Source of the DNA: Carallia brachiata
Lineage: Eukaryota > Streptophyta > Magnoliopsida > Malpighiales > Rhizophoraceae
NCBI GenBank assembly: GCA_021464245.1
Contig: JADCRB010000162.1
Location: forward strand, 903,476-967,475
Direction of reading: 5' to 3'
Length of the DNA: 64,000 bases
The notes beneath the pieces are model-generated. The model ran no database searches and was not told the DNA's origin. It was given only the letters and a program-made list of their open reading frames with translations. Below are positions 1-64,000 of the stretch, in pieces; position 1 is the stretch's first letter; each line of letters begins with the position of its first letter. The translations under genes were made by a program, and so were the position numbers.

Positions 1-77
1 AAAGTTGCTGAGCTAATGCACTGATGCAGTGGCAGGAGCAAACAGCAAATTCAGATACGATAAGTAACAAAACCAAC

Positions 78-1850
78 CTTCTTCAGAGGTTCCATCAACT
101 GCAGGAGCAGTAAGCTGAGAGCTAGGGCACGCAATTTCATCATCCAGAGCACTTACAGCCCCTTAAATTGATTTCAACAGCATCCTATTACTCAGATCAC
201 AGGCACTAAGTGGCATGACATAACCATAAAAGAAAAATTATTCTCACCATCAGAATCTGGATCTGATTTGCTCATCTGTGATACTGATGTGCTTTTTGGC
301 TGGCATCCCTATATTCGAAGATGAAGCATCAATTACAAAACTGCAACGCCTAATATTATCAGCAAAAACTGGATTGAACCAACATGATGGATGTCTTGTT
401 ACCAGTCCTGAAGCATCAGACCCACATGCACGATGGTCTCTTCTTGGTAATCCCTCGACAGATAAATCTAAAACAAGGAAAAAGCAGAAGGATGGCGATC
501 AGCCGAACATCTAATATAAAAAAATCAAAATAAAAAAAAAATCAAAATAAAGCACCAACTACCTGAGGATGTAAGGGTTGAGATTGAATCACTGCAGAGG
601 CTACATTGACATGCATCCAGGCCACATTTGCCACATTTTGAATGAACTGGGCTAAATGATTTCTTTGCAATGACAGAGGCACCAGCATGTCTACCAGCAT
701 CATCAGTTCCTACAAAAAACATTGAAAATTAGATCCATTTAAAATCCTAAAAGCAGAAAACTATACTCTGCCACTGCATACCTCTATGATTATATCGTTC
801 CAATGACTTCTGTATACAGCTTTCAACAGGCTTAACAAGCTTTACCTTTGACAGGAGAAACAACAAGTTAATTGAAGAGGCCCAGACAGGAAACAAAAAG
901 AAAGATGTGCAACCCACAGACTGTGCTATAGGAATAGACAGTGGTACAAAAATATACAGCAACAATAACAGCTTTAAATAATTTTCCACTACTTTTCTTG
1001 AACCACACTGAATACCTTTCAGCTTAAGAGAGAAAGTGTCGATCTAATAACTAATTTTAAACTAACAACTCACTTCTTCACATCTTGCATCAGAAGAATG
1101 CCACATGGTCTTCTCCTCCGAGGACTTGGATTTCTTGGGCAAAACAGCACTATGCAAAGGAGGTGTTTTAGGACAGTTTTGTCTTGGATCGGTTATTTCC
1201 TTTGTCTGCCCACCCGAAAATCTTCCACTCCCAAACTTTGTCCCTTCATGACTCCATTTTTCCTCAAAAGATTTCCACCTCATCTCGAATTGTTCCTTTA
1301 GTTCCACTGCCATTTGATGGACGCTGTTTTCTTGTGGGTTGTATAAAGTTGCATTTGAGAAAGTCAGTCTGACATCAGCTGCAAACTCTTCGGAGCAAAG
1401 ATATATGTTTTTGTCCAATTTGGATTTTATTGTTCCTAAATCCATGGGATTTTTTATAATTGAGAAGTAATCAGGGATATTCAGTTTTATGGGGTCAACC
1501 GGTTGATTGAAAACCCAACCAGCGGGGTGACGCATAAGTGCCTTTAGGAGGGCAGAGCATTGCTGTGTCACACTACGCTCCATTTTCTGCCTCTTTTCAT
1601 GTTGATCTTCCACTGCTGGCGGGCCACGCTTATTAATACGCATCACCATAGATTTCTCCTTGAAACTTTGTGATTTACCCATCTGAGAACCACAGTTGTC
1701 ACGCACTGAATTATGCTGACCCCATTCATTATCAAGCGATAACTGTTGCCCAAACTCACAAGACCTCGTCTCAGAAACAGCTTCTATTCTCTGCGAGGTG
1801 ATTTTAATCCTCAACCTCTTCTTCGCTATTACAGGCTCAGCAGCAATCAT
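78..1850 (-). CDS. GTE-family bromodomain transcription regulator (partial, continues past left edge)
   Basis: Nuclear chromatin reader; plant GTE proteins bind acetylated histone tails through one bromodomain. I chose the ATG at 1850 because the frame upstream is 5' UTR. Coding exons read on the minus strand are 1850-1074, 845-782, 709-563, 467-403, 308-248 and 161-78, all with compatible phases; the gene then leaves the window. The basic N-terminus (KKRLRIK near residue 10) is followed by a bromodomain at about residues 95-200, with the ZA-loop motif VFNQPVDP, then PMDLGTIKSKL, and the acetyl-lysine-binding asparagine in TLYNP. Later exons give a cysteine-rich stretch (KCGKCGLDACQC) and the serine/aspartate-rich QMSKSDPDSDG, which I recall as typical of the GTE8-12 subgroup. 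A 94-bp intron (309-402) is needed to keep the frame between 467 and 248. The C-terminal part is outside the window, so the exact paralogue cannot be named. Confidence 0.88.
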
Positions 1851-2660
1851 TGTGATCGACAGCAAAATACCTCAACCGAGATTTCCACCTTCTCAAAGAA
1901 CCATAGAATATGGACCACCTTATATCTTATGACACTGTGGAGAGCAGTGTCCTATCAGAGGCAACTCATGCATGACCAGCCGAAAAGCAAAGGTATGACC
2001 CTGCAACAATTTTGCCTCATATAAGAGCGAAACTACTGCAGCAAATATTAACCGATTGACAAGCAGATATACATATAAAAAATTGAAGAGCCGAATATAT
2101 CAAAACAAAAGCATCTTGTCGTAGCCACCAACCACGAAAAGAAGAATCAGAAGATCCAAATCCACAAAATTAAAAAGGAAAAACACGAATTCGGGTTCAC
2201 TAAACCAGCACAAATCACAGTTACGAGATCGAACCCATAAATTATTTCGCCCCAAAAACAAAAAAAAGTACCCAAAATCCAACATCCAAAAAAAAAAAAG
2301 ACACGGAAAACCGAATAGCAACCAAATAAAGCAAGATAACGAAAAAGAACAAATAATTAGGGTTTTGGGATCCAAAATCAAAATTAAACAACAAATCCGA
2401 AGATATTCAAAAAAGGAACAAAGACCCATATAAATTCACACCACTGTAACTAAAAAGCACACGAAAAATTAGAGTTTACAGGAAAACTCACCGAGATCGA
2501 ACCGTAGAACGGGAAAAGAACTGGATCCGCTTGATTCGAGAGGGTCTTGAATCGATTTGGAACGTAAGACTCGGAATAAACGCCACGCAGAGAGAGAGAA
2601 AGAAGAACAAAAGGGCTTATGGGTAGAGAGAGAGAGAGAGAGAGAGAGGGTTTAGACAGT
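1851..2660 (-). promoter_or_regulatory. 5' UTR, leader intron and GA-rich promoter-proximal region of the GTE gene
   Basis: Read on the minus strand, a consensus donor (CTCG|GTGAGT) at 2491-2492 suggests a non-coding first exon above 2492. A plausible acceptor (TTGCAG|GG) near 2000 would end a leader intron of about 490 bp. Upstream, 2620-2650 is an (AG)n dinucleotide run, the kind of GAGA tract common in plant 5' UTRs. The transcription start is not determined; the region 2500-2700 is the likely core. Confidence 0.5.
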
Positions 2661-5160
2661 GAGTGATAGAGAGAGAGTTGGGGGGTCTATCTCCCTGATA
2701 TTTTTTAGGGTTTTTGGTGTCTCTCTTTCTATCTCGCGCGTTGACGCGAGACGAAGAGTTTGGTTGGATTTTTCATTGGGAAGTCCGTAATAATAATTGG
2801 CATTTAGGGTTACCATTATTTCTTAAATGACTATTGTGCCCCTTCATACTTGAAGGATTATTAATTTATTCTTTGCGGTGTCGGTGTTTTTTTTTTTTTT
2901 TCCGAAAATAAAAAGGAATTTCAGCTTTGTAGGGTATTCTTCTTCTTCTTTCTTTTTTTTTTTTTGAAAAAACATAAAAATAATTTTGGTATTTTAGTAA
3001 TTTGATAATATCGGCTGTGAGAACAATGTCGTGAATAATAGTATGACAAATGATTTATGACTTCTAAAGAAAAAAAAAATATAAACTATGAGATAAATTG
3101 TACACCTCTTAATTATTTTTTAATATATTATTACATAATCAAATTCGCAAACTTAATGTCATTGTAACAAATATGATGAAATTTTCACCACCGTAGATAT
3201 TACATGGTCGATATATAATATATTGTATACATAACCAAATAGTTGGATTCATTATGTCAAAAAAAATATATAGTTGGATTCATTAATGAGGTTTGTTGTT
3301 TTTACCATTTCTTGAACCCATGACCTTAATAAATAAAGGGCATGGAAATGGGGTTTGTTGATTCAAAGAATGTACGTGCGAGTATCAGTGAATTGTGTGA
3401 TGTTACTGTTTGTGTACATACAACACAGGGAGTTCGAGGTCTTAGAAATTGGGATACACGTTGGTATTTCGAAGACATCTCAACTGAATAAACTTGGATA
3501 TACCCTCAATTATTTTAATAAGAGTAAACTCATCGTCAAAATATTAATAGACTTAAATGAGTTAATCAGATGTGATCTCTCTTACATTTCTGTGATATAT
3601 TTTTTCCTTTTTTTTAAACAGTAAATAATGTGAAAAAATAAATTACACAGGGGTATAAATGAGATGGTAACAACAGGCCGGCCCGTCCAACAACAGTGGC
3701 TGTAGCAGGCGAGGTAGGCCTCTTGGGCCAGACCCCCCCAAGCAAATATTGGTTTTAAGGCCCATGTTTATTACTAATTATTCATAAGCAAAAATTATAA
3801 TTTACCCATTATTTTTACAAATTTTAATAATTTTACTCACAACATTTTTTTATTTTAAATTCCACCCTTAACGTTTTTTCTGTCAATTTTTTTTACCCTT
3901 TTCGGTTAGTTGACCGTTAAGTATGACGTGTAACAGTCTAATCAGCGATACATTTGATACTTTTATGTAATTAAAAGAAAAAGATTATAAAAAAAGTCAC
4001 AGATTATCGACTATAAAATAATAATATTATTGCTGACATGAGTTATAAGTAGATGATATATCACTAATTGGACTATCACGTATCACACTTAACGTTCAAC
4101 TAATGGAAAATGGTAAAAAAGATTGACGAAAAAAACGTTGAGGGTGAAATTCAAAACAAAAAAATATTGTAGATAAAATTTTTAAAACGTGCAAAGATGA
4201 TGAGTAAAATTATAATTTTTGCCCTATTTATAATAATAATTATAGTTAGAAACTGAAATCGACCCAAAAAAAAAAAAGTTAGAAACAGGATTTGCTTAAT
4301 TTTGATTTAACATGTATTACAATTTATTCTATTTATGTTAACGACTATTCAAATATATTTAAATTAATACTCAAAATTCAAGTTTTTTTTATTTTTCATT
4401 TTTAAGTAAAATACAATTAAAAATACAAATTTTAATAAATATGTATCTATGTCTATATATAAGTATGTATTACTAAAACTAAGAAAAATTCATCTATTTT
4501 CTTATGTGTGGACTATTAGGAAACTTTCATATTAACTAGATTATCTATTCTTTAATAATTGTAAAATATTATAAGATTTTCTCATATTTATTATTTTTAA
4601 TTATTTAATTTAGTTCAATAGCATTTTACATTGATTTCAAATTTTTATAAAATTATGATTAAAGTTATATAGAAATTTATAAATTTAGTTTTTTTTAGAA
4701 GATTCTCATATTATCTACTGTAATAATTACAGTTAGAAACTCAATTATGATTTAACTCATATTGCAATTTACTTAATTAATGCTAAATATTATTCAAATA
4801 TGTTTAAAACACAGGCAACCTAAATATACATAATTAAGGAAAATAAAATATGGAAAAATTTCTTAAAAAAAACTACTTATAAATTTCTTAAAGAGGTAAA
4901 AAGGGAAAAAAAACTATTTACAAATTTTCTTTTTTCTTCTTAAAAAATTATGCTTAAAATTTAAGTCACTTTTGCAAAAATACAAATCGTAACAAGCATT
5001 ATAAATCTGCGCATGCACAAGTCTAATGCTAATACCTAGAAATTATTCAAAAGCAAGTACATGTAACCACCTTCTTTTGGAATACAAGAAGTTTGTTATT
5101 GAGGGCAAAGACAGTTTTCCCGACAAATCAAAGAAAAAAAAACTGTAAAAGAGCCAATTT
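2661..5160. other. AT-rich intergenic DNA
   Basis: No gene is recognisable here. Apart from the fold-back element at 3788-4223 the stretch is A/T-rich with many homopolymer runs. Its last 130 bases (about 5030-5160) resemble the 3' flanks of the Bet v 1-like copies at 10.57 kb and, in part, 7.37 kb, so they belong to that duplicated unit. Confidence 0.5.
3788..4223. mobile_element. Fold-back (long terminal inverted repeat) MITE-like element
   Basis: The two halves of this interval are imperfect reverse complements. The left arm begins GCAAAAATTATAATTT and the right arm ends AAATTATAATTTTTGC. Matching landmarks run inward for about 160 bases: TTTACTCAC against GTGAGTAAA-like sequence, CCACCCTTAACG against CGTTGAGGGTGAAA, and TTGACCGTTAAG against CTTAACGTTCAA. 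There is no coding capacity. This layout fits a non-autonomous fold-back or Mutator-like MITE. I could not fix a target-site duplication, so the family is not assigned. Confidence 0.6.
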
Positions 5161-5162
5161 AG

Positions 5163-5963
5163 GCAACAGGATTTGCCAACAGGTGGGATCCTATGGTCTT
5201 CAAAACTCCGATAGAAAATTGTTGGGCAGCCTTTAATACGTCCTGTGAGAGGTGAGAGCTGATGGTCCCCAGTGGGATAACACTCATTGATGCTCTTGGA
5301 AATGCTTCCTCCATCAGGGGAGGCCTCAAACTTCAGCTTTTATGTGATTTTCTGAAAGCCATGACTAAAGCCATCACCCTCAAATAGAGTCATAACACAT
5401 GTGAAATTCTCTCGAGTCTATTACCTCAATTCTCTCCTTCATATACTTGAATCTGCTATCTGAACAATTTATAGACGAGTCCCGTACAAATCCCCAAAAT
5501 TGAGTATTCGAATTTATGCTTGATTGAAATGAGATGATATTTTTTTAAAACCATAGTTGTACTTTTTTTAACAAAAACAAAATAATGTAATATACTTAAA
5601 TTTTTTTTGTTGCAAAAAGTTGTACAACCATTGTAAAAATTTGTCTTCTCATTTCATTCGGGCAACAATTCGGATACTCCTAAATCTAGATTTGTTACTT
5701 TTCCCTATACAAAAAACTAGTTAGTTCAGTACTCAAAGTTTTTATTAGTCAGCATACCAAAGAATTTATTGTTACCTACTTTCACTGAAGTTAGTCTGCC
5801 TAATGGTGCCAGGGCCTCCATTTCCTTCCATTATGACAAATTTCTGCTAAACCTGTGTCATGGCCTTGGCGAAGATGGTGTCAACTTCAAGGACACACGC
5901 CTTGAACATCTTGGAGGGAGGGATCGTGAAAGCAAGTTGCACTTCAAAAGTGGCCGCACCCAT
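5163..5963 (-). pseudogene. Bet v 1 / MLP-like pseudogene (copy B)
   Basis: Two-exon remnant of a Bet v 1-fold (PR-10 / major latex protein) gene, a family of small cytosolic ligand-binding proteins. Exon 1 starts at the ATG at 5963 (MGAATFEVQLAFTIPP...) and keeps the glycine-rich loop GNGGPGT, but an in-frame TAG interrupts it at about codon 39. Exon 2 (about 5460-5163) aligns base by base with the exon 2 of the copy at 10697-10980 (shared ATGGAGGAAGCAT and ACAAGAGCATCAA-like blocks). It carries several indels and lacks the terminal stop found in the better copy. It is the only copy that retains the family's usual N-terminus. The upstream TATA-like motif near 6053-6062 is degenerate (CTATAGATAA on the minus strand). 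Confidence 0.8.
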
Positions 5964-6139
5964 GTTGAAATAGGCTAAGCTAAATTGTGGAAATAAATTA
6001 TAGAATTTGATTGATTGTATTGGATACGAGGAAATTTGAGAAGCGTAGTTATCTATAGGTGGAGCCTAATGCTTTCCCCGTAGAAATGATCGCTCTAGAC
6101 ACGTAGAGAGCAACTCCTTGATTGCATAAGGTGTCCAGA

Positions 6140-6760
6140 ACATCATGGATTTCTACATAAACGTATCCCTGAAATTCTCTCTTTTGAGGTTTTCTCCAGC
6201 TTGCTCGCAGGCAACATCTTGGATTTGATTCCAATATTTGTCCCGATAAGGATTACATTCATAGTCTGAGTGCTATGCAAAATTTTCTCGTCTATTGCGT
6301 CAATACTTGTGATCGAATTTGTCCTATGTAACATGTCTACTTGTGCTCCCCGCCCTTGAAAAGCAGGCTAAGCACACCAAAATTGTCTCATGTTAAGTTG
6401 CTTGATGGTGCCAGGCCCTCTGTTGGAGAATAATTGTGAGTGTCCTAACGAGGTAGCAAGCGCAAGCCCACATGGAAAGCCCAAGATTTATTAATCAAGC
6501 CTATAGGTTTTGGTAAGAAGTGGATTCAACGGCCCATTGTTTTGGTGCCTGTTCTTTCTCTGATCTATCACAGATTACTCTTCGTTATTGGACCCAAGTC
6601 CATGCGTTCTGTGTCCGCCAATGTTCAACACCCTCCATTTCGCCTTGGGGAAGAGGTTGTCAGCTTCAAGGGCATAGGCCTTTGAACATCTTGGCGGGTA
6701 TGATCGCAAAAGCAAGTTGCACTTCAAAGGTGGCCACAACAATGTTGAACTAGGCTATGA
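6140..6760 (-). pseudogene. Bet v 1 / MLP-like pseudogene (copy C)
   Basis: A second remnant just upstream of copy B. On the minus strand 6755-6600 encodes ATFEVQLAFAI and AKMFK followed by AYALEAD only after a one-base frameshift (an extra A after AAGATGTTCAA). The expected start codon is lost (AACATTGTTGTGGCC against AACATGGGTGCGGCC in copy B). The end of exon 1 (GGPGTIKQLN equivalent) is at 6390-6420, displaced by about 170 bp of unrelated sequence. Diverged sequence at 6180-6340 (AAATTC...GCAATAGACGAGAAAATT) looks like the start of exon 2; that part is less certain. The flank at 6800-6930 repeats the flank of copy B at 6040-6180, supporting a tandem duplication. Confidence 0.65.
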
Positions 6761-6930
6761 TAAGAGCTCGATAAATAATAGAATTTGATTTTCGTGTAGA
6801 ATCTGAGGAAATACAAGGAAAAGTGGTATTATTTATGGATGGAGCCTAAGACTTTTCCTGTTGAAAGCTGTCTTTAACATTATGAATTTCTACATAAATA
6901 TCTTCGAGAAGCACAAAATTAGAGAGTCAA

Positions 6931-7494
6931 ATAAGAAAATAAGTAAAATTATACATCAGCGTTAAAAAATTTACGAAATACTTATCTTCCTGCTTTTTGA
7001 ACATGAAATGTAAATATACCCCTTCAAAAGTTAATCCAAACACCCCTACAATTTTAAGAAGCCTATTGGACTTTATGTCTCACATACATTGCCATTATGC
7101 ATGTATATGACAGAATGTTGTAGAGTTTCACTACCAATAGAGGAAAGAAGTCCCATGAGTAACCTTTACACATAAGTCATATACAAACTGAAGTTAACTT
7201 TTTTTTTTTTTTTAAATCATAACGGGAAGTAAATTATTTTTTTTTGATTTGTCAATTAGAGAGGCCAAAATTTAGGATTAAAGCTTTATTGTTGTCAATT
7301 AGAGAGGCAAAGATCATAATTATTTCTAAAACTTATTAAATCCCAATATCTTAAATGTAACAGTGGTATTATAAATGTTATTCAAAAGCCAATACATGTG
7401 GCTTTCCTCTTTTGGAACACAACAAATTGTAATGGGCAACGAAAGCATGCGCTCTTTTGGTCATGCTTTCCCTTCCAATTGTATTGGGATTACA
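6931..7494. other. Intergenic spacer with a relic of the MLP 3' flank
   Basis: No gene is seen. About 7365-7450 (TTATTCAAAAGCCAATACATG and on) resembles the sequence just 3' of copy B at 5040-5110. It is probably what remains of a further Bet v 1-like unit. The right end merges into the 3' UTR of the S28 gene. Confidence 0.4.
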
Positions 7495-10184
7495 TTAGTT
7501 GTTTGAACCGCGTAGGTCAGCATAATACTTTGTGAGCCATCCATCAATAATCTCGACTTCACTTCTTCTCTGTTGGACCAACCAGTCCGGATCGGTTACA
7601 TTTGCCGGATATAGGTCCAGGCAATGAGAACCTACGCAAGGAAATTATTGCAAAATTAGAAGAGTTTCACTGAATGATAGCATTTTAGGTAGTGCTAAAG
7701 TGCGACGAGAATCATTGAAACATTTATCAAGAGCTTATAACCACGCTATTCAGATTTGAACTTTGTGGCCCTGTGCCTAAGGGTCTTTTTTTCTTTGAGA
7801 AACATAATTTAGAACCAAATTCATAAATTCCTATGAAAAGTTTGGTATTCATGCTAGGAAATGATGGAGTTGAGGGGTACCATTGGTTGTCTTAATAGCA
7901 ACAATAGTATCTGATATGTCCTCCAATACCCTGTAATTGAATTAGAACGCTTATTAAATATCTATTAATAAATAAAAAGGGTAAAATAAAGAATTTTTTC
8001 AATTTTGAAAAAAAAAAATTTCTTAATGCTTCCTTGTTTACCCGCCAATACTGTAAGGATCTCTTAGCCCGTTGGAGAAAATAATGTTGCTGCCAAAATC
8101 TTGTAGAATTGACTTTATATCCTGCAATTTGTGGCAATTAATTGATTAATTAGAGAATTAGAAAAAAATCAGGGAAAAGGAAGGAAAGACTACATCCAGC
8201 GGATGATCAATGGATAGAGCATTGTCTCAAATCAAATGACAATATGCAGATGAAGAGAGGTAGAGAAAGGTAAAGAGAGGTGGACGAAGGCCGTAGGCCG
8301 CTAGTAGTAAAGCAGCTGAACTCTTAATCAACCCTCAGTTCTGACGAACCGGAAAACAAAAATAGAGAGAAAGAGAAAGAGAAGGATTCAAGGAATATGA
8401 ATTACTTCGCCTCCATAGTAAGTAGTAACCCAATTAGGCCGAGGTGGAACACCATAAGTGGCATTGCAGCCCTCCATGAAAGCTGTCAGGTCGAAAGTAC
8501 TATTTGGGAACATGCTATGGTTCCCGGTGCTGATTGGCATTACCATTTCACTGCAAGTCTGAACACAACGAATACCCTTTAATATTCAAGCACAATTACA
8601 AATGTTAAATGGAATTTAAGGATACAAACTGCAGGTGATGGATAAGTGAGGATACAAAATATAGAGAAAGCGACCTGCCAATCCCAACCAATATAAGTTT
8701 CACTTATATCAGCAGGCTCATTAACATAGCATGGCTTTGGTCCTTCATAAGCAACAACACCCGAAAAAAGTTTGCTCAGAGTGTCATTTCCACGAGAAGC
8801 TCCATCGATGCCACTGCAGATGACTGATACCGGATATGTTGGCGGTTTGTTGTACTGCGCAGCTTGCATATACAAGCCGGCCAAATAGTATTCGAGCCCA
8901 GAAGCAGACCTCAGTGGACTAAGCAAAAGCAGGCAAGAAGATATGAGAAATAAAGGTTGTCAAACAAGTGTAATTTAGTTAAGAAGTATTAACGTTTAAT
9001 TATATGAAATATACTGTAAAAGGGTCATTTCCTGTACCTGCAAGTGTTGAATTTGTTGCTTAAGAATGAAAGACCACCAGGCTGAGAAGCAACCTTGGCA
9101 ATTTCGTCCCAAGATTGTAGTATGGTTTGATAGCAAGTTTCACTTGCTTCCTGCATAGATATGTAAGCAGCTTTGTTCAATCATATAATGGCTAAAACTG
9201 TAGAAGGCCGAATAATAATTTGAAGAGGAAAAGGATTCAGCATATTGCTCTAAAGTCTTTGGTAACTATAGAACAGTATCCGTCCTGCGGTGTCAAATCG
9301 TCAAAATATAGAATTGGAGCTGATGAAGCCAGAGCTCCAATGGCAACATGAGGGTACTTTAGCCGGAACCATGAAGCAAGCACTAGAGCAGAATAGGAAA
9401 AGAAAACTTTAAAGAGCATACCAGAAGATTGTTCATAGCACTAAAGTCTATATATGTGGAGAGAGAAGGATGGGGTAGTCAGTTAGTCACTTACTTCCGC
9501 CATATGAGCCTCCAACGACGATCACAGGAGACTTTGTAGCTTTAAATTCCGTCTTAATATGAATGAGAATTTCTGCATAGTCTGCAATAGCTTGTGCTGA
9601 ATTAAAATACCCGAGAGTGCTTGCATTTTTGTATGCTTGGTCCCATGATCCAAAGGGGACTGATTGCCCATAGTACCGATGCTTGACGTGAAAAAAGCAT
9701 ACATATATTGCAGTTTCAGATGTAAATTATGTGGAGTTCATGTGAAAAACATCGAAGTAATTGTGTTGGATTGTCATTTGCATACCTCTATATACACAAG
9801 GAGAGCTTTAAAATGGGCTGCGTTGTCTGTTAGAAACCCAATGTGGGTCAGAGCGGCGTCTAATTCCTGTTCTGCTCCTAGATAAGCCAAAATTGGTGCA
9901 CTAACATTGGCACCACCCCAGTAATTAAAATTGATCACATATCGCTGCTGGAAGGTGGAGTAGCTTTCTGGCTTATAGTTGAAGTGATCAACTGTTTGGT
10001 TGTAATGAAATGTTTTGAAATCAATGGAAATTGGCACGGATGCAGTTGTGGACTTTCGTAAAAGTATGGGCCCTAAAGGGTCCAGTTTTGGAATGTGCAA
10101 TCCGGTCCTTGTTGCAGCCACAGGGCTGAGGAGGACTAGGAAGATCAATTGAATCCATTGAAGTAGAACTAGTGGAGCATTCAT
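7495..10184 (-). CDS. S28 serine carboxypeptidase, lysosomal Pro-X carboxypeptidase-like (intact)
   Basis: Secreted or vacuolar serine peptidase of family S28, whose animal members (PRCP, DPP7) cleave next to proline. Nine exons join in phase: 10184-9786, 9681-9495, 9382-9249, 9150-9038, 8918-8675, 8558-8406, 8121-8042, 7930-7881 and 7631-7495. They give 498 residues, the normal family length. The N-terminus ([19 protein letters not shown]) is a signal peptide. The conserved core starts at [15 protein letters not shown]. The nucleophile lies in GGSYGG across the exon 2/3 junction, the catalytic Asp in SNGLRDP (exon 7), and the His in GSHCLDL (exon 9). Intron 3 begins with GC instead of GT (AGA|GCAATA); the paralogues have GT there. 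It sits between broken MLP copies. Substrate is unknown. Confidence 0.93.
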
Positions 10185-10246
10185 GGTTTAGTGTCCAGGA
10201 GAACATCTAAGGCCTAATTTCTCGATATACAAGGCAAAAGTTTCCT

Positions 10247-10256
10247 TTATTATATA
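10247..10256 (-). promoter_or_regulatory. Candidate TATA box of the S28 gene
   Basis: On the minus strand the sequence TATATAATAA stands about 65 bases before the ATG at 10184, a position close to the TATA-to-ATG spacing of the paralogue at 28205. Assignment is by position and sequence only. Confidence 0.45.
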
Positions 10257-10696
10257 TCAAGAGACATAATTTGTCACTCGTATGTTGTCGTCTGTACTCC
10301 TTTGCCTTAAATTTGACGTCAGAATTTGGCATTTTGCAGCCCCACCGCGCGAAATTCTCTGGTTTTCTTGTTGGCCTTGTACAATGATGGCGGCCTCCAC
10401 TATGTTGATCCGGTTCCATCCAGTATATACATTTTATAGATAGAGACATTGGCGAAGTAAATATGAATTTGCCTGTTGGAAACAACGAATCCTGGTTTCG
10501 ATAACATAACACCAGGATTATTAGATATCAATCAAAATCTGAAAACTTGTGTCCTTATAATAGAACACATCAAGTTTCCATTGAGAGCAACGGCACTTTG
10601 CCAGACAAGAAAGAAAAGCTGAAAGCATATGGACGTTTTGACATCTGCTGGTTTCCTGATCTGAAACATAGATCAGTAAAACGACAAGCTTAGGCA

Positions 10697-11198
10697 TCAG
10701 AATTTGCCAATAGGTAGGATTCTACAGCCTTCAAGTTTGAAAAATTCTTGGGCATCTTTTACTTTGTCCTCCGAGAGCTCTTGGTCGCCAACAGGATAAT
10801 ACTTGTTGATGCTCTTGTAGATGCTTCCTCCATCAGGGGTGGCCTCAAACTTTAGCTTTGATGTGATTTTCTCGAGGAACTTGCTAAAGCCATCATCACC
10901 CTCGAATAGAGACGTGACACGTGCAGAATTTTCTGTGTCTATTACCTCAATTCTCTCCTTCACATACTTGAATTTGGTACCTGAACAACATGCAGAAAGC
11001 TTGTTAGTTCAGTATTGAAAGAATTTGCCAGTCATTACTCCAAAAAAGCTATCGTTGCATACTTTTAGCAAAGTTAAGTTGCTTGATGGTGCCAGGCCCT
11101 CCATTCCCTTTCAGAATTACAATATTCTGAAATGTCTGCGGCATAGCCTTGGGCAAGATTGTGTCAGCTTCAAGGGCATAGGCCTTGAACATCTTCAT
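10697..11198 (-). pseudogene. Bet v 1 / MLP-like gene copy A, 5'-truncated but otherwise open
   Basis: Exon 1 (11198-11063) and exon 2 (10980-10697) join in phase and read 139 residues without a stop. Visible are the glycine-rich loop GNGGPGT (about residues 31-37), YVKERIEVID, LKFEATPDGGSI and the C-terminal helix DAQEFFKLEG, all typical of the family. Normal members have about 155-160 residues. Here the first 20 or so are missing: upstream of ATGAAGATG the frame meets TAG, and that TAG is part of a TATA box (CTATAAATAG at 11226-11235). Comparison with copy B shows that about 110 bp, holding the transcription start, leader and first codons, has been deleted. It could start at the internal ATG, but the first beta strand would be absent, so it is probably non-functional. 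Confidence 0.82.
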
Positions 11199-11225
11199 TG
11201 GTGGGATCACAAAAACCAAGTGGTG

Positions 11226-11235
11226 CTATTTATAG
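11226..11235 (-). promoter_or_regulatory. TATA box of MLP copy A, fused to its coding region
   Basis: On the minus strand GCTCCACCTATAAATAG matches the promoter flank of copy B (GCTCCACCTATAGATAA, minus strand near 6050-6065). In copy B the start codon follows about 100 bases later. Here the coding similarity (ACTTGGTTTTTGTGATCCC) begins within a few bases of the box. Confidence 0.6.
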
Positions 11236-11269
11236 GTGGAGCGTAAGCAAGTTGTACTTCTTTTTTTCC

Positions 11270-13640
11270 TTTCTCTGCGTTGTCCATTATGGAAAGAACG
11301 TTGGTGTGTCATGTGCATTATGAATCGTTGCTTTAGTTAGCAGAAATTGTGAGCATTTACTACCTGTATCAATTTGATCAAGATACAATAGGATTGTAGA
11401 CAGCTTAGAATCGTCTTCTCTCTTTCGAATTTTCACTTGATATGGACTTGTGGCAGCGGTTTCTTAACTTTTTATTGTTTGGAAAGGAGCAGAAGGGATA
11501 GGAGGTCCTCGTCTCTCACCAATACTGATGCGTTATCATATTGATATTTTCTTCGAGGCAATTAAGATTTCAGGGGTTTTTATGATGTGGTTAACAGCCT
11601 AACTCAAAGCAAAAATGTTGTGTATGAAGACATTTCATATTTCCGACAATCCATCACTGTTTTAAGAGTTTCACCGGAGCATCTTGGACCGTCAAATCAT
11701 TTGAGTCTGTTATGCCAAGGGCAATATTTTTCTCCAAGCTTGCATTTTATGAAAATATCAGTACCAATGCTTGGGGGCTTGAATTGATTTATGACTGTCT
11801 CTAAGGTAGATATGTTTGGGTCTCCATGAGCTTCTAGGAAAACCAATTCCGGTTGATGTAGACAAAATCTTACCTGGACACCACTGAAGCCGGTGCAACT
11901 TGATGATACTAAACTTGGTGCTACTAAAACAGAGAACTTTGGTGTATAGACAAATGGCTTGGCATGTTACAAGAGATCTTTGTTGAGCTAGATTACATAT
12001 TGTAGATTGCACTTTCTTGGATTTTCAGGAAACAGGCATGCGCCACAAGATAAGAATGAAGATGCCTTCTGGTGAATCAGGTTTCCAAGAAGTTCAATTA
12101 TCACAGCATTCAACAATCTCTTTTTCCAGGATAGTTACAGCACATGTGATGCAAATCGCACACATTTCCTTGTGTTCTGTTTTCTAGAGATTCAAATTGT
12201 AGAGCATGATGGCGGTTGCGGAAGTGGTGAGAATATCATCCAACTCCCTCACCCTCAGGATGTGAAAGCTGCGTTACTGATATCAACAGGAGTGCTTAGC
12301 AGAGGATTCTGCTTCTGGGAAGGAAGGAAGCGCTGATGGCCGTGCCTTTACCACCTTATAACACGGAAAGCAGTTTCCATGTTAGTAATGATCTGAAGTG
12401 GCACAGGCGTAGAAAGATTATAGCATGCAGAACCTTGTTAACGGGCCACTCGTTAAATTCGAGGGCCTTGTTTATCATATTATTATTAAGAAATTGAAAA
12501 TTTGTCTTTGCAAACAAGGAAACTTTAAAAAGATGGAATGAATAATCCATTTATCGCCATCCAAATTGCAGATCAATTCGTTGCTCCAAAAAAAAAAAAA
12601 ATCAAATCAATTCTCCACTTTTACTGACCACACTAAGATGATCATGAAAAGGCGGAGAAATTGCATGGTAATATAAATCATTACTCCTACGATTATGATT
12701 CAAATTGCAACATTATGACATAATTGATAAACTACTTTTCAACCACAACTCTGCCAAAAACTGCTAAAGCCATCTGAAAATAAAAAGTATTCCGGAAAGA
12801 TGGTTTGAACTTGGGGTCCATCCGTGTGCCAAAACCTGGCTTTGGAAACCCAGCTTTCAATGAAGCATCTTATACTGTTGTCAAATTGAAAGTTTTGTTG
12901 ATTGAATTATACGGAAAATCAACCCTTCTAAAAACAAAAAGAGTAATATAATATCAAGCATATCATTAAACCTAGGATATAATGAAATATACAGACGATC
13001 CAAATCCTGGAATCGAAAGGTGCTGACAATGTCCGTAAGCTCGCACATGAGAATAACTAGGCATAAAGTACTTAAATAGTATAATCTTATGTAAGTATTA
13101 ACAAGAAAAACACAAACTGAACAAATAAAGTGTCAGAAATAATTTTTCTCTAACTGTCTTCGCGAAATCCGACAAAGTATCTCTCAACAAATATCTTCTA
13201 AATAAGAAAAACACAATTAAACGGTTAAAGTGCTAAAGATGATTTTTTTCAAATATCTTCACGAAATACGGCCAAGTATCTCCCAACAGACATCTTCTTC
13301 CCAATATATGCTTGATCAGTTGACCTAAAGCTTCAATTATCAAGCACTATGTTACTAAAAAAGTGACAGCAGAAAAAAAATAAATCAGCTATGGGACATT
13401 GTTAATTGATATCACAGCATAAAGAAAACCATTGGGTGGCTGAAAATAATTCACCAGCTCTCTTTGATTCCATATGGACATATATGACCGTTACCTAAGT
13501 AATCAGCCCACAGTTTGAATGGAAAGGGTCTAATAGTCGGTATTTATGACACATAAAAACACAAGGAAAGAAAAGAAAAGCTGAATAAGAGACTTACAGT
13601 GCTACACAATTGACAACACAATAAGCTTATACCAGAGAAA
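11270..13640. other. Unassigned region, possible decayed coding DNA
   Basis: No gene could be identified. The stretch 12110-12350 on the plus strand reads open for about 70 codons (ending GFCFWEGRKR, then TGA) and is less AT-rich than its surroundings, which hints at old coding DNA. I could not assign it to a family. A roughly 100-bp imperfect direct repeat occupies 13103-13300. The remaining sequence is ordinary AT-rich spacer. Confidence 0.35.
13103..13300. repeat. Imperfect tandem duplication, about 101-bp unit
   Basis: Two adjacent copies share AAGAAAAACACAA near their starts (13103 and 13204), then TAAAGTG, CTTCNCGAAATNCG, AAGTATCTC and CAACA in the same order and spacing. There is no coding signal. 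Confidence 0.6.
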
Positions 13641-13733
13641 AGTTTGAACTTAGTGTAGTAAAAGTGCAATGCCACTATAATGCAGATAGGAAACCCGACG
13701 AAGCATGCATAACTTATCCTTGGCAACAACAAC
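13641..13733 (-). pseudogene. 3' fragment of the kelch-like gene split by the retrotransposon
   Basis: Reading minus from the left edge of the retrotransposon, the frame that ends at the right edge (DANVHLVVV) continues as VAKDKLCMLRRVSYLHYSG and stops about 24 codons on. Removing the element and one ACAAC copy joins the two parts without a frame change. This is therefore the other half of the gene described at 24059-24942. It shows that the insertion site was inside a coding exon or its pseudogene. Confidence 0.65.
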
Positions 13734-14569
13734 TGTAAAGCGTAAATTTCGAGTCTAAAACAATTAAACTCGAAAATACAAAAAATAAATTACAAATAAA
13801 AACTTAAAAATAAAAGAAAATTTACGTGTGGTCGATCTCCGTAGATCCTCCGATTAGTGTTCTTTTTTTGACTCCGTCAAGGGCTGCACGAGCTTAATCT
13901 TGACAGAAATAATTTCCACAGTTTTTTCTTGAACTGGGTAGACTGAAACTGAATCTGATTTGGACGTTTTGATTACGGTTAAGAACCGCAGAGACCTGAT
14001 CTGAGCCGATCTGGCTTAATTTCATCGAGAGTCGAAGGGACTTTTTCTCGGATGAACTTCCTGGATTTTGCTGAGGGCCGTATGAGACTTACTCCCAACT
14101 GGATTTGAAGCAATTTGACATTTTCAGATTTATATTCTCATAAATTCAGATCTAAGGCGATCAGAGAATATAAATTTAAAAATAACTTTGGAAATGGAAA
14201 CAACAATTTTTTTGGGCCTTACCCTGAAAATATCTCTCAAAAAGGAGTTAGGAGAGTAATACTACAGAGTAAAAGCACGTAAGAAAAGGAGAAATTTTCT
14301 TGAGAGATTTTCAAAATTTTCTTTTTCTCTCAAATTCTCTGAATTTTTCTGTTTACAGATTTGCTGAATATGTTTTGAACTGAGGGGCATGGGCCTATTT
14401 ATAGGGTTCATTTCCCATGTGAACATCACATGGGAAAGGAATCTTTTAATTATAATTTTTCCACGGTCGGCGTTGCCAACGCCGACCGTTGATTTTTTTT
14501 TTTTTTTGACTAATGACTTTCTCTAGAAGCTGACCCCTTTTTTTTTTTTTTAATTAAAACGCGTTTACA
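13734..14569 (-). repeat. 3' LTR (element sense)
   Basis: 836 bases, TGTAAA...TTTACA ends. On the minus strand it contains a TATA box (CTATAAATAG, 14395-14404). Two strong hairpins follow: 14411-14437 (12-base arms TTTCCCATGTGA, loop ACA) and 14463-14489 (13-base arms ACGGTCGGCGTTG, one-base loop). Its twin is at 23221-24058. Confidence 0.95.
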
Positions 14570-14584
14570 AATGCCCCCACTTCA
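14570..14584 (-). other. Polypurine tract
   Basis: On the minus strand TTGAAGTGGGGGCAT lies directly against the 3' LTR start (TTGTAAACG). A G-rich purine run at this point primes plus-strand DNA synthesis in LTR retrotransposons. The AAGTGGGGGCAT form is familiar from Tat-type elements. Confidence 0.75.
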
Positions 14585-14717
14585 AGGGTCGGTAAGGAAG
14601 AACTTTGCAGACGTGATCCGAACCGAGTCTTGAAGTCCAGTTTGAAACTTGGGATGTCTTGATGATCATTGAATGTTGAAACCTTTTATCTCCGGCTAGA
14701 TCTGCTTTTTTTGGATC

Positions 14718-15209
14718 TCAACAGGAAACAGATAAGAGTCTGAGAAAATTAGCAGTCCAGCCAATATAAAAATTGAAGTCTTGGCTCCATGTGAGTTCGA
14801 GCTTCCATGGCTCGCAAGGGCTGGTAAAGGTTCTTTGAAGTTCCAAAGCTCTGGTGAGGATGATCCGGTAGGCAAATAACTTGAACTTCCCCAAGAGGAA
14901 GACCCAACACCTTGGAACTTCAAGACCGGCACACAGAGAGACTGACTGTAGTGATGATTCCCAAGTCTGTTTTGACGTAAGGAGAGTAGTTGGAACTTCC
15001 CTGTACGTCGTCACATCCAAAAGAAGATTAGGATGATTGCAGCGTCTTATCCCTCTGTGGTAGATGTGAACTAAGGAGAGTAGTTGGAACTCCATGACAC
15101 CGATGTCGTTAGGGATCCTTCGAGGAAGACTACTCATTCTTTTCTTAGCTCGTGCGCCTCCAACTTCTTGATCAAAGAACTTCCTGTGACAAGTGCAGAG
15201 ACTAGCCAT
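14718..15209 (-). CDS. Unassigned ORF (163 aa) between the WOX-like ORF and the 3' LTR
   Basis: An open frame of 163 codons in element sense, starting MASLCTCHRKFFDQ. I do not recognise any domain. The start is followed by a basic stretch (GARAKKRMSSLPRR). An overlapping frame in 14696-14932 is serine/glycine-rich (GSSSWGSSSYLPTGSSS) and reads more like a transcription-factor tail, so a frameshift inside one original gene is possible. A TATA-like run (TATGTATATATATCC on the minus strand, about 15266-15280) precedes it. A run of 19 A residues (minus strand, 15308-15290) lies further upstream. It could be non-coding. Confidence 0.3.
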   Translation of the reverse strand: MASLCTCHRKFFDQEVGGARAKKRMSSLPRRIPNDIGVMEFQLLSLVHIYHRGIRRCNHPNLLLDVTTYREVPTTLLTSKQTWESSLQSVSLCAGLEVPRCWVFLLGKFKLFAYRIILTRALELQRTFTSPCEPWKLELTWSQDFNFYIGWTANFLRLLSVSC

Positions 15210-15398
15210 TTTCTTTTGAGAAGAAGAAGAACTGAGGGGTAAGTATTATAACTCTGACAAGCAGGATATATATACATAACATACAGAGGTTTTTTTTTTT
15301 TTTTTTTTGAAAAGTCAAAAAGGAGGTACGCAGAATTGAGTAGGGTCATCCACGTCCCTTTCTTGCACAAGAGACAAAAGATGCAGCGACTGACTCGT

Positions 15399-15508
15399 GT
15401 TACGAAAGTCGTTACCGTGTGTTGCAGAAGTCGTTGCCGTGTGCTGCAGAAGTTGTTGTCATGTGCTGCAGAAGTCGTTGCCGTGTGCTGCCAAAGTCGT
15501 TGCACCTT
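15399..15508 (+). repeat. 22-bp tandem repeat, five copies
   Basis: Units start at 15399, 15421, 15443, 15465 and 15487, each close to GCTGCAGAAGTCGTTGCCGTGT with a few substitutions. The array lies in the extra DNA of the retrotransposon, downstream of the WOX-like ORF in element sense. The period is not a multiple of three, so it is not a protein repeat. Confidence 0.85.
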
Positions 15509-15679
15509 ATCTTGTCGGCTGTCCTAGTGGGGCTCGAGGCGCAGCTCCAAGTCAAGCTCGACCTCGTCTGGTGGGCCAATGATGTTGACGTCGCTTTCCG
15601 GCTGGTTGATGCTGCCGGAATATTCTGGAAAGAGAGACAAAGTTTCGCCGGAATAACTCTTTTCTGCTAGAAAAAGTCC

Positions 15680-16135
15680 TCATAGACTTAAGTACCTAGG
15701 AGGGATGAACCTTTGACTGACTCCATAAGACCACCAGGACCTGTACGCATGCTCCCACAGGCTACTGCTTTGATCTTTATAGCCTGAAGAGACCATTGCA
15801 GTGGTAGAACTCGGACCTGCTTCATTTGAGGGCGAAGGTGTACCGATAGGATCTAATATCGGAATGGCAGACTGTTCTTTAGAAAAAACAGCTCTCAGTG
15901 CTGGTTTATTCCTGATTCTCCGATTCTGGAACCAATAAAACACATTTTTTCCTTCGATTGCCCCGAGCGGGCACAATCGCGAGACAAGTTGGTAAATCTG
16001 AGATGCATTAGGCATAATACCTCCATTGTTGTGTAAAACTTCCTCCAAAATTTGCAGTTGTGCCATGGTTGGTTGCCATCTTGTGCGGGGTGACTTTTCT
16101 TCTCCTTTGTCTTGAGGTTCTGCAACTGGTTCCAT
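15680..16135 (-). CDS. WUSCHEL-type (WOX) homeodomain ORF inside the retrotransposon
   Basis: An uninterrupted 151-codon frame in element sense, starting MEPVAEPQDKGEEK. Residues 17-82 form a homeodomain of the plant WOX class: RWQPT at the start of helix 1, LQILEEV, then IEGKNVFYWFQN in helix 3, followed by RRIRNK. The FYWFQN signature and the longer-than-canonical loops are diagnostic for WOX proteins, and the Asn of WFQN needed for DNA contact is present. The rest (residues 83-151) is serine/proline-rich and shows no WUS box or clear EAR motif, so it would be a short WOX protein. No intron is visible, although WUS-clade genes usually have one or more. It lies between integrase and the 3' LTR, where Tat elements can carry extra ORFs. 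Gag-pol is broken but this frame is not. Whether it is expressed is unknown. Confidence 0.85.
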   Translation of the reverse strand: MEPVAEPQDKGEEKSPRTRWQPTMAQLQILEEVLHNNGGIMPNASQIYQLVSRLCPLGAIEGKNVFYWFQNRRIRNKPALRAVFSKEQSAIPILDPIGTPSPSNEAGPSSTTAMVSSGYKDQSSSLWEHAYRSWWSYGVSQRFIPPRYLSL

Positions 16136-16222
16136 TTTTCCTGTGGCAGAGGAGCAAAGGTCTGGTGTGTGGTGAAGATCGGTTGAGACTGATGTTGAGT
16201 TTCAGACTCAAACCCTCCGTCG

Positions 16223-16230
16223 CTTTTATA
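16223..16230 (-). promoter_or_regulatory. TATA-like box upstream of the WOX-like ORF
   Basis: On the minus strand AATATAAAAGCG stands about 90 bases before the ATG at 16135, with a C/A-rich leader between them. The spacing suits a plant promoter, which would let the ORF be transcribed independently of the LTR. It is a sequence match only. Confidence 0.4.
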
Positions 16231-16264
16231 TTTTTGGGCCGTTCACAGTTTATACTCATGCGGG

Positions 16265-16510
16265 CCAGGAGTTGGATTGGATTTTGAACTTGGGTTTTGG
16301 ATTGTGTCGGGAACTTGGAATTTTTGGCTTTTGGGTTTTGGAATGGATTTGGGTCGAGTGTTTGGGCCTCTAGACTTGGATTTTGTGATTTGGGTTTTGG
16401 ATTTGGATTTAGTTTTCAGGCTTTTGAGTTGGACTCTGAATTGGATTCAAGTGTTTGGGTTTGGATTTTCGCTTGGTCTTTCAGATCGGGACTTCGTAAA
16501 TTTTTTTTTT
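16265..16510. repeat. Degenerate TTGGGTTTTGGA-type tract
   Basis: The plus strand is a run of T/G-rich near-repeats (TTGGATTTTG, TTGGGTTTTGGA, TTTGGGTCGAG) with very little A or C. It separates the end of integrase from the WOX-like ORF. No coding frame here resembles a protein. Confidence 0.5.
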
Positions 16511-16531
16511 TGATTTTTTTTTAAAACATAT

Positions 16532-17620
16532 TTACACATAATACTGTTTCAGAAATTTACCATTGATTGGGCCGATTCGGACGCCTTCTTGGTCTGACAG
16601 CATATAAGCGTTGTAAGTGTAGGCCTCCTGCACTAAGTATGGTTCGTCCCATTTGGAAGTAAGCTTGTTACCAGGCCGATGCTTCATGTTGATGGGCCGT
16701 CGTACTGTAAGAACAAGGTCTCCAACTTGAAAAGATCGAGGGCGGACCCTGCGGTTGAATGTTGGTGAGCCGGGCTTGGTAGCACTCAAGTTGCTGTTGT
16801 GCTTCGAGCCTCCTTTCATCGAGGCTTCTAACTCATCCAGACGTAGGCGAGCATTCTCCTCCTGTGTGAGTCCTTCCAGAACAGCCATGCGCAGGATGGA
16901 ATCTGTGTTTCCAACGGCAGTATTGCTTCGACACCGTAGACAAGTGAGTATGGCGTCGCCTGTGTTGGAGTCCGGTAAGTTGTACGATACGCCCATAATG
17001 CCTCCGGAATTCTGTCATGCCAATCTCTTTTGGATTTAGAGACTACCTTCCGCAACAGGTTGCATAAGGTCTTGTTGAATGCTTCGGCCAAGCCATTTGC
17101 TGGGGCATTGTACATGGATGACTTGTACTGCTTGAACTTGAACTTCTCGCAGAGCTTGTCGATTAAGCTGTTGTAGAACTGCTTACCATTATCAGTGATG
17201 ATGAATCGAGGGACTCCATAGCGATAGATCAGCTGAGTCCGGATGAAATGAAACATGCTCCTTCTTTACCTCTCTAAGTGGAATGGCTTCAGCCCATTTT
17301 GAGAAGTAGTCGGTTGCTGCGAGGATGTACAGGTGACCCAGGGATGACTTTGGCAAGGGCCCCACTAAGTCGAGACCCCAAGCTTCAAAGGGCCAGGATG
17401 AGACAGTTGGATGCAGTGGCTCCGGTGGTTGATGTATGTAATTGGCATGAAATTGACAAGCTTGACAAGTTTTAGCAAACTCAATGAATCACGTACCATG
17501 GTTGGCCAGTAGTATCCCATCCTTCTGAGTTGGAAGTGCAACTTAGGCCCGATTGATGTCCGCCACAAACACCAGAATGTGCTTCAGCGAGAGCCTGTTT
17601 TGCCTCTTCATTGCTAGGCA
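16532..17620 (-). pseudogene. Retrotransposon integrase (frameshifted)
   Basis: Integrates the cDNA copy into the genome. In element sense: a zinc-binding segment with CQACQFHANYIHQ, then the catalytic core with the first Asp in AATDYFSKWAEA, the second Asp in FIITDNGKQFY, and the Glu in GLAEAFNKTL (usually GQAEAFNKTL). The C-terminal part has SFQVGDLVLTVRRP and ends GKFLKQYYV at 16532. The pieces lie in different frames, with shifts near 17.56, 17.25 and 16.85 kb, so no full protein can be made. Confidence 0.88.
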
Positions 17621-17889
17621 GCGAAGTAAAACTCCATCAAAAGACCTTCGATACAGAGCATCCTTGAGATATATGAAGCGGGGAGCTCGTCGTTGAATTT
17701 CTGTCTTATGACGACGATCTTCGGGCAGCTTCCCGTGCTGTAGGTAGTCAATGATTGGTTGCGCCAATCCTCGTCCTCCGCGAGACGTACAGATAGCGTT
17801 GGCTGCTGTAGTTTCTTCATCATCCTTTGTGGCACTATCCATTTCTGCATACGGCAACAACTGTAGCCTGGATTTCTGACTTTGCAAGA

Positions 17890-18290
17890 GGTGGCCAGGT
17901 TAGCCAACGCGTCTGCCTGAGTGTTTTCTCGTCGAGGCACATGCTCCAAGGTGATGCTTTCAAATTCATCCATTAGCTGTCGAGCACGTTGATGGTAAGC
18001 GCAAGGTCCTCTTTCTTCACATCATACAATCCTGTAAGTTGGTTGATGACGAGCTGGGAATCTCCATGGACTTCTATAGTTGGAATCTTCATATCGACAG
18101 CCATTTGAAGACCAATGATCAAAGCCTGGTATTCAGCAACATTATTTGAACATAACTCACCGAGAATGATAGCATATGGTAGTATTTGTCGTTGAGGAGT
18201 GACAAACACTATGCCGGCACCAGCACCATCACGCCTTGCTGCACCATCAAAGAACATCGTCCATGGTGGTAGTGTCTCAATGTAAAAGAC
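17890..18290 (-). pseudogene. Second (archaeal-type) RNase H domain
   Basis: Encodes WTMFFDGAARRDGAGAGIVF, then NNVAEYQALIIGLQMA, EVHGDSQLVINQL and the distal HVPRRENTQADALANLA. The conserved D...E...D...D pattern of plant Tat-element second RNase H is visible. Its presence next to the standard RNase H is the main reason for the Tat lineage call. A frame change near 17973 splits off the last part. Confidence 0.85.
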
Positions 18291-18329
18291 CTCTTCATCT
18301 GGAAGATCATCTGTGAACTCCCAATCTGA

Positions 18330-18950
18330 CGGAATAGGGTGATCTGCAAGGAAGTCTGCTAGAGCTTGTCCTTTGACTGCTTTTTGAGGCACGTAGACAA
18401 TGTCGTAGCTTTGTAGGATTACTGCCCACTTGGCAAGTCGTCCTGACAAGATTGGTCTAGATAAGATATATTTGACAGGATCAGCTCTGGCAATGAGACG
18501 TACCGTGTGAGCTTGCATGTAGTGCCTCAGCTTGTCAATGGCAAAGAACAGTGCTAGACATGTCTTTTCAATGGGCGAATAACTCAGCTCCGGACCGTTT
18601 AGTGTTCTGCTCAAGTAGTACAGGGCAACTTCCTTTCCCTGCTCTTTTCCTGTGCAAGCAAGGCTCCCAAAGATCTTTCCTGCGCTGCAATGTAGAGAAT
18701 CAACGACTTTCCTTGAATTGGAGCTCCAGGACGGTGGATTGGAAAGGTACTTCTTTATGCTCTCAAAGGCTTTGCTGCAAGCTTCGTCCCACTCGAAGTT
18801 GACATCCTTCTTCATCAACCGATGGAAAGGTTGACATCTCCCAGCTAAATTGGAGATGAAACGGCGAATGTAGGCCAGCTTTCCTTGTAGACTTCGCAGC
18901 TCGTGCAGGTTTTTAGGTTCAGGCATCTTTTGAATTGCCTCAACCTTTGA
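18330..18950 (-). pseudogene. Reverse transcriptase thumb and Ty3-type RNase H (frameshifted)
   Basis: Starts with the connection segment (LQGKLAYIRRFISNLA and FEWDEACSKAFESIK), then the RNase H core with YYLSRTLNGPELSYSPIEK and LAKWAVILQSYDI. A frameshift lies near 18.72 kb, where the expected first catalytic Asp region reads out of frame. The frame from 18983 to 17973 is otherwise long and open. Confidence 0.85.
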
Positions 18951-18954
18951 CTGA

Positions 18955-19520
18955 TCAACTTCGATTCCACGATGGCGCACCACGAACCCAAGAAACTTTC
19001 CTGATGTGACACCGAATGCACTTGAGAGGGTTCATTTTGAGCTGATGCCTCCGAAGTCTTTCGAACACTGTCTTGAGATCCTCGAGGTGGTCTTTGCGCT
19101 TCTTAGTCTTTACAACTAAGTCATCAACATAACATTCTACAATCTTGTGCAGCATGTCATCAAAAATTTTTTGCATAGCACGTTGATAAGTGGCGCCAGC
19201 ATTTTTTAATCCAAACGGCATAACTTTGTAGCAGTATATACCTTTTGGGGTGCGGAATGCTGTCAACTCCTCGTCTTCTGGTGCCATTCTGATTTGGTTA
19301 TAGCCTGAAGAACCATCCATGAAGACAATGCTTCGTGACCCGTTGTTGCATCGACTGTGATCTCCGTTATGGGCAACGGAAAGTCATCTTTCGGGCAGGC
19401 CTTGTTAAGATCTCGAAAATCAACACATACCCTCAACTGTCCATTCTTCTTTCTTACGGGACAATGTTGGCAATCCACGTTGGGTAGGTGACCTCTCGGA
19501 TGAAGCCGGCATTGATCAGC
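18955..19520 (-). pseudogene. Retrotransposon reverse transcriptase
   Basis: RT motifs in order: VCVDFRDLNKACPKDDFPLP, DGSSGYNQIRMAPEDEEKL-like sequence, FGLKNAGATYQRAMQ, and the active site ECYVDDLVVK. A frameshift near 19.32 kb separates the first motif block from the rest. The family is Ty3/gypsy. Confidence 0.9.
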
Positions 19521-20277
19521 TTGTTAACCTCCTCCTCGATTTGTGGAATGAGTTCCGGGCGGAACCGTCGTTGTGGCTGCTTGACAGAACGACACCCTTC
19601 TTTACTAGACGATGCACCGCAATTTTTGGGTCAAGTCCAGGCATTTTTGTAACTCCATGCGAACACGTCCTGTATTGACTTAATACCTGAACATATTCTT
19701 GCTCTTCTTCTGCAGTAAGTAAAGCACTTACAAATGTAGGTCGAGGATCTTCCGGAGAGCCAAGATTGACCTCCTTGAGTTCATCAACAGTTGCTTGGCC
19801 ACCATCTTCAAGTTCCGGGGGAGCCTCCTTCACTTCACCATCTGATGAGTCGGAATCAGCCTCCTCGCTAATTGTGACATGAAATGCAGAACCTCTGACT
19901 TCACCTTCTTTGTTTGACTGGATAAGCCTGTCTTGTTTGGTGGTGGTGGTGATGGCACGTGCATCAGCTGCTCGGCTTCGGCTCTTTAGCGTGATCCGCA
20001 CAGGTGACTTCTCCTGATAGCCTAAGCCAGGTCGGGACTGTGATGTTTGAGAAGCGGCGCCATGTGTGGACGGCAGCGTACCCATTGTGCTCGGGTTTGA
20101 GAAGTCATAGCCCGCCTTTGCCAAAAGCTTGTATGCATTAGGATCAAATCCTTCATGTGTTCTTCTTTCTGGAAGTGAGCCGCCTTCGACTGCCCCCGTG
20201 TGTGGTTTGACGAAGCCTTTTAATGGTTTTGGACAAAACCGGCTCAATCTTTGGTATCGGCAGAGTGTAAGTCTCCT

Positions 20278-20960
20278 TCAGGTTGTGCAGCTCCTTTTTT
20301 TGGGTTGGCTATGTCCTTGCTCCTGTTTAAGATCAATACAATAAGAGAAAGGGGGTTGACCTTCTGAGCGTCGTGACTTCGGCACATAGCGTAGGACTGG
20401 AGTGGAGCTTGAAGATGCAACATCCTTCGGACGAAGTTCAGCAGGCTGTGGCAGCTTTTCATTTGTTGGAGCCTGGGTTGGCATTGGCAGGTTCTTCGAC
20501 AGCTTTTCCCTTTTTGTGGATGCCCCCAGTCCAAGTAGCTTTTGATGGAATGATCTCGGATTGTCTGTGTCGGTGTAGAAGACTGCATCCGCCAAATGTG
20601 ATTCAGCATCATCGAACGGCTTTAAGTCAGCATTGACCTTTTGAACGCCACCATTGTAGTACTTGAAGCACTGATGCAGGCTTGAGAGCACAACTCCATT
20701 TCCATGAATCCACGGTCGTCCTAGCAACATCTTATATGTGGTACGTGCATCAATCACGTGAAATAGAGTGCTAGAAGTGAGATTACCGATAGTTAGCTCC
20801 AAGCGAATCATCCCAATTGCTTTCTGTCCTCCTTGATTAAAGCCATGAATCATCAGCGGCTGTCTGATAATTCATCAACCGATGCCGAGCTCCTTTATGG
20901 TGGATTTTGGGATAATATTGACTGCTGAGCCATCGTCGATCAGAATACGTCGGACCTTCT
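20278..20960 (-). pseudogene. Retrotransposon aspartic protease region
   Basis: In element sense ILIDDGSAVNIIP carries the catalytic Asp-Gly-Ser of retropepsins (about 20940-20900). It is followed by stop codons, then by LELTIGNLTSSTLFHVIDA and YKMLLGRPWIHGNGVV, the usual distal protease block. The stops at about 20873 show that the polyprotein frame is broken. Confidence 0.8.
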
Positions 20961-21239
20961 GTTCTCTCACATAGCCTGATACATACAGCGGCCGATTGTG
21001 GGGTTTGGACCCCAGCAGGAGATCCTCATCTGAAAATGAGATAGCAGAGTAACATCCGACGTGATTTTGGTCCGCCTGTTGCTCCGCTGAGTTAGAATCA
21101 TTTGATGGCTTGATTCAGCTGAGGTCTGGAGAGTATTGCTGACTTGATTTTGCCACACTTCTGTTGATTGCAAAGCTATAAACAGCTGAGGGTTAGCGAG
21201 AAGGGTTTGGAGAGCTTCATATACCTTCTCCGTTGTCGA

Positions 21240-22975
21240 CTTTTTGTTGTCGAGCGGCTCCTCCTTACGGTGTGTCACCTCTTCTGATGGTTTTGAAGTG
21301 ATGGTGGTCTGGTTTGCGAGGTTATGCCTTCCTGGTCCAGAATGATTTTATTCTGGCTTTTGAGCTTCATGATTAGCTCCTTCAGGACGAAACACTTCTC
21401 GGTTGGATGACTTACTATCCGGTGATATTTGCAGAATCTCGGATCGCTGACTCGATCCTTTTCATTCGGCCGCTTGCACTCTGGGAGTTCGATCAGCTTC
21501 GCCTCCAAGAGTTGTTCAAGAATGTCGGGGACGTCTGAGTCGGGGAATGGATACTGCTTTGCTCCAACTCTCGCAATGTCACCTTCCGCCTTTCCTGTTG
21601 TTTTGGCTGAGTTATTTGGGTCGGAGGATTTACCTTAGCTTTGGCGCCCACTTTTACTGGTGCGGCTTCAACAGTCATCACTTCTTTCCTTTTCCGGACT
21701 GTTGGGTTTCTTAATCTCCCTTCTGCCCCCTTGCTGGTCCAACTGGATGGGAACCGTGCCTCCGGAAGTCTGGATGCTTATCTCCATATCATGTGCGCGG
21801 GTCGCCAGTTCTTCGAAAGTTCGGGGTTTGACACCCTGCAGGATGTATAACAGCTCCCAATGCATTCCCTGGATGCACTCTCCACGGCAGAAGTCTCCGT
21901 CAGGCGATCTTTGCAGTCCAAGCTGAGGGCACGCCATCTGTTGATGTATTCGACAACGGGCTCTCCTTTCCTTTGTTTGGTGCTGGTAAGCTCCATCATA
22001 CTTACCGTCCTTCGAGTGCTGAAAAATCTGTTGAGGAACTCTCGTTGTAGCTGTTCCCAACTGTCGATCGATTCTGGTTCAAGATTTATGAACCAGGTGA
22101 AAGCGGTCTCCCTGAGTGAACGAACAAACTGCTTCACCAAGAGATCTCCGTAAGTCCCTGCGTTGTTGCAGGTTTCAACGAAGTGGGCGATGTGCTGTTT
22201 GGGATCGCCTCGTCCGTCGAATTGTTGAAATTTGGGCGGCTGGTAGCCCAAGGGCATGTTGAGACTTTCGATCCGTCTGGTGTACGGTTTGACGTACATC
22301 TGTGATCCTTGGAAGGATGTAGCTTGTTGCAGTCGGATCGTATTGGCTATCATTTCCTGCAATTGTTGAACAGATAGCGAAGCTACAGAATTTGAGGGTG
22401 GCAGCTGTGTAGAACTACCTGGTCGCTTTTCTGCAGGGAAGACGTCGGCTGGTGTGGCTTCTGGAGTGAAACCGGGTGGATATGGTTGCTCCTCGCGGAT
22501 TTCGGGATCAACTTGGATCGGGGCTTTTCCTTTGAGAGCGGCGATCTGTTGATCTTTTTCCTCCACGACTCTGATCAGCTGCAAAATTTTGTTCTCCAAT
22601 TCTGAAATCTTTCCTCTGTGCTGGTTGTGTTGGTCATCATGACGGCAACAGATGAGGCTCCGGGAAAGACTGGGGGAGAAACTCTTCTGATTCTTCTGTG
22701 TGAGTCGGATTTTGTTGAGCAGGCTTCGTCGTGTTGCCCCCGACTTCGATCGGGGTGGGTGATCGACTCCTCCATGCGGCAAGAGAGTCAGGGGAGAGAT
22801 CCTGTTGTGCGAGCTGTGGACTCTCCATTTCGACATTTTGTCGGGTTTGGACGGCAAGAAATTGTGTCCGTCCCCGGGTTTCTGGACCTGCGTACCCAGG
22901 TAGGGTAGTTGATGCAGGCAGTGGAGCCGTTGCCTTCTTTTTTGTGGCAGCAGTTGTACTCCTTTTCGGTGCCAT
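21240..22975 (-). pseudogene. Retrotransposon gag
   Basis: Begins at the ATG at 22975 (MAPKRSTTAATKKK). The capsid block is at about 22.2-22.0 kb, with [20 protein letters not shown] and [15 protein letters not shown] zinc-knuckle-like CKYHRIVSHPTEKCF lies near 21.43 kb. Three frames are needed to read it through, so it is inactive. Its order before protease and RT is standard. Confidence 0.85.
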
Positions 22976-22997
22976 TTGATGTGCTGAACACCTGTAA

Positions 22998-23101
22998 AAT
23001 TTTTTTTTTTTTTTTTTTTACTTTTTTACTTTTTACTTTTTTTTTTACTTTTTACTTTACTTTTTTTACTTTTTTTTATTTTTTTTACTTTTTTTTTACT
23101 T

Positions 23102-23134
<33 letters not shown>

Positions 23135-23172
23135 CTCTCGGCTCCCCTTTTACCTTTTTTTTTTTTTTTAAG
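22998..23172. repeat. Poly-T/TTTTTAC low-complexity tract
   Basis: A run of T interrupted by ACT, between the primer binding site and the gag start. In element sense it is an A-rich leader (AAAAAGTAAAAAGT). No coding content. Confidence 0.8.
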
Positions 23173-23194
23173 GAACAAGAGATGGGAGGTGAAG

Positions 23195-23220
23195 TTGTCC
23201 CACCGAGCGTGCCAAAAATT
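23195..23220 (-). other. Candidate primer binding site
   Basis: Immediately inside the 5' LTR the element reads TTTTTGGCACGCTCGGTGGG. A TGG...-type site two to six bases after the LTR is where a tRNA 3' end primes reverse transcription. I did not identify the tRNA. The sequence differs from the common initiator-Met site. Confidence 0.6.
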
Positions 23221-24058
23221 TGTAAAGCGTAAATTTCGAGCCTAAAACAATTAAACTCGAAAATACAAAAATAAATTACAAATAAAAATTAAAAATAAAA
23301 GAAAATTTACGTGGGGTCGATCTCCGTAGATCCTCCGATTAGTGTTCCTTTTTTGACTCCGTCAAGGGCTGCACGAGCTTGATCTTGACAGAAATAATTT
23401 TCACAGCTTTTTCTTGAACTGGGTAGACTGAAACTGGATCTGATTTGGATGTTTTGACTACGGTTAAGAACCGCAGAGACCTGATCTGAGCCGATCTGGC
23501 TTAATTTCACCGAGGGTCGAAGGGACTTGTTCTCGGATGAAGTGTCTGGATTTTGCTGAGGGCCGTATGAGGCTTACTCCCAGTTGGATTTGAAGTAATT
23601 TAATATTTTCAGATTTATATTCTCATAAATTCAGATCTAGGGCGATCAGAGAATATAAATTTAAAAATAATTTTGGAAATGGAAACAACAATTTTTTTGG
23701 GCCTTACCACTTAAATATCTCTCAAAAAGGAGTTAGTAGAGTAATATTACAGTGTAAAAGCACGTAAGAAAAGGAGAAATTTTCTTTAGAGATTTTCAAA
23801 ATTTTCTTTTTCTCTCAAATTCTCTGAATTTTTTTGTTTACAGATTTGCTGAATATGTTTTGAACTGAGGGGTAGGGGCCTATTTATAGGGTTCATTTCT
23901 CATGTGAACATCACATGTAAAAGGAATCTTTTAATTATAATTTTTCCACGGTCGGCGTTGCCAACGCCGTCCGTTGATTTTTTTTTTTTTTTTACTATTG
24001 ACTTTCTCTAGAAGCTGGCCCTTTTTTTTTTTTTTTTTTTTATTAAAACGCGTTTACA
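23221..24058 (-). repeat. 5' LTR (element sense)
   Basis: 838 bases, matching the other LTR along its whole length with scattered substitutions and small indels. The TATA box (CTATAAATAG on the minus strand, 23880-23889) is conserved. Both hairpins seen in the 3' LTR are here partly spoiled by substitutions. Confidence 0.95.
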
Positions 24059-24942
24059 ACAACTAGATGGACATTTGCATCGTCAGGGAAACAAAGAACA
24101 TATGGAACTTCAACTGGAGGGAAGCGCTTTCTTTGGACAAGATCGAAGGCCGATAGGCGCAGAACATCACCAGCGTAATAAAAATAGAGAACGTGATCGT
24201 CTGAGAACACATAGGCATCATGATATTCATATCCATGATCAACAACATCTCCATCATGATAAAGGGACCACTTGTAGGGCAATGAATCATGGAAATATAA
24301 GCGGTTGTACCAAAATGCCACCCCTTATAACCAACAATAGCCCAAGGATAAACACTGGAAGCATCAAGTGGAGGATCAAGGGAATAGGGCATATACTTTT
24401 TATCAGCATGGAATACGTAACCACATGGTGGCTCTGGTTGCTCGCGCATATCATCATCACAGTCACCAAGAATGACACAGATCCATGGACCAGAAGCTGC
24501 CGAGGAAGCTGCCGTGATTGCTCGGCAGCAAGGGAATGGCAATAAAAGGAAAATTTTTCAGCCAGCAGCTGAATCATCAGAGCTTTTGACGTCCAGATAT
24601 CGGATGACATTGGAATAGCTCTCCTTGTAAGGCTCTGAGTCATTGGAGCCACCAATGAGATAAAGGGTCGAGGAACCGACAAGTACACAGTTTGAAAGCG
24701 TGAGACCAGTGTCTGGATTATGGGGTGCTTTCTTCTCAAAGACTGGGGACATTTTGGAAGTTCTTCCACCGCTGGATCCGATCACGTACCTACGGTTTGT
24801 CGTGGAGCCTCTTGCAGAACTGTTGCTCGCAGGGGCCCAAAAGTTAACATATATGGACTTCTCTTCCTGCTCCTTTTATCTCTATCTCTTTCTCCGATGC
24901 CGCGGCCGACGATGAGGCAGAAGCCATATTTGAGATCGACAT
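24059..24942 (-). pseudogene. Kelch-like (galactose-oxidase-type) gene, 5' part, cut by the retrotransposon
   Basis: Minus-strand reading from the ATG at 24942 (MSISNMASASSSAAAS) gives coding-like sequence in three pieces. The first shifts frame near 24.86 kb. The second holds LSNCVLVGSSTLYLIGGSND and NVIRYLDVKSS, which resemble a kelch blade, but meets TGA at 24558. The third shifts near 24.31 kb into YKWSLYHDGDVVDHGYEYH and VLYFYYAGDVLRLSAFDL. It ends at the retrotransposon border, and its frame resumes at 13733. So the locus was hit both by small lesions and by a 10-kb insertion. The kelch assignment rests on the GG and YxLDV patterns only; other beta-propeller families are possible. Confidence 0.6.
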
Positions 24943-26062
24943 TATCTACAGAGAATTTCAGTCAGCAGAAAGACATAAAAAATTTCATAGTTGGAACATG
25001 ATCAAACAAGAAAAAAGCTAGAGATTTCTGAAAGCCTAAACCCCGTATGCAAGATAACAAACTAGAATTTCAGTGAGCACAAAAGGCATCAAATTTTGCA
25101 AGGATTAAAGATCCATCACATAAAAGTAACGTTATATCCTAGTGGATCTCACAAAAAAGAAGAAAAGCAACAACCTTTAGAAAGAGAATTCTAATCAAAT
25201 TACAAAATCAACCTGCAGAACAAAACTTAAAAAATTTATCTGTTGAAACCCCAGACCACCCAATTGAGAAAAAATAACAAAAGATACGTCCAATCAAGAA
25301 AAACAAACTCGGCTCGACCCGCGACCCAACCCATGACTCAACTTCTTTATCCTTAGGAGAGCCGAAAAAAAAAAGTAAAAATTTATGTTAGAAAAACATA
25401 AATTTAACTATTTTTTTAATAAATTTTAATTATATATTTTGTCAAAATATTTTCAGATATTTATAAATTTATAAATTTTATTTTGAGTTTTTAGATTTTT
25501 TTTAAAATAAAATTTTGAATTGTTTTCAAGTTTATAATTTTTGTTTGATTTCTAAGTATTTTTTTACGATTTTTTTTTTAAAATTGTTTAAATTTTCAAT
25601 TTTTTTTTATAAAAATATCACATCATACAAAATAATAGCTTGACTTATCCGCACCTCGACTCTACAAAATGATCCAATCCATAATGATCTAATTCCAAGT
25701 AACCTAATTCTGATTCGACAGTCCGTTTTGATACCTCAACATCCATCACATCCTCTTTAAAATTGACGACATTGGACAATTCCTTAGATATATAAGATGT
25801 TACCGGTTTTTTTGTTTTTTTGATGGAAGTTGTTAGAGGTCAAAGATAAACTTAGCTTCTATTAGAAGTTAAAGTAGAGCATTATTTTTAATAAATTGGC
25901 TTGCACCTTGGTTTTTTTTTTTTTTTTTTTTGGTTAATGCGAAAATATAGATGATCATAAGTTTTGTTGGTCAGTGGCATGTAGGTTCCATGCTACCAAC
26001 AGAAATTACTGAACTAGCTAACTTCATCGATTAATCAATTTAACGGATCCATTACATGGTCA

Positions 26063-26262
26063 AACAATTTTTCCCTATTATGTTTACATGCATTTTTTTT
26101 GTGCAACCATAATATTTTTTGTGCAACCACATAAGAAAAATGTGCAACGAAAAAATAATAATATTTTTTGAATTACTTTTTATCGATTTAGTTACACAAA
26201 ACACGTTTTTAGTTGCACAAAAAAAATTTCATGTGGAGACAATAAGAAAAAATTATTTAGAC
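26063..26262. mobile_element. Short fold-back element
   Basis: Left half (ATTATGTTTACATGCATTTT and TTTTTTGTGCAACCA) is an imperfect reverse complement of the right half (AGTTGCACAAAAAAAA...ATGTGGAGACAATAAG). About 200 bp, no coding capacity, and no clear target duplication. Confidence 0.45.
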
Positions 26263-26618
26263 ATAAACTTTTTCCCTAATTAAATATAGCTGAATATTTC
26301 CTAATCTTTATGGTAAAGTTTCTCTTGGTTGGAAACTTTCAATGTATAGTAGTTGACTGACATTGATGATCAAAATGTGCTTTCTTCTTTAAAGATATCT
26401 TTCACAAGAAAGCTCAAGATCAACAGGTTATTTACATAAAAATGACAAAGTTATATTTGGAAGAAAAAGAAAAAAAAACGTAGAAATACTTAGCTTGTCT
26501 TAGCTTCTTAGAGGGCTCTAAAGGGACAGAACTAATGATATATGCTGGATTTTCATGAAGTGCCACTGAGGAAGCATCTATGCTTTTGAAGCAGTCAACT
26601 ACCAACTGATGAAGGTGA

Positions 26619-26712
26619 TAATCAACCAGCAATTCATTTCTGGTCTAGGTTGATCCAGCGACTAATAATCAACCAGCAATTCATTTCTGGTCTAGGTTGA
26701 TCCAGCGACTAA
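26619..26712. repeat. 47-bp perfect tandem duplication
   Basis: Two identical adjacent copies of a unit starting TAATCAACCAGCAATTC and ending CCAGCGACTAA. Identity suggests a recent event. Confidence 0.9.
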
Positions 26713-27274
26713 GTTGCATTTAGCAGTTTGATTGCGGTTTTAGAAATTAGTGGTATCAAACCCAAAAATTATCCATTGATCTAAAAAAAATCCTATTTCT
26801 CATGATTTTAGTGGGATACACACTTCAAATGTGTACCGCGAGGAAGCACTTCAAAAGATGATTATAGGACACCAATTATAGAACGAGCAACTGGTGATAT
26901 TATGCATGTTTGATTGCCAGTAAATGAAATTTTAATTTCATTCAATTTTATCTTGATCTTTTGCATGAACTATATAATAAAAATCTACCTGTAATTATGC
27001 TTATCTTTCGTCATCTAATATAAAGTTAAGCATATTTCAACCGGTTGAAACATAAACAAATTTTTAAAGCCATATGTTTTATATCATCCAAAGAGTAAGT
27101 ATCAAGATCTACGATAATTTATATTACCTTATGAGTTCAACTATTGAAAAGTTCAGAGGTGACAAATGAATAGGTAAGGTTTAATTTGGGTCATACTATC
27201 TTGTGTCTACAGACATTAAAATTTTGGCTATTTGGAGTTTTGAATATGTTGAGTTTTAGATACATCGAGTTTTG

Positions 27275-27414
27275 GATAAATGAGAGGTTAATAATGTCTT
27301 AGATTATTAGGTTATATATATATAAAAATGTAGGGTCTTAAACTCGATAAATGAGAGGTTAATCATGTCTTAGATTATTGGGTTATATATACATAAGTGT
27401 AGGGTCTTTCAAGT
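27275..27414. repeat. 71-bp imperfect tandem duplication
   Basis: Both units start GATAAATGAGAGGTTAAT, continue ATGTCTTAGATTATT, and end TGTAGGGTCTT, with a few changes in the AT-rich middle. Confidence 0.8.
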
Positions 27415-28130
27415 TTTTTATGAGAATATTCATGTTTTGAATTATTTGGATTTTAGGTCATTTCGATTTTAAATCATAGTTTATCGAATCTTTAGTTAAT
27501 ATGGGGCAAATCAAACCAAATTTTAAGTAGTTTTAGTTGAATTATTTTGTTCGGTCAGCTGTTCTGCCTCTAATTTTAAATTTTAGGGTGGCATTGGATT
27601 TTGCACCATGGTATGAGAACTTTCTGCATCTTTGTACGTGTGCATTTGACATCTTCCACTTTAAGTCCTCGATTAAGCAATGTGCCAAATGGGTCTAATA
27701 TGTTAGCTTTGACTATATCAATTAATTTCAATTGTGACAATTGCCAATCGCATGTAGATCAGATTAAAAAATGAAAAGGGCATATGCAGTATGATATCAT
27801 CCAATTAATAACAATACCCAAGCCTGACTCAAAATAACTTGGGTTTTGGTTCGGTGTGACATTTCCTAACGAAGTTTTAGTAACGAGTCAGCATATACCT
27901 GCGTGATGGTTAGAAAATTGAATAGCATTCTGAGAATTTCTTTAGAATTAAATTCAGTTTATATGCATGCACCACTCAACCTTCGGCCAATCAATAAAAT
28001 TTTCTTCTTCTACGCATTGACATAGCATTTTCATTAAATTGTTGTGTAAAAAACTAGTTTTGTGCAAAGACCAAATCAAAACAATCTGATGGCATGGCAC
28101 TATCACCAGTAGAAGACTAAGAATTATGTG

Positions 28131-28140
28131 CTATATTTAT
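28131..28140 (+). promoter_or_regulatory. TATA box of S28 gene 2
   Basis: CTATATTTAT, 65 bases before the ATG at 28205. The same motif and surroundings recur on the minus strand near 40551-40560 in front of the S28 pseudogene, so the core promoter was duplicated with the gene. Confidence 0.55.
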
Positions 28141-28204
28141 GTGGGTATGTTAGGCACAAAGCTTTCATGGGAAAATCTTAAAACACTTGAGCGAATTAGC
28201 TACC

Positions 28205-31200
28205 ATGAGCTCAAAACTTCCATTTCAATGGCTTTCACTCATATTGCTACTCCTAACTTTTTCAAACAGTATTACCACAAGTAATTCCGCCGGCACCCCA
28301 TTTCCGCAGTTTAGTCCTCTCCTTCGCAAAGTCCGTCGATACCCTCAGACCGCACCGGCAACCACTGCAAAGGACTTCAAGACATTTTATTATACACAAA
28401 CACTTGATCACTTCAACTACAGGCCTGAAAGCTACGTTACTTTCAAGCAAAGATATATCATTAATTTCAAGTACTGGGGTGGTGCTGATGCAAGAGCACC
28501 AATCTTTGTCTATATGGGTGCAGAAGAACCACTCGATCAGGATGTGCCTATTATTGGATTTCTCACTGATAATGCTGCTCAATTCAACGCTCTACTTGTG
28601 TATATTGAGGTAATTATAATTGATTATTCATTTACAACTTACATATGTGACATATTACTATTTAACATGCCGGATATGACATAGATATTGCACTTTGTTT
28701 AGCTAGATGCTGCACTATTTGAGTTCTATTATTTGAAAAAGAAGTGTAAGGGCCTGATCTTTCGTTTTGGTGTTTTGTTGGGAAGTGCTAAGTTCTATTG
28801 CATTTTACTTAGAGATACTATGGATAAAATTAATAATACCAGTTTGAAAAAGAAAAAGGAAACACTCATTCTGACATGCTACCAAGAACCAATAATTTAC
28901 GCCACTGGAGGCAAAGAAAAAGATGGGGAGAAAAAAATTGATTGGGAGCGAAACAAAAGTAAAATAGCAGCAACATTATAAGACCAAATTTGAATTTCAG
29001 TTGGAATTTGCCCTCACTTATATGTATGCGGCCATGCGATTCCAAGCAATGCAAGCATCCACATGCATCCAAGTACTAATTACATGCATATGCATCGAAG
29101 GGCGTAATTAATATTTGAGTTACAATACAATATTACTGTTAAATGTAAGCGATATCATATATATGCACCATTTTCTGTAGGAAAGCCTAAGTGTCTATGT
29201 CTATTACTTTTTATTTTCTTCTTCCGTTTACTTTTCCGGACTTTTTTTTTTTGTTTGAATTATGAAGATTGTGGTCTCCATCTCCCTCTCTTTAAAACTC
29301 ATTTGAGAAACAAAAGCCATATGTATCTCACGTAGGAATGCTGAAGTCGTACCTTAATGTTCTATGGTAACTTTCTTAATTCTCATAAATTTTATATATC
29401 ATTCTTAATAAATTAGAATTAAAGAGCTCTAAATATAAAAATTTAAATTCATAATTAATGAGGTGTCTTTAAAGAACCATGAATGGCGCTTTATAAATAT
29501 ATATTAGAAACTCAAACCGTTGACTTATTCTATTCTTATATATAATTAATTGACCGCCATATAGTTTCCTTCAAGTTCAAGTCATGCTTCTTTGCTTATT
29601 TAGGATGTCTAATACTTTTGATTTTATAATTGATAGAATATTCCCATATTTATTATAAAAATTACTGTAATTTTATAACGGTCTTTTAGTTTATCATTAT
29701 TTATTAAGAACATATCGACCTTGCGGTTTCACGTTAAGAAGTTATTTTCTTTTATCCCATAAATTTATTTTGCATCATCTAATGAATTCGAATCTAAGAT
29801 CATCCGTTTGAATTCCACAGCATAGATTTTATGGAAAATCAGTACCATTTGGATCATTTACAAAGGCCCTAAACAATGCAAACCTCCGTGGCTACTTCAA
29901 CACCGATCAAGCATTAGCCGATTATGCGATCGTTCTGTTATATCTCAAGAAGAAGCTAAATGCACATTATTCTCCGGTGATAGTTGTCGGAGGATCATAT
30001 GGGGGTTGTAAGTACAAAGTCAACCTTTTACTTTTCACATCCTCCTCCATATTTAATTTGACTACTACCAAAGTTTTTAGCTTAAAATTAACTATCCAAT
30101 TAATTGATTTTCTTTGTTGCTATACATAATTAGGCCTTGCTACATTTTTTCGGCTAAAATATCCCCATGTTGCTCTTGGAGCTCTAGCATCATCAGCTCC
30201 AGTTCTTTACTATGTGGATGTAACGCCTCCTGATGCTTACTATTCGGTGGTCACCAAGGATTACAGAGTAATATTTCAACCTTCATTCATCAAAATCAAC
30301 TGCATACGCACACACACGCACTTGTATGCGGTAAAATATTATTAATTCTGATAATTTACTATTGCACGCATGCAGGAAGCCAGTGAAACCTGCTACAAAA
30401 CCATACGAGAATCATGGTCTCAAATTGATAAAGTTGCCTCGCAGCCGAATGGTCTTTCGATACTTAGCAGGATGTTTAAGACTTGCTTGTAAATGCACAT
30501 ACAAACGTATCTTTTTTTTTCATAAGATTTTTTTTCCCCCGAACGGCAATTTTTTTTTAATCATTTGAAACTGGTAGTCCAGTAATTAAAAGATGAGAAA
30601 AAAGAAAGGGACTAGAGTTCGAACTGCAATCCCTTATTTGAAGGTCACTGAATCATCGACAAAATTTTTATTAAGTAGCAAAAAATGCCACAAAAACCGA
30701 ATAAATATGTTAGATGCAGCCGGCCAGAAAGATTACACGACATATTTTTCATAAAGCCAAGAAGAATAAGAGTGTTAATTTGAACAAGACTAAAATCACA
30801 AGGACAAGATTTGATTGTATAAAATATCTTATTTCACTAAGCCATTCACATCAAAATTAGAAAACCTAACTTACCTTAATTGGGTATATATTGTACTACT
30901 TAATGGATTTTCAACTTAAATGTTAATTTCTTGTTTTTGTTTTTGTTTTTTTTTTTAATAGTCCCTTGAAGAATTCTTCTGGGCTCAAGGACTTCCTAAA
31001 GAGTGCATATGTTCAGGCAGCTCGATATGATAGACCGCCAAACTATCCAGTGAATGCAATTTGCAATGCGATAGATGGAGCTGCTGCTGTTGGTGCCAAC
31101 CATATTCTGGAAAAAATATTTGAGGGTGTTGTTGCATTTGCACAATTATTCACAGATGCTGCTGGTAATATTAAAAATAACACATGCTACATCAATCCAC

Positions 31201-33317
31201 CATCTACTCCATCAGAAACTGATATTGGCTTTGGTTGGCAGGTAATTTGTAAATCTTCACAATCTAACGTAATCCTACAAAAAAAAAAAAAAAAATTATT
31301 TCACATATAGCAGTCTTAAAATTATGGACAGATTGTTAGTTGCCTAAGAAGCTGATGTGTGATATTTTCAATGGGAGGATTTTTCTTATACTATATATAA
31401 GTGAAGTCTACTTAAAATAGAAAATAGATTTATATGATATAAGATTATAAGTGAGTTATGTTTGAAAAAAAAAAGAGTAAACATAGTAAGCATTATTAAT
31501 TAGTTCGGTTGAGACCTAAGATTTACCATGTGATAAGCTGTTTCTATAGATGTAATGAAATGGATGCAATCTATCAGATAATTTTTTTTTCATGCAGTTT
31601 AGTGGGTGGTTGGTGGAGATTGACAAATTCCTTTCATTTATTGTTTTCATTTATGCCACTGTAAAAAGAGACCCATTAGGCTGCAACTTATACAATAGGA
31701 TACCCTTTTATTCCAAAAATCCATAACTCCTCCCAAAGATTAGATTCCCAGACCTCAAAGATACAAGTCTATATTTTTAACCATAAACTGTTCCTTATCC
31801 TACCTGGAGACACTCTTTTATAGTTTTCCTCAGAAAGAATTTCTTGAACTTTATTTAATTATGCGACGACGACGACTTAGTTTGATAACTTATATAAAAT
31901 CGTATGCTGCTGTTGTGGTTTGATGATTTTAGTTATTTAGTCATGTAGTGAGCTTGTGAGTCCCCTTGCCACGGACAATGAGACCATGTTCCCTCCTGTT
32001 CCATTCAATCTGCAAAGCTTCATCAAGGATTGCAAAAGCACTTACGGTGTCCCTCCTCGACCATATTGGGTCACCACCTATTACGGAGGATTTGTATGTT
32101 ACTTTATTTGCTTTGCTTTTTTTTTTTTTTTTCCTTTCTTTTTTGATAAGTAAATTCCCCAAGATTAATTATTTGACTATTTCCAAGCACCCCAGATTTT
32201 TTTTTTCCTTTTCCGTATAGGATTGTAAGAGGCTTGTTGACTTTACGCAAACCATTATGCAACTTCTTTTAAGCATATCACCATTCTATGTTAGAAAAAT
32301 AATTTATATATAAATATTTATATTGCTTGTTTGAAGCTGTTTGAAATTGTCATTTGATCCATGAATAAGAAAAAGTATTAGCGTGACTTTTGGATGTGTC
32401 CATTGTGGTTGAAAAATTCCTAGTCTATATAGCTTACCATTAATCACTTCATTAATTTTTTGATTTTTTTTTTCACATCTTGGTCATTTGTTATTATGAA
32501 TAAAAACTTCATAGCTTTGATGGACTACTTCAATTGGCATCAAGGGGCCGGGGAGCTAGGGATTCAATCTCTGCTTCCCCCCATTTCCCATCCCTCCTCG
32601 TATGGGCATTGTTCTCCAGTGGACCAAAAAAAAAAAAACATAATAGCTCTATTATTAGACTATATGATTCGTGACATTAATCACAAAATTAATTAATTAA
32701 CTAGACTATTATATGGTTTGAGCTCCCTCGATTTATGGAAAAGCATCTCATATATATATGTTCTCACCATGTCAAATTGCAGGACTATAAACTCGTTCTT
32801 CAGAGGTTTGCTAGCAATATCATCTTCTCCAATGGATTGAGAGACCCTTGGAGCAGTGGCGGGTACTAAGAAAAATTTACTGAAATTAATACTCATTTAT
32901 TCGTGGAAACATATGCAGAATCATTTCCAATTCTTTGCTTGACCAACTTTAACTGGTTTTCTATCTTTGGTGCTTGTATGTAGGGTGCTAGAGAACATAT
33001 CAGACACTATTGTTGCTCTTAAAACTATCAATGGTACATACTCTACAAAAATCATCATCGGATGATCATTTGTGTTAACACGACTAATTTGCTCTTCAGA
33101 TACACAAAGTTATTTATTTTGCTGAAGAACAAGTGCTTTGTGTGGCTTTAATTAATAATAATGTAAGAATTCTCTTGCAGGGTCTCATACACTGGATATA
33201 CTTCCAGCATCGCCAAATGATCCGGAATGGCTGATCGAACAGCGAAAGACCGAAGTTGAAATAATCAAAGGATGGATAGCTCAGTACTATGCTGATCTTC
33301 GTTCGCTAAATTTGTAG
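28205..33317 (+). CDS. S28 serine carboxypeptidase, lysosomal Pro-X carboxypeptidase-like (intact, gene 2)
   Basis: Nine exons join in phase: 28205-28609, 29821-30007, 30134-30267, 30376-30488, 30962-31241, 31941-32093, 32783-32862, 32984-33033 and 33181-33317. They give 512 residues. I chose the ATG at 28205 because it opens a signal peptide ([15 protein letters not shown]). The conserved core starts at [15 protein letters not shown]. The nucleophile is in GGSYGG (exon 2/3 junction), Asp in SNGLRDPW (exon 7), His in GSHTLDI (exon 9). Exon boundaries match the gene at 7495-10184 exactly in phase, but exon 5 is 36 bases longer. All introns are GT-AG. It is predicted to enter the secretory pathway and act in the vacuole or cell wall. 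Substrate is unknown. A diverged, broken twin lies in inverted orientation at 36793-40491. Confidence 0.94.
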
Positions 33318-33460
33318 AGCTAATAAGACAGAAATTGAATTTAAAATGCTAAAATTAATGAAGAATGTTTAAGGAAAATGAAGAAATGTAATAGTTAAAT
33401 TAGCAAACAATGTTTTTTTCTTAATGTTGTTGTGACTTAATAAACAACATGTATGGCATG

Positions 33461-35206
33461 CCTTCTTCAGCTTTGTTGGAGTATTCTTACTAGGCTAAGT
33501 CAGAAGAAAATAGAGGTGAGACCTGTGAGATCTAACTGCCGAAAATGTACTGTCTGGTTGTTGCAAGTTTAAATTATGTGTTGTGACTCAATAACCGACG
33601 TATGTGGCAGTTTTAATATTGGATCTAGCGTTTTGAGCCATCCACCACCTCTCTTGCCGTTGCTGTCGTCACCGCTGCCACCACCGGCACCGTCGCTGCC
33701 GTTGCAGCCTCCCTTCACTCTCTCCGCTAGATCCGGGCTCAAAACGGGTTCCCAAGGCCTCTCCACTATCAGCTATTGCGTTTTTTGTCATCTGCCGCCA
33801 TCTCCGTTGCCACCGCCACGTCCGCCATCGTCACTACCACATCCACTGCCGCTGCTGCCACCGGACTTCATCTCCGCCAAATTTGGATGCTGGGATGGAT
33901 TTTGCTAGTGTTTTTTGATATGAGGGCCATTTGATTGTTCAGTTTTTTTTTTTTTGTATTTCCTAGTCCAGTAATTAGGGAAATTGTTACCAAGCATACT
34001 CGGTCAATTTCTGTCACAAGTCTACTAGAATACGATATTTATTGTTATATACAGTTTATTTTAGTTAAATTAGTCTTATGTGAGATTTTAATTTTAAGTA
34101 AGTTTAGTTATGTATTGATGGGTACTTTTATTAAAGAGTTTTGTCTCAACGAGCCTATTAATGAATGGTTGTTGTGACCAAATTAGTGATGGACCATTTT
34201 GACCGTTTTATATTTCTATTTTGTATAGGTCTTGTTTACATTTTTACGTCGAATTTGTGTATGAGTTCATATTATATTAACACAACGATTTTTTCTGTGT
34301 TCACAAAAAAAAAAAAAAAGACGTGTGTTGAAATAGGTCAATTCCACCTGAGGAAAGACTTTCTCCACGAGAGAAAGCCCTTTCCAGACGGAGTACTGCA
34401 TCTCTGTCTTCTGCTTCACACAGCACGCACATCCATAGGCTATTTATAGCCTCAACAAGTCGGTGGCAAGTAGGATGGAGAAGCTTCAAGCATTATCAGC
34501 AACGACAACTTGAATATGTCGGCAATGCACCATCCACACAAAAACCAAAAAAATCTGTTTGGAGTTGCTGAAAGAAATTTCAAGATCTAATACCATAGCG
34601 ACGTCTCCAAAATATTTGCAAGAGGAAGAAGACGACCGCATAAACTTGTGGGGGTGAAAATAAGGGATATATAATTTTTTAGTTCTAAATTTTATATTTT
34701 TTTTATATAAGCTTTAAACCTTTCACATTTCATTTGAATTCTACACCTTTAGGTTTCTTACCAATTCAGTCATTCTATTTATAAAAAGTGATTAATTTAT
34801 TAATAAATGAGTTTAATTTAATGAAAATCATTAAAAAAAAGTTAAATAAATGAATTAAATATTTTTTTCATCAACAAATATACACATAAAATTTTTTTTT
34901 AATCAATAAAATACACAAATTAAAAATGCAAAGTGTATACTTTTTGATGGAAAAAATTTTCAATTAGTGTATTTAATTTTTTTTCAAATAATTTTTGTAA
35001 GATTAAAATTATTTTTAATATATTAATCACTTTTCGTTAACAAATGAACTTATGTGGTAACAAATCAAAATGTTTAAAATTTAAATAAAATTTTTAAAAA
35101 AATTTAGAATTCATATATAGTATAAAGGTTTAAGATTTAAAAATTGTATATTCCGTAAAAATAATTCTAGAACCTTTGTTTTGATTTTCATCATTGTATG
35201 GTCCAT
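33461..35206. other. Spacer between the inverted arms
   Basis: 33600-33900 is an unusual C-rich island (CCACCGCCACC-like triplets), much less AT-rich than its surroundings; open frames there give only low-complexity proline or glycine/serine runs. The rest is AT-rich. No gene is recognised. Confidence 0.45.
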
Positions 35207-35455
35207 CTACTTCAATTGAACAACTCGAATAGCTATTAGACTTTCAGATTCCGCCCAGATGCTTAGTAAAAACAAATTAGCTGCTTTCTGCACTGCAGTA
35301 CCGATTGCTCGAAGCTCAAGGAAATCAGCAGAAAAATCACCAACTAGCCTTTTTGTATATGTGAGCACCAACTCTCCATTGTAGACATAGAAACTCAACC
35401 CAATACCTCTCTTCATGTGGCCAAATGCGGCGTTAATCTTAATCTTAATGTGGCT
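35207..35455 (-). pseudogene. RNase H-like (RVT_3-type) domain fragment
   Basis: Minus-strand sequence INAAFGHMKRGIGLSFYVYN, then FSADFLELRAIGTAVQKA and IWAESESLIAI, matches the pattern of plant non-LTR retrotransposon or domesticated RNase H domains (INVDAA..., E-rich middle, ESD...). Upstream in-frame sequence gives HIKIK. The usual DAA reads NAA and the second conserved acidic segment reads ESES, so catalytic residues look lost. It is an isolated remnant; no reverse transcriptase was seen nearby. Confidence 0.55.
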
Positions 35456-36241
35456 GAAAGCGGGTGACGTTTAATGCCTTGGTTCTTGGCCTTTAGGGGG
35501 TTACAACAACTGGAGTTAAAGGGCTTGGCTTTAAGACTGTTCAAAAACAAAGATTTTTGAACAAATAGAAGGCGAATTTGGCTTCAAGGCTAATGCATTG
35601 GATACAAGACTTGAAGTATTTCAGATTTGTGGCATTACGTTCTGACAACATATCTATAACTCGGCAGATCATCCTTATTATTTTTTTTTTGACATAAAGG
35701 TAAAGATAATTCAACCACGATGAAAATCAAGATACAATAAATGTTCGAGGGCAGGTGGTGAATTGCTAACTCAGTCTACGGAATACAAACTATCCTTAAA
35801 CTGCTTTGCTTATTCAATCTGCCACTCTATTAGCCGTGCGTCTAATGACTCTAATAGACGCACGACAAGAAAGACATTTGGGTTGTTCCAATGCCCAGGA
35901 CGATATAATGGGTGTATCATGCATGGCCTTTGTTGTTTTAATTCTTTGAATATGTTTTTCTTTTTCTATTTTTTTAGTCTTAGATTTGTAACCAATAATT
36001 GTTTTGATATAATGCACGAAGCGTAACACTTCAAACTCCCTCAATTTTTTCTATTATTGAAAATTTTCAACAAAAAAAATGTTACATTTCACCATCCCAA
36101 TTACAACACATTGTGTTCTAACAAACATTGTGTTCTATGAAAGAGATATAGTTTGAAAAAAGTGCTTACTAATTTTATTTATTATTATTATGTGAGTAAA
36201 TTTTTTTCGTGATCCAATACCACACAAGCTAATTTTTGATT

Positions 36242-36390
36242 TTTTTGTTTTAAGTAGACCTCACTCATTATGTGGTGTAAAATTATCAGTAAGTCATATT
36301 CACTAAAAAAGTAATTTTTTATTTTAAGTAAATCTCACTTATTATATAGTGTAAAATTATCAGTAAGTTATATTTATTAAAAAAGTGAGT
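36242..36390. repeat. 74-bp imperfect tandem duplication
   Basis: Two adjacent units share TTTTAAGTA, CTCACTNATTAT, GTGTAAAATTATCAGTAAGT and AAAAAAGT in the same spacing. Confidence 0.75.
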
Positions 36391-36792
36391 CAAATATCTT
36401 TTAAAAAAAGTTAATTATAAAAAAAGAATCATGTTAAATATTGAGCTATAGTCACTTCCACTTGGTGTTTGCTTCACCCTTTGCAACCTATTAATTGATG
36501 TTTAATACTCGGCAGGACATGTATTGACAATTTTGCTGCAAAAGAAATTGAGTGGCAAATTTTAAAATCTGATTAGACACAAAACCTAAGGACATTTATC
36601 TCACTTTAATTTTATTCCAACATAACCTAAGAACATTCCAACAAGGCTGAAGAACAGAGAGCATACATGTTGTGTATCAAGCCACAACAACATTAAAAGC
36701 ACATTGTTGGCTAATTTATTACATTTCTTCATGTTCCATAAAACTTCTTTATTAATTCTAGCATTTTAACTTAAAATTTCGTCTTTTGATCT

Positions 36793-39700
36793 CTAGAGAT
36801 TTAACGAACGGAGATCAGCATAGTACTGAGCTATCCATCCTTTAATTATCTCAACTTCAGTCTTTCGCTGCTGATCAGCCATTCCGGATCACTGGCGATG
36901 CTGGAAGTATATCCAGTGCGTGAGACCCTGCGAGAGAATTCATACATTATTAATTAAAGCCACTAAGATGTACACAAATGATCATCCGATGATGATTTCT
37001 CAAAAGTATGTACCGTTGATAGTTTTAAGAGCAACGATAGTGTCTGATATGTTCTCTAACCCTACATATAAACACCAAAGATAGAAAACCAGTTAAAGTT
37101 GTAAATGATTTTGTGAATGTCCACATTAGCTAATTAATATAAATTTGAGGGATTTTTTTTTTTTTTGTTACCCGCCACTGCTCCAAGGGTCTCTCAATCC
37201 ATTGGAGAAGATAATGTTGCTCCCAAACCTTCGAAGGACCAGTTTATAGTCCTGCAATTTGCCATAGGGAAAAAAAAAGTTATAAGAGGCTTTTCCATAA
37301 CTTGAGAGATAGCTCAAACCACATAATACTGTAGTTAATTTATTGTTGTGAAAAACCTCAATGGCCAATTAGTTTCATGGTAGAGTTACTAAGGTTTTAT
37401 TTTTATTTTTTGAGCCAGTGATACTGATAAAAATATTTTAAAAATTAATGCTAATAGTATGTATCAATAAATCTTTTCCAGATTTTACTCAATTTGAATA
37501 ACCGAGTGATTAACTGAAAATTTCGGATTGATTTTAACTAACCAAAATTTTGGTTTGATTTTATTTTTCAATTTTGCATAACTAAAATTCAGTTTAGTTT
37601 CAATTTTGGCAGTTTATTCGATTAACTGCGAACATCTCATCTATATGTATGATACAATATTTAAGATGCTTGGAAACAGTCAAATAATTGATCTTGGCAA
37701 ATTGCTAAAAAAAAAAAAAAATAAAGCAAATAAATTAACGTACAAATCCTCCATAATAGGTGGTGACCCAATATGGTCGAGGAGGGACACCGTAGGCACT
37801 TTGGCATTGCTTGATATAGCTTTGTAGATCGAATGGGACTGTAGGAAACATAGTCTCATTGTTCGTGGCCATGGGAATCACAAGCTCACTACATTCCTAA
37901 AATTGTCAAAGCACACAGTAGCACCTTGAGAATTTATGTCATTACACAATTAAATCAAGTTAAAGAAATTCTTTCCACAGAAAACAATAAAGGAAAGGAG
38001 TTTTTCAACCCCACTAGCCACCCTCTAAATTAAAAGAAACTATTAGACAAACGGGTTCCAATACATGATCAGAAGATTTGGTTAGATTACAGTCAAAATT
38101 TACGTTTTTTTTTTAAAATTTCATAAACTAAACTCTAAATGTATTTGGTGTTACTTTAAACCTTGATTTAAATGAATTCAAAAAAAAAAAAAATACTAAA
38201 GTATTACGGATAATTTCTGATCAAATCTTCTAGCCATAAACATTTACCGTAGATGGCTCATTGCATTCTCTATGGAATCAGCCTATCACATGATAAATTT
38301 TTAGGTAGGTTCAGACCATGCTTTATTTTCTTTACCTGCCAGCCAAGAAAGCCAAGAGTAGTCTCTGATGGAGTAGAGGTGGGTTAATATAGCATGTCTT
38401 ATTTGCAATAATACCAACAGAATCTGTGAATATTTGTGCAAATGCAACAACACCCCCAAATATTTTTTCCAGAATATGATTGGTTCCAGAAGCAGCAGCT
38501 CCATCTATCCCTTTGCAAACTGCATTTACTGGATAGTACGGCGGTTGATCATATTGTGCTGCCCGAGCATATGCAGAGGTTAGGAAGTCCGTGAGCTCAG
38601 AAATATCCTGCAAGGGACTGTTCAATAAAAATGGAAAAAACAAGAACAAAAAAAACAAGAAGTTGACATTTTTAGTGTTGTAAAGGTTGAATATTCCTTA
38701 AATAATGCAGAATATACATAAATTGGAGGAAGTTTGTATATGCATTTACTTGCAAGTATTAAACATCTTGCTAAGAGTAGAGAGGCCATGCGGCTGCGAA
38801 GCAAGTTTATTAATTTCAGACCATGATTGTCGTATGGTTTTGTAGCATGTTTCACTTGCTTCCTGCATACAGAATATATCATATATTAAACTCTAACAGT
38901 ATATATAACAGACGAATAATAGTCACTACGAATATGAATACACATTATGGGAAGCAAATTGATGAAGATTGACATATATTACTCTGAAATCCTTTGTGAC
39001 AACCAAAGCGTATGCCTCAGGTGACGTTAAACCCACATAGTAAAGGACTGGAGCTGATGATGCTAGAGCTCCAAGAGCAACGTGGGGAAATTTTAGCCGA
39101 AGATTCGCAGCAAGGACTAGCAACAGAGAAAATCAATGAGCTGACCCAGCTAGAACTTTTGATGTTGTTAGAATGTCGGAGAATACGAATGTGATTTTAT
39201 ACTTACTGCCCCCATATGATCCTCCGACGACGATCACCGGAGAATAATGGGCATTTAGCTTCTTCTTCAAATATAAGATAATCGTTGCATAATCTGCTAA
39301 TGCTTGATCCGTATTGAAATACCCGCGAAGGTTTGCATGTTTTAGGGCATATGTAAACGATCCAAATGGTACTGATTGTCCATAGAATCTATGCTGCGGA
39401 AAAGTATCAAAGATTCATTAGCCCATAAACATTCCGCCAAACCCGTTGGTTTATACATAGAAAAAAAAAAATACACACACACACACACACACACACACGC
39501 GAGGTCTAACTGAATATGCATGTAGGTTAAATAACCATGAAACTCTACCATGTGTGCACTTTTTTCATATTTTTTTTTGCATATTGCATTTGAATTACTT
39601 GTACAATCAGTGAATCTCGAGTACATTGTGTAATTATTAGTAAAAGGAATTAAAATTTCCAAAAAAATTATTATTTTATTATAAATGACGTCATTATTGA

Positions 39701-40491
39701 CATCACTTACTTGGGCATCGCCGTGTCAAAAAGGTAAGTCTAGTAGTGGGACTCAAATTAATTATAGCGAAAAGCAAAATCAATCAAAGATTTGAAGTTT
39801 TAATAATTGTATGCCTATAATTTCATATGGAAAATGGTACAAGCGAAGTTCTAACGACTGATTGCATGTATCGAATAATGCTTTCGTGACGTCATGAGGC
39901 ATGTCGTGCATAATGCCATGAAAGCAGTTGTTATTTAAAGTTAACAGATGCATTGATTAATATATTTATGATGTATTTTTCTCTAAATAAAAAAAAAAAA
40001 AAGTCTTCGTATGCTTTCATGACATCATGAGGCATGTCAAAGAGTAATATGTCGCGCAAGTTGCAAATAAATATAATTTACCTCAATATACACTAGGAGA
40101 GCCTTGAATTGAGCAGCATTATCAGGGAGAAATCCATGTTAGGCACATCTGATCCAGTGGATTTTCTTCACCCATATACACAAAGATTGGGGCTCTTGCA
40201 TCAGCACCACCCCAGTACTTGAAATTAATGATATACCTTTGCTTGAAGGTGGTGTAGCTTTCAGGCCTGTAGTTGAAGTGATCAAGTGTTTGTTTATAGT
40301 AAAATGTCTTGAAGTCCTTTGCATCGGTTGCCGGCGCTGTCTGAGGGTGTGGCTGGACTTTGAGAAGGAAATGACTAAGCCGCGGAAATGGGGTGCCTGA
40401 GGAATTACTTGCGGCAATAATGTTTACAAAGTGAAGAGTAGCAATGTTAGTGGAAGCCATTGAAATGGAAGTATTGAACTCATGGTAGTTA
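36793..40491 (-). pseudogene. S28 carboxypeptidase pseudogene (gene 3)
   Basis: All nine S28 exons can be found, with [14 protein letters not shown] and GSHALD still present, but the frame is broken repeatedly relative to gene 2. In the signal peptide a one-base deletion and an in-frame TAA follow [14 protein letters not shown]; an alternative ATG further in ([11 protein letters not shown]) restores the frame for exon 1. Near the end of exon 1, after NPLDQ, two single-base deletions lead to a stop. In exon 5 one base is lost after INPP. At the start of exon 8 two bases are missing. In exon 9 two further single-base losses give an early TGA. Splice sites look normal. The many independent lesions make an assembly error an unlikely sole cause. 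Confidence 0.9.
39473..39498. repeat. (CA)n microsatellite
   Basis: Thirteen AC units, in intron 1 of the S28 pseudogene. Confidence 0.95.
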
Positions 40492-41100
40492 ATTAATCGG
40501 CTCAAGTGTTGAGATTTCCACGGGAAAGCTTTGTGCCTAACACACCCATATAAATATAGCACGCAATATTACTTAGTCTTCCAGGCAGGGCCACGTCGTC
40601 ATATTGTTTTGATTTGGTCATGGCACAAAACTAATTTTTTTTACAAAAATATAATGAAAATTTGATGTCAATGCGCAGGGCAAGAAAATTGTATTGATTG
40701 ATTGGATCATTGAGTGGTGCTTGCATATAAACTGGCTATATTTGTAAAGAAATGTTTTTAGAAGATGAGTTTTACTTGAGATTCTAAGCATTATGCAGGT
40801 ATATGCTGAATTGCTGATTGAGTCTAATAGTTTGTTACGAAATGTCACACCAAATGAAAAACTCAAGTTATGATATCATATTATATATGTGCTCTTCAAC
40901 ATTCTTTAATACAATAATTGAATATCCGTCCAGCACCTGTTACAATTGAAATTAAATTAACGCAGTCAAACTAACATATTAGACTCAATTGGCACATTGC
41001 TTAATTGAGACTTAAAGTGGAAGATCTCAAATGCACATGACCAAGTTATCATATACCATGTTCTAAATTCTGATACGACTCTAAAATTTTAATCATTTGA

Positions 41101-44100
41101 CACTTCAACTCACAAGTTAGTATAAAATATGGTATAGATATTGGTATTTAGTTTTTAGATAAAAGAAATTGTATGCTCAGAATAATTTGTTCGTGTATCA
41201 ACCGACTGAAATATATTTAGCTTTAGGGAAGATAATAATTGTAGAAACTTTTTTGTTATATAGCTCATGCAGAAGAGCAAGCTATAATTTAATAGAGTTA
41301 AACTTCAATCACAGGCCAATCAAGGTGTTTAAATTCCTGAATGATCACTTGCTGGTTCTTAATCTGGAGTACTATAATCATCACTCCCTCAGGGAACACA
41401 TATGAAGTACTTATTTGACCGAGTTCATGAGCATTAATGGATCATTCCAGGATTTAATATTACCAAAGTCCACCTACGTAAGCACGAGTAGATTGTTCTA
41501 ATTGTTAACTAGATCAACCTAGTCTAAAGGAATTTCTAGTTGATTTCATCAGAAGTTTATCTTTCCCCCTTTTTTCTGATATCCTGACTGCTTCAAAAGC
41601 ATTTATGTTTTCCTAAGCAGCACTTTATGAAAAAATTCCAATATATCATTGGTTTTATCCATTTGGAGTAGTTCTACATTTTTCATAACTTTGGCATTTT
41701 TAGGAAAAAAAATTGGAACCTTAAAATTTCATATCATGATCACAAAATTTTGAGTGTTGCTAATGTGTTTATGTCAGTGTGATTAGAGAAAGGATTATGC
41801 TAACAAACACATAAGTATTGGAGGAAGCAAAATGGCATAAGAAGAGTAGTAAGTTAACTATCAAGCAAAGCAGATGGATGCAATGAGGGTTTATTGACAG
41901 TCAACTCCTAGAGGCTGCTATGGTTAATCAAAAATGAATCAAATGATGAGATGTTTAGAAAGCTAGATGTGTCTAGTTTCTAGTGGCACTAGCTAGACAT
42001 TAATTAAGACATATGGACAAAAACATGACTAAAATACTGAAACGTGACAAAGCTGTTAGGACAAACTGCTTTGATCAAATTCCAGAAGATCGAAGCCACA
42101 GACAGCTAGAGCTTAATCAACTATCTATGGTTGGAAAGATAATTCTCTCTCATATTGTGTATATTGTAGCTACTCACTAGGTTGTTGCACTTATTCTACA
42201 ATTTTTAACATTTCTCAACTAGTTTTTTATTGGTTAGCCATACTTCAATGTTCATGAATTTTTAGAAGTTTTTGGGGTATCACATTATAGTATTTATTTT
42301 TATTATTAGCATTCCACTAGACTTTTCGTATTCGCAATCAGGTTTGTGAAAATTTTCATAGTACTTATTTTTATTTTGAGTTGTTAATTAAAGGCCTAGA
42401 TTTATTGATGATTTGAGTTTCTATTTCGAGATTATAAATTTTATTATTATGGATTTTGTTGGTAATATGTCTCATTGCATTGTGAATGTCATTGCTTATA
42501 TTCTGCCATGAAACGTGAGATATCATTATCATTTTCAGGTTCAAGTTGCCCTTGATAGAATAACTGCCTTAGATAGCATGCCCGTCACAACCCGAAATCA
42601 CGGCCCCTATCTCGACGATATAGGATCAACAAACGAAATTATAAGGGATTTGAACGTAAAACAAGAAAGAAGATTGCGATAATTGATTGAGAACTCTTAA
42701 GATGAAGACCTTGAAATGTGAACTTAAACTCAAAAAAAACTGAACTTCTATAAATTATTGTGTTTGATCGCTCTTTCTAGCTTTTGTTATTATTTGTTGT
42801 GCTTATTATTTGTTTACTGCTTATAATTGTAGTTGATCATTTGGGATTGAATTGATGCTAGTTGAGTGATTTTAACCTTTTAAACTCAATTTACAACCCT
42901 CTTGAATTTCGTTAGGGACCGACTCAAAATTCTCATGAAACAACAAGCATGATCTACTTATCAGCTTAGCCGGTGATACCCACCTCCAATATTGTAATGT
43001 CTCGTAAAAGTTTCCTTTGAAGTAAAATCAATTTTTTATCAGCAATGTCCATAACTATTAACTACTCATGCATTGAAAGTTTCCGTCGAAAAGGACCTTT
43101 TACCAAACTGATTATAATTAATTATAATAAGATATATGGAGCAGATAGAATTAATTAATTAATCAATCGTGAAGTAGACGATTAAACAAACTTACGGTAG
43201 TAGCAAGATGCATTCTCAGTTAGCTTCGTCCCACACGCAGAGGGAGGTTAACGAAAACCATTGATCAACTCTTTGCCAGTATTAAGAGACATTTTCAAAA
43301 GGGCAAAAACTAGATTATACATGGGGCGAGACACTGGGAAATGGAACGGGTGAGGTGGCAGCATAGGTCCCACGCAAGTCTTCTGCTATTTTTCTTTTTA
43401 TGAAAAGCTCATAAGGTGTATATAACTAAGATAAATATACAAGAGGATGACAAAATTGTATATATAATCTTTAAAAAAGTTATTAATGGCTTGTACGTGC
43501 AAATTCAACTTACCCTATGCGCACATGCTCATGTTGTTCAATAAAAAATGAAAATAAAAACAAAAAGACAAAAGCACGGATTCTATGCCGGACTAATGTC
43601 TATCATGTCATTTATCTCTGTCTCCAATCTGTGTTTACGTAACTAAACTCTTTAGAAAGTCACTTATTATTATAACTTAATCAACACCGTACGAGGTACA
43701 GAATGCTTTACACTCCAAATACATATAATTATCATCAGCGTCATTAGCATCTATATGACTTTGAAACAGTCATATAGTTAGACATTGACACAACACAATC
43801 AGTCGTATATATTAACACAACTGCGGAATGTGATTAGGGGGAGCATAGGACATCTAATTGTATTTTTCCTATAGAATATATTCCTTATTTATTTTTTGAA
43901 TTTTTTTTAATAAAATGAAAGAATAAAATTAATCTCTCTTAATCTCACAAGAAAACATTACGCAATTGAAAGACCAAACTCCATGAGAATGATTGCAAGC
44001 CCATTCCACGGTCTCTTAGCAAAGCCATACGCAGTCCACGTACTTTAGAGGTAAGTTGTCAACTAACGCCACAAATTCGGACCATGACCCATATTTACAT

Positions 44101-45435
44101 GGGTTATGCCCAGGCACAGCACATGAGCTAGAAGTCGTTAGCCCAATCTAAGCCTTAATTAGAATAAGGTCATGTCCGGCACCACCACTCCTGGTTGTTC
44201 ATGCTGGGGCCGTAAAAAGTCATGGGCCAGGGCCGCCAGGCTACGGATTGCCTGCCTGTATTACATGTCTGGCACAAGAACAATAAGAATGTGAGATGTC
44301 ATGTAGAGGACCCACCTGGAGTGAAAGGTTGGTAGTTAAAATTTTCAGCTGAGAGATTTGTGGTTTGATCGATAATTATCTCTCTCATCAATCTCCACTA
44401 AAATAGAAAAAAAAAAAAAAAAGAATGTCATGTTTTTTCCTTCTTCTGTTTGTTTTTTATTTCTTTTTAATTTTCTTCTTCTATCTATGCGTGGTTAGCA
44501 ATTTTTGGTACCATCGGCTTCCTACCTTGAATATAATACAATAGTTGGAAATTTTTTTATAAAAAATAAACTTTTAAAGGATTGAAGGCAAAATCTTGAT
44601 TTTTGCCACATATATATAATATTTTTCAATAAATTTTTTATTTTTCCTCCTATAATTAAAAAAATAATGTATTGTTTTATGTTGCAATAAATATCTTATA
44701 AAGAAATTTTAAAACACACACACACACACACACATATAGATATATATATATATATGTAATTGAAAATAATAAGTTTTACAAGAAAAAAATTATAATAATT
44801 ATTTTTAATGTTTGATGTATATCCGACACATTAACCAAAAATTTCCCATAAGGATGAATTTTTTTGGATATGTTTGACTAAAAGCTTCCCACCCTTATAG
44901 GGCTTTGCAGCTAGAATCAAATTTGCCACGGAAAAGAAGCATCTAATAAGATTTGGCAAACTCGCTAGTACAACATTGCAAGTACCATACACTATTGGAT
45001 GTCTAGATATTCGGATCTCAATTCTCTCAAACATCAAGAAGAAGCTTTTAATTTTTATTCTTACAAAACCAACAGTATATATGAACCAAAACTAAGATAC
45101 GTCGTTCAAGCTCAACAAATGTTAAGGAAACATCATGTCGGGAGGGAAAAATGGAACTCCAGCAACAATTTTCACTTGCCAAACTCATTCTCGTCTGTCA
45201 GGGGATGGTGTATTTTGCACGAAGACACACTAAAAAGGAAATCTTATGCTAATGGATGGCGAGCACCCGGTATGCAAGTTAAAGAATCCAAGACTTGGCT
45301 TGCTTCAGTGTGTAAATCGTGACAAATATTCACTGCCCAGTAATAGTTGCTGCTCCGGTGCACCAGCCAGAAGCAGATTGAGCAAACTTCCGTACTGCCA
45401 TTGATTAAACTAACACTGATAACTAGGACCATTTG
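41101..45435. other. Intergenic DNA without recognisable genes
   Basis: AT-rich sequence with an (AC)n/(AT)n microsatellite at 44713-44755. Around 42540-42680 a plus-strand stretch (LDSMPVTTRNHGPYLDDIG) is less AT-rich and may be a transposon relic, but I cannot assign it. An open frame at 44999-45322 has no family features. Confidence 0.4.
44713..44755. repeat. Compound (AC)n(AT)n microsatellite
   Basis: About eleven AC units followed by an AT run. Intergenic. Confidence 0.9.
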
Positions 45436-46342
45436 TCAATCCGAACCAACATCAACCCCTCTTTTCTTTAAGAATTCCTTGGCCTCAGCAATGTCCTACA
45501 AAGATAAGCAAAAGTGATCAGTGCTTACAGAGCGATGCTGGTCACATTTTAATTAAAAAAAAAAAGGCTAGAACCACGTTGACACATGTAGGAGCTAACC
45601 CACCTAAGGCAAGAGAAAATGTCAAACACCTCTCTTCACCAAGCCTTATTTTTATTAGCTAAATATTTCAGTACAGACGCTGCACATAGTAGTGTTCCCC
45701 TCCTAAGTCCTACAATAAAGTAAATGCTAATTAAATACAGATGTAATACCCATTTTCAATGCTTTAGATGTGCTAGAGAACAATAATCAAATTTGAAACT
45801 GCCTTTTGAAATTATGAGGGAGTTGAATGATCTCTGAAAGGTACCACAGACATCAAACACAAAATACAAAGAAAATTAATTTTGCGGAAAATGCACATTC
45901 ATAAAGGGTTAACAAACACGACTAGCTATAGGAACGCCATTATAAAATCAAATAAGTCAATTGTGATATTGCAGAAGAAAACAAAGGAGGTAAACACGAC
46001 TTATGAAACACTATAATGAAAACACAAAGGAACAGCTATTACCTGCTTCAATAAAACTGCCTCTTGGGGACAGGCAGGGAATTGCATCAATCCAACTCCA
46101 ACCATTAATAGACCATAGCATCCTAATGATACAACCAAATACAGGGGTAGCTGGGAAGAAAACAACAAACAGTAAACAGTAAGCATCATCTAGGATGATC
46201 ATATGGATCAGCACAGCATTGACTTAGGAAGGTGACTCACCAACCAAGTATAGCTATGTGGAACAATAGACATTTGCAAGAGGCCAATCCAAAAGGCAGC
46301 AATGGCTACCAGCAGTGCTGTGATCTTCACTATATGCTTCAT
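45436..46342 (-). CDS. DPM3: Dolichol-phosphate mannose synthase subunit 3 (DPM3)
   Basis: Small ER membrane protein that anchors the catalytic DPM1 subunit of dolichol-phosphate mannose synthase, which supplies mannose for N-glycosylation and GPI anchors. Three coding exons join in phase: 46342-46241 (34 codons), 46150-46043 (36 codons) and 45495-45436 (19 codons plus TGA). They give 89 residues, the normal plant length. The N-terminus MKHIVKITALLVAIAAFWIG starts the first membrane segment; LPLYLVVSLGCYGLLMVGVG is the second; the soluble tail (CPQEAVLL, DIAEAKEFLKKRGVDVGSD) carries the conserved DPM1-binding part. All splice sites are GT-AG. A non-coding first exon lies about 1.2 kb upstream. 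Each exon is too short to be noticed as an ORF alone. Confidence 0.95.
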
Positions 46343-47524
46343 TGGATGTGCACAAGGAAAACCATCAAGTACTGATCATGTTTACAAAAACAACATGTTA
46401 AGACTCGGTCTTTAATCTGAATGCAATTTCATGTCTTAAAGAAGAATTTGATACATGGGTCAACCTTTTAAACCCATTCAAACTAAGATATGAACATTTA
46501 GTACCAAACAAATAGATGCCGCCTGACTTTTTTTACGTGTATTCACCCAGTTACAAACAAGAACAGAAAACCTTACAAGAAGATTCAATTTTGTCACCCC
46601 TGATCTGGAATACGTCCATCACTAATAACAATCTAAGGAAAAAGTTTTCTATTTCTGGTTTTATGGTCCATACAGTGAGACAAATCAAAACAATTATCAA
46701 ATGCATGGAAAAACACACATAAAATGGCTAGTTAACTGCAAACACAAATCAATCACTGCAATCAAAAGAAAAAGACAATAGAATCAGCATTTAAACCCCA
46801 GAGTGTTGGAGTAAACTGGGGAGATAGGGAGGGTAAAAGACCAAAAATGCATCCAAAGAGCATTATGCACTAAACTCAAAAAGGAAAAGTTTACAAGTTT
46901 AATGTGGAATGTGCAATTAAAGACTGCCATCAGAAAGGAAACATAGATTCAGATTTATTTCACAGTCCCATAGCAACAAAAATGTTGCAGGCACTCAAAG
47001 CCCTTGCGCAATTTCCAAAGATCATCATCTGGCAGGTTTGCCTAATAGCAGTATCATCCATTTATTTCTCTTTTGTCAATTAATAAAAAAAACCTTATAG
47101 TTCCCACCACAGGTTTTTCCTATGCCATTTTTCCTCTTCTGCTACTGAAAAATTGTTTCATCACACATTTTGACGAACATCTGGCACCAAACCAAGCCAA
47201 GCCAAACCCCAAAAAGCCCATTGAATAGCCACAATGGAGCATGAACCAAACGAAAGGGACTTCATTTCAGTAAAATCCCGCCAAAACCAAAACTCAGCGA
47301 TTATGGAAATTCATTTATTTCATTTATCTAATCATTTTTCAATTTCCAAAAACAGTTAAAAAGTTTCAATTTTTTTTCTTTTTTCTTTTGGCCGAAATTA
47401 CCCAGATCAGCAACCCCAACAAAAGCGAAGCCAATTCAAAACGATCATAATACAAACTCATCGATGATCCAACACCCAGACAGAAGAGAGAGAAAATACC
47501 AATGAGAGAGAGTCGGAGAGAGAC

Positions 47525-47690
47525 CTGTAAAGACCGGGGAGGAGAGGCCGACTTTATCCGACAGAAGAATCTTGATTTCACGGCGGATGGCAGCGGAGGG
47601 AGACTGATGATGACGAGACGCAGAGACAGAATAAGAGAGATCGGTACCAATAAACCTAACTAACGAAATTAGGGTTTTCGATTTTAAGCT
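47525..47690 (-). promoter_or_regulatory. Non-coding first exon and promoter region of DPM3
   Basis: On the minus strand the sequence is richer in G and C, has a GA-rich part, and ends with a good donor (CTTTACAG|GTCTCTC) at 47524-47525. A leader intron would run from there to an acceptor shortly before the ATG at 46342. The transcription start is not determined. Confidence 0.5.
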
Positions 47691-48837
47691 GGGGCGGTGT
47701 TGGATTAAGGAGACAGTGCGTGTGTTAGGCTCGCCTTAAAAGGTGAAGGGCGTGGGAGTACCGATATGCGTCCTACGATGGGCTCTTATATGGGCTGTTA
47801 AGGGAGAGTGCTGGCTTATAATTGCAATGGAATTACAAGGTGCTCTCGTGGATTTCATATGGATTTGGGCTTTCTTATCTCAAGTTAGTTTTAGGGGTGG
47901 GATTCTTTTTAAGATTTATATAAATTAGTATTAGGATCCCACTAGATGAACAGAAAAAAAAGAAGGCAGGAAAGAGAAGGAAAATTTTTTTTATATAACA
48001 AATTGATTTATTCCTTTAACAAATTGTTTTATTTTTACAATAAAAAAATATTTTTAAATTTTATTATAATAACTCAACGTCTCATCATATAAATAAACTA
48101 ATTATTTATATAAATAAATTTCTTTATCTTCGACTCGTCCACCTTTTCTCTATCCACTTACATTCATTCTTAGTATTATAGTCATTCAATTCAATTCCAG
48201 TTATCGTGTGGCTCGTAGACAGCGACGCTAGAATTGTAGTGCTCTTCCGAGACAAAGTTTAGTACAAAGTCAAAGAGACGGTGACCCCATAATCACAGTG
48301 TTCCCCATAATTAAATATAATGCAAAGCCAGTCTACATAGATGCAGAACTACAGAACACGATGGAATGATGGATTGATATGATTTTAATTGCAATCCCAC
48401 GTAAGAAAATGTAAGATTTTCTTGTGAAACTTATATTAATTTAAGTTCTTTTTGTCTTAATAACTAATTTTTAGAGTGTGATTCTCTATATTTTTTTTTA
48501 TCCATTAAGAAATTCATTAAATTTTAACTATATACTAAAAATAACGTTTTTTTCTCATAAATTTTACTATTCTTTTTTAAGAATTTAGGCTTAAAATATG
48601 GAGAAAGAAAATTTTGAACTCTACTATTGTTAGAGTGTGATTGACCGATGTAATGAGCCGATGCAAGGCTAAGGTTCTTGCTGGTGCCAGGCTTGCTCTC
48701 CAAGCACAATACGAAGAATGTCAGAATGCATTATGTTTCTGGAACAGAACACGCACTCTAGCTTGGTGTGTAGTGACAAGTGAGCAGATGGAGGATCCAT
48801 GTAGGTTTCTTAAGAGACCCATCTACACATACGAACT

Positions 48838-49183
48838 TTACATTTAGTTTTAAATTTAACACAATATTATTAGATTTTAACGAAAATCATTAAACTGCTT
48901 ACATATTATGTCAACATGGCATAAAAAATTACATTGCTTGCCACGTGGAGGCACGTGGCTCCCAAAAAATCAAGAATAAAAAAAAGGAACTTGTAATTTT
49001 TAATTTTTATCATTTTATTTCTTTATTTTAAATTTTTTATGTTCGATTTTTTTGAGTTCCATATGGCTCCGCGTGTTATGCCATGTAGCTTTTAATACTT
49101 TGTTGGTATATCATGTAAGCAATTTAATGATTTCCATTAAAATCTACAAACGATGTGCAAGATTTAGAAGTAAATGTAAACTT
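48838..49183. mobile_element. Fold-back MITE-like element
   Basis: The left half starts TTTACATTTAG and the right half ends TAAATGTAAA. Inward, GATTTTAACGAAAATCATTA pairs with TAATGATTTCCATTAAAATC, GCTTACAT with ATGTAAGC, and CATGGCATAA with TTATGCCATG. Arms of about 150 bases flank a short AT-rich centre. No coding capacity. The target duplication could not be fixed. Confidence 0.7.
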
Positions 49184-52100
49184 GGTATATTTGTAAAAAT
49201 AAATAATTCATGTTGAATTTAAAAAAAAAAAAAAGTTTGAGCGAATAGAGTTATGATAGTAAGTCTTGAATTTTTTTTTTTTCTCTGGGTCTTAAAGGAA
49301 AGTGAAATTCTATATTACAACTAAGGGAAGGTAATTTGAAAGAAGTGGATATCGAACCCTTGACTTCTTTCCTGACATAATACCGATAAACCAGCTGGTC
49401 TAAACAGTCAATTTAATAAGCTTTAAAATTGAACAAACCAAAGTGTTGTTAAACCCAATTTCTTGCCTCCACTCCACCTACCCTTCTACATACAGGAAAG
49501 TAATCCTAGACTTCTATAAGTCCAAGACAAGAAAGCAACTTTAACAACGAAGGCCAGCAATCAGCCATGCTTAGCTTTCCTTTTCTTTTCGTTAGTACTG
49601 GTATCCTGTGCTTTAGTTTCTCATCCGGAGAGGAGACCTTCTTCCTGCTCTGAACGCCCTAATTGGCTTCAAAGTCCATAACGTTGTAATAAAATGCAAT
49701 TTTAGGTCAATTTCTTTCATCATGCTAGTTGCTGTTAAAGTCACTGATAAATTGTTGACACGTAAGTCAAACTGTAAAATTATAGTGGTTTGTAGGCATT
49801 TCCTGACTTTAACTAAAAATACTCCTCCTTCCTCTAAACTTATGTGGACCCAAAGAGAAAATATTTATATGGGCCAAGTCCATGGTAGATGTCTTTCTTT
49901 CTTTCTTTTTTTTTTTTTCTTTTTTTTTTTTCCTTTTTTTGGTAAAACACGCATGGATATATATTTGACAAGGTTTGCCGCAGATGAGGTCATTTGCGTT
50001 TTGAAACCTTTTGTTTTATAATTAAATTAAGTTCTTGTAATTGAATATGTAATGGGCTATCAAAAAATTTAATGATGAATTGTAGTATATTTTGTTCTTC
50101 CCATTGTTTAATCTGTCGTCTTCAATTGTTGCACATCTGGTGATCTTAGGGGAAAACAATTTTTTTTTTTCACAAAAAATAATGATTACTTAGTCTAAAA
50201 TGTTGTGAAACTAATGTCATTAGGGTGAGTGGATTTATAACAAGGATTACTAAATGTAAAACAAATATGACACAATGTGCGCCAGACTGCCGAAAAATGA
50301 AATGATGCACTGTTGCATATTTTGTAAGTACTTATTATACTTCTAATGTTTCTTGGTGATGAAACTGAAATTTTAAAAAATAATTTTTTTTGACATAAGT
50401 AACATCAACATACATCACCCTGGCAATTTTGTGTCAATTTTTTCCGTCCATGCAGTCGAACTCCTTTTCTTTTGGATATATTAGAATGATTAGGGTAAGA
50501 AAATCCTGTATATCACAATGTCACATGCCTTGCCTATTGCCTCAGATGAGATGATCCTCCAACAAAAAAGTGGGTAAATAAGCAGAATATCCATTGACAG
50601 ATAATGGCTGGAATAATCCTCACATGTAATGCCAGACAGAGAAGCAATATAATTATGATATGCACAGCAAGGCCACAACTACAGTGGCCCTTGAAAACTC
50701 ATCTGCATTGTCGTTATTATGACAAACTTCCAAGCTTTATTGTGAATGTAATCAAATAATCTAGATGCTATGGTCAGATTCTTCTGAAGTACATTTCATG
50801 TTAAATTATCGTTTTGTGAACTTAATCAAATTGAGATTAAAGTTATTTTGTATACTTTTTTCGTTAGAATTTTAAATGAATATTTTTTGAGCTTTGTTCA
50901 TGCCATCTCTCTCTCTCTCACCCCGTTATTTCTTTAATGAATTTCATGTGTTTTTGTTATTTTATCTCTGTATCTGTTATTTGGGATGGGATCATAAATT
51001 AATCCGTTATTTAAGATGAGGTCACGTAATATTGCTATATTAGTCCGATTTGACAATTTTGGTTGAAATCACGGAATTAAGAGACCATATATAGAGTTCA
51101 AATTGTAATGATGAAAATCTAAGATACTTAGGTTGTAAAATACCTCAAATATTGGAGTTTTATGTAATTTTCCCTTTATTTTATTTTGACTAAGTTTTGC
51201 TGACATTATTATTGTGTAATTTAGAGGTAGCTAATGAGTGGGTCAAGTCAGTTTTGCTTGGGACTGTATTGAATCTTGTGCCACGTAGGCTTCTAATAAC
51301 TTAGATTTTGAGTTTATTGAATTTTGGATCAACTTAGACTACTAGTAATTGATTTTTTTTTTTTTTCAGTCAACATGGGTTAGATCAAATTAATTTGATC
51401 AAATTGAGGAGAATTGTTCGGGTTGGATCAATCTTTGTCACTTTTAACAATGCGAAAAATATGGGTTCCAAATATGAGTAAAAATATGACGTTATTATAG
51501 TCTCCAATGTGAATTATGTTTGTGAGGTGTCAGAACTAAATGCATGTGTACCTTTAATTGATATCACATTTGTTTGCTTTTCTTTGTCAAATTACTTATT
51601 ATTGTTATTTTTATTTAATAATTCCCTTTTCCTTTTTTTTTTGATATTATATTTTAATTTAAAATTTTAAAGTATTAAGTTTATAAATTATTCTCATATA
51701 TATATAACTTATTTTTCTCTCTTATTTTCAATATAAAATTATTTAACCACACAACTTATATTTAAAATTGTAACAGATATTTCACAATAAGTAACCATAG
51801 TATTGCAAGTTATATTGTTGTGAACGTGAAGGACGGTGTCGTTTTCTGTGATTAGTCATCGTTTATTTCACGACAAATATGTTGTAAGAAAATATGAAGG
51901 ATCCGTAAACTCATAGTAAGTCTATTATTTTTCTCCCCTCTACTTTAATCATATGTTGTAAGATTACGTAAATACGTTTAATAAGACATGTAATAAATAT
52001 ATAATTAATTCAAAATTATTTAACAATTTATCTTTTTTTTAAATTTAATATATCGTTTATAATTTAATAGTTTAAAAGAGTATATTTGTTTAGAGTAAAA

Positions 52101-54055
52101 TAGTTTACATAAATTTTTTTTTTCATTTTTTGGCATTTGTTTTATTTAAAATATTTTAGAACAGAAAATTTTGGGAAAATTTGGGAAAAAATTTGAAATT
52201 TTCGAGGAAATGAACTTACATTTTTTTTAAGCTGAAGTTATTTTCAGATAAAAACACAAAATGTACTTTAAGTGCGTTATAAGAAAAATCATTATTTTTA
52301 CTAAAAATATTTTTTCTTGTAAATATTTTATAAAAATAAGTTATTTTTTAATAAACAAATAGACCCTAAATTACTACATATTTACTGTACTGACAATTAT
52401 CTGTGCAAAAATTCTTCAGAAAAGGAGCAAAACCAATGAATTTTGTTTGCATGTGATTATAGTTATTATCCTCGTTCACGAACAACTATTAGTTTGAGTA
52501 GTAAAAAATTTGATATATTTTAAATAAAATTTTAAATTTGAGTCTTTTATATAAAAAAAATGACACTAAAAGAACTATCCCTCACATGAAATAAGACAGA
52601 TACTCAAACTGAATTAACTAAGATATAATATGATTTATGAATACTAAAATTCACACCAAAAAATAGTTATCCCCATTTGGACTGTTCCTCAAACAACAAT
52701 TTTATTAACCTGTTAAAGATTATGCGTAGAATTTTTTGCTTACATTTCGTGTCAACTAATAGTCTAATACTAAATAGCTCCTTTCACGGTCCATGAGCAC
52801 GCTCCACCCCTGGGTGAGTTCATGTAGTCAGCCGACAGTATCTCAATCTGATAAGTCATGTATTCGAGTCATGTCATGATTATTGATTTTTGACGATGTT
52901 TGTATATCTACGATCTATATTAACTTAGTGATCTTAAATATCTTCAGTTTGGTCCTATCGTAAATGTAGTGCGAATGTTTTCATATGTGAGTAGAATAAT
53001 GAACTCAATGTTTCCTATATCTCATAGGATCATCCCTTCTTCATACTCATTTTACAAATAAAAAGAAGAAAGATTTAAGACTCACTCCTCCTCATAAATA
53101 TGATAGCATTTAAGATTTTATATTTCAAGACTTGCATTTCAACTTCCAATCAATTGATAGAGCTTGGGCTAATTAACTAAAAAATCATCCAATGCCCACC
53201 AAACTTTTCAAATGTTTAACGCAATTTGTCAATTCACAGAGGAAGTAGCCAAAAGTTAGACCATGGTTGAAAGTGACCACAGGTGGACCAATCAGCACTC
53301 ACACCATCACAGCAAATGCATTACTTTCCCCTATTCAATGGGAAACTGCACGTCCCTTGTCTGCCCGTTTTGCGGGTATCTTCCGTGAGAAACTCAAAAA
53401 GGAACTTGATTAAATCACAAGTATTGGACCTAATACTGTATTTAGATGAGAAATTGATGCAGACAAAAAATACAGGATAGAAAATGAATAGTAATATTTT
53501 TAAATCTTTTTTTTTCCTACTATTTTCCAACAAAACCAGACAAACTATAAAGGTTTCCGGAGCCCATGGAAATAAATAGGAGAGTATCACAACTTATTTT
53601 TAGTTAAATAATATTAAAGTAATAATGTAATTTTATCTAATAATAATAATATTTTATTTGTTCTTTTGTTTTTTTTTTTAAAATTTAACCATTCACAGTT
53701 CATACCACTTTATAATTCTTTACGTGATCTTTTAAAAAGAATTTCTTTTTTTTTTGTTTTGTTAAATTACTAATGACTTGCTATTGGTAGATAATAAAAA
53801 GGATGAAACTTAATGCAGTTCTATGATAGACCTTTTTTTTTTTTGATAGACTTATTAATCTTAACATATTAGTTCATTTTTAAATATGTGAATTTAATTT
53901 AATTTTTAATTTTTAAAATTATAATACTAAATAAAATGAAAATTCGACTAAATATCTGTTTATTTCTATTTATTTCAAACAATCTATGACTGTTCAGGAA
54001 ACAAAAAAAAAAAAACAATGACACTTCCACTATGTGGGCCTGAAGAAAACATTTT

Positions 54056-55443
54056 AGGGCCTATTTAGTTTTGCTGTTATTGCTGTTACTGTTACTAATT
54101 GTTGATTGCTATTAGTGATTGATGATTATTATTACTGATTACTGTTACTGATAAATAAAATAATTATGGTATTTTGTTAAATTAGCACTAATTGTTATTG
54201 ATTAAATAATAAAATGACTATTTTAGACATCCTATTTTTTGTTTTATTATAATAGTTTATCATTTTACCTATAGTTAGACTAATTTTATAAAAATATAAC
54301 TTATGTATCTATAACTTAAATTTTATTAATGTACAAGTTGAAGATTGAACTTTAATGAATAATAAATTTTTACAAATATTATTTTTACTTTACAAATTAT
54401 TATTATGTATTCAAAAATATTATTACTTTTACTGCCTAAATTATTGTTTATACAGTTAAAAAAAACAAAATAAGAAGAAAAATACTAAAAATAACATTAC
54501 TTTTACATTATAATTAATATTTACAAATTAAATAGTATTATTTTATTATTTATTTCACTTTTTACAAAATAAAAAATTTTAAAAAAATTCAATAAATGCC
54601 GCTCTTTATTTTTGGTGTTTACGGGAAAAATTGAACAAGTGCCGCAAATATCCTTTTTCTTTATCGTTGATTTGGTGTTCACCGAAAAAAATTTAATAAG
54701 GGTGGCAGGCATGTTTTTGTAAAAAGAGAAAGGATAATTTTGTCATTGTAATATGGATTTGGTGATAAAAACAAAAAAGAAGTTAAACTTATTTTTCCTA
54801 TCAACTACTTTAAGATGCATTTATCAGTTATCAACAGCATTAAAAACTCAACTAAACACTTTATTTTCTACCTTTTAAAATAGTAACAACAGTAATAATA
54901 GTAACTTCTAAACGTAAAACCAAACACTTTCTTAAATATCTATCCGAACTGCGAAACAAAACCTAGATAGAAAGTGCCTTCTTGCACGCAGTCTGTCTCC
55001 CCCACACCCGTAAACCCCTTCATTATAATACCAATTTAATTACTCTTTATAAAATTATCACTTCACATTAAATAGACTTCTCTTTTCTCATTTTCTGTAT
55101 ATACGAAGTCCAAACCTCACCAACCATCTTCCAGATTCAAGCTATTATGACAATGGTATTTGTCGTGATTTTTCGTCGTGATTTAACCATAACTGATGCC
55201 ATGTTTTCGGTAAAATTTTTAATTATATGCCGAGAGTCCCAAATAGTGTCCTATTGTCTTAAATATTTCGTTCTTTTATTTTTTAAAAAATTATATATTA
55301 TTTGAACATCTCTAGACAAAATTCATCTAACAAAATATTATAATTTTATTTATTTATTTATCAACAATAATAACAACATTGATCAGCAAACGACAATAAC
55401 AATCATTAATATCATTAGTAACGAATAAACCAAACATGGCCTA
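54056..55443. mobile_element. Possible hAT-type non-autonomous element
   Basis: The left border AGGGCCTATTTAGTTTTGCTG and the right border ACCAAACATGGCCTA resemble the short inverted ends (GGGCC..TTTGGTTT) of plant hAT MITEs. A second candidate right end, AAACCAAACACTTT, lies near 54920-54933. The interior is AT-rich without a transposase. I saw no 8-bp target duplication, so borders are tentative. Confidence 0.3.
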
Positions 55444-56564
55444 TAACTCAGAGCGTAAACAGGGTCCCAGCGTGCAATGTCCAATTTGGCATTTTTTCCA
55501 TTTTATTGGCCTCTGTTGTAATTTACAAGCTTCAAACAACTTGCCTTTACAGGAACAGAAATTTGTTTTAATTTTTTGTTTGTCCATTCTATTTTAATAT
55601 TTGTTCTATAATGACGATGATAACACATCATTAATAAAGAAAAAGTGTGGAAGAAGACTTAAGATTTGAAATCTTGTTCCTTCATTAAAAGACATATATT
55701 TTCTCGCTACATAAACACAAAAATTGAATACAAAATGATGATACAGATATATTGTTTAAATCTGAATTATTAACTGTATTAAACTTATCATTTAAATAAT
55801 AATTTAAATTTAAATAGTAAGTCTGTATTATTATTTTATATTTAAATTTTATATCTATATATATATTTTTTTAATCATAAGTTAGTATCTAGAAGAATTG
55901 TCTAGAGAATATGTTGATAATATAATAAAATTTTAACTTTAAATAATAATATTAATACTTTAAATATTCAAAATGATAAGGTTTTATTATTAAAAGTATC
56001 AATATTATTATTCAAAATTATTTTATTACACTTTCTCCGAAAAAAAAAAAATCAATCCCCTACTGACTTTTTTTCCATTCTTGTTTTCTACTCTAATTTG
56101 ACTAGTACGGCTATTGGGGACCCCATGAGTATACTACTTTAAGACTTTTATATTTTTTAGGTCAAGATACGTAGACATATCCTATACACAGAAGGTTATA
56201 CATAATTTTTTTAATTAAAATGTAAATCTAAATGTATTATATTAAAATATAAAATTTAGATATTATATGAGATTATAAAAATTAATTTTTTAAAAATCTT
56301 TTTTTATTAATATAATATAAAAAATAATTATTATATTTATGTGTGTAAAAAAATTGTATATACCTAACATCTTTCCATTTTTTATGTGCAGACAGACGCA
56401 AAAAGGCCTAGACAGATTCCAAAAGGCTGCTATCAACATTCACTGTGCAATCCATAATTTTTTAACCCAAAAACTTTCCATTGAGCACGTATATGAGATT
56501 TGGACATATCCCTGTGATTCTGTTCAATCTATGACATTGGGATCCACTCCCTTTTGCTTTCAAG

Positions 56565-59500
56565 ATGACAAAGTTGTGTGTTCTTGTTGTTTCTGTTCTC
56601 TTCCTGAGTTCTTTACATAATGAAGGGATGATAGCCATTGCTGCAGGAACTGAAGATGGATCAGAAGAGTGGGGTTATGTGCAAGTCAGACCCAGTAAGC
56701 AGACTGACTATTCATTAATTCTTTCATTCTTTCTTTTTTTTCTGCATTAAAAATTGGAGTTAAATTCACTTGGTGCTTATTGTAGCTTCCTGTTGGTTCT
56801 CATTGCAATGTGTAAAACAGGAGCACACATGTTTTGGTGGCTGTATAGAAGTCCTTACAGAGTAGAGGATCACTCCAAGCCATGGCCAATCATTCTTTGG
56901 CTGCAGGGTGGGCCTGTAAGTGTAAATTTTGATATTGAGTGCTCCAGTTCTTTTATATGAATCAGACTTATTGCTATATCTCATGATCTCTAATCAAAAT
57001 TTGGCTGCTTTCTCTGTATTGCAATTGGCAAACTAGGGAGCATCAGGAGTTGGGATAGGCAACTTTGAAGAAGTTGGTCCGCTGGACGCCAATCTGAATC
57101 CGCGAAATTCGACATGGCTACGAATGGCTGATCTGCTGTTTGTGGTAATTCATTCTTTTCTTTTCCCTATTTTTATTGTTGAAAAGCCAATTTTGGTGGA
57201 CTTTATGCGACCCTTTTCCTGATCAGCGTTGTTTCATGTTGTAGGACAATCCAGTAGGGACTGGATACAGTTTTGTGGAGGACAACAAGCTCTTTGTGAA
57301 AACTGACGAGGAGGCTGCAACAGATTTAACTACATTGTTGGAGAAGATATTTAAAAGGAATGAGAGCCTTCAAAAGAGTCCTCTGTATATTGTGGCAGAG
57401 TCCTATGGAGGCAAATTTGCAGTGACTCTTGGATTATCAGCTGTAAAAGCCATTGAGGCAGGCAAATTGAAGCTTAAACTCGGAGGTCTGTTACTTGCAA
57501 ATCAATTATTTTCCGATTGATCAAAATTGCATAAGCCATCAAGATGACCCTTCTATTTGTGCAGGAGTGGCATTGGGTGATAGTTGGATCTCCCCAGAAG
57601 ATTTTGTGGTATCAAAACACAGCCCTTTTTTCATCATCCATTTTCACAGCTTTAGGTTGGAAAATTCATTAAAGTGTGGAACCGAATAATTTAGGAGTAT
57701 TATTGTTAAAAAGTATAAAATCTCATATTTATAATATAAAGATTTAATATGATTTGTAATACTTTTAAATTTTTCTTTTTATTAGTTTTAGCTTTTAGAT
57801 GAATTGAGGACCAAAAGTATTATTTGATATAATATCAGGATATGATTTAATCTTCTTATTTGCACTTATAATTTGTCCTTTTACGTATGAATTTGACTAG
57901 TAATTTGATCTTTGTTTCAATACAGTTTCTTTATGTTGGCCCTAGTATGTGTCTAAGAAGTCCAAGTTATAAAATATAAAATCTCATATTGATATATTTT
58001 GTAAAGGGACTCTTTCTGCAATATCAGCATGTCACCTCTACATTACATTGTAATTATGATATACCATGACTCGCACTTCAACATTTATCATGCCAAGACC
58101 CTGCAAAAAGAATCAAGCTGGCAAATATTGTCTTCAATTTGATTATAGGGTCACAAGGTTTCAAATTAAATTTTGTAGTTGGCATGGGGTCCTCTGCTCA
58201 AGGATGTTTCACGGCTGGACAACAGCGGCCTTGAAAAAGCAAACAGGTGATCGCAGTTCTTTTTTCTGATTAAAATAATGTAATTATATGTCAAGATTGG
58301 AACTCTTTACGGTTTTTCTAACGGCCCATTTTGTACAACAGAATAGCTGAGAAGATAAAGGAGCAAATCAACAATGGTCAGTATGCAGATGCTACGGCTT
58401 CTTGGGAAAAACTTCAAGGGATTATTATCGAGAATAGCAACAGCGTGGTAACGTGTTTGTCTCTAAATCAGAGAATTAGAAATCCCTTACAATCTCTTTG
58501 ACTTCATTTAAATTTGTGGGCTTCCTACTCTTTGGACCCAAAAATTCAACAATGCCAATTGCTTCAAATATAAGAGATGATTTATTCTATTACCGAGAGT
58601 TATGGTTTAATAGTAGGTACTCAACTCGTGTTAAGCCAAAGGTTTGAAATTTAAGTGTTTATATAGTGTTCGATAATGTTAAATTTATTTCTGTCTCAAT
58701 GAGAGACATGTCGTAACCATCTAACGCTTCTTTACACCTCTCTTAGAGACAACATAATGTTCCCTTACGAGATTGTTAGACACCATTCAGATTTTTTATT
58801 TCTTTTAAAAAAAAAAAAGAAAATAGAAAGAGATGATTTATTTTATCAATTAACAGTGTCCCTTTTCTTTTTTTTTTAATTTTAATTTCAGGACTTATAT
58901 AATTTTCTTCTTGATGAGGGAATGGACCCAGTAGCAGAAGCTGATCAATTCTCATCCTCAAAAGTGATTGCCCTGAAGAAGAGATACTCGAAATATCTAA
59001 GTTCCATGAGGTCGTCATCATTATCATCACCTGATGGTGTTGTTGGTGATATTGATAGCCTCATGAATGGCGTCATTAAGAGAAAACTTGGGATCATTCC
59101 AGCTAATGTCTCGTACGTGCACGTTTCTTCTTTCCCTGCCAAACAAAATTTCATAAACGCATAAAGGAAATTGACATACCCATCTACTTAAATATAAAAT
59201 AAATTAAATAGAATTAAATTAGTATTTGCTTAAATTAATGTATAAATTCTACCATTTAATTTTATTGTTTCATCTATATATCTTTAATTGTTTCTATTCA
59301 AGTGTTGGTTAATTAGGAATACGATGAGACTTGGAAGTTAAATTTTGCTATAAAATATTGAACTATTATGAGTAGATGTGGAAAAACCCATTTGGTCATT
59401 GTTGAATTTTATGGTTAAGACTATAGAGGTGGATCTGATCCAAATGCATCACTAATGGCTGAGTATGGTGATCTACAGATGGGGAGGACAATCAGATAAT

Positions 59501-62500
59501 GTTTTTAACGAGCTAGTTGGTGATTTTATGAGACCAAGGATAAATGAGGTAACATTTCTAGCGTTAAGATGTAGAACTTTAATTCATATTTTAGCAGGTA
59601 TAGCTCAAATATGAAATGGAGGATTTAGTAATAATATAATTATTAATCTTAATTATATGCTCTGAAAGAATATAGATATCAGCTATTTTTTTTTTTATAA
59701 GTAAATACTTTAAGATATGTTAACCTCCAATTTCTCCTTCGAAACCCCTTTAGAACTAGAACCTCATAATAATCATGCTTTTGCACTTTGTTTTGACAAA
59801 TGTTTGTTCATTTATATCTTAATCATTTGGCAGGTTGACGAACTTCTGGATAAAGGAGTCAATGTAACTGTGTACAATGGGCAAGTATGTTCCCTCCTTT
59901 TTTTTAAACAACTTTTATTCTTTCTAAGAGCCTATACATGTCCCAAATATTTTATTTTTAAAAATATTTTAGACAAAATTACTTCTATTATCTTTAAAAA
60001 GGTCACTGAAAATTTTAAAATATAAAAATAATAAATATTTTAAAAATATTAATATTTATTTAAAAATATCAATTATCATTTTAATCAAAATAAATTTTAA
60101 AATAAAAATTATCAGTACACCGACTTAAAATTCATTGGGGCACGAATTTTTATTCTTTTTTAAGAGGGCTTAGTTAGGGAGACAGCCATAGCACCGGTTC
60201 CGCGCGCGCTCCTTTGTTTTTAAAGGGATAGGCAGGTTGACATGTTCTAGGCACAGGTCATGATACTAGTCATATTATAATTATTAGTGATATATTATTA
60301 TTCTTTTAATACATGATGATTAATAATTGTGAATATAAATATGTTTAGTAATTACAATATTATAATATAAAATTTAGTTTAAAACACATCAAATTCACGA
60401 CATTAGTAAAAAAATGCTCTAACTAATATTGCATTATTAGTCTGGAGATACAGGGAAGTGTGCAAGAATATATGACATCACTAAGTAAGAAAGCCGACTG
60501 GACCACTCAGTACTCATACGCAACATATGTATATCTACTAATTCTTGTCAGCCAAACGTAGCGTAATGAAAATAAGTAATAAGTTTCTTGTAGCCGCTCT
60601 TGGCCAAATTTATGATATTCTTTACTGTTTTTAAAATCTTCTATATTCTTTTTCTCCTTAACATATATATATATATATATACACACACACACGTCATATT
60701 GATTCAAGTTTTTTTTTCCCCTTTTATTGAAGCTGGATGTTATTTGTGCAACCAAGGGGACTGAAGCATGGGTTGAAAAACTCAAGTAAGAGCCCAATTC
60801 ATTTGGTTTTTTCTTTTTTCCCCTTTAGATTTATCTTGTTTTAGCAGAAAATAAAAAAATCCCGTGCTTGATTGCTAAGAAATCATTTCATTAAAAAATT
60901 TCAGCCCAAGAATCACACATTAAATTTTAAAATGCCCCTCTCGCTTGCAAGTCCATTAAGTGAAAAATGTGATCGGATACCTCTTGATCATTAAAACCTG
61001 AATATTATATCAAAAAATTAAATTGTCTAGTGAGACTTGAGAACGAATGAAATAATAAAATTTAATTTTATTTATGTTAATTCATGAATTTTCAGGTGGA
61101 AAGGGCTACAGAACTTTATTAGCAAAGCACGGGTCCCTCTGTACTGTGGTGCCAATGAAGTGACCAAAGGGTTCACCAAATCCTTCAAAAACCTACACTT
61201 CTACTGGATTCTTGGAGCAGGCCATTTTGTAAGTTGGAAAAATGCTCAACACAAATTGAAAACATCTCTTTGTTTCTTAAATATATAAAGTCTCTTGGAT
61301 GCCATGCTGTCATCACCTCATTAATATATGTTATTGTTATATTACAATTTGCACCACCATGAAAGGCTTGCAAGTGTGTCACTAGCTAGGCAGTTGATTT
61401 TGGAAAACTAAATAGATATAGCTAGCAAGTTGTTTATATTCTAGAATAACTTAAAATGAGACATTGATTTGATTAAATTAATGCGCATGTTTGCAAACAG
61501 ATAAACAGGAGTCATTGAATTTTAATTTTTTTAGAAGAAAGGCACGTGCTTTCGCATGAAAATACGTGTTACAAACCATGTTATGTTTGATGCTCTAGTT
61601 CAATGTTAATGTCTTTTACCTGGGTGCATCGATGTAAAGTTACTCGTATAAATTTACATCTATATATATATATATACAGTCAATGCAACTTACATGAATT
61701 GGTTAATTTTATATATCCCTTTGTTTTTGCCATAAAGGGCTAGTTTTTAAGTCTTTATCATATGAAATTTTCTCTCTTTATTACAATTGTTATCATGTGA
61801 ACATAAATAGAACTTGCAATTTGGAATGCTAAGATAGCAATAATTTTTTAGTTTCAAATTTCGTCCAATGTACATGATATCAACCAACTTATATAGTAAA
61901 TTTTCTTGGTGTTATCTTACAAGATCTGGGATTAAATACTATCTTAAAAAATTTGGACGGCCGTTTGTAAGAAAGATAGAAATTCAAGTTGTATAATTCA
62001 GGTTCTAATTGCAGTCAATTAAAAAAAAAATGGGGCTGTTGTGTAGTACCATGACTAATTTTGTTCCATTATCCCCAGTGAAGGGGAAAAAAACAAAAAC
62101 AAAGAGAGAGAGAGAGAGAAAATTGAATCCAGGTAAATTAGCATTCCCTTTTCCAATAATGATTCATACATATAGTGACACAAGCATTCCAGCGCCGCGA
62201 TGGTGACCTTTACTGTACAACTGTTGGGCAGCACCCTGGTGTGGATGTATTAGTAAGGTGCTCGGGTATAAAATTTTGAATTTAAATGGTGTTAAATGTA
62301 ATGTCACTTGAATTAAAATTTTTAGATGTAATTAAATTTATATTTTTCTTAGTGTAAACTTTGTTATAACTGTTTGCATCATTAATACTATTAATAAGAG
62401 ATCCAATTCACCCTAATGAGACTTGTTAAGGGGTTCTTCTCTCCTTTTTTTTTTTATTTTTTTTTTTTTAACCCACACAAAAAACAGAAGTCATAGGCAG

Positions 62501-62700
62501 ACCGGCAGAAGCCCTGACACAAGAGATCTAATCGATCCAAAGACTGGTCATTCTGATTTTCAGCGTCAGTTCTGTATTCTATGCCAGTGCACCTCTATAA
62601 TTTTCCTCTTTCTTGGCGTGTGCAGGTACCAGTAGACCAACCCTGCATTGCATTAAACATGGTGGGTGCAATCACACAGTCACCAGCGGCTCCAAAATGA
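56565..62700 (+). CDS. SCPL51: Serine carboxypeptidase-like 51 (family S10)
   Basis: Secreted S10 serine carboxypeptidase. Thirteen exons join in phase: 56565-56694, 56821-56915, 57037-57144, 57245-57485, 57565-57608, 58179-58246, 58342-58447, 58892-59112, 59479-59548, 59834-59884, 60733-60785, 61096-61228 and 62626-62700. They give 464 residues, the usual length. The N-terminus (MTKLCVLVVSVLFLSSL) is a signal peptide. Substrate-binding WLQGGPGASG spans exons 2 and 3, the nucleophile is in IVAESYGGKF (exon 4), the Asp in GQLDVICATKG (exons 10-11), and the His in GAGHFVPVDQP (exons 12-13). The motif set AHMFWWLYRSP and GDSWISPEDFV identifies the SCPL50/51 branch rather than the acyltransferase branch. 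The last intron is 1.4 kb. All introns are GT-AG. Substrate is unknown. Confidence 0.94.
60662..60692. repeat. Compound (AT)n(AC)n microsatellite
   Basis: Lies in intron 10 of the SCPL51-like gene, close to the exon 11 acceptor. Confidence 0.9.
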
Positions 62701-64000
62701 CCACTTCAAATAATAGAGAAAAAGGGTTCTAGTCATTTCGGAAAAAGGTACAATACAAAATTGTTGAATCGACAAGCAAAGCAAAGACAGAATGACAAAC
62801 ACAGAGGCAATCAAAGGGAGAGAGAGTGACTACTGCTGTTAAGCTTTACATTGATTTATTGCCACACATGTTCATTCAATGGGAAATATTATTTCATTGC
62901 TTTTGGTTTCTATTGTTTTCCCATGTCCTCTTTTTTATTTTCAGCGTCCATGAGTCCATATAGAAGAAAAAAAAAGCATATTAAAATCACATTTACAAAG
63001 ACAAAACAATTTTGAACATAAAAAAAAAAAAAAGTGAATCGCGAGTAAGTCAGTTATTACACTTGTGAGTTGAAATTGAATGTCGTTTATTATTATCCTC
63101 ATTTAACCTCACTCATTTAATGAGCAGCAAACTACTATATACCACCGATCAGTGTGGTGACCGTGGTCTAATAGTTAGAAAATTTTATTTATATTTTTGA
63201 GATTATGGATTTGAATTTTGTTAAAATGTTTGGTGGCAATAAAAGTATGCCTAACCTCTCAGTGTAAAGTAAACTTTGATAATCTTTGTTGGACACAACA
63301 CAGTGTGAACAGTAAAATTTTTTTTTTTGAAGAGATTATAGAGTGTCATTCTTATTTTCTTTTTTTTTATTGATTTAGAAAATAAAAACTGACCTGTATG
63401 GATCAATTAAGCTCGGGCCCCGGGTCTGCCCTTATCTTTTCTTTTGTCTTCTCTGGCCCATTAAGAGAGGCCCACGTATATTTGAGTATGATTCCCGAAA
63501 GCCTAAATACTAAAATTATCATTCATATTTTAAAAAAAAAAAAAAAAGTGGATTGTGTCTCTAAGGTTTTTTTTTTTTTTTTAAATTCTACGTCATTTCC
63601 CCAGTTTTTGATTTTAACCAATCTAAATAAAATTGAAAGGCATCTATTAGTCAATGTAAGTTATAGGCAATACTTAATGAGATTTTTTTTTTAGAAGAAA
63701 TAAATTTGTTGCTGAAGCCACTCTCGACATGTGATCCGAGCGTTGATGTGAAAACGAAGGAAAAAAAATTATTTTTTCAAAAATAGAAAAAAAAGTTCTC
63801 CCAAAAAATGTATTTTCTATAAATTTGAATTGGTGCAAATACTTAGGGGTTTTTCCTTTGTTTTGATACGCCATATTTTTCTTTTTTGCTTTATTGTTAT
63901 TGGATGGGCATTTCTGCTGCCAAAAAAAATTCATTTTCTCAAATCCAGTTTTTTATTCACATATTATTTTTTAATTTTTAAAAGCCAATAGTTAATATAT
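62701..64000. other. 3' flank and intergenic DNA
   Basis: Contains the 3' UTR of the SCPL51-like gene and AT-rich spacer with homopolymer runs. No further gene is visible to the right edge. Confidence 0.5.

Follow-up and report, generated by a model that had tools for sequence, protein, structure and literature searches.

Many-copy retrotransposons of the Tat type that carry an extra ORF (aORF) between pol and the 3' LTR have been described, among them Grande, RIRE2 and Retand, and the aORFs named in the available parts of these reports run antisense and are without known relatives outside transposons (PMC11963269; PMC7264820). Plant domains, DNA-binding and hormone-related ones included, are found as cargo as well: an AlkB (2-ODD) domain, an RNA demethylase, was captured by Phalaenopsis Gypsy elements and fixed in a Tat-related lineage, and LTR elements of the Gypsy group contain the B3 domain in Aegilops tauschii and the YgdH domain, otherwise found in LONELY GUY, in Citrus, so far as the accessible part of the source describes them (PMC9289625). 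In maize, the LTR element Bs1 holds a transduced host gene sequence in sense with gag-pol (PMC7264820, seen in part), and transduced ORFs of this kind are present in one or few copies according to the available text (PMC7264820; PMC11963269). The element that we describe here likewise has its extra gene between pol and the 3' LTR and is present in many copies. In contrast to the Tat aORFs, its gene runs in sense and is a recognisable host developmental gene; the cargo is a transcription factor rather than a demethylase; and unlike the transduced ORFs it sits in hundreds of places and contains a constrained domain. Gypsy elements with additional regulatory domains are already known (2-ODD/AlkB, B3, YgdH), while WUSCHEL (WUS) as cargo appears to be new: neither homeodomain, homeobox nor WUSCHEL occurs as a word in the main texts, supplements apart, of the three reports cited above, and the titles and abstracts of openly available papers listed by literature searches yielded no report of a WUS gene in a retrotransposon.

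The window, that is, the whole 64,000-nucleotide stretch of Carallia brachiata DNA that we analysed, contains an element for which an earlier note had claimed matching LTRs, a perfect target duplication and a WUS-type gene placed between integrase and the 3' LTR in sense with gag-pol. All of this was borne out. The element (13734-24058, minus strand) is a Ty3/gypsy retrotransposon of the Tat type with two RNase H domains, a feature reported for Tat elements (PMC9289625, available in part). Comparison of the LTR pair placed the 5' LTR, with CTATAAATAGG, at about 23221..24058 and the 3' LTR at about 13734..14569, both on the minus strand; the two are 94.3% identical (K2P 0.0535), and the 5-bp duplication ACAAC can be read from the flanking sequence on the left (13729..13733) and on the right (24059..24063). 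Within these borders, all on the minus strand, lie a presumed primer binding site after the 5' LTR (TGGCACGCTCGGTGGGAC; 23197..23214), gag (Retrotrans_gag; 21781..23025), reverse transcriptase (RVT_1; 18958..19383), the RT-linked RNase H together with a second RNase H of the RVT_3 type (17976..19031), the integrase C-terminal region as two overlapping frame pieces with weak Pfam rve and SH3 matches (16535..17265), and a polypurine tract region before the 3' LTR (GAAGTGGGGGCATT; 14570..14583). RT_RNaseH and RVT_3 are both found in one frame, and gag, RT, the two RNases H and the weak integrase match are all positioned upstream of the WOX ORF on the strand that it uses. The LTRs, the 5-bp target duplication and the gag-RT-RNase H-integrase order make up a Tat-type layout, and the gag-pol region of this particular copy is broken at many places. 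Strings similar to the presumed primer binding site were found in four other copies; in Ogre, the corresponding site matches tRNA-Arg (PMC9289625, available in part). A protein database search recovered relatives of the RNase H region in many plants, the best of them being 70% identical (Cucumis melo); one database protein labelled Serratia marcescens (P0167) is 52% identical to this region of the plant element and is probably a contaminated or mislabelled record.

The ORF that first drew attention to this element (15680-16135, minus strand, 151 aa) matches the Pfam Homeodomain family with E=1.7e-10, and the solved structures that it matches are two, WUSCHEL (1.7e-16) and STENOFOLIA (1.5e-14). 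An AlphaFold model of the 151 residues has a mean pLDDT of 68 that rises to 93-95 in blocks of residues 21-70, and the first 11 Foldseek matches of this model are WUS homeodomain and STENOFOLIA chains. Pfam, the structure matches and the alignment agree on a homeodomain at residues 18-77 (15905..16084, minus strand) that includes the WUS-type insertion of one residue. Hence the WOX character claimed for the ORF stands, while its reported extent does not. The ORF ends at a premature TGA of the window copy (15680..15682, minus strand), and the frame beyond it stays open to a TAG (15524-15526), spelling on the way a WUS-box (TLSLFP; 15626..15643, minus strand) and an EAR-like motif (LDLELRL; 15536..15556, minus strand). 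The true gene is about 50 codons longer than the 151-aa ORF, with the repressor motifs in the extension; it comprises 203 codons plus the TAG (15524..16135, minus strand), and in other copies it is uninterrupted with 203-212 aa, as in L002, which ends GETLPLFPEYSSSINQPESDVNIMDPPDEVELDLELRLGPR. We considered an intron within the gene of the window copy and dropped this idea since other copies read through in the same frame. When the 153-base tail was shuffled 200,000 times, WUS-box and LxLxL arose together once, the WUS-box alone 17 times and LxLxL alone 5638 times. Across all six frames of the whole window, the WUS-box pattern is found a single time. These shuffles, the Pfam and structure matches and the retention of conserved columns described below rule out a chance ORF.

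How far the motifs are kept can be seen in the copies that we fetched. An ATG, the homeodomain and a box-like motif follow each other without interruption in 10 of 51 loci, and eight of these ten read TLPLFP or TLSLFP, the other two PLPLFP and TLPLLS. When all frames of 75 loci are considered, 45 show TLPLFP as the box hexamer, 2 show TLSLFP and 15 another form, and none was found in 13; put differently, an exact TLPLFP, TLSLFP or TLHLFP is present in 48 and a deviating form in 14. The EAR-like string, again in any frame and with deviating forms included, is present in 69 of the 75. One young group has lost the EAR frame in four of its six copies, and in one of them also the WUS-box, so that the C-terminus may be partly dispensable. 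Four loci (L046, L058, L059, L060) have GAT as the first codon of the extra gene where others have ATG; in L058-L060 the frame is otherwise open, and the start would have to lie elsewhere.

We searched the genome (337.5 Mb, 164 contigs) for relatives of the ORF and found at least 150, scored out of 2041 first-look candidates. The 150 scored matches cover 143-151 of the 151 residues at 81-100% identity, the 100% match being the window itself; by hand count, 53 of them contain a stop within the match and 97 do not. A 33-base homeodomain signature, with up to three mismatches allowed, marks 800 places (376 + 424), not all of which are whole genes; the reversed pattern used as a control marks none, and the nine fetched WOX loci of the host differ from the signature at 5-9 bases, so that none of them contributes to this number. 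The suggestion that a stem-cell DNA-binding domain has been spread through this genome is thus supported. Of 51 loci, 40 are preceded by an integrase on the same strand, and in 26 (hand count) the 1.5 kb fetched downstream include an LTR match of 90 bp or more, a count based on the two best matches per locus with shorter ones, mostly T-runs, left out. Starting from the opposite end, we picked 12 integrase loci without a known ORF partner from 150 rows among the matches listed for an integrase search; the ORF follows downstream in 12 of 12, mostly as frameshifted pieces. The PPT-LTR junction is present in all nine other copies whose ends were examined; both outer ends could be resolved in two of these, each with a perfect duplication (TCCAG, CTTCG), and the fetched 5' piece of three (L014, L026 and the C47 copy) gave no LTR match. 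Collectively, these data establish the extra gene as a fixed part of a large element family. A neighbouring host gene is thereby rejected, since the ORF sits in elements at other sites and the WUS genes of the host lie elsewhere; so is an assembly chimera, as the arrangement is repeated on many contigs. The conditions that the earlier note had set for its own refutation, a lack of further copies with the ORF together with the lack of a homeodomain match, or else a chimera, did not arise. A nested insertion that brought WUS along was likewise discarded: the inverted repeats around the ORF amount to two imperfect pairs of about 20 bp, and the arrangement is family-wide. Scans of viral contigs found nothing.

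Judged by its sequence characters, the extra gene is a WUSCHEL derivative. This assignment is based on the WUS-box and the EAR motif in the full ORF in combination with a one-residue homeodomain insertion, which the alignment places after helix 1. Within the WOX family, this insertion is WUS-specific according to the available part of a structural study (PMC7203112); a loquat survey, seen in part, likewise reports it for no subgroup other than WUS, confines the EAR motif to the WUS and WOX5 subgroups and finds the WUS-box in the WUS clade alone (PMC9669421). The element protein shares with the two WUS proteins of the host (L031, L032) and that of Arabidopsis (P0022) the insertion, the WUS-box TLPLFP, an EAR-like LxLxL motif and a MEP start. 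It is shorter (203-212 aa versus 293 in Arabidopsis WUS), and its gene is mobile, multi-copy and without intron; the homeodomain is about 48% identical to that of Arabidopsis WUS, and the end of the recognition helix reads RRSRKK in most copies shown where WUS has HKARER. The inserted residue is His in the ten copies shown, versus the tyrosine (Y54) of Arabidopsis WUS. No acidic run was found before the WUS-box in the element copies compared, while the host WUS has one; grass WUS proteins also lack the acidic region (PMC9669421, available in part). The residues of WUS reported to contact bases (R38, N90, R94) and to form the dimer patch (I66, F85, Y86; PMC7203112, PMC8329861, both seen in part) align to R19, N71 and R75 and to I47, F66 and Y67, all of which are present. 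Wherever the 75 loci are readable, N71 is invariant (60 of 60) and R75 nearly so (58 of 60); in the remaining 15, the pattern was not found whole.

Homeodomain trees group the element-borne domain with the modern WOX clade (support 97/97 and 97/88 in two trees); in the second, a long stem of 1.13 changes per column leads to a short crown. Which member of this clade was the donor, a question that the earlier note had referred to a WOX phylogeny, is not settled by these trees: the nearest row in one of them is WOX3 (55% identity); in one topology test, the groupings with WUS (p-AU 0.18), just outside the modern clade (0.37) and with three outer rows (0.38) are all retained; and for the second tree, p-AU is 0.27 for WUS and 0.12 for WOX3. 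In neither case is the WUS grouping the best tree. It is the WUS-specific characters that point to WUS as the donor. The reading frame of the host WUS stops between the homeodomain and the WUS-box, from which we infer an intron at this place, and the element gene has none. Looking for a captured WUS promoter, we found only a 16-bp match to L031 on the opposite strand (E 4e-4) and a 10-bp match to L032. Protein database searches gave 13 and 47 matches that are named as, or look like, ordinary plant WOX proteins, none being recognisable as a transposon copy in records that do not show genomic context. Three WUS-like proteins, from Ipomoea and unnamed (P0008, P0010, P0011; 159-207 aa), are short, fast-evolving and similar in size to the element-borne protein; the branch of P0008 has a length of 0.73 in the homeodomain tree.

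Copies of the element gene differ from each other in a manner that reveals purifying selection on the homeodomain. Among 11 uninterrupted copies, pN/pS is 0.151 for the homeodomain (codon bootstrap 0.063-0.316), 0.52 for the N-terminus (0-1.43), 0.62 for the linker, 0.65 for the C-terminal part (0.352-1.278) and 0.46 for the whole, with intervals that are too narrow because pairs of copies share history. The 51 loci that include decayed ones gave 0.183 (homeodomain), 0.600 (linker) and 0.546 (C-terminal part), and 18 long ORFs, a few of which begin in the wrong frame, yielded 0.112 (homeodomain) and 0.725 (rest). The integrase, used as a control, has a pN/pS of 0.749, a weak control as many of its alignments cross frameshifts. 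Of the 24 columns that never vary among 33 modern WOX rows, 21 are kept, as compared with 10 of 35 variable columns that equal the majority residue. When neutral decay was simulated up to the divergence observed for the homeodomain, 36 or 13 runs out of 1000 ended with no more than one stop, and none of 1000 did so free of indels. Decay since the insertion in the window predicts 0.71 stops, which fits the one seen, but leaves zero indels in only 10% of runs.

Upstream of the gene, 50 of 51 copies share a TATAAAA some 95 bp ahead of the ATG, the presumed core promoter (16224..16230, minus strand, in the window). The block from -140 to -21 is conserved at 0.94-0.98, equal to the coding sequence, whereas the spacer before -181 varies between 0.33 and 0.82. 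Given this difference, the extra gene looks like a separate transcription unit with its own putative promoter. These data bear directly on the notion that the captured gene is useless to the element and merely carried along. Many decayed copies, the weakly constrained linker and C-terminus and the loss of the EAR frame in four of six copies of one young group would be expected of such a passenger; a homeodomain pN/pS of 0.15-0.18, a promoter block so much better conserved than the spacer before it and the ORF downstream of every one of the 12 independently picked integrases would not, and we regard this notion as quite improbable. Constraint might instead have been inherited: a fast-evolving WUS paralogue, constrained as a host gene, could have been captured shortly before the present spread. 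The long stem and short crown, which indicate either a capture much older than the present copies or fast protein evolution, fit this proposal. Against it, no intermediate is found among nine modern-clade WOX loci located elsewhere in the host, two WUS genes and seven others, that are among the 134 scored matches listed for a WUS search; moreover, selection is visible also between element copies, meaning that constraint continued after capture. We consider divergence before capture to be improbable, if a shade less so than a useless passenger.

With a rate of 1.3e-8 substitutions per site and year, the insertion in the window dates back about 2 My. There are younger copies: the LTR alignment of one has 7 mismatches (and 19 gap openings) in 830 columns, that of another 10 mismatches in 688. 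Six copies form a group in which 7 of the 15 pairs are free of mismatches over about 814 bp, with the ORF whole in every copy. Near-identical copies such as these indicate that the family moved recently with the extra gene aboard, as the earlier note had surmised.

What might such a gene do for the element? The motifs kept in many copies and the kept contact residues make a short WUS-like repressor the natural reading. We propose that, long ago, a Tat-type Ty3/gypsy retrotransposon captured a WUSCHEL transcript as spliced RNA, and that this sequence settled between integrase and the 3' LTR as a stable extra gene, which would be transcribed from its own TATA promoter. Its product would be a short nuclear repressor whose homeodomain may bind WUS-type sites and whose WUS-box and EAR motif may recruit TOPLESS; in Medicago WUS, these two motifs do so together (PMC6305195, available in part). 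Most likely, the element would use this protein in trans on host meristem genes. We assign this reading as a whole a probability of about 0.5, the less constrained C-terminal part, the EAR losses, the missing acidic region, the non-tyrosine insertion, the absence of WUS-site enrichment in the LTRs and spacer, trees that leave the donor unplaced and the many broken copies all speaking against it.

Instead of imitating WUS, the protein might work against it. With DNA binding kept and the acidic region lost, it could act as a decoy, either in competition with the WUS of the host or by sequestering TOPLESS, and so loosen host control, for example the repression of transposons. The lack of an acidic stretch before the WUS-box, in which it departs from the two host WUS genes, the far stronger constraint on the homeodomain than on the rest of the protein and the change from HKARER to RRSRKK are compatible with a decoy, which we nevertheless consider unlikely: the WUS-box is readable in 62 and the EAR motif in 69 of 75 loci, and a pure DNA decoy needs neither. 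The chromodomains of chromoviruses offer a precedent for the targeting of integration, and an element that encodes a DNA-binding domain might similarly use it to guide integration or else to control its own LTR. This we find very unlikely. Instead of being fused to integrase, the gene stands as an independent ORF behind a promoter block of its own, and WUS-type motifs in the LTRs and the spacer of the window occur at the level of shuffled sequence, without enrichment, which disfavours an element that acts on its own LTR.

Plants set no germline aside early, and heritable transposition must occur in the shoot meristem or in gamete lineages. A repressor acting in trans on host meristem genes could keep or imitate the stem-cell state in the lineage that gives rise to gametes, and new insertions would then be inherited. 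Only tentatively, and with the odds somewhat against it, do we extend our proposal to an element family that encodes its own stem-cell factor, a selected and separately transcribed WUSCHEL derivative acting on the shoot stem-cell niche in favour of heritable transposition. If true, plants would have an equivalent of the oncogenes captured by retroviruses; taken together with the LONELY GUY-type YgdH ORFs reported from Citrus elements, this would suggest that Tat elements in general pursue control of the meristem. A selected WUSCHEL derivative on a mobile element in any case turns the direct manipulation of stem cells by a plant transposon into a testable question. With a developmental DNA-binding domain present in hundreds of copies, this genome may also give rise to new regulators and to small RNAs directed against WUS, and its annotation may come to list false WUS genes.

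Several further features of the window were recorded. The interval that separates the extra gene from the 3' LTR contains a second ORF of 163 aa (14718-15209, minus strand), whose frame gave no Pfam match. A tandem array with a 22-bp unit (15406-15503; 4.5 copies, 86% matches) is found just downstream of the extra gene, and a T-rich array of the TTTTTACTTT type (23000-23134) between the primer binding site and gag. Outside the element, inverted duplicate blocks that are 78-88% identical mirror each other from about 27.6 to 41 kb (27639-28625, 40066-41037), with a weaker copy near 9783-10022; their translations resemble serine carboxypeptidases of the Pro-X type.
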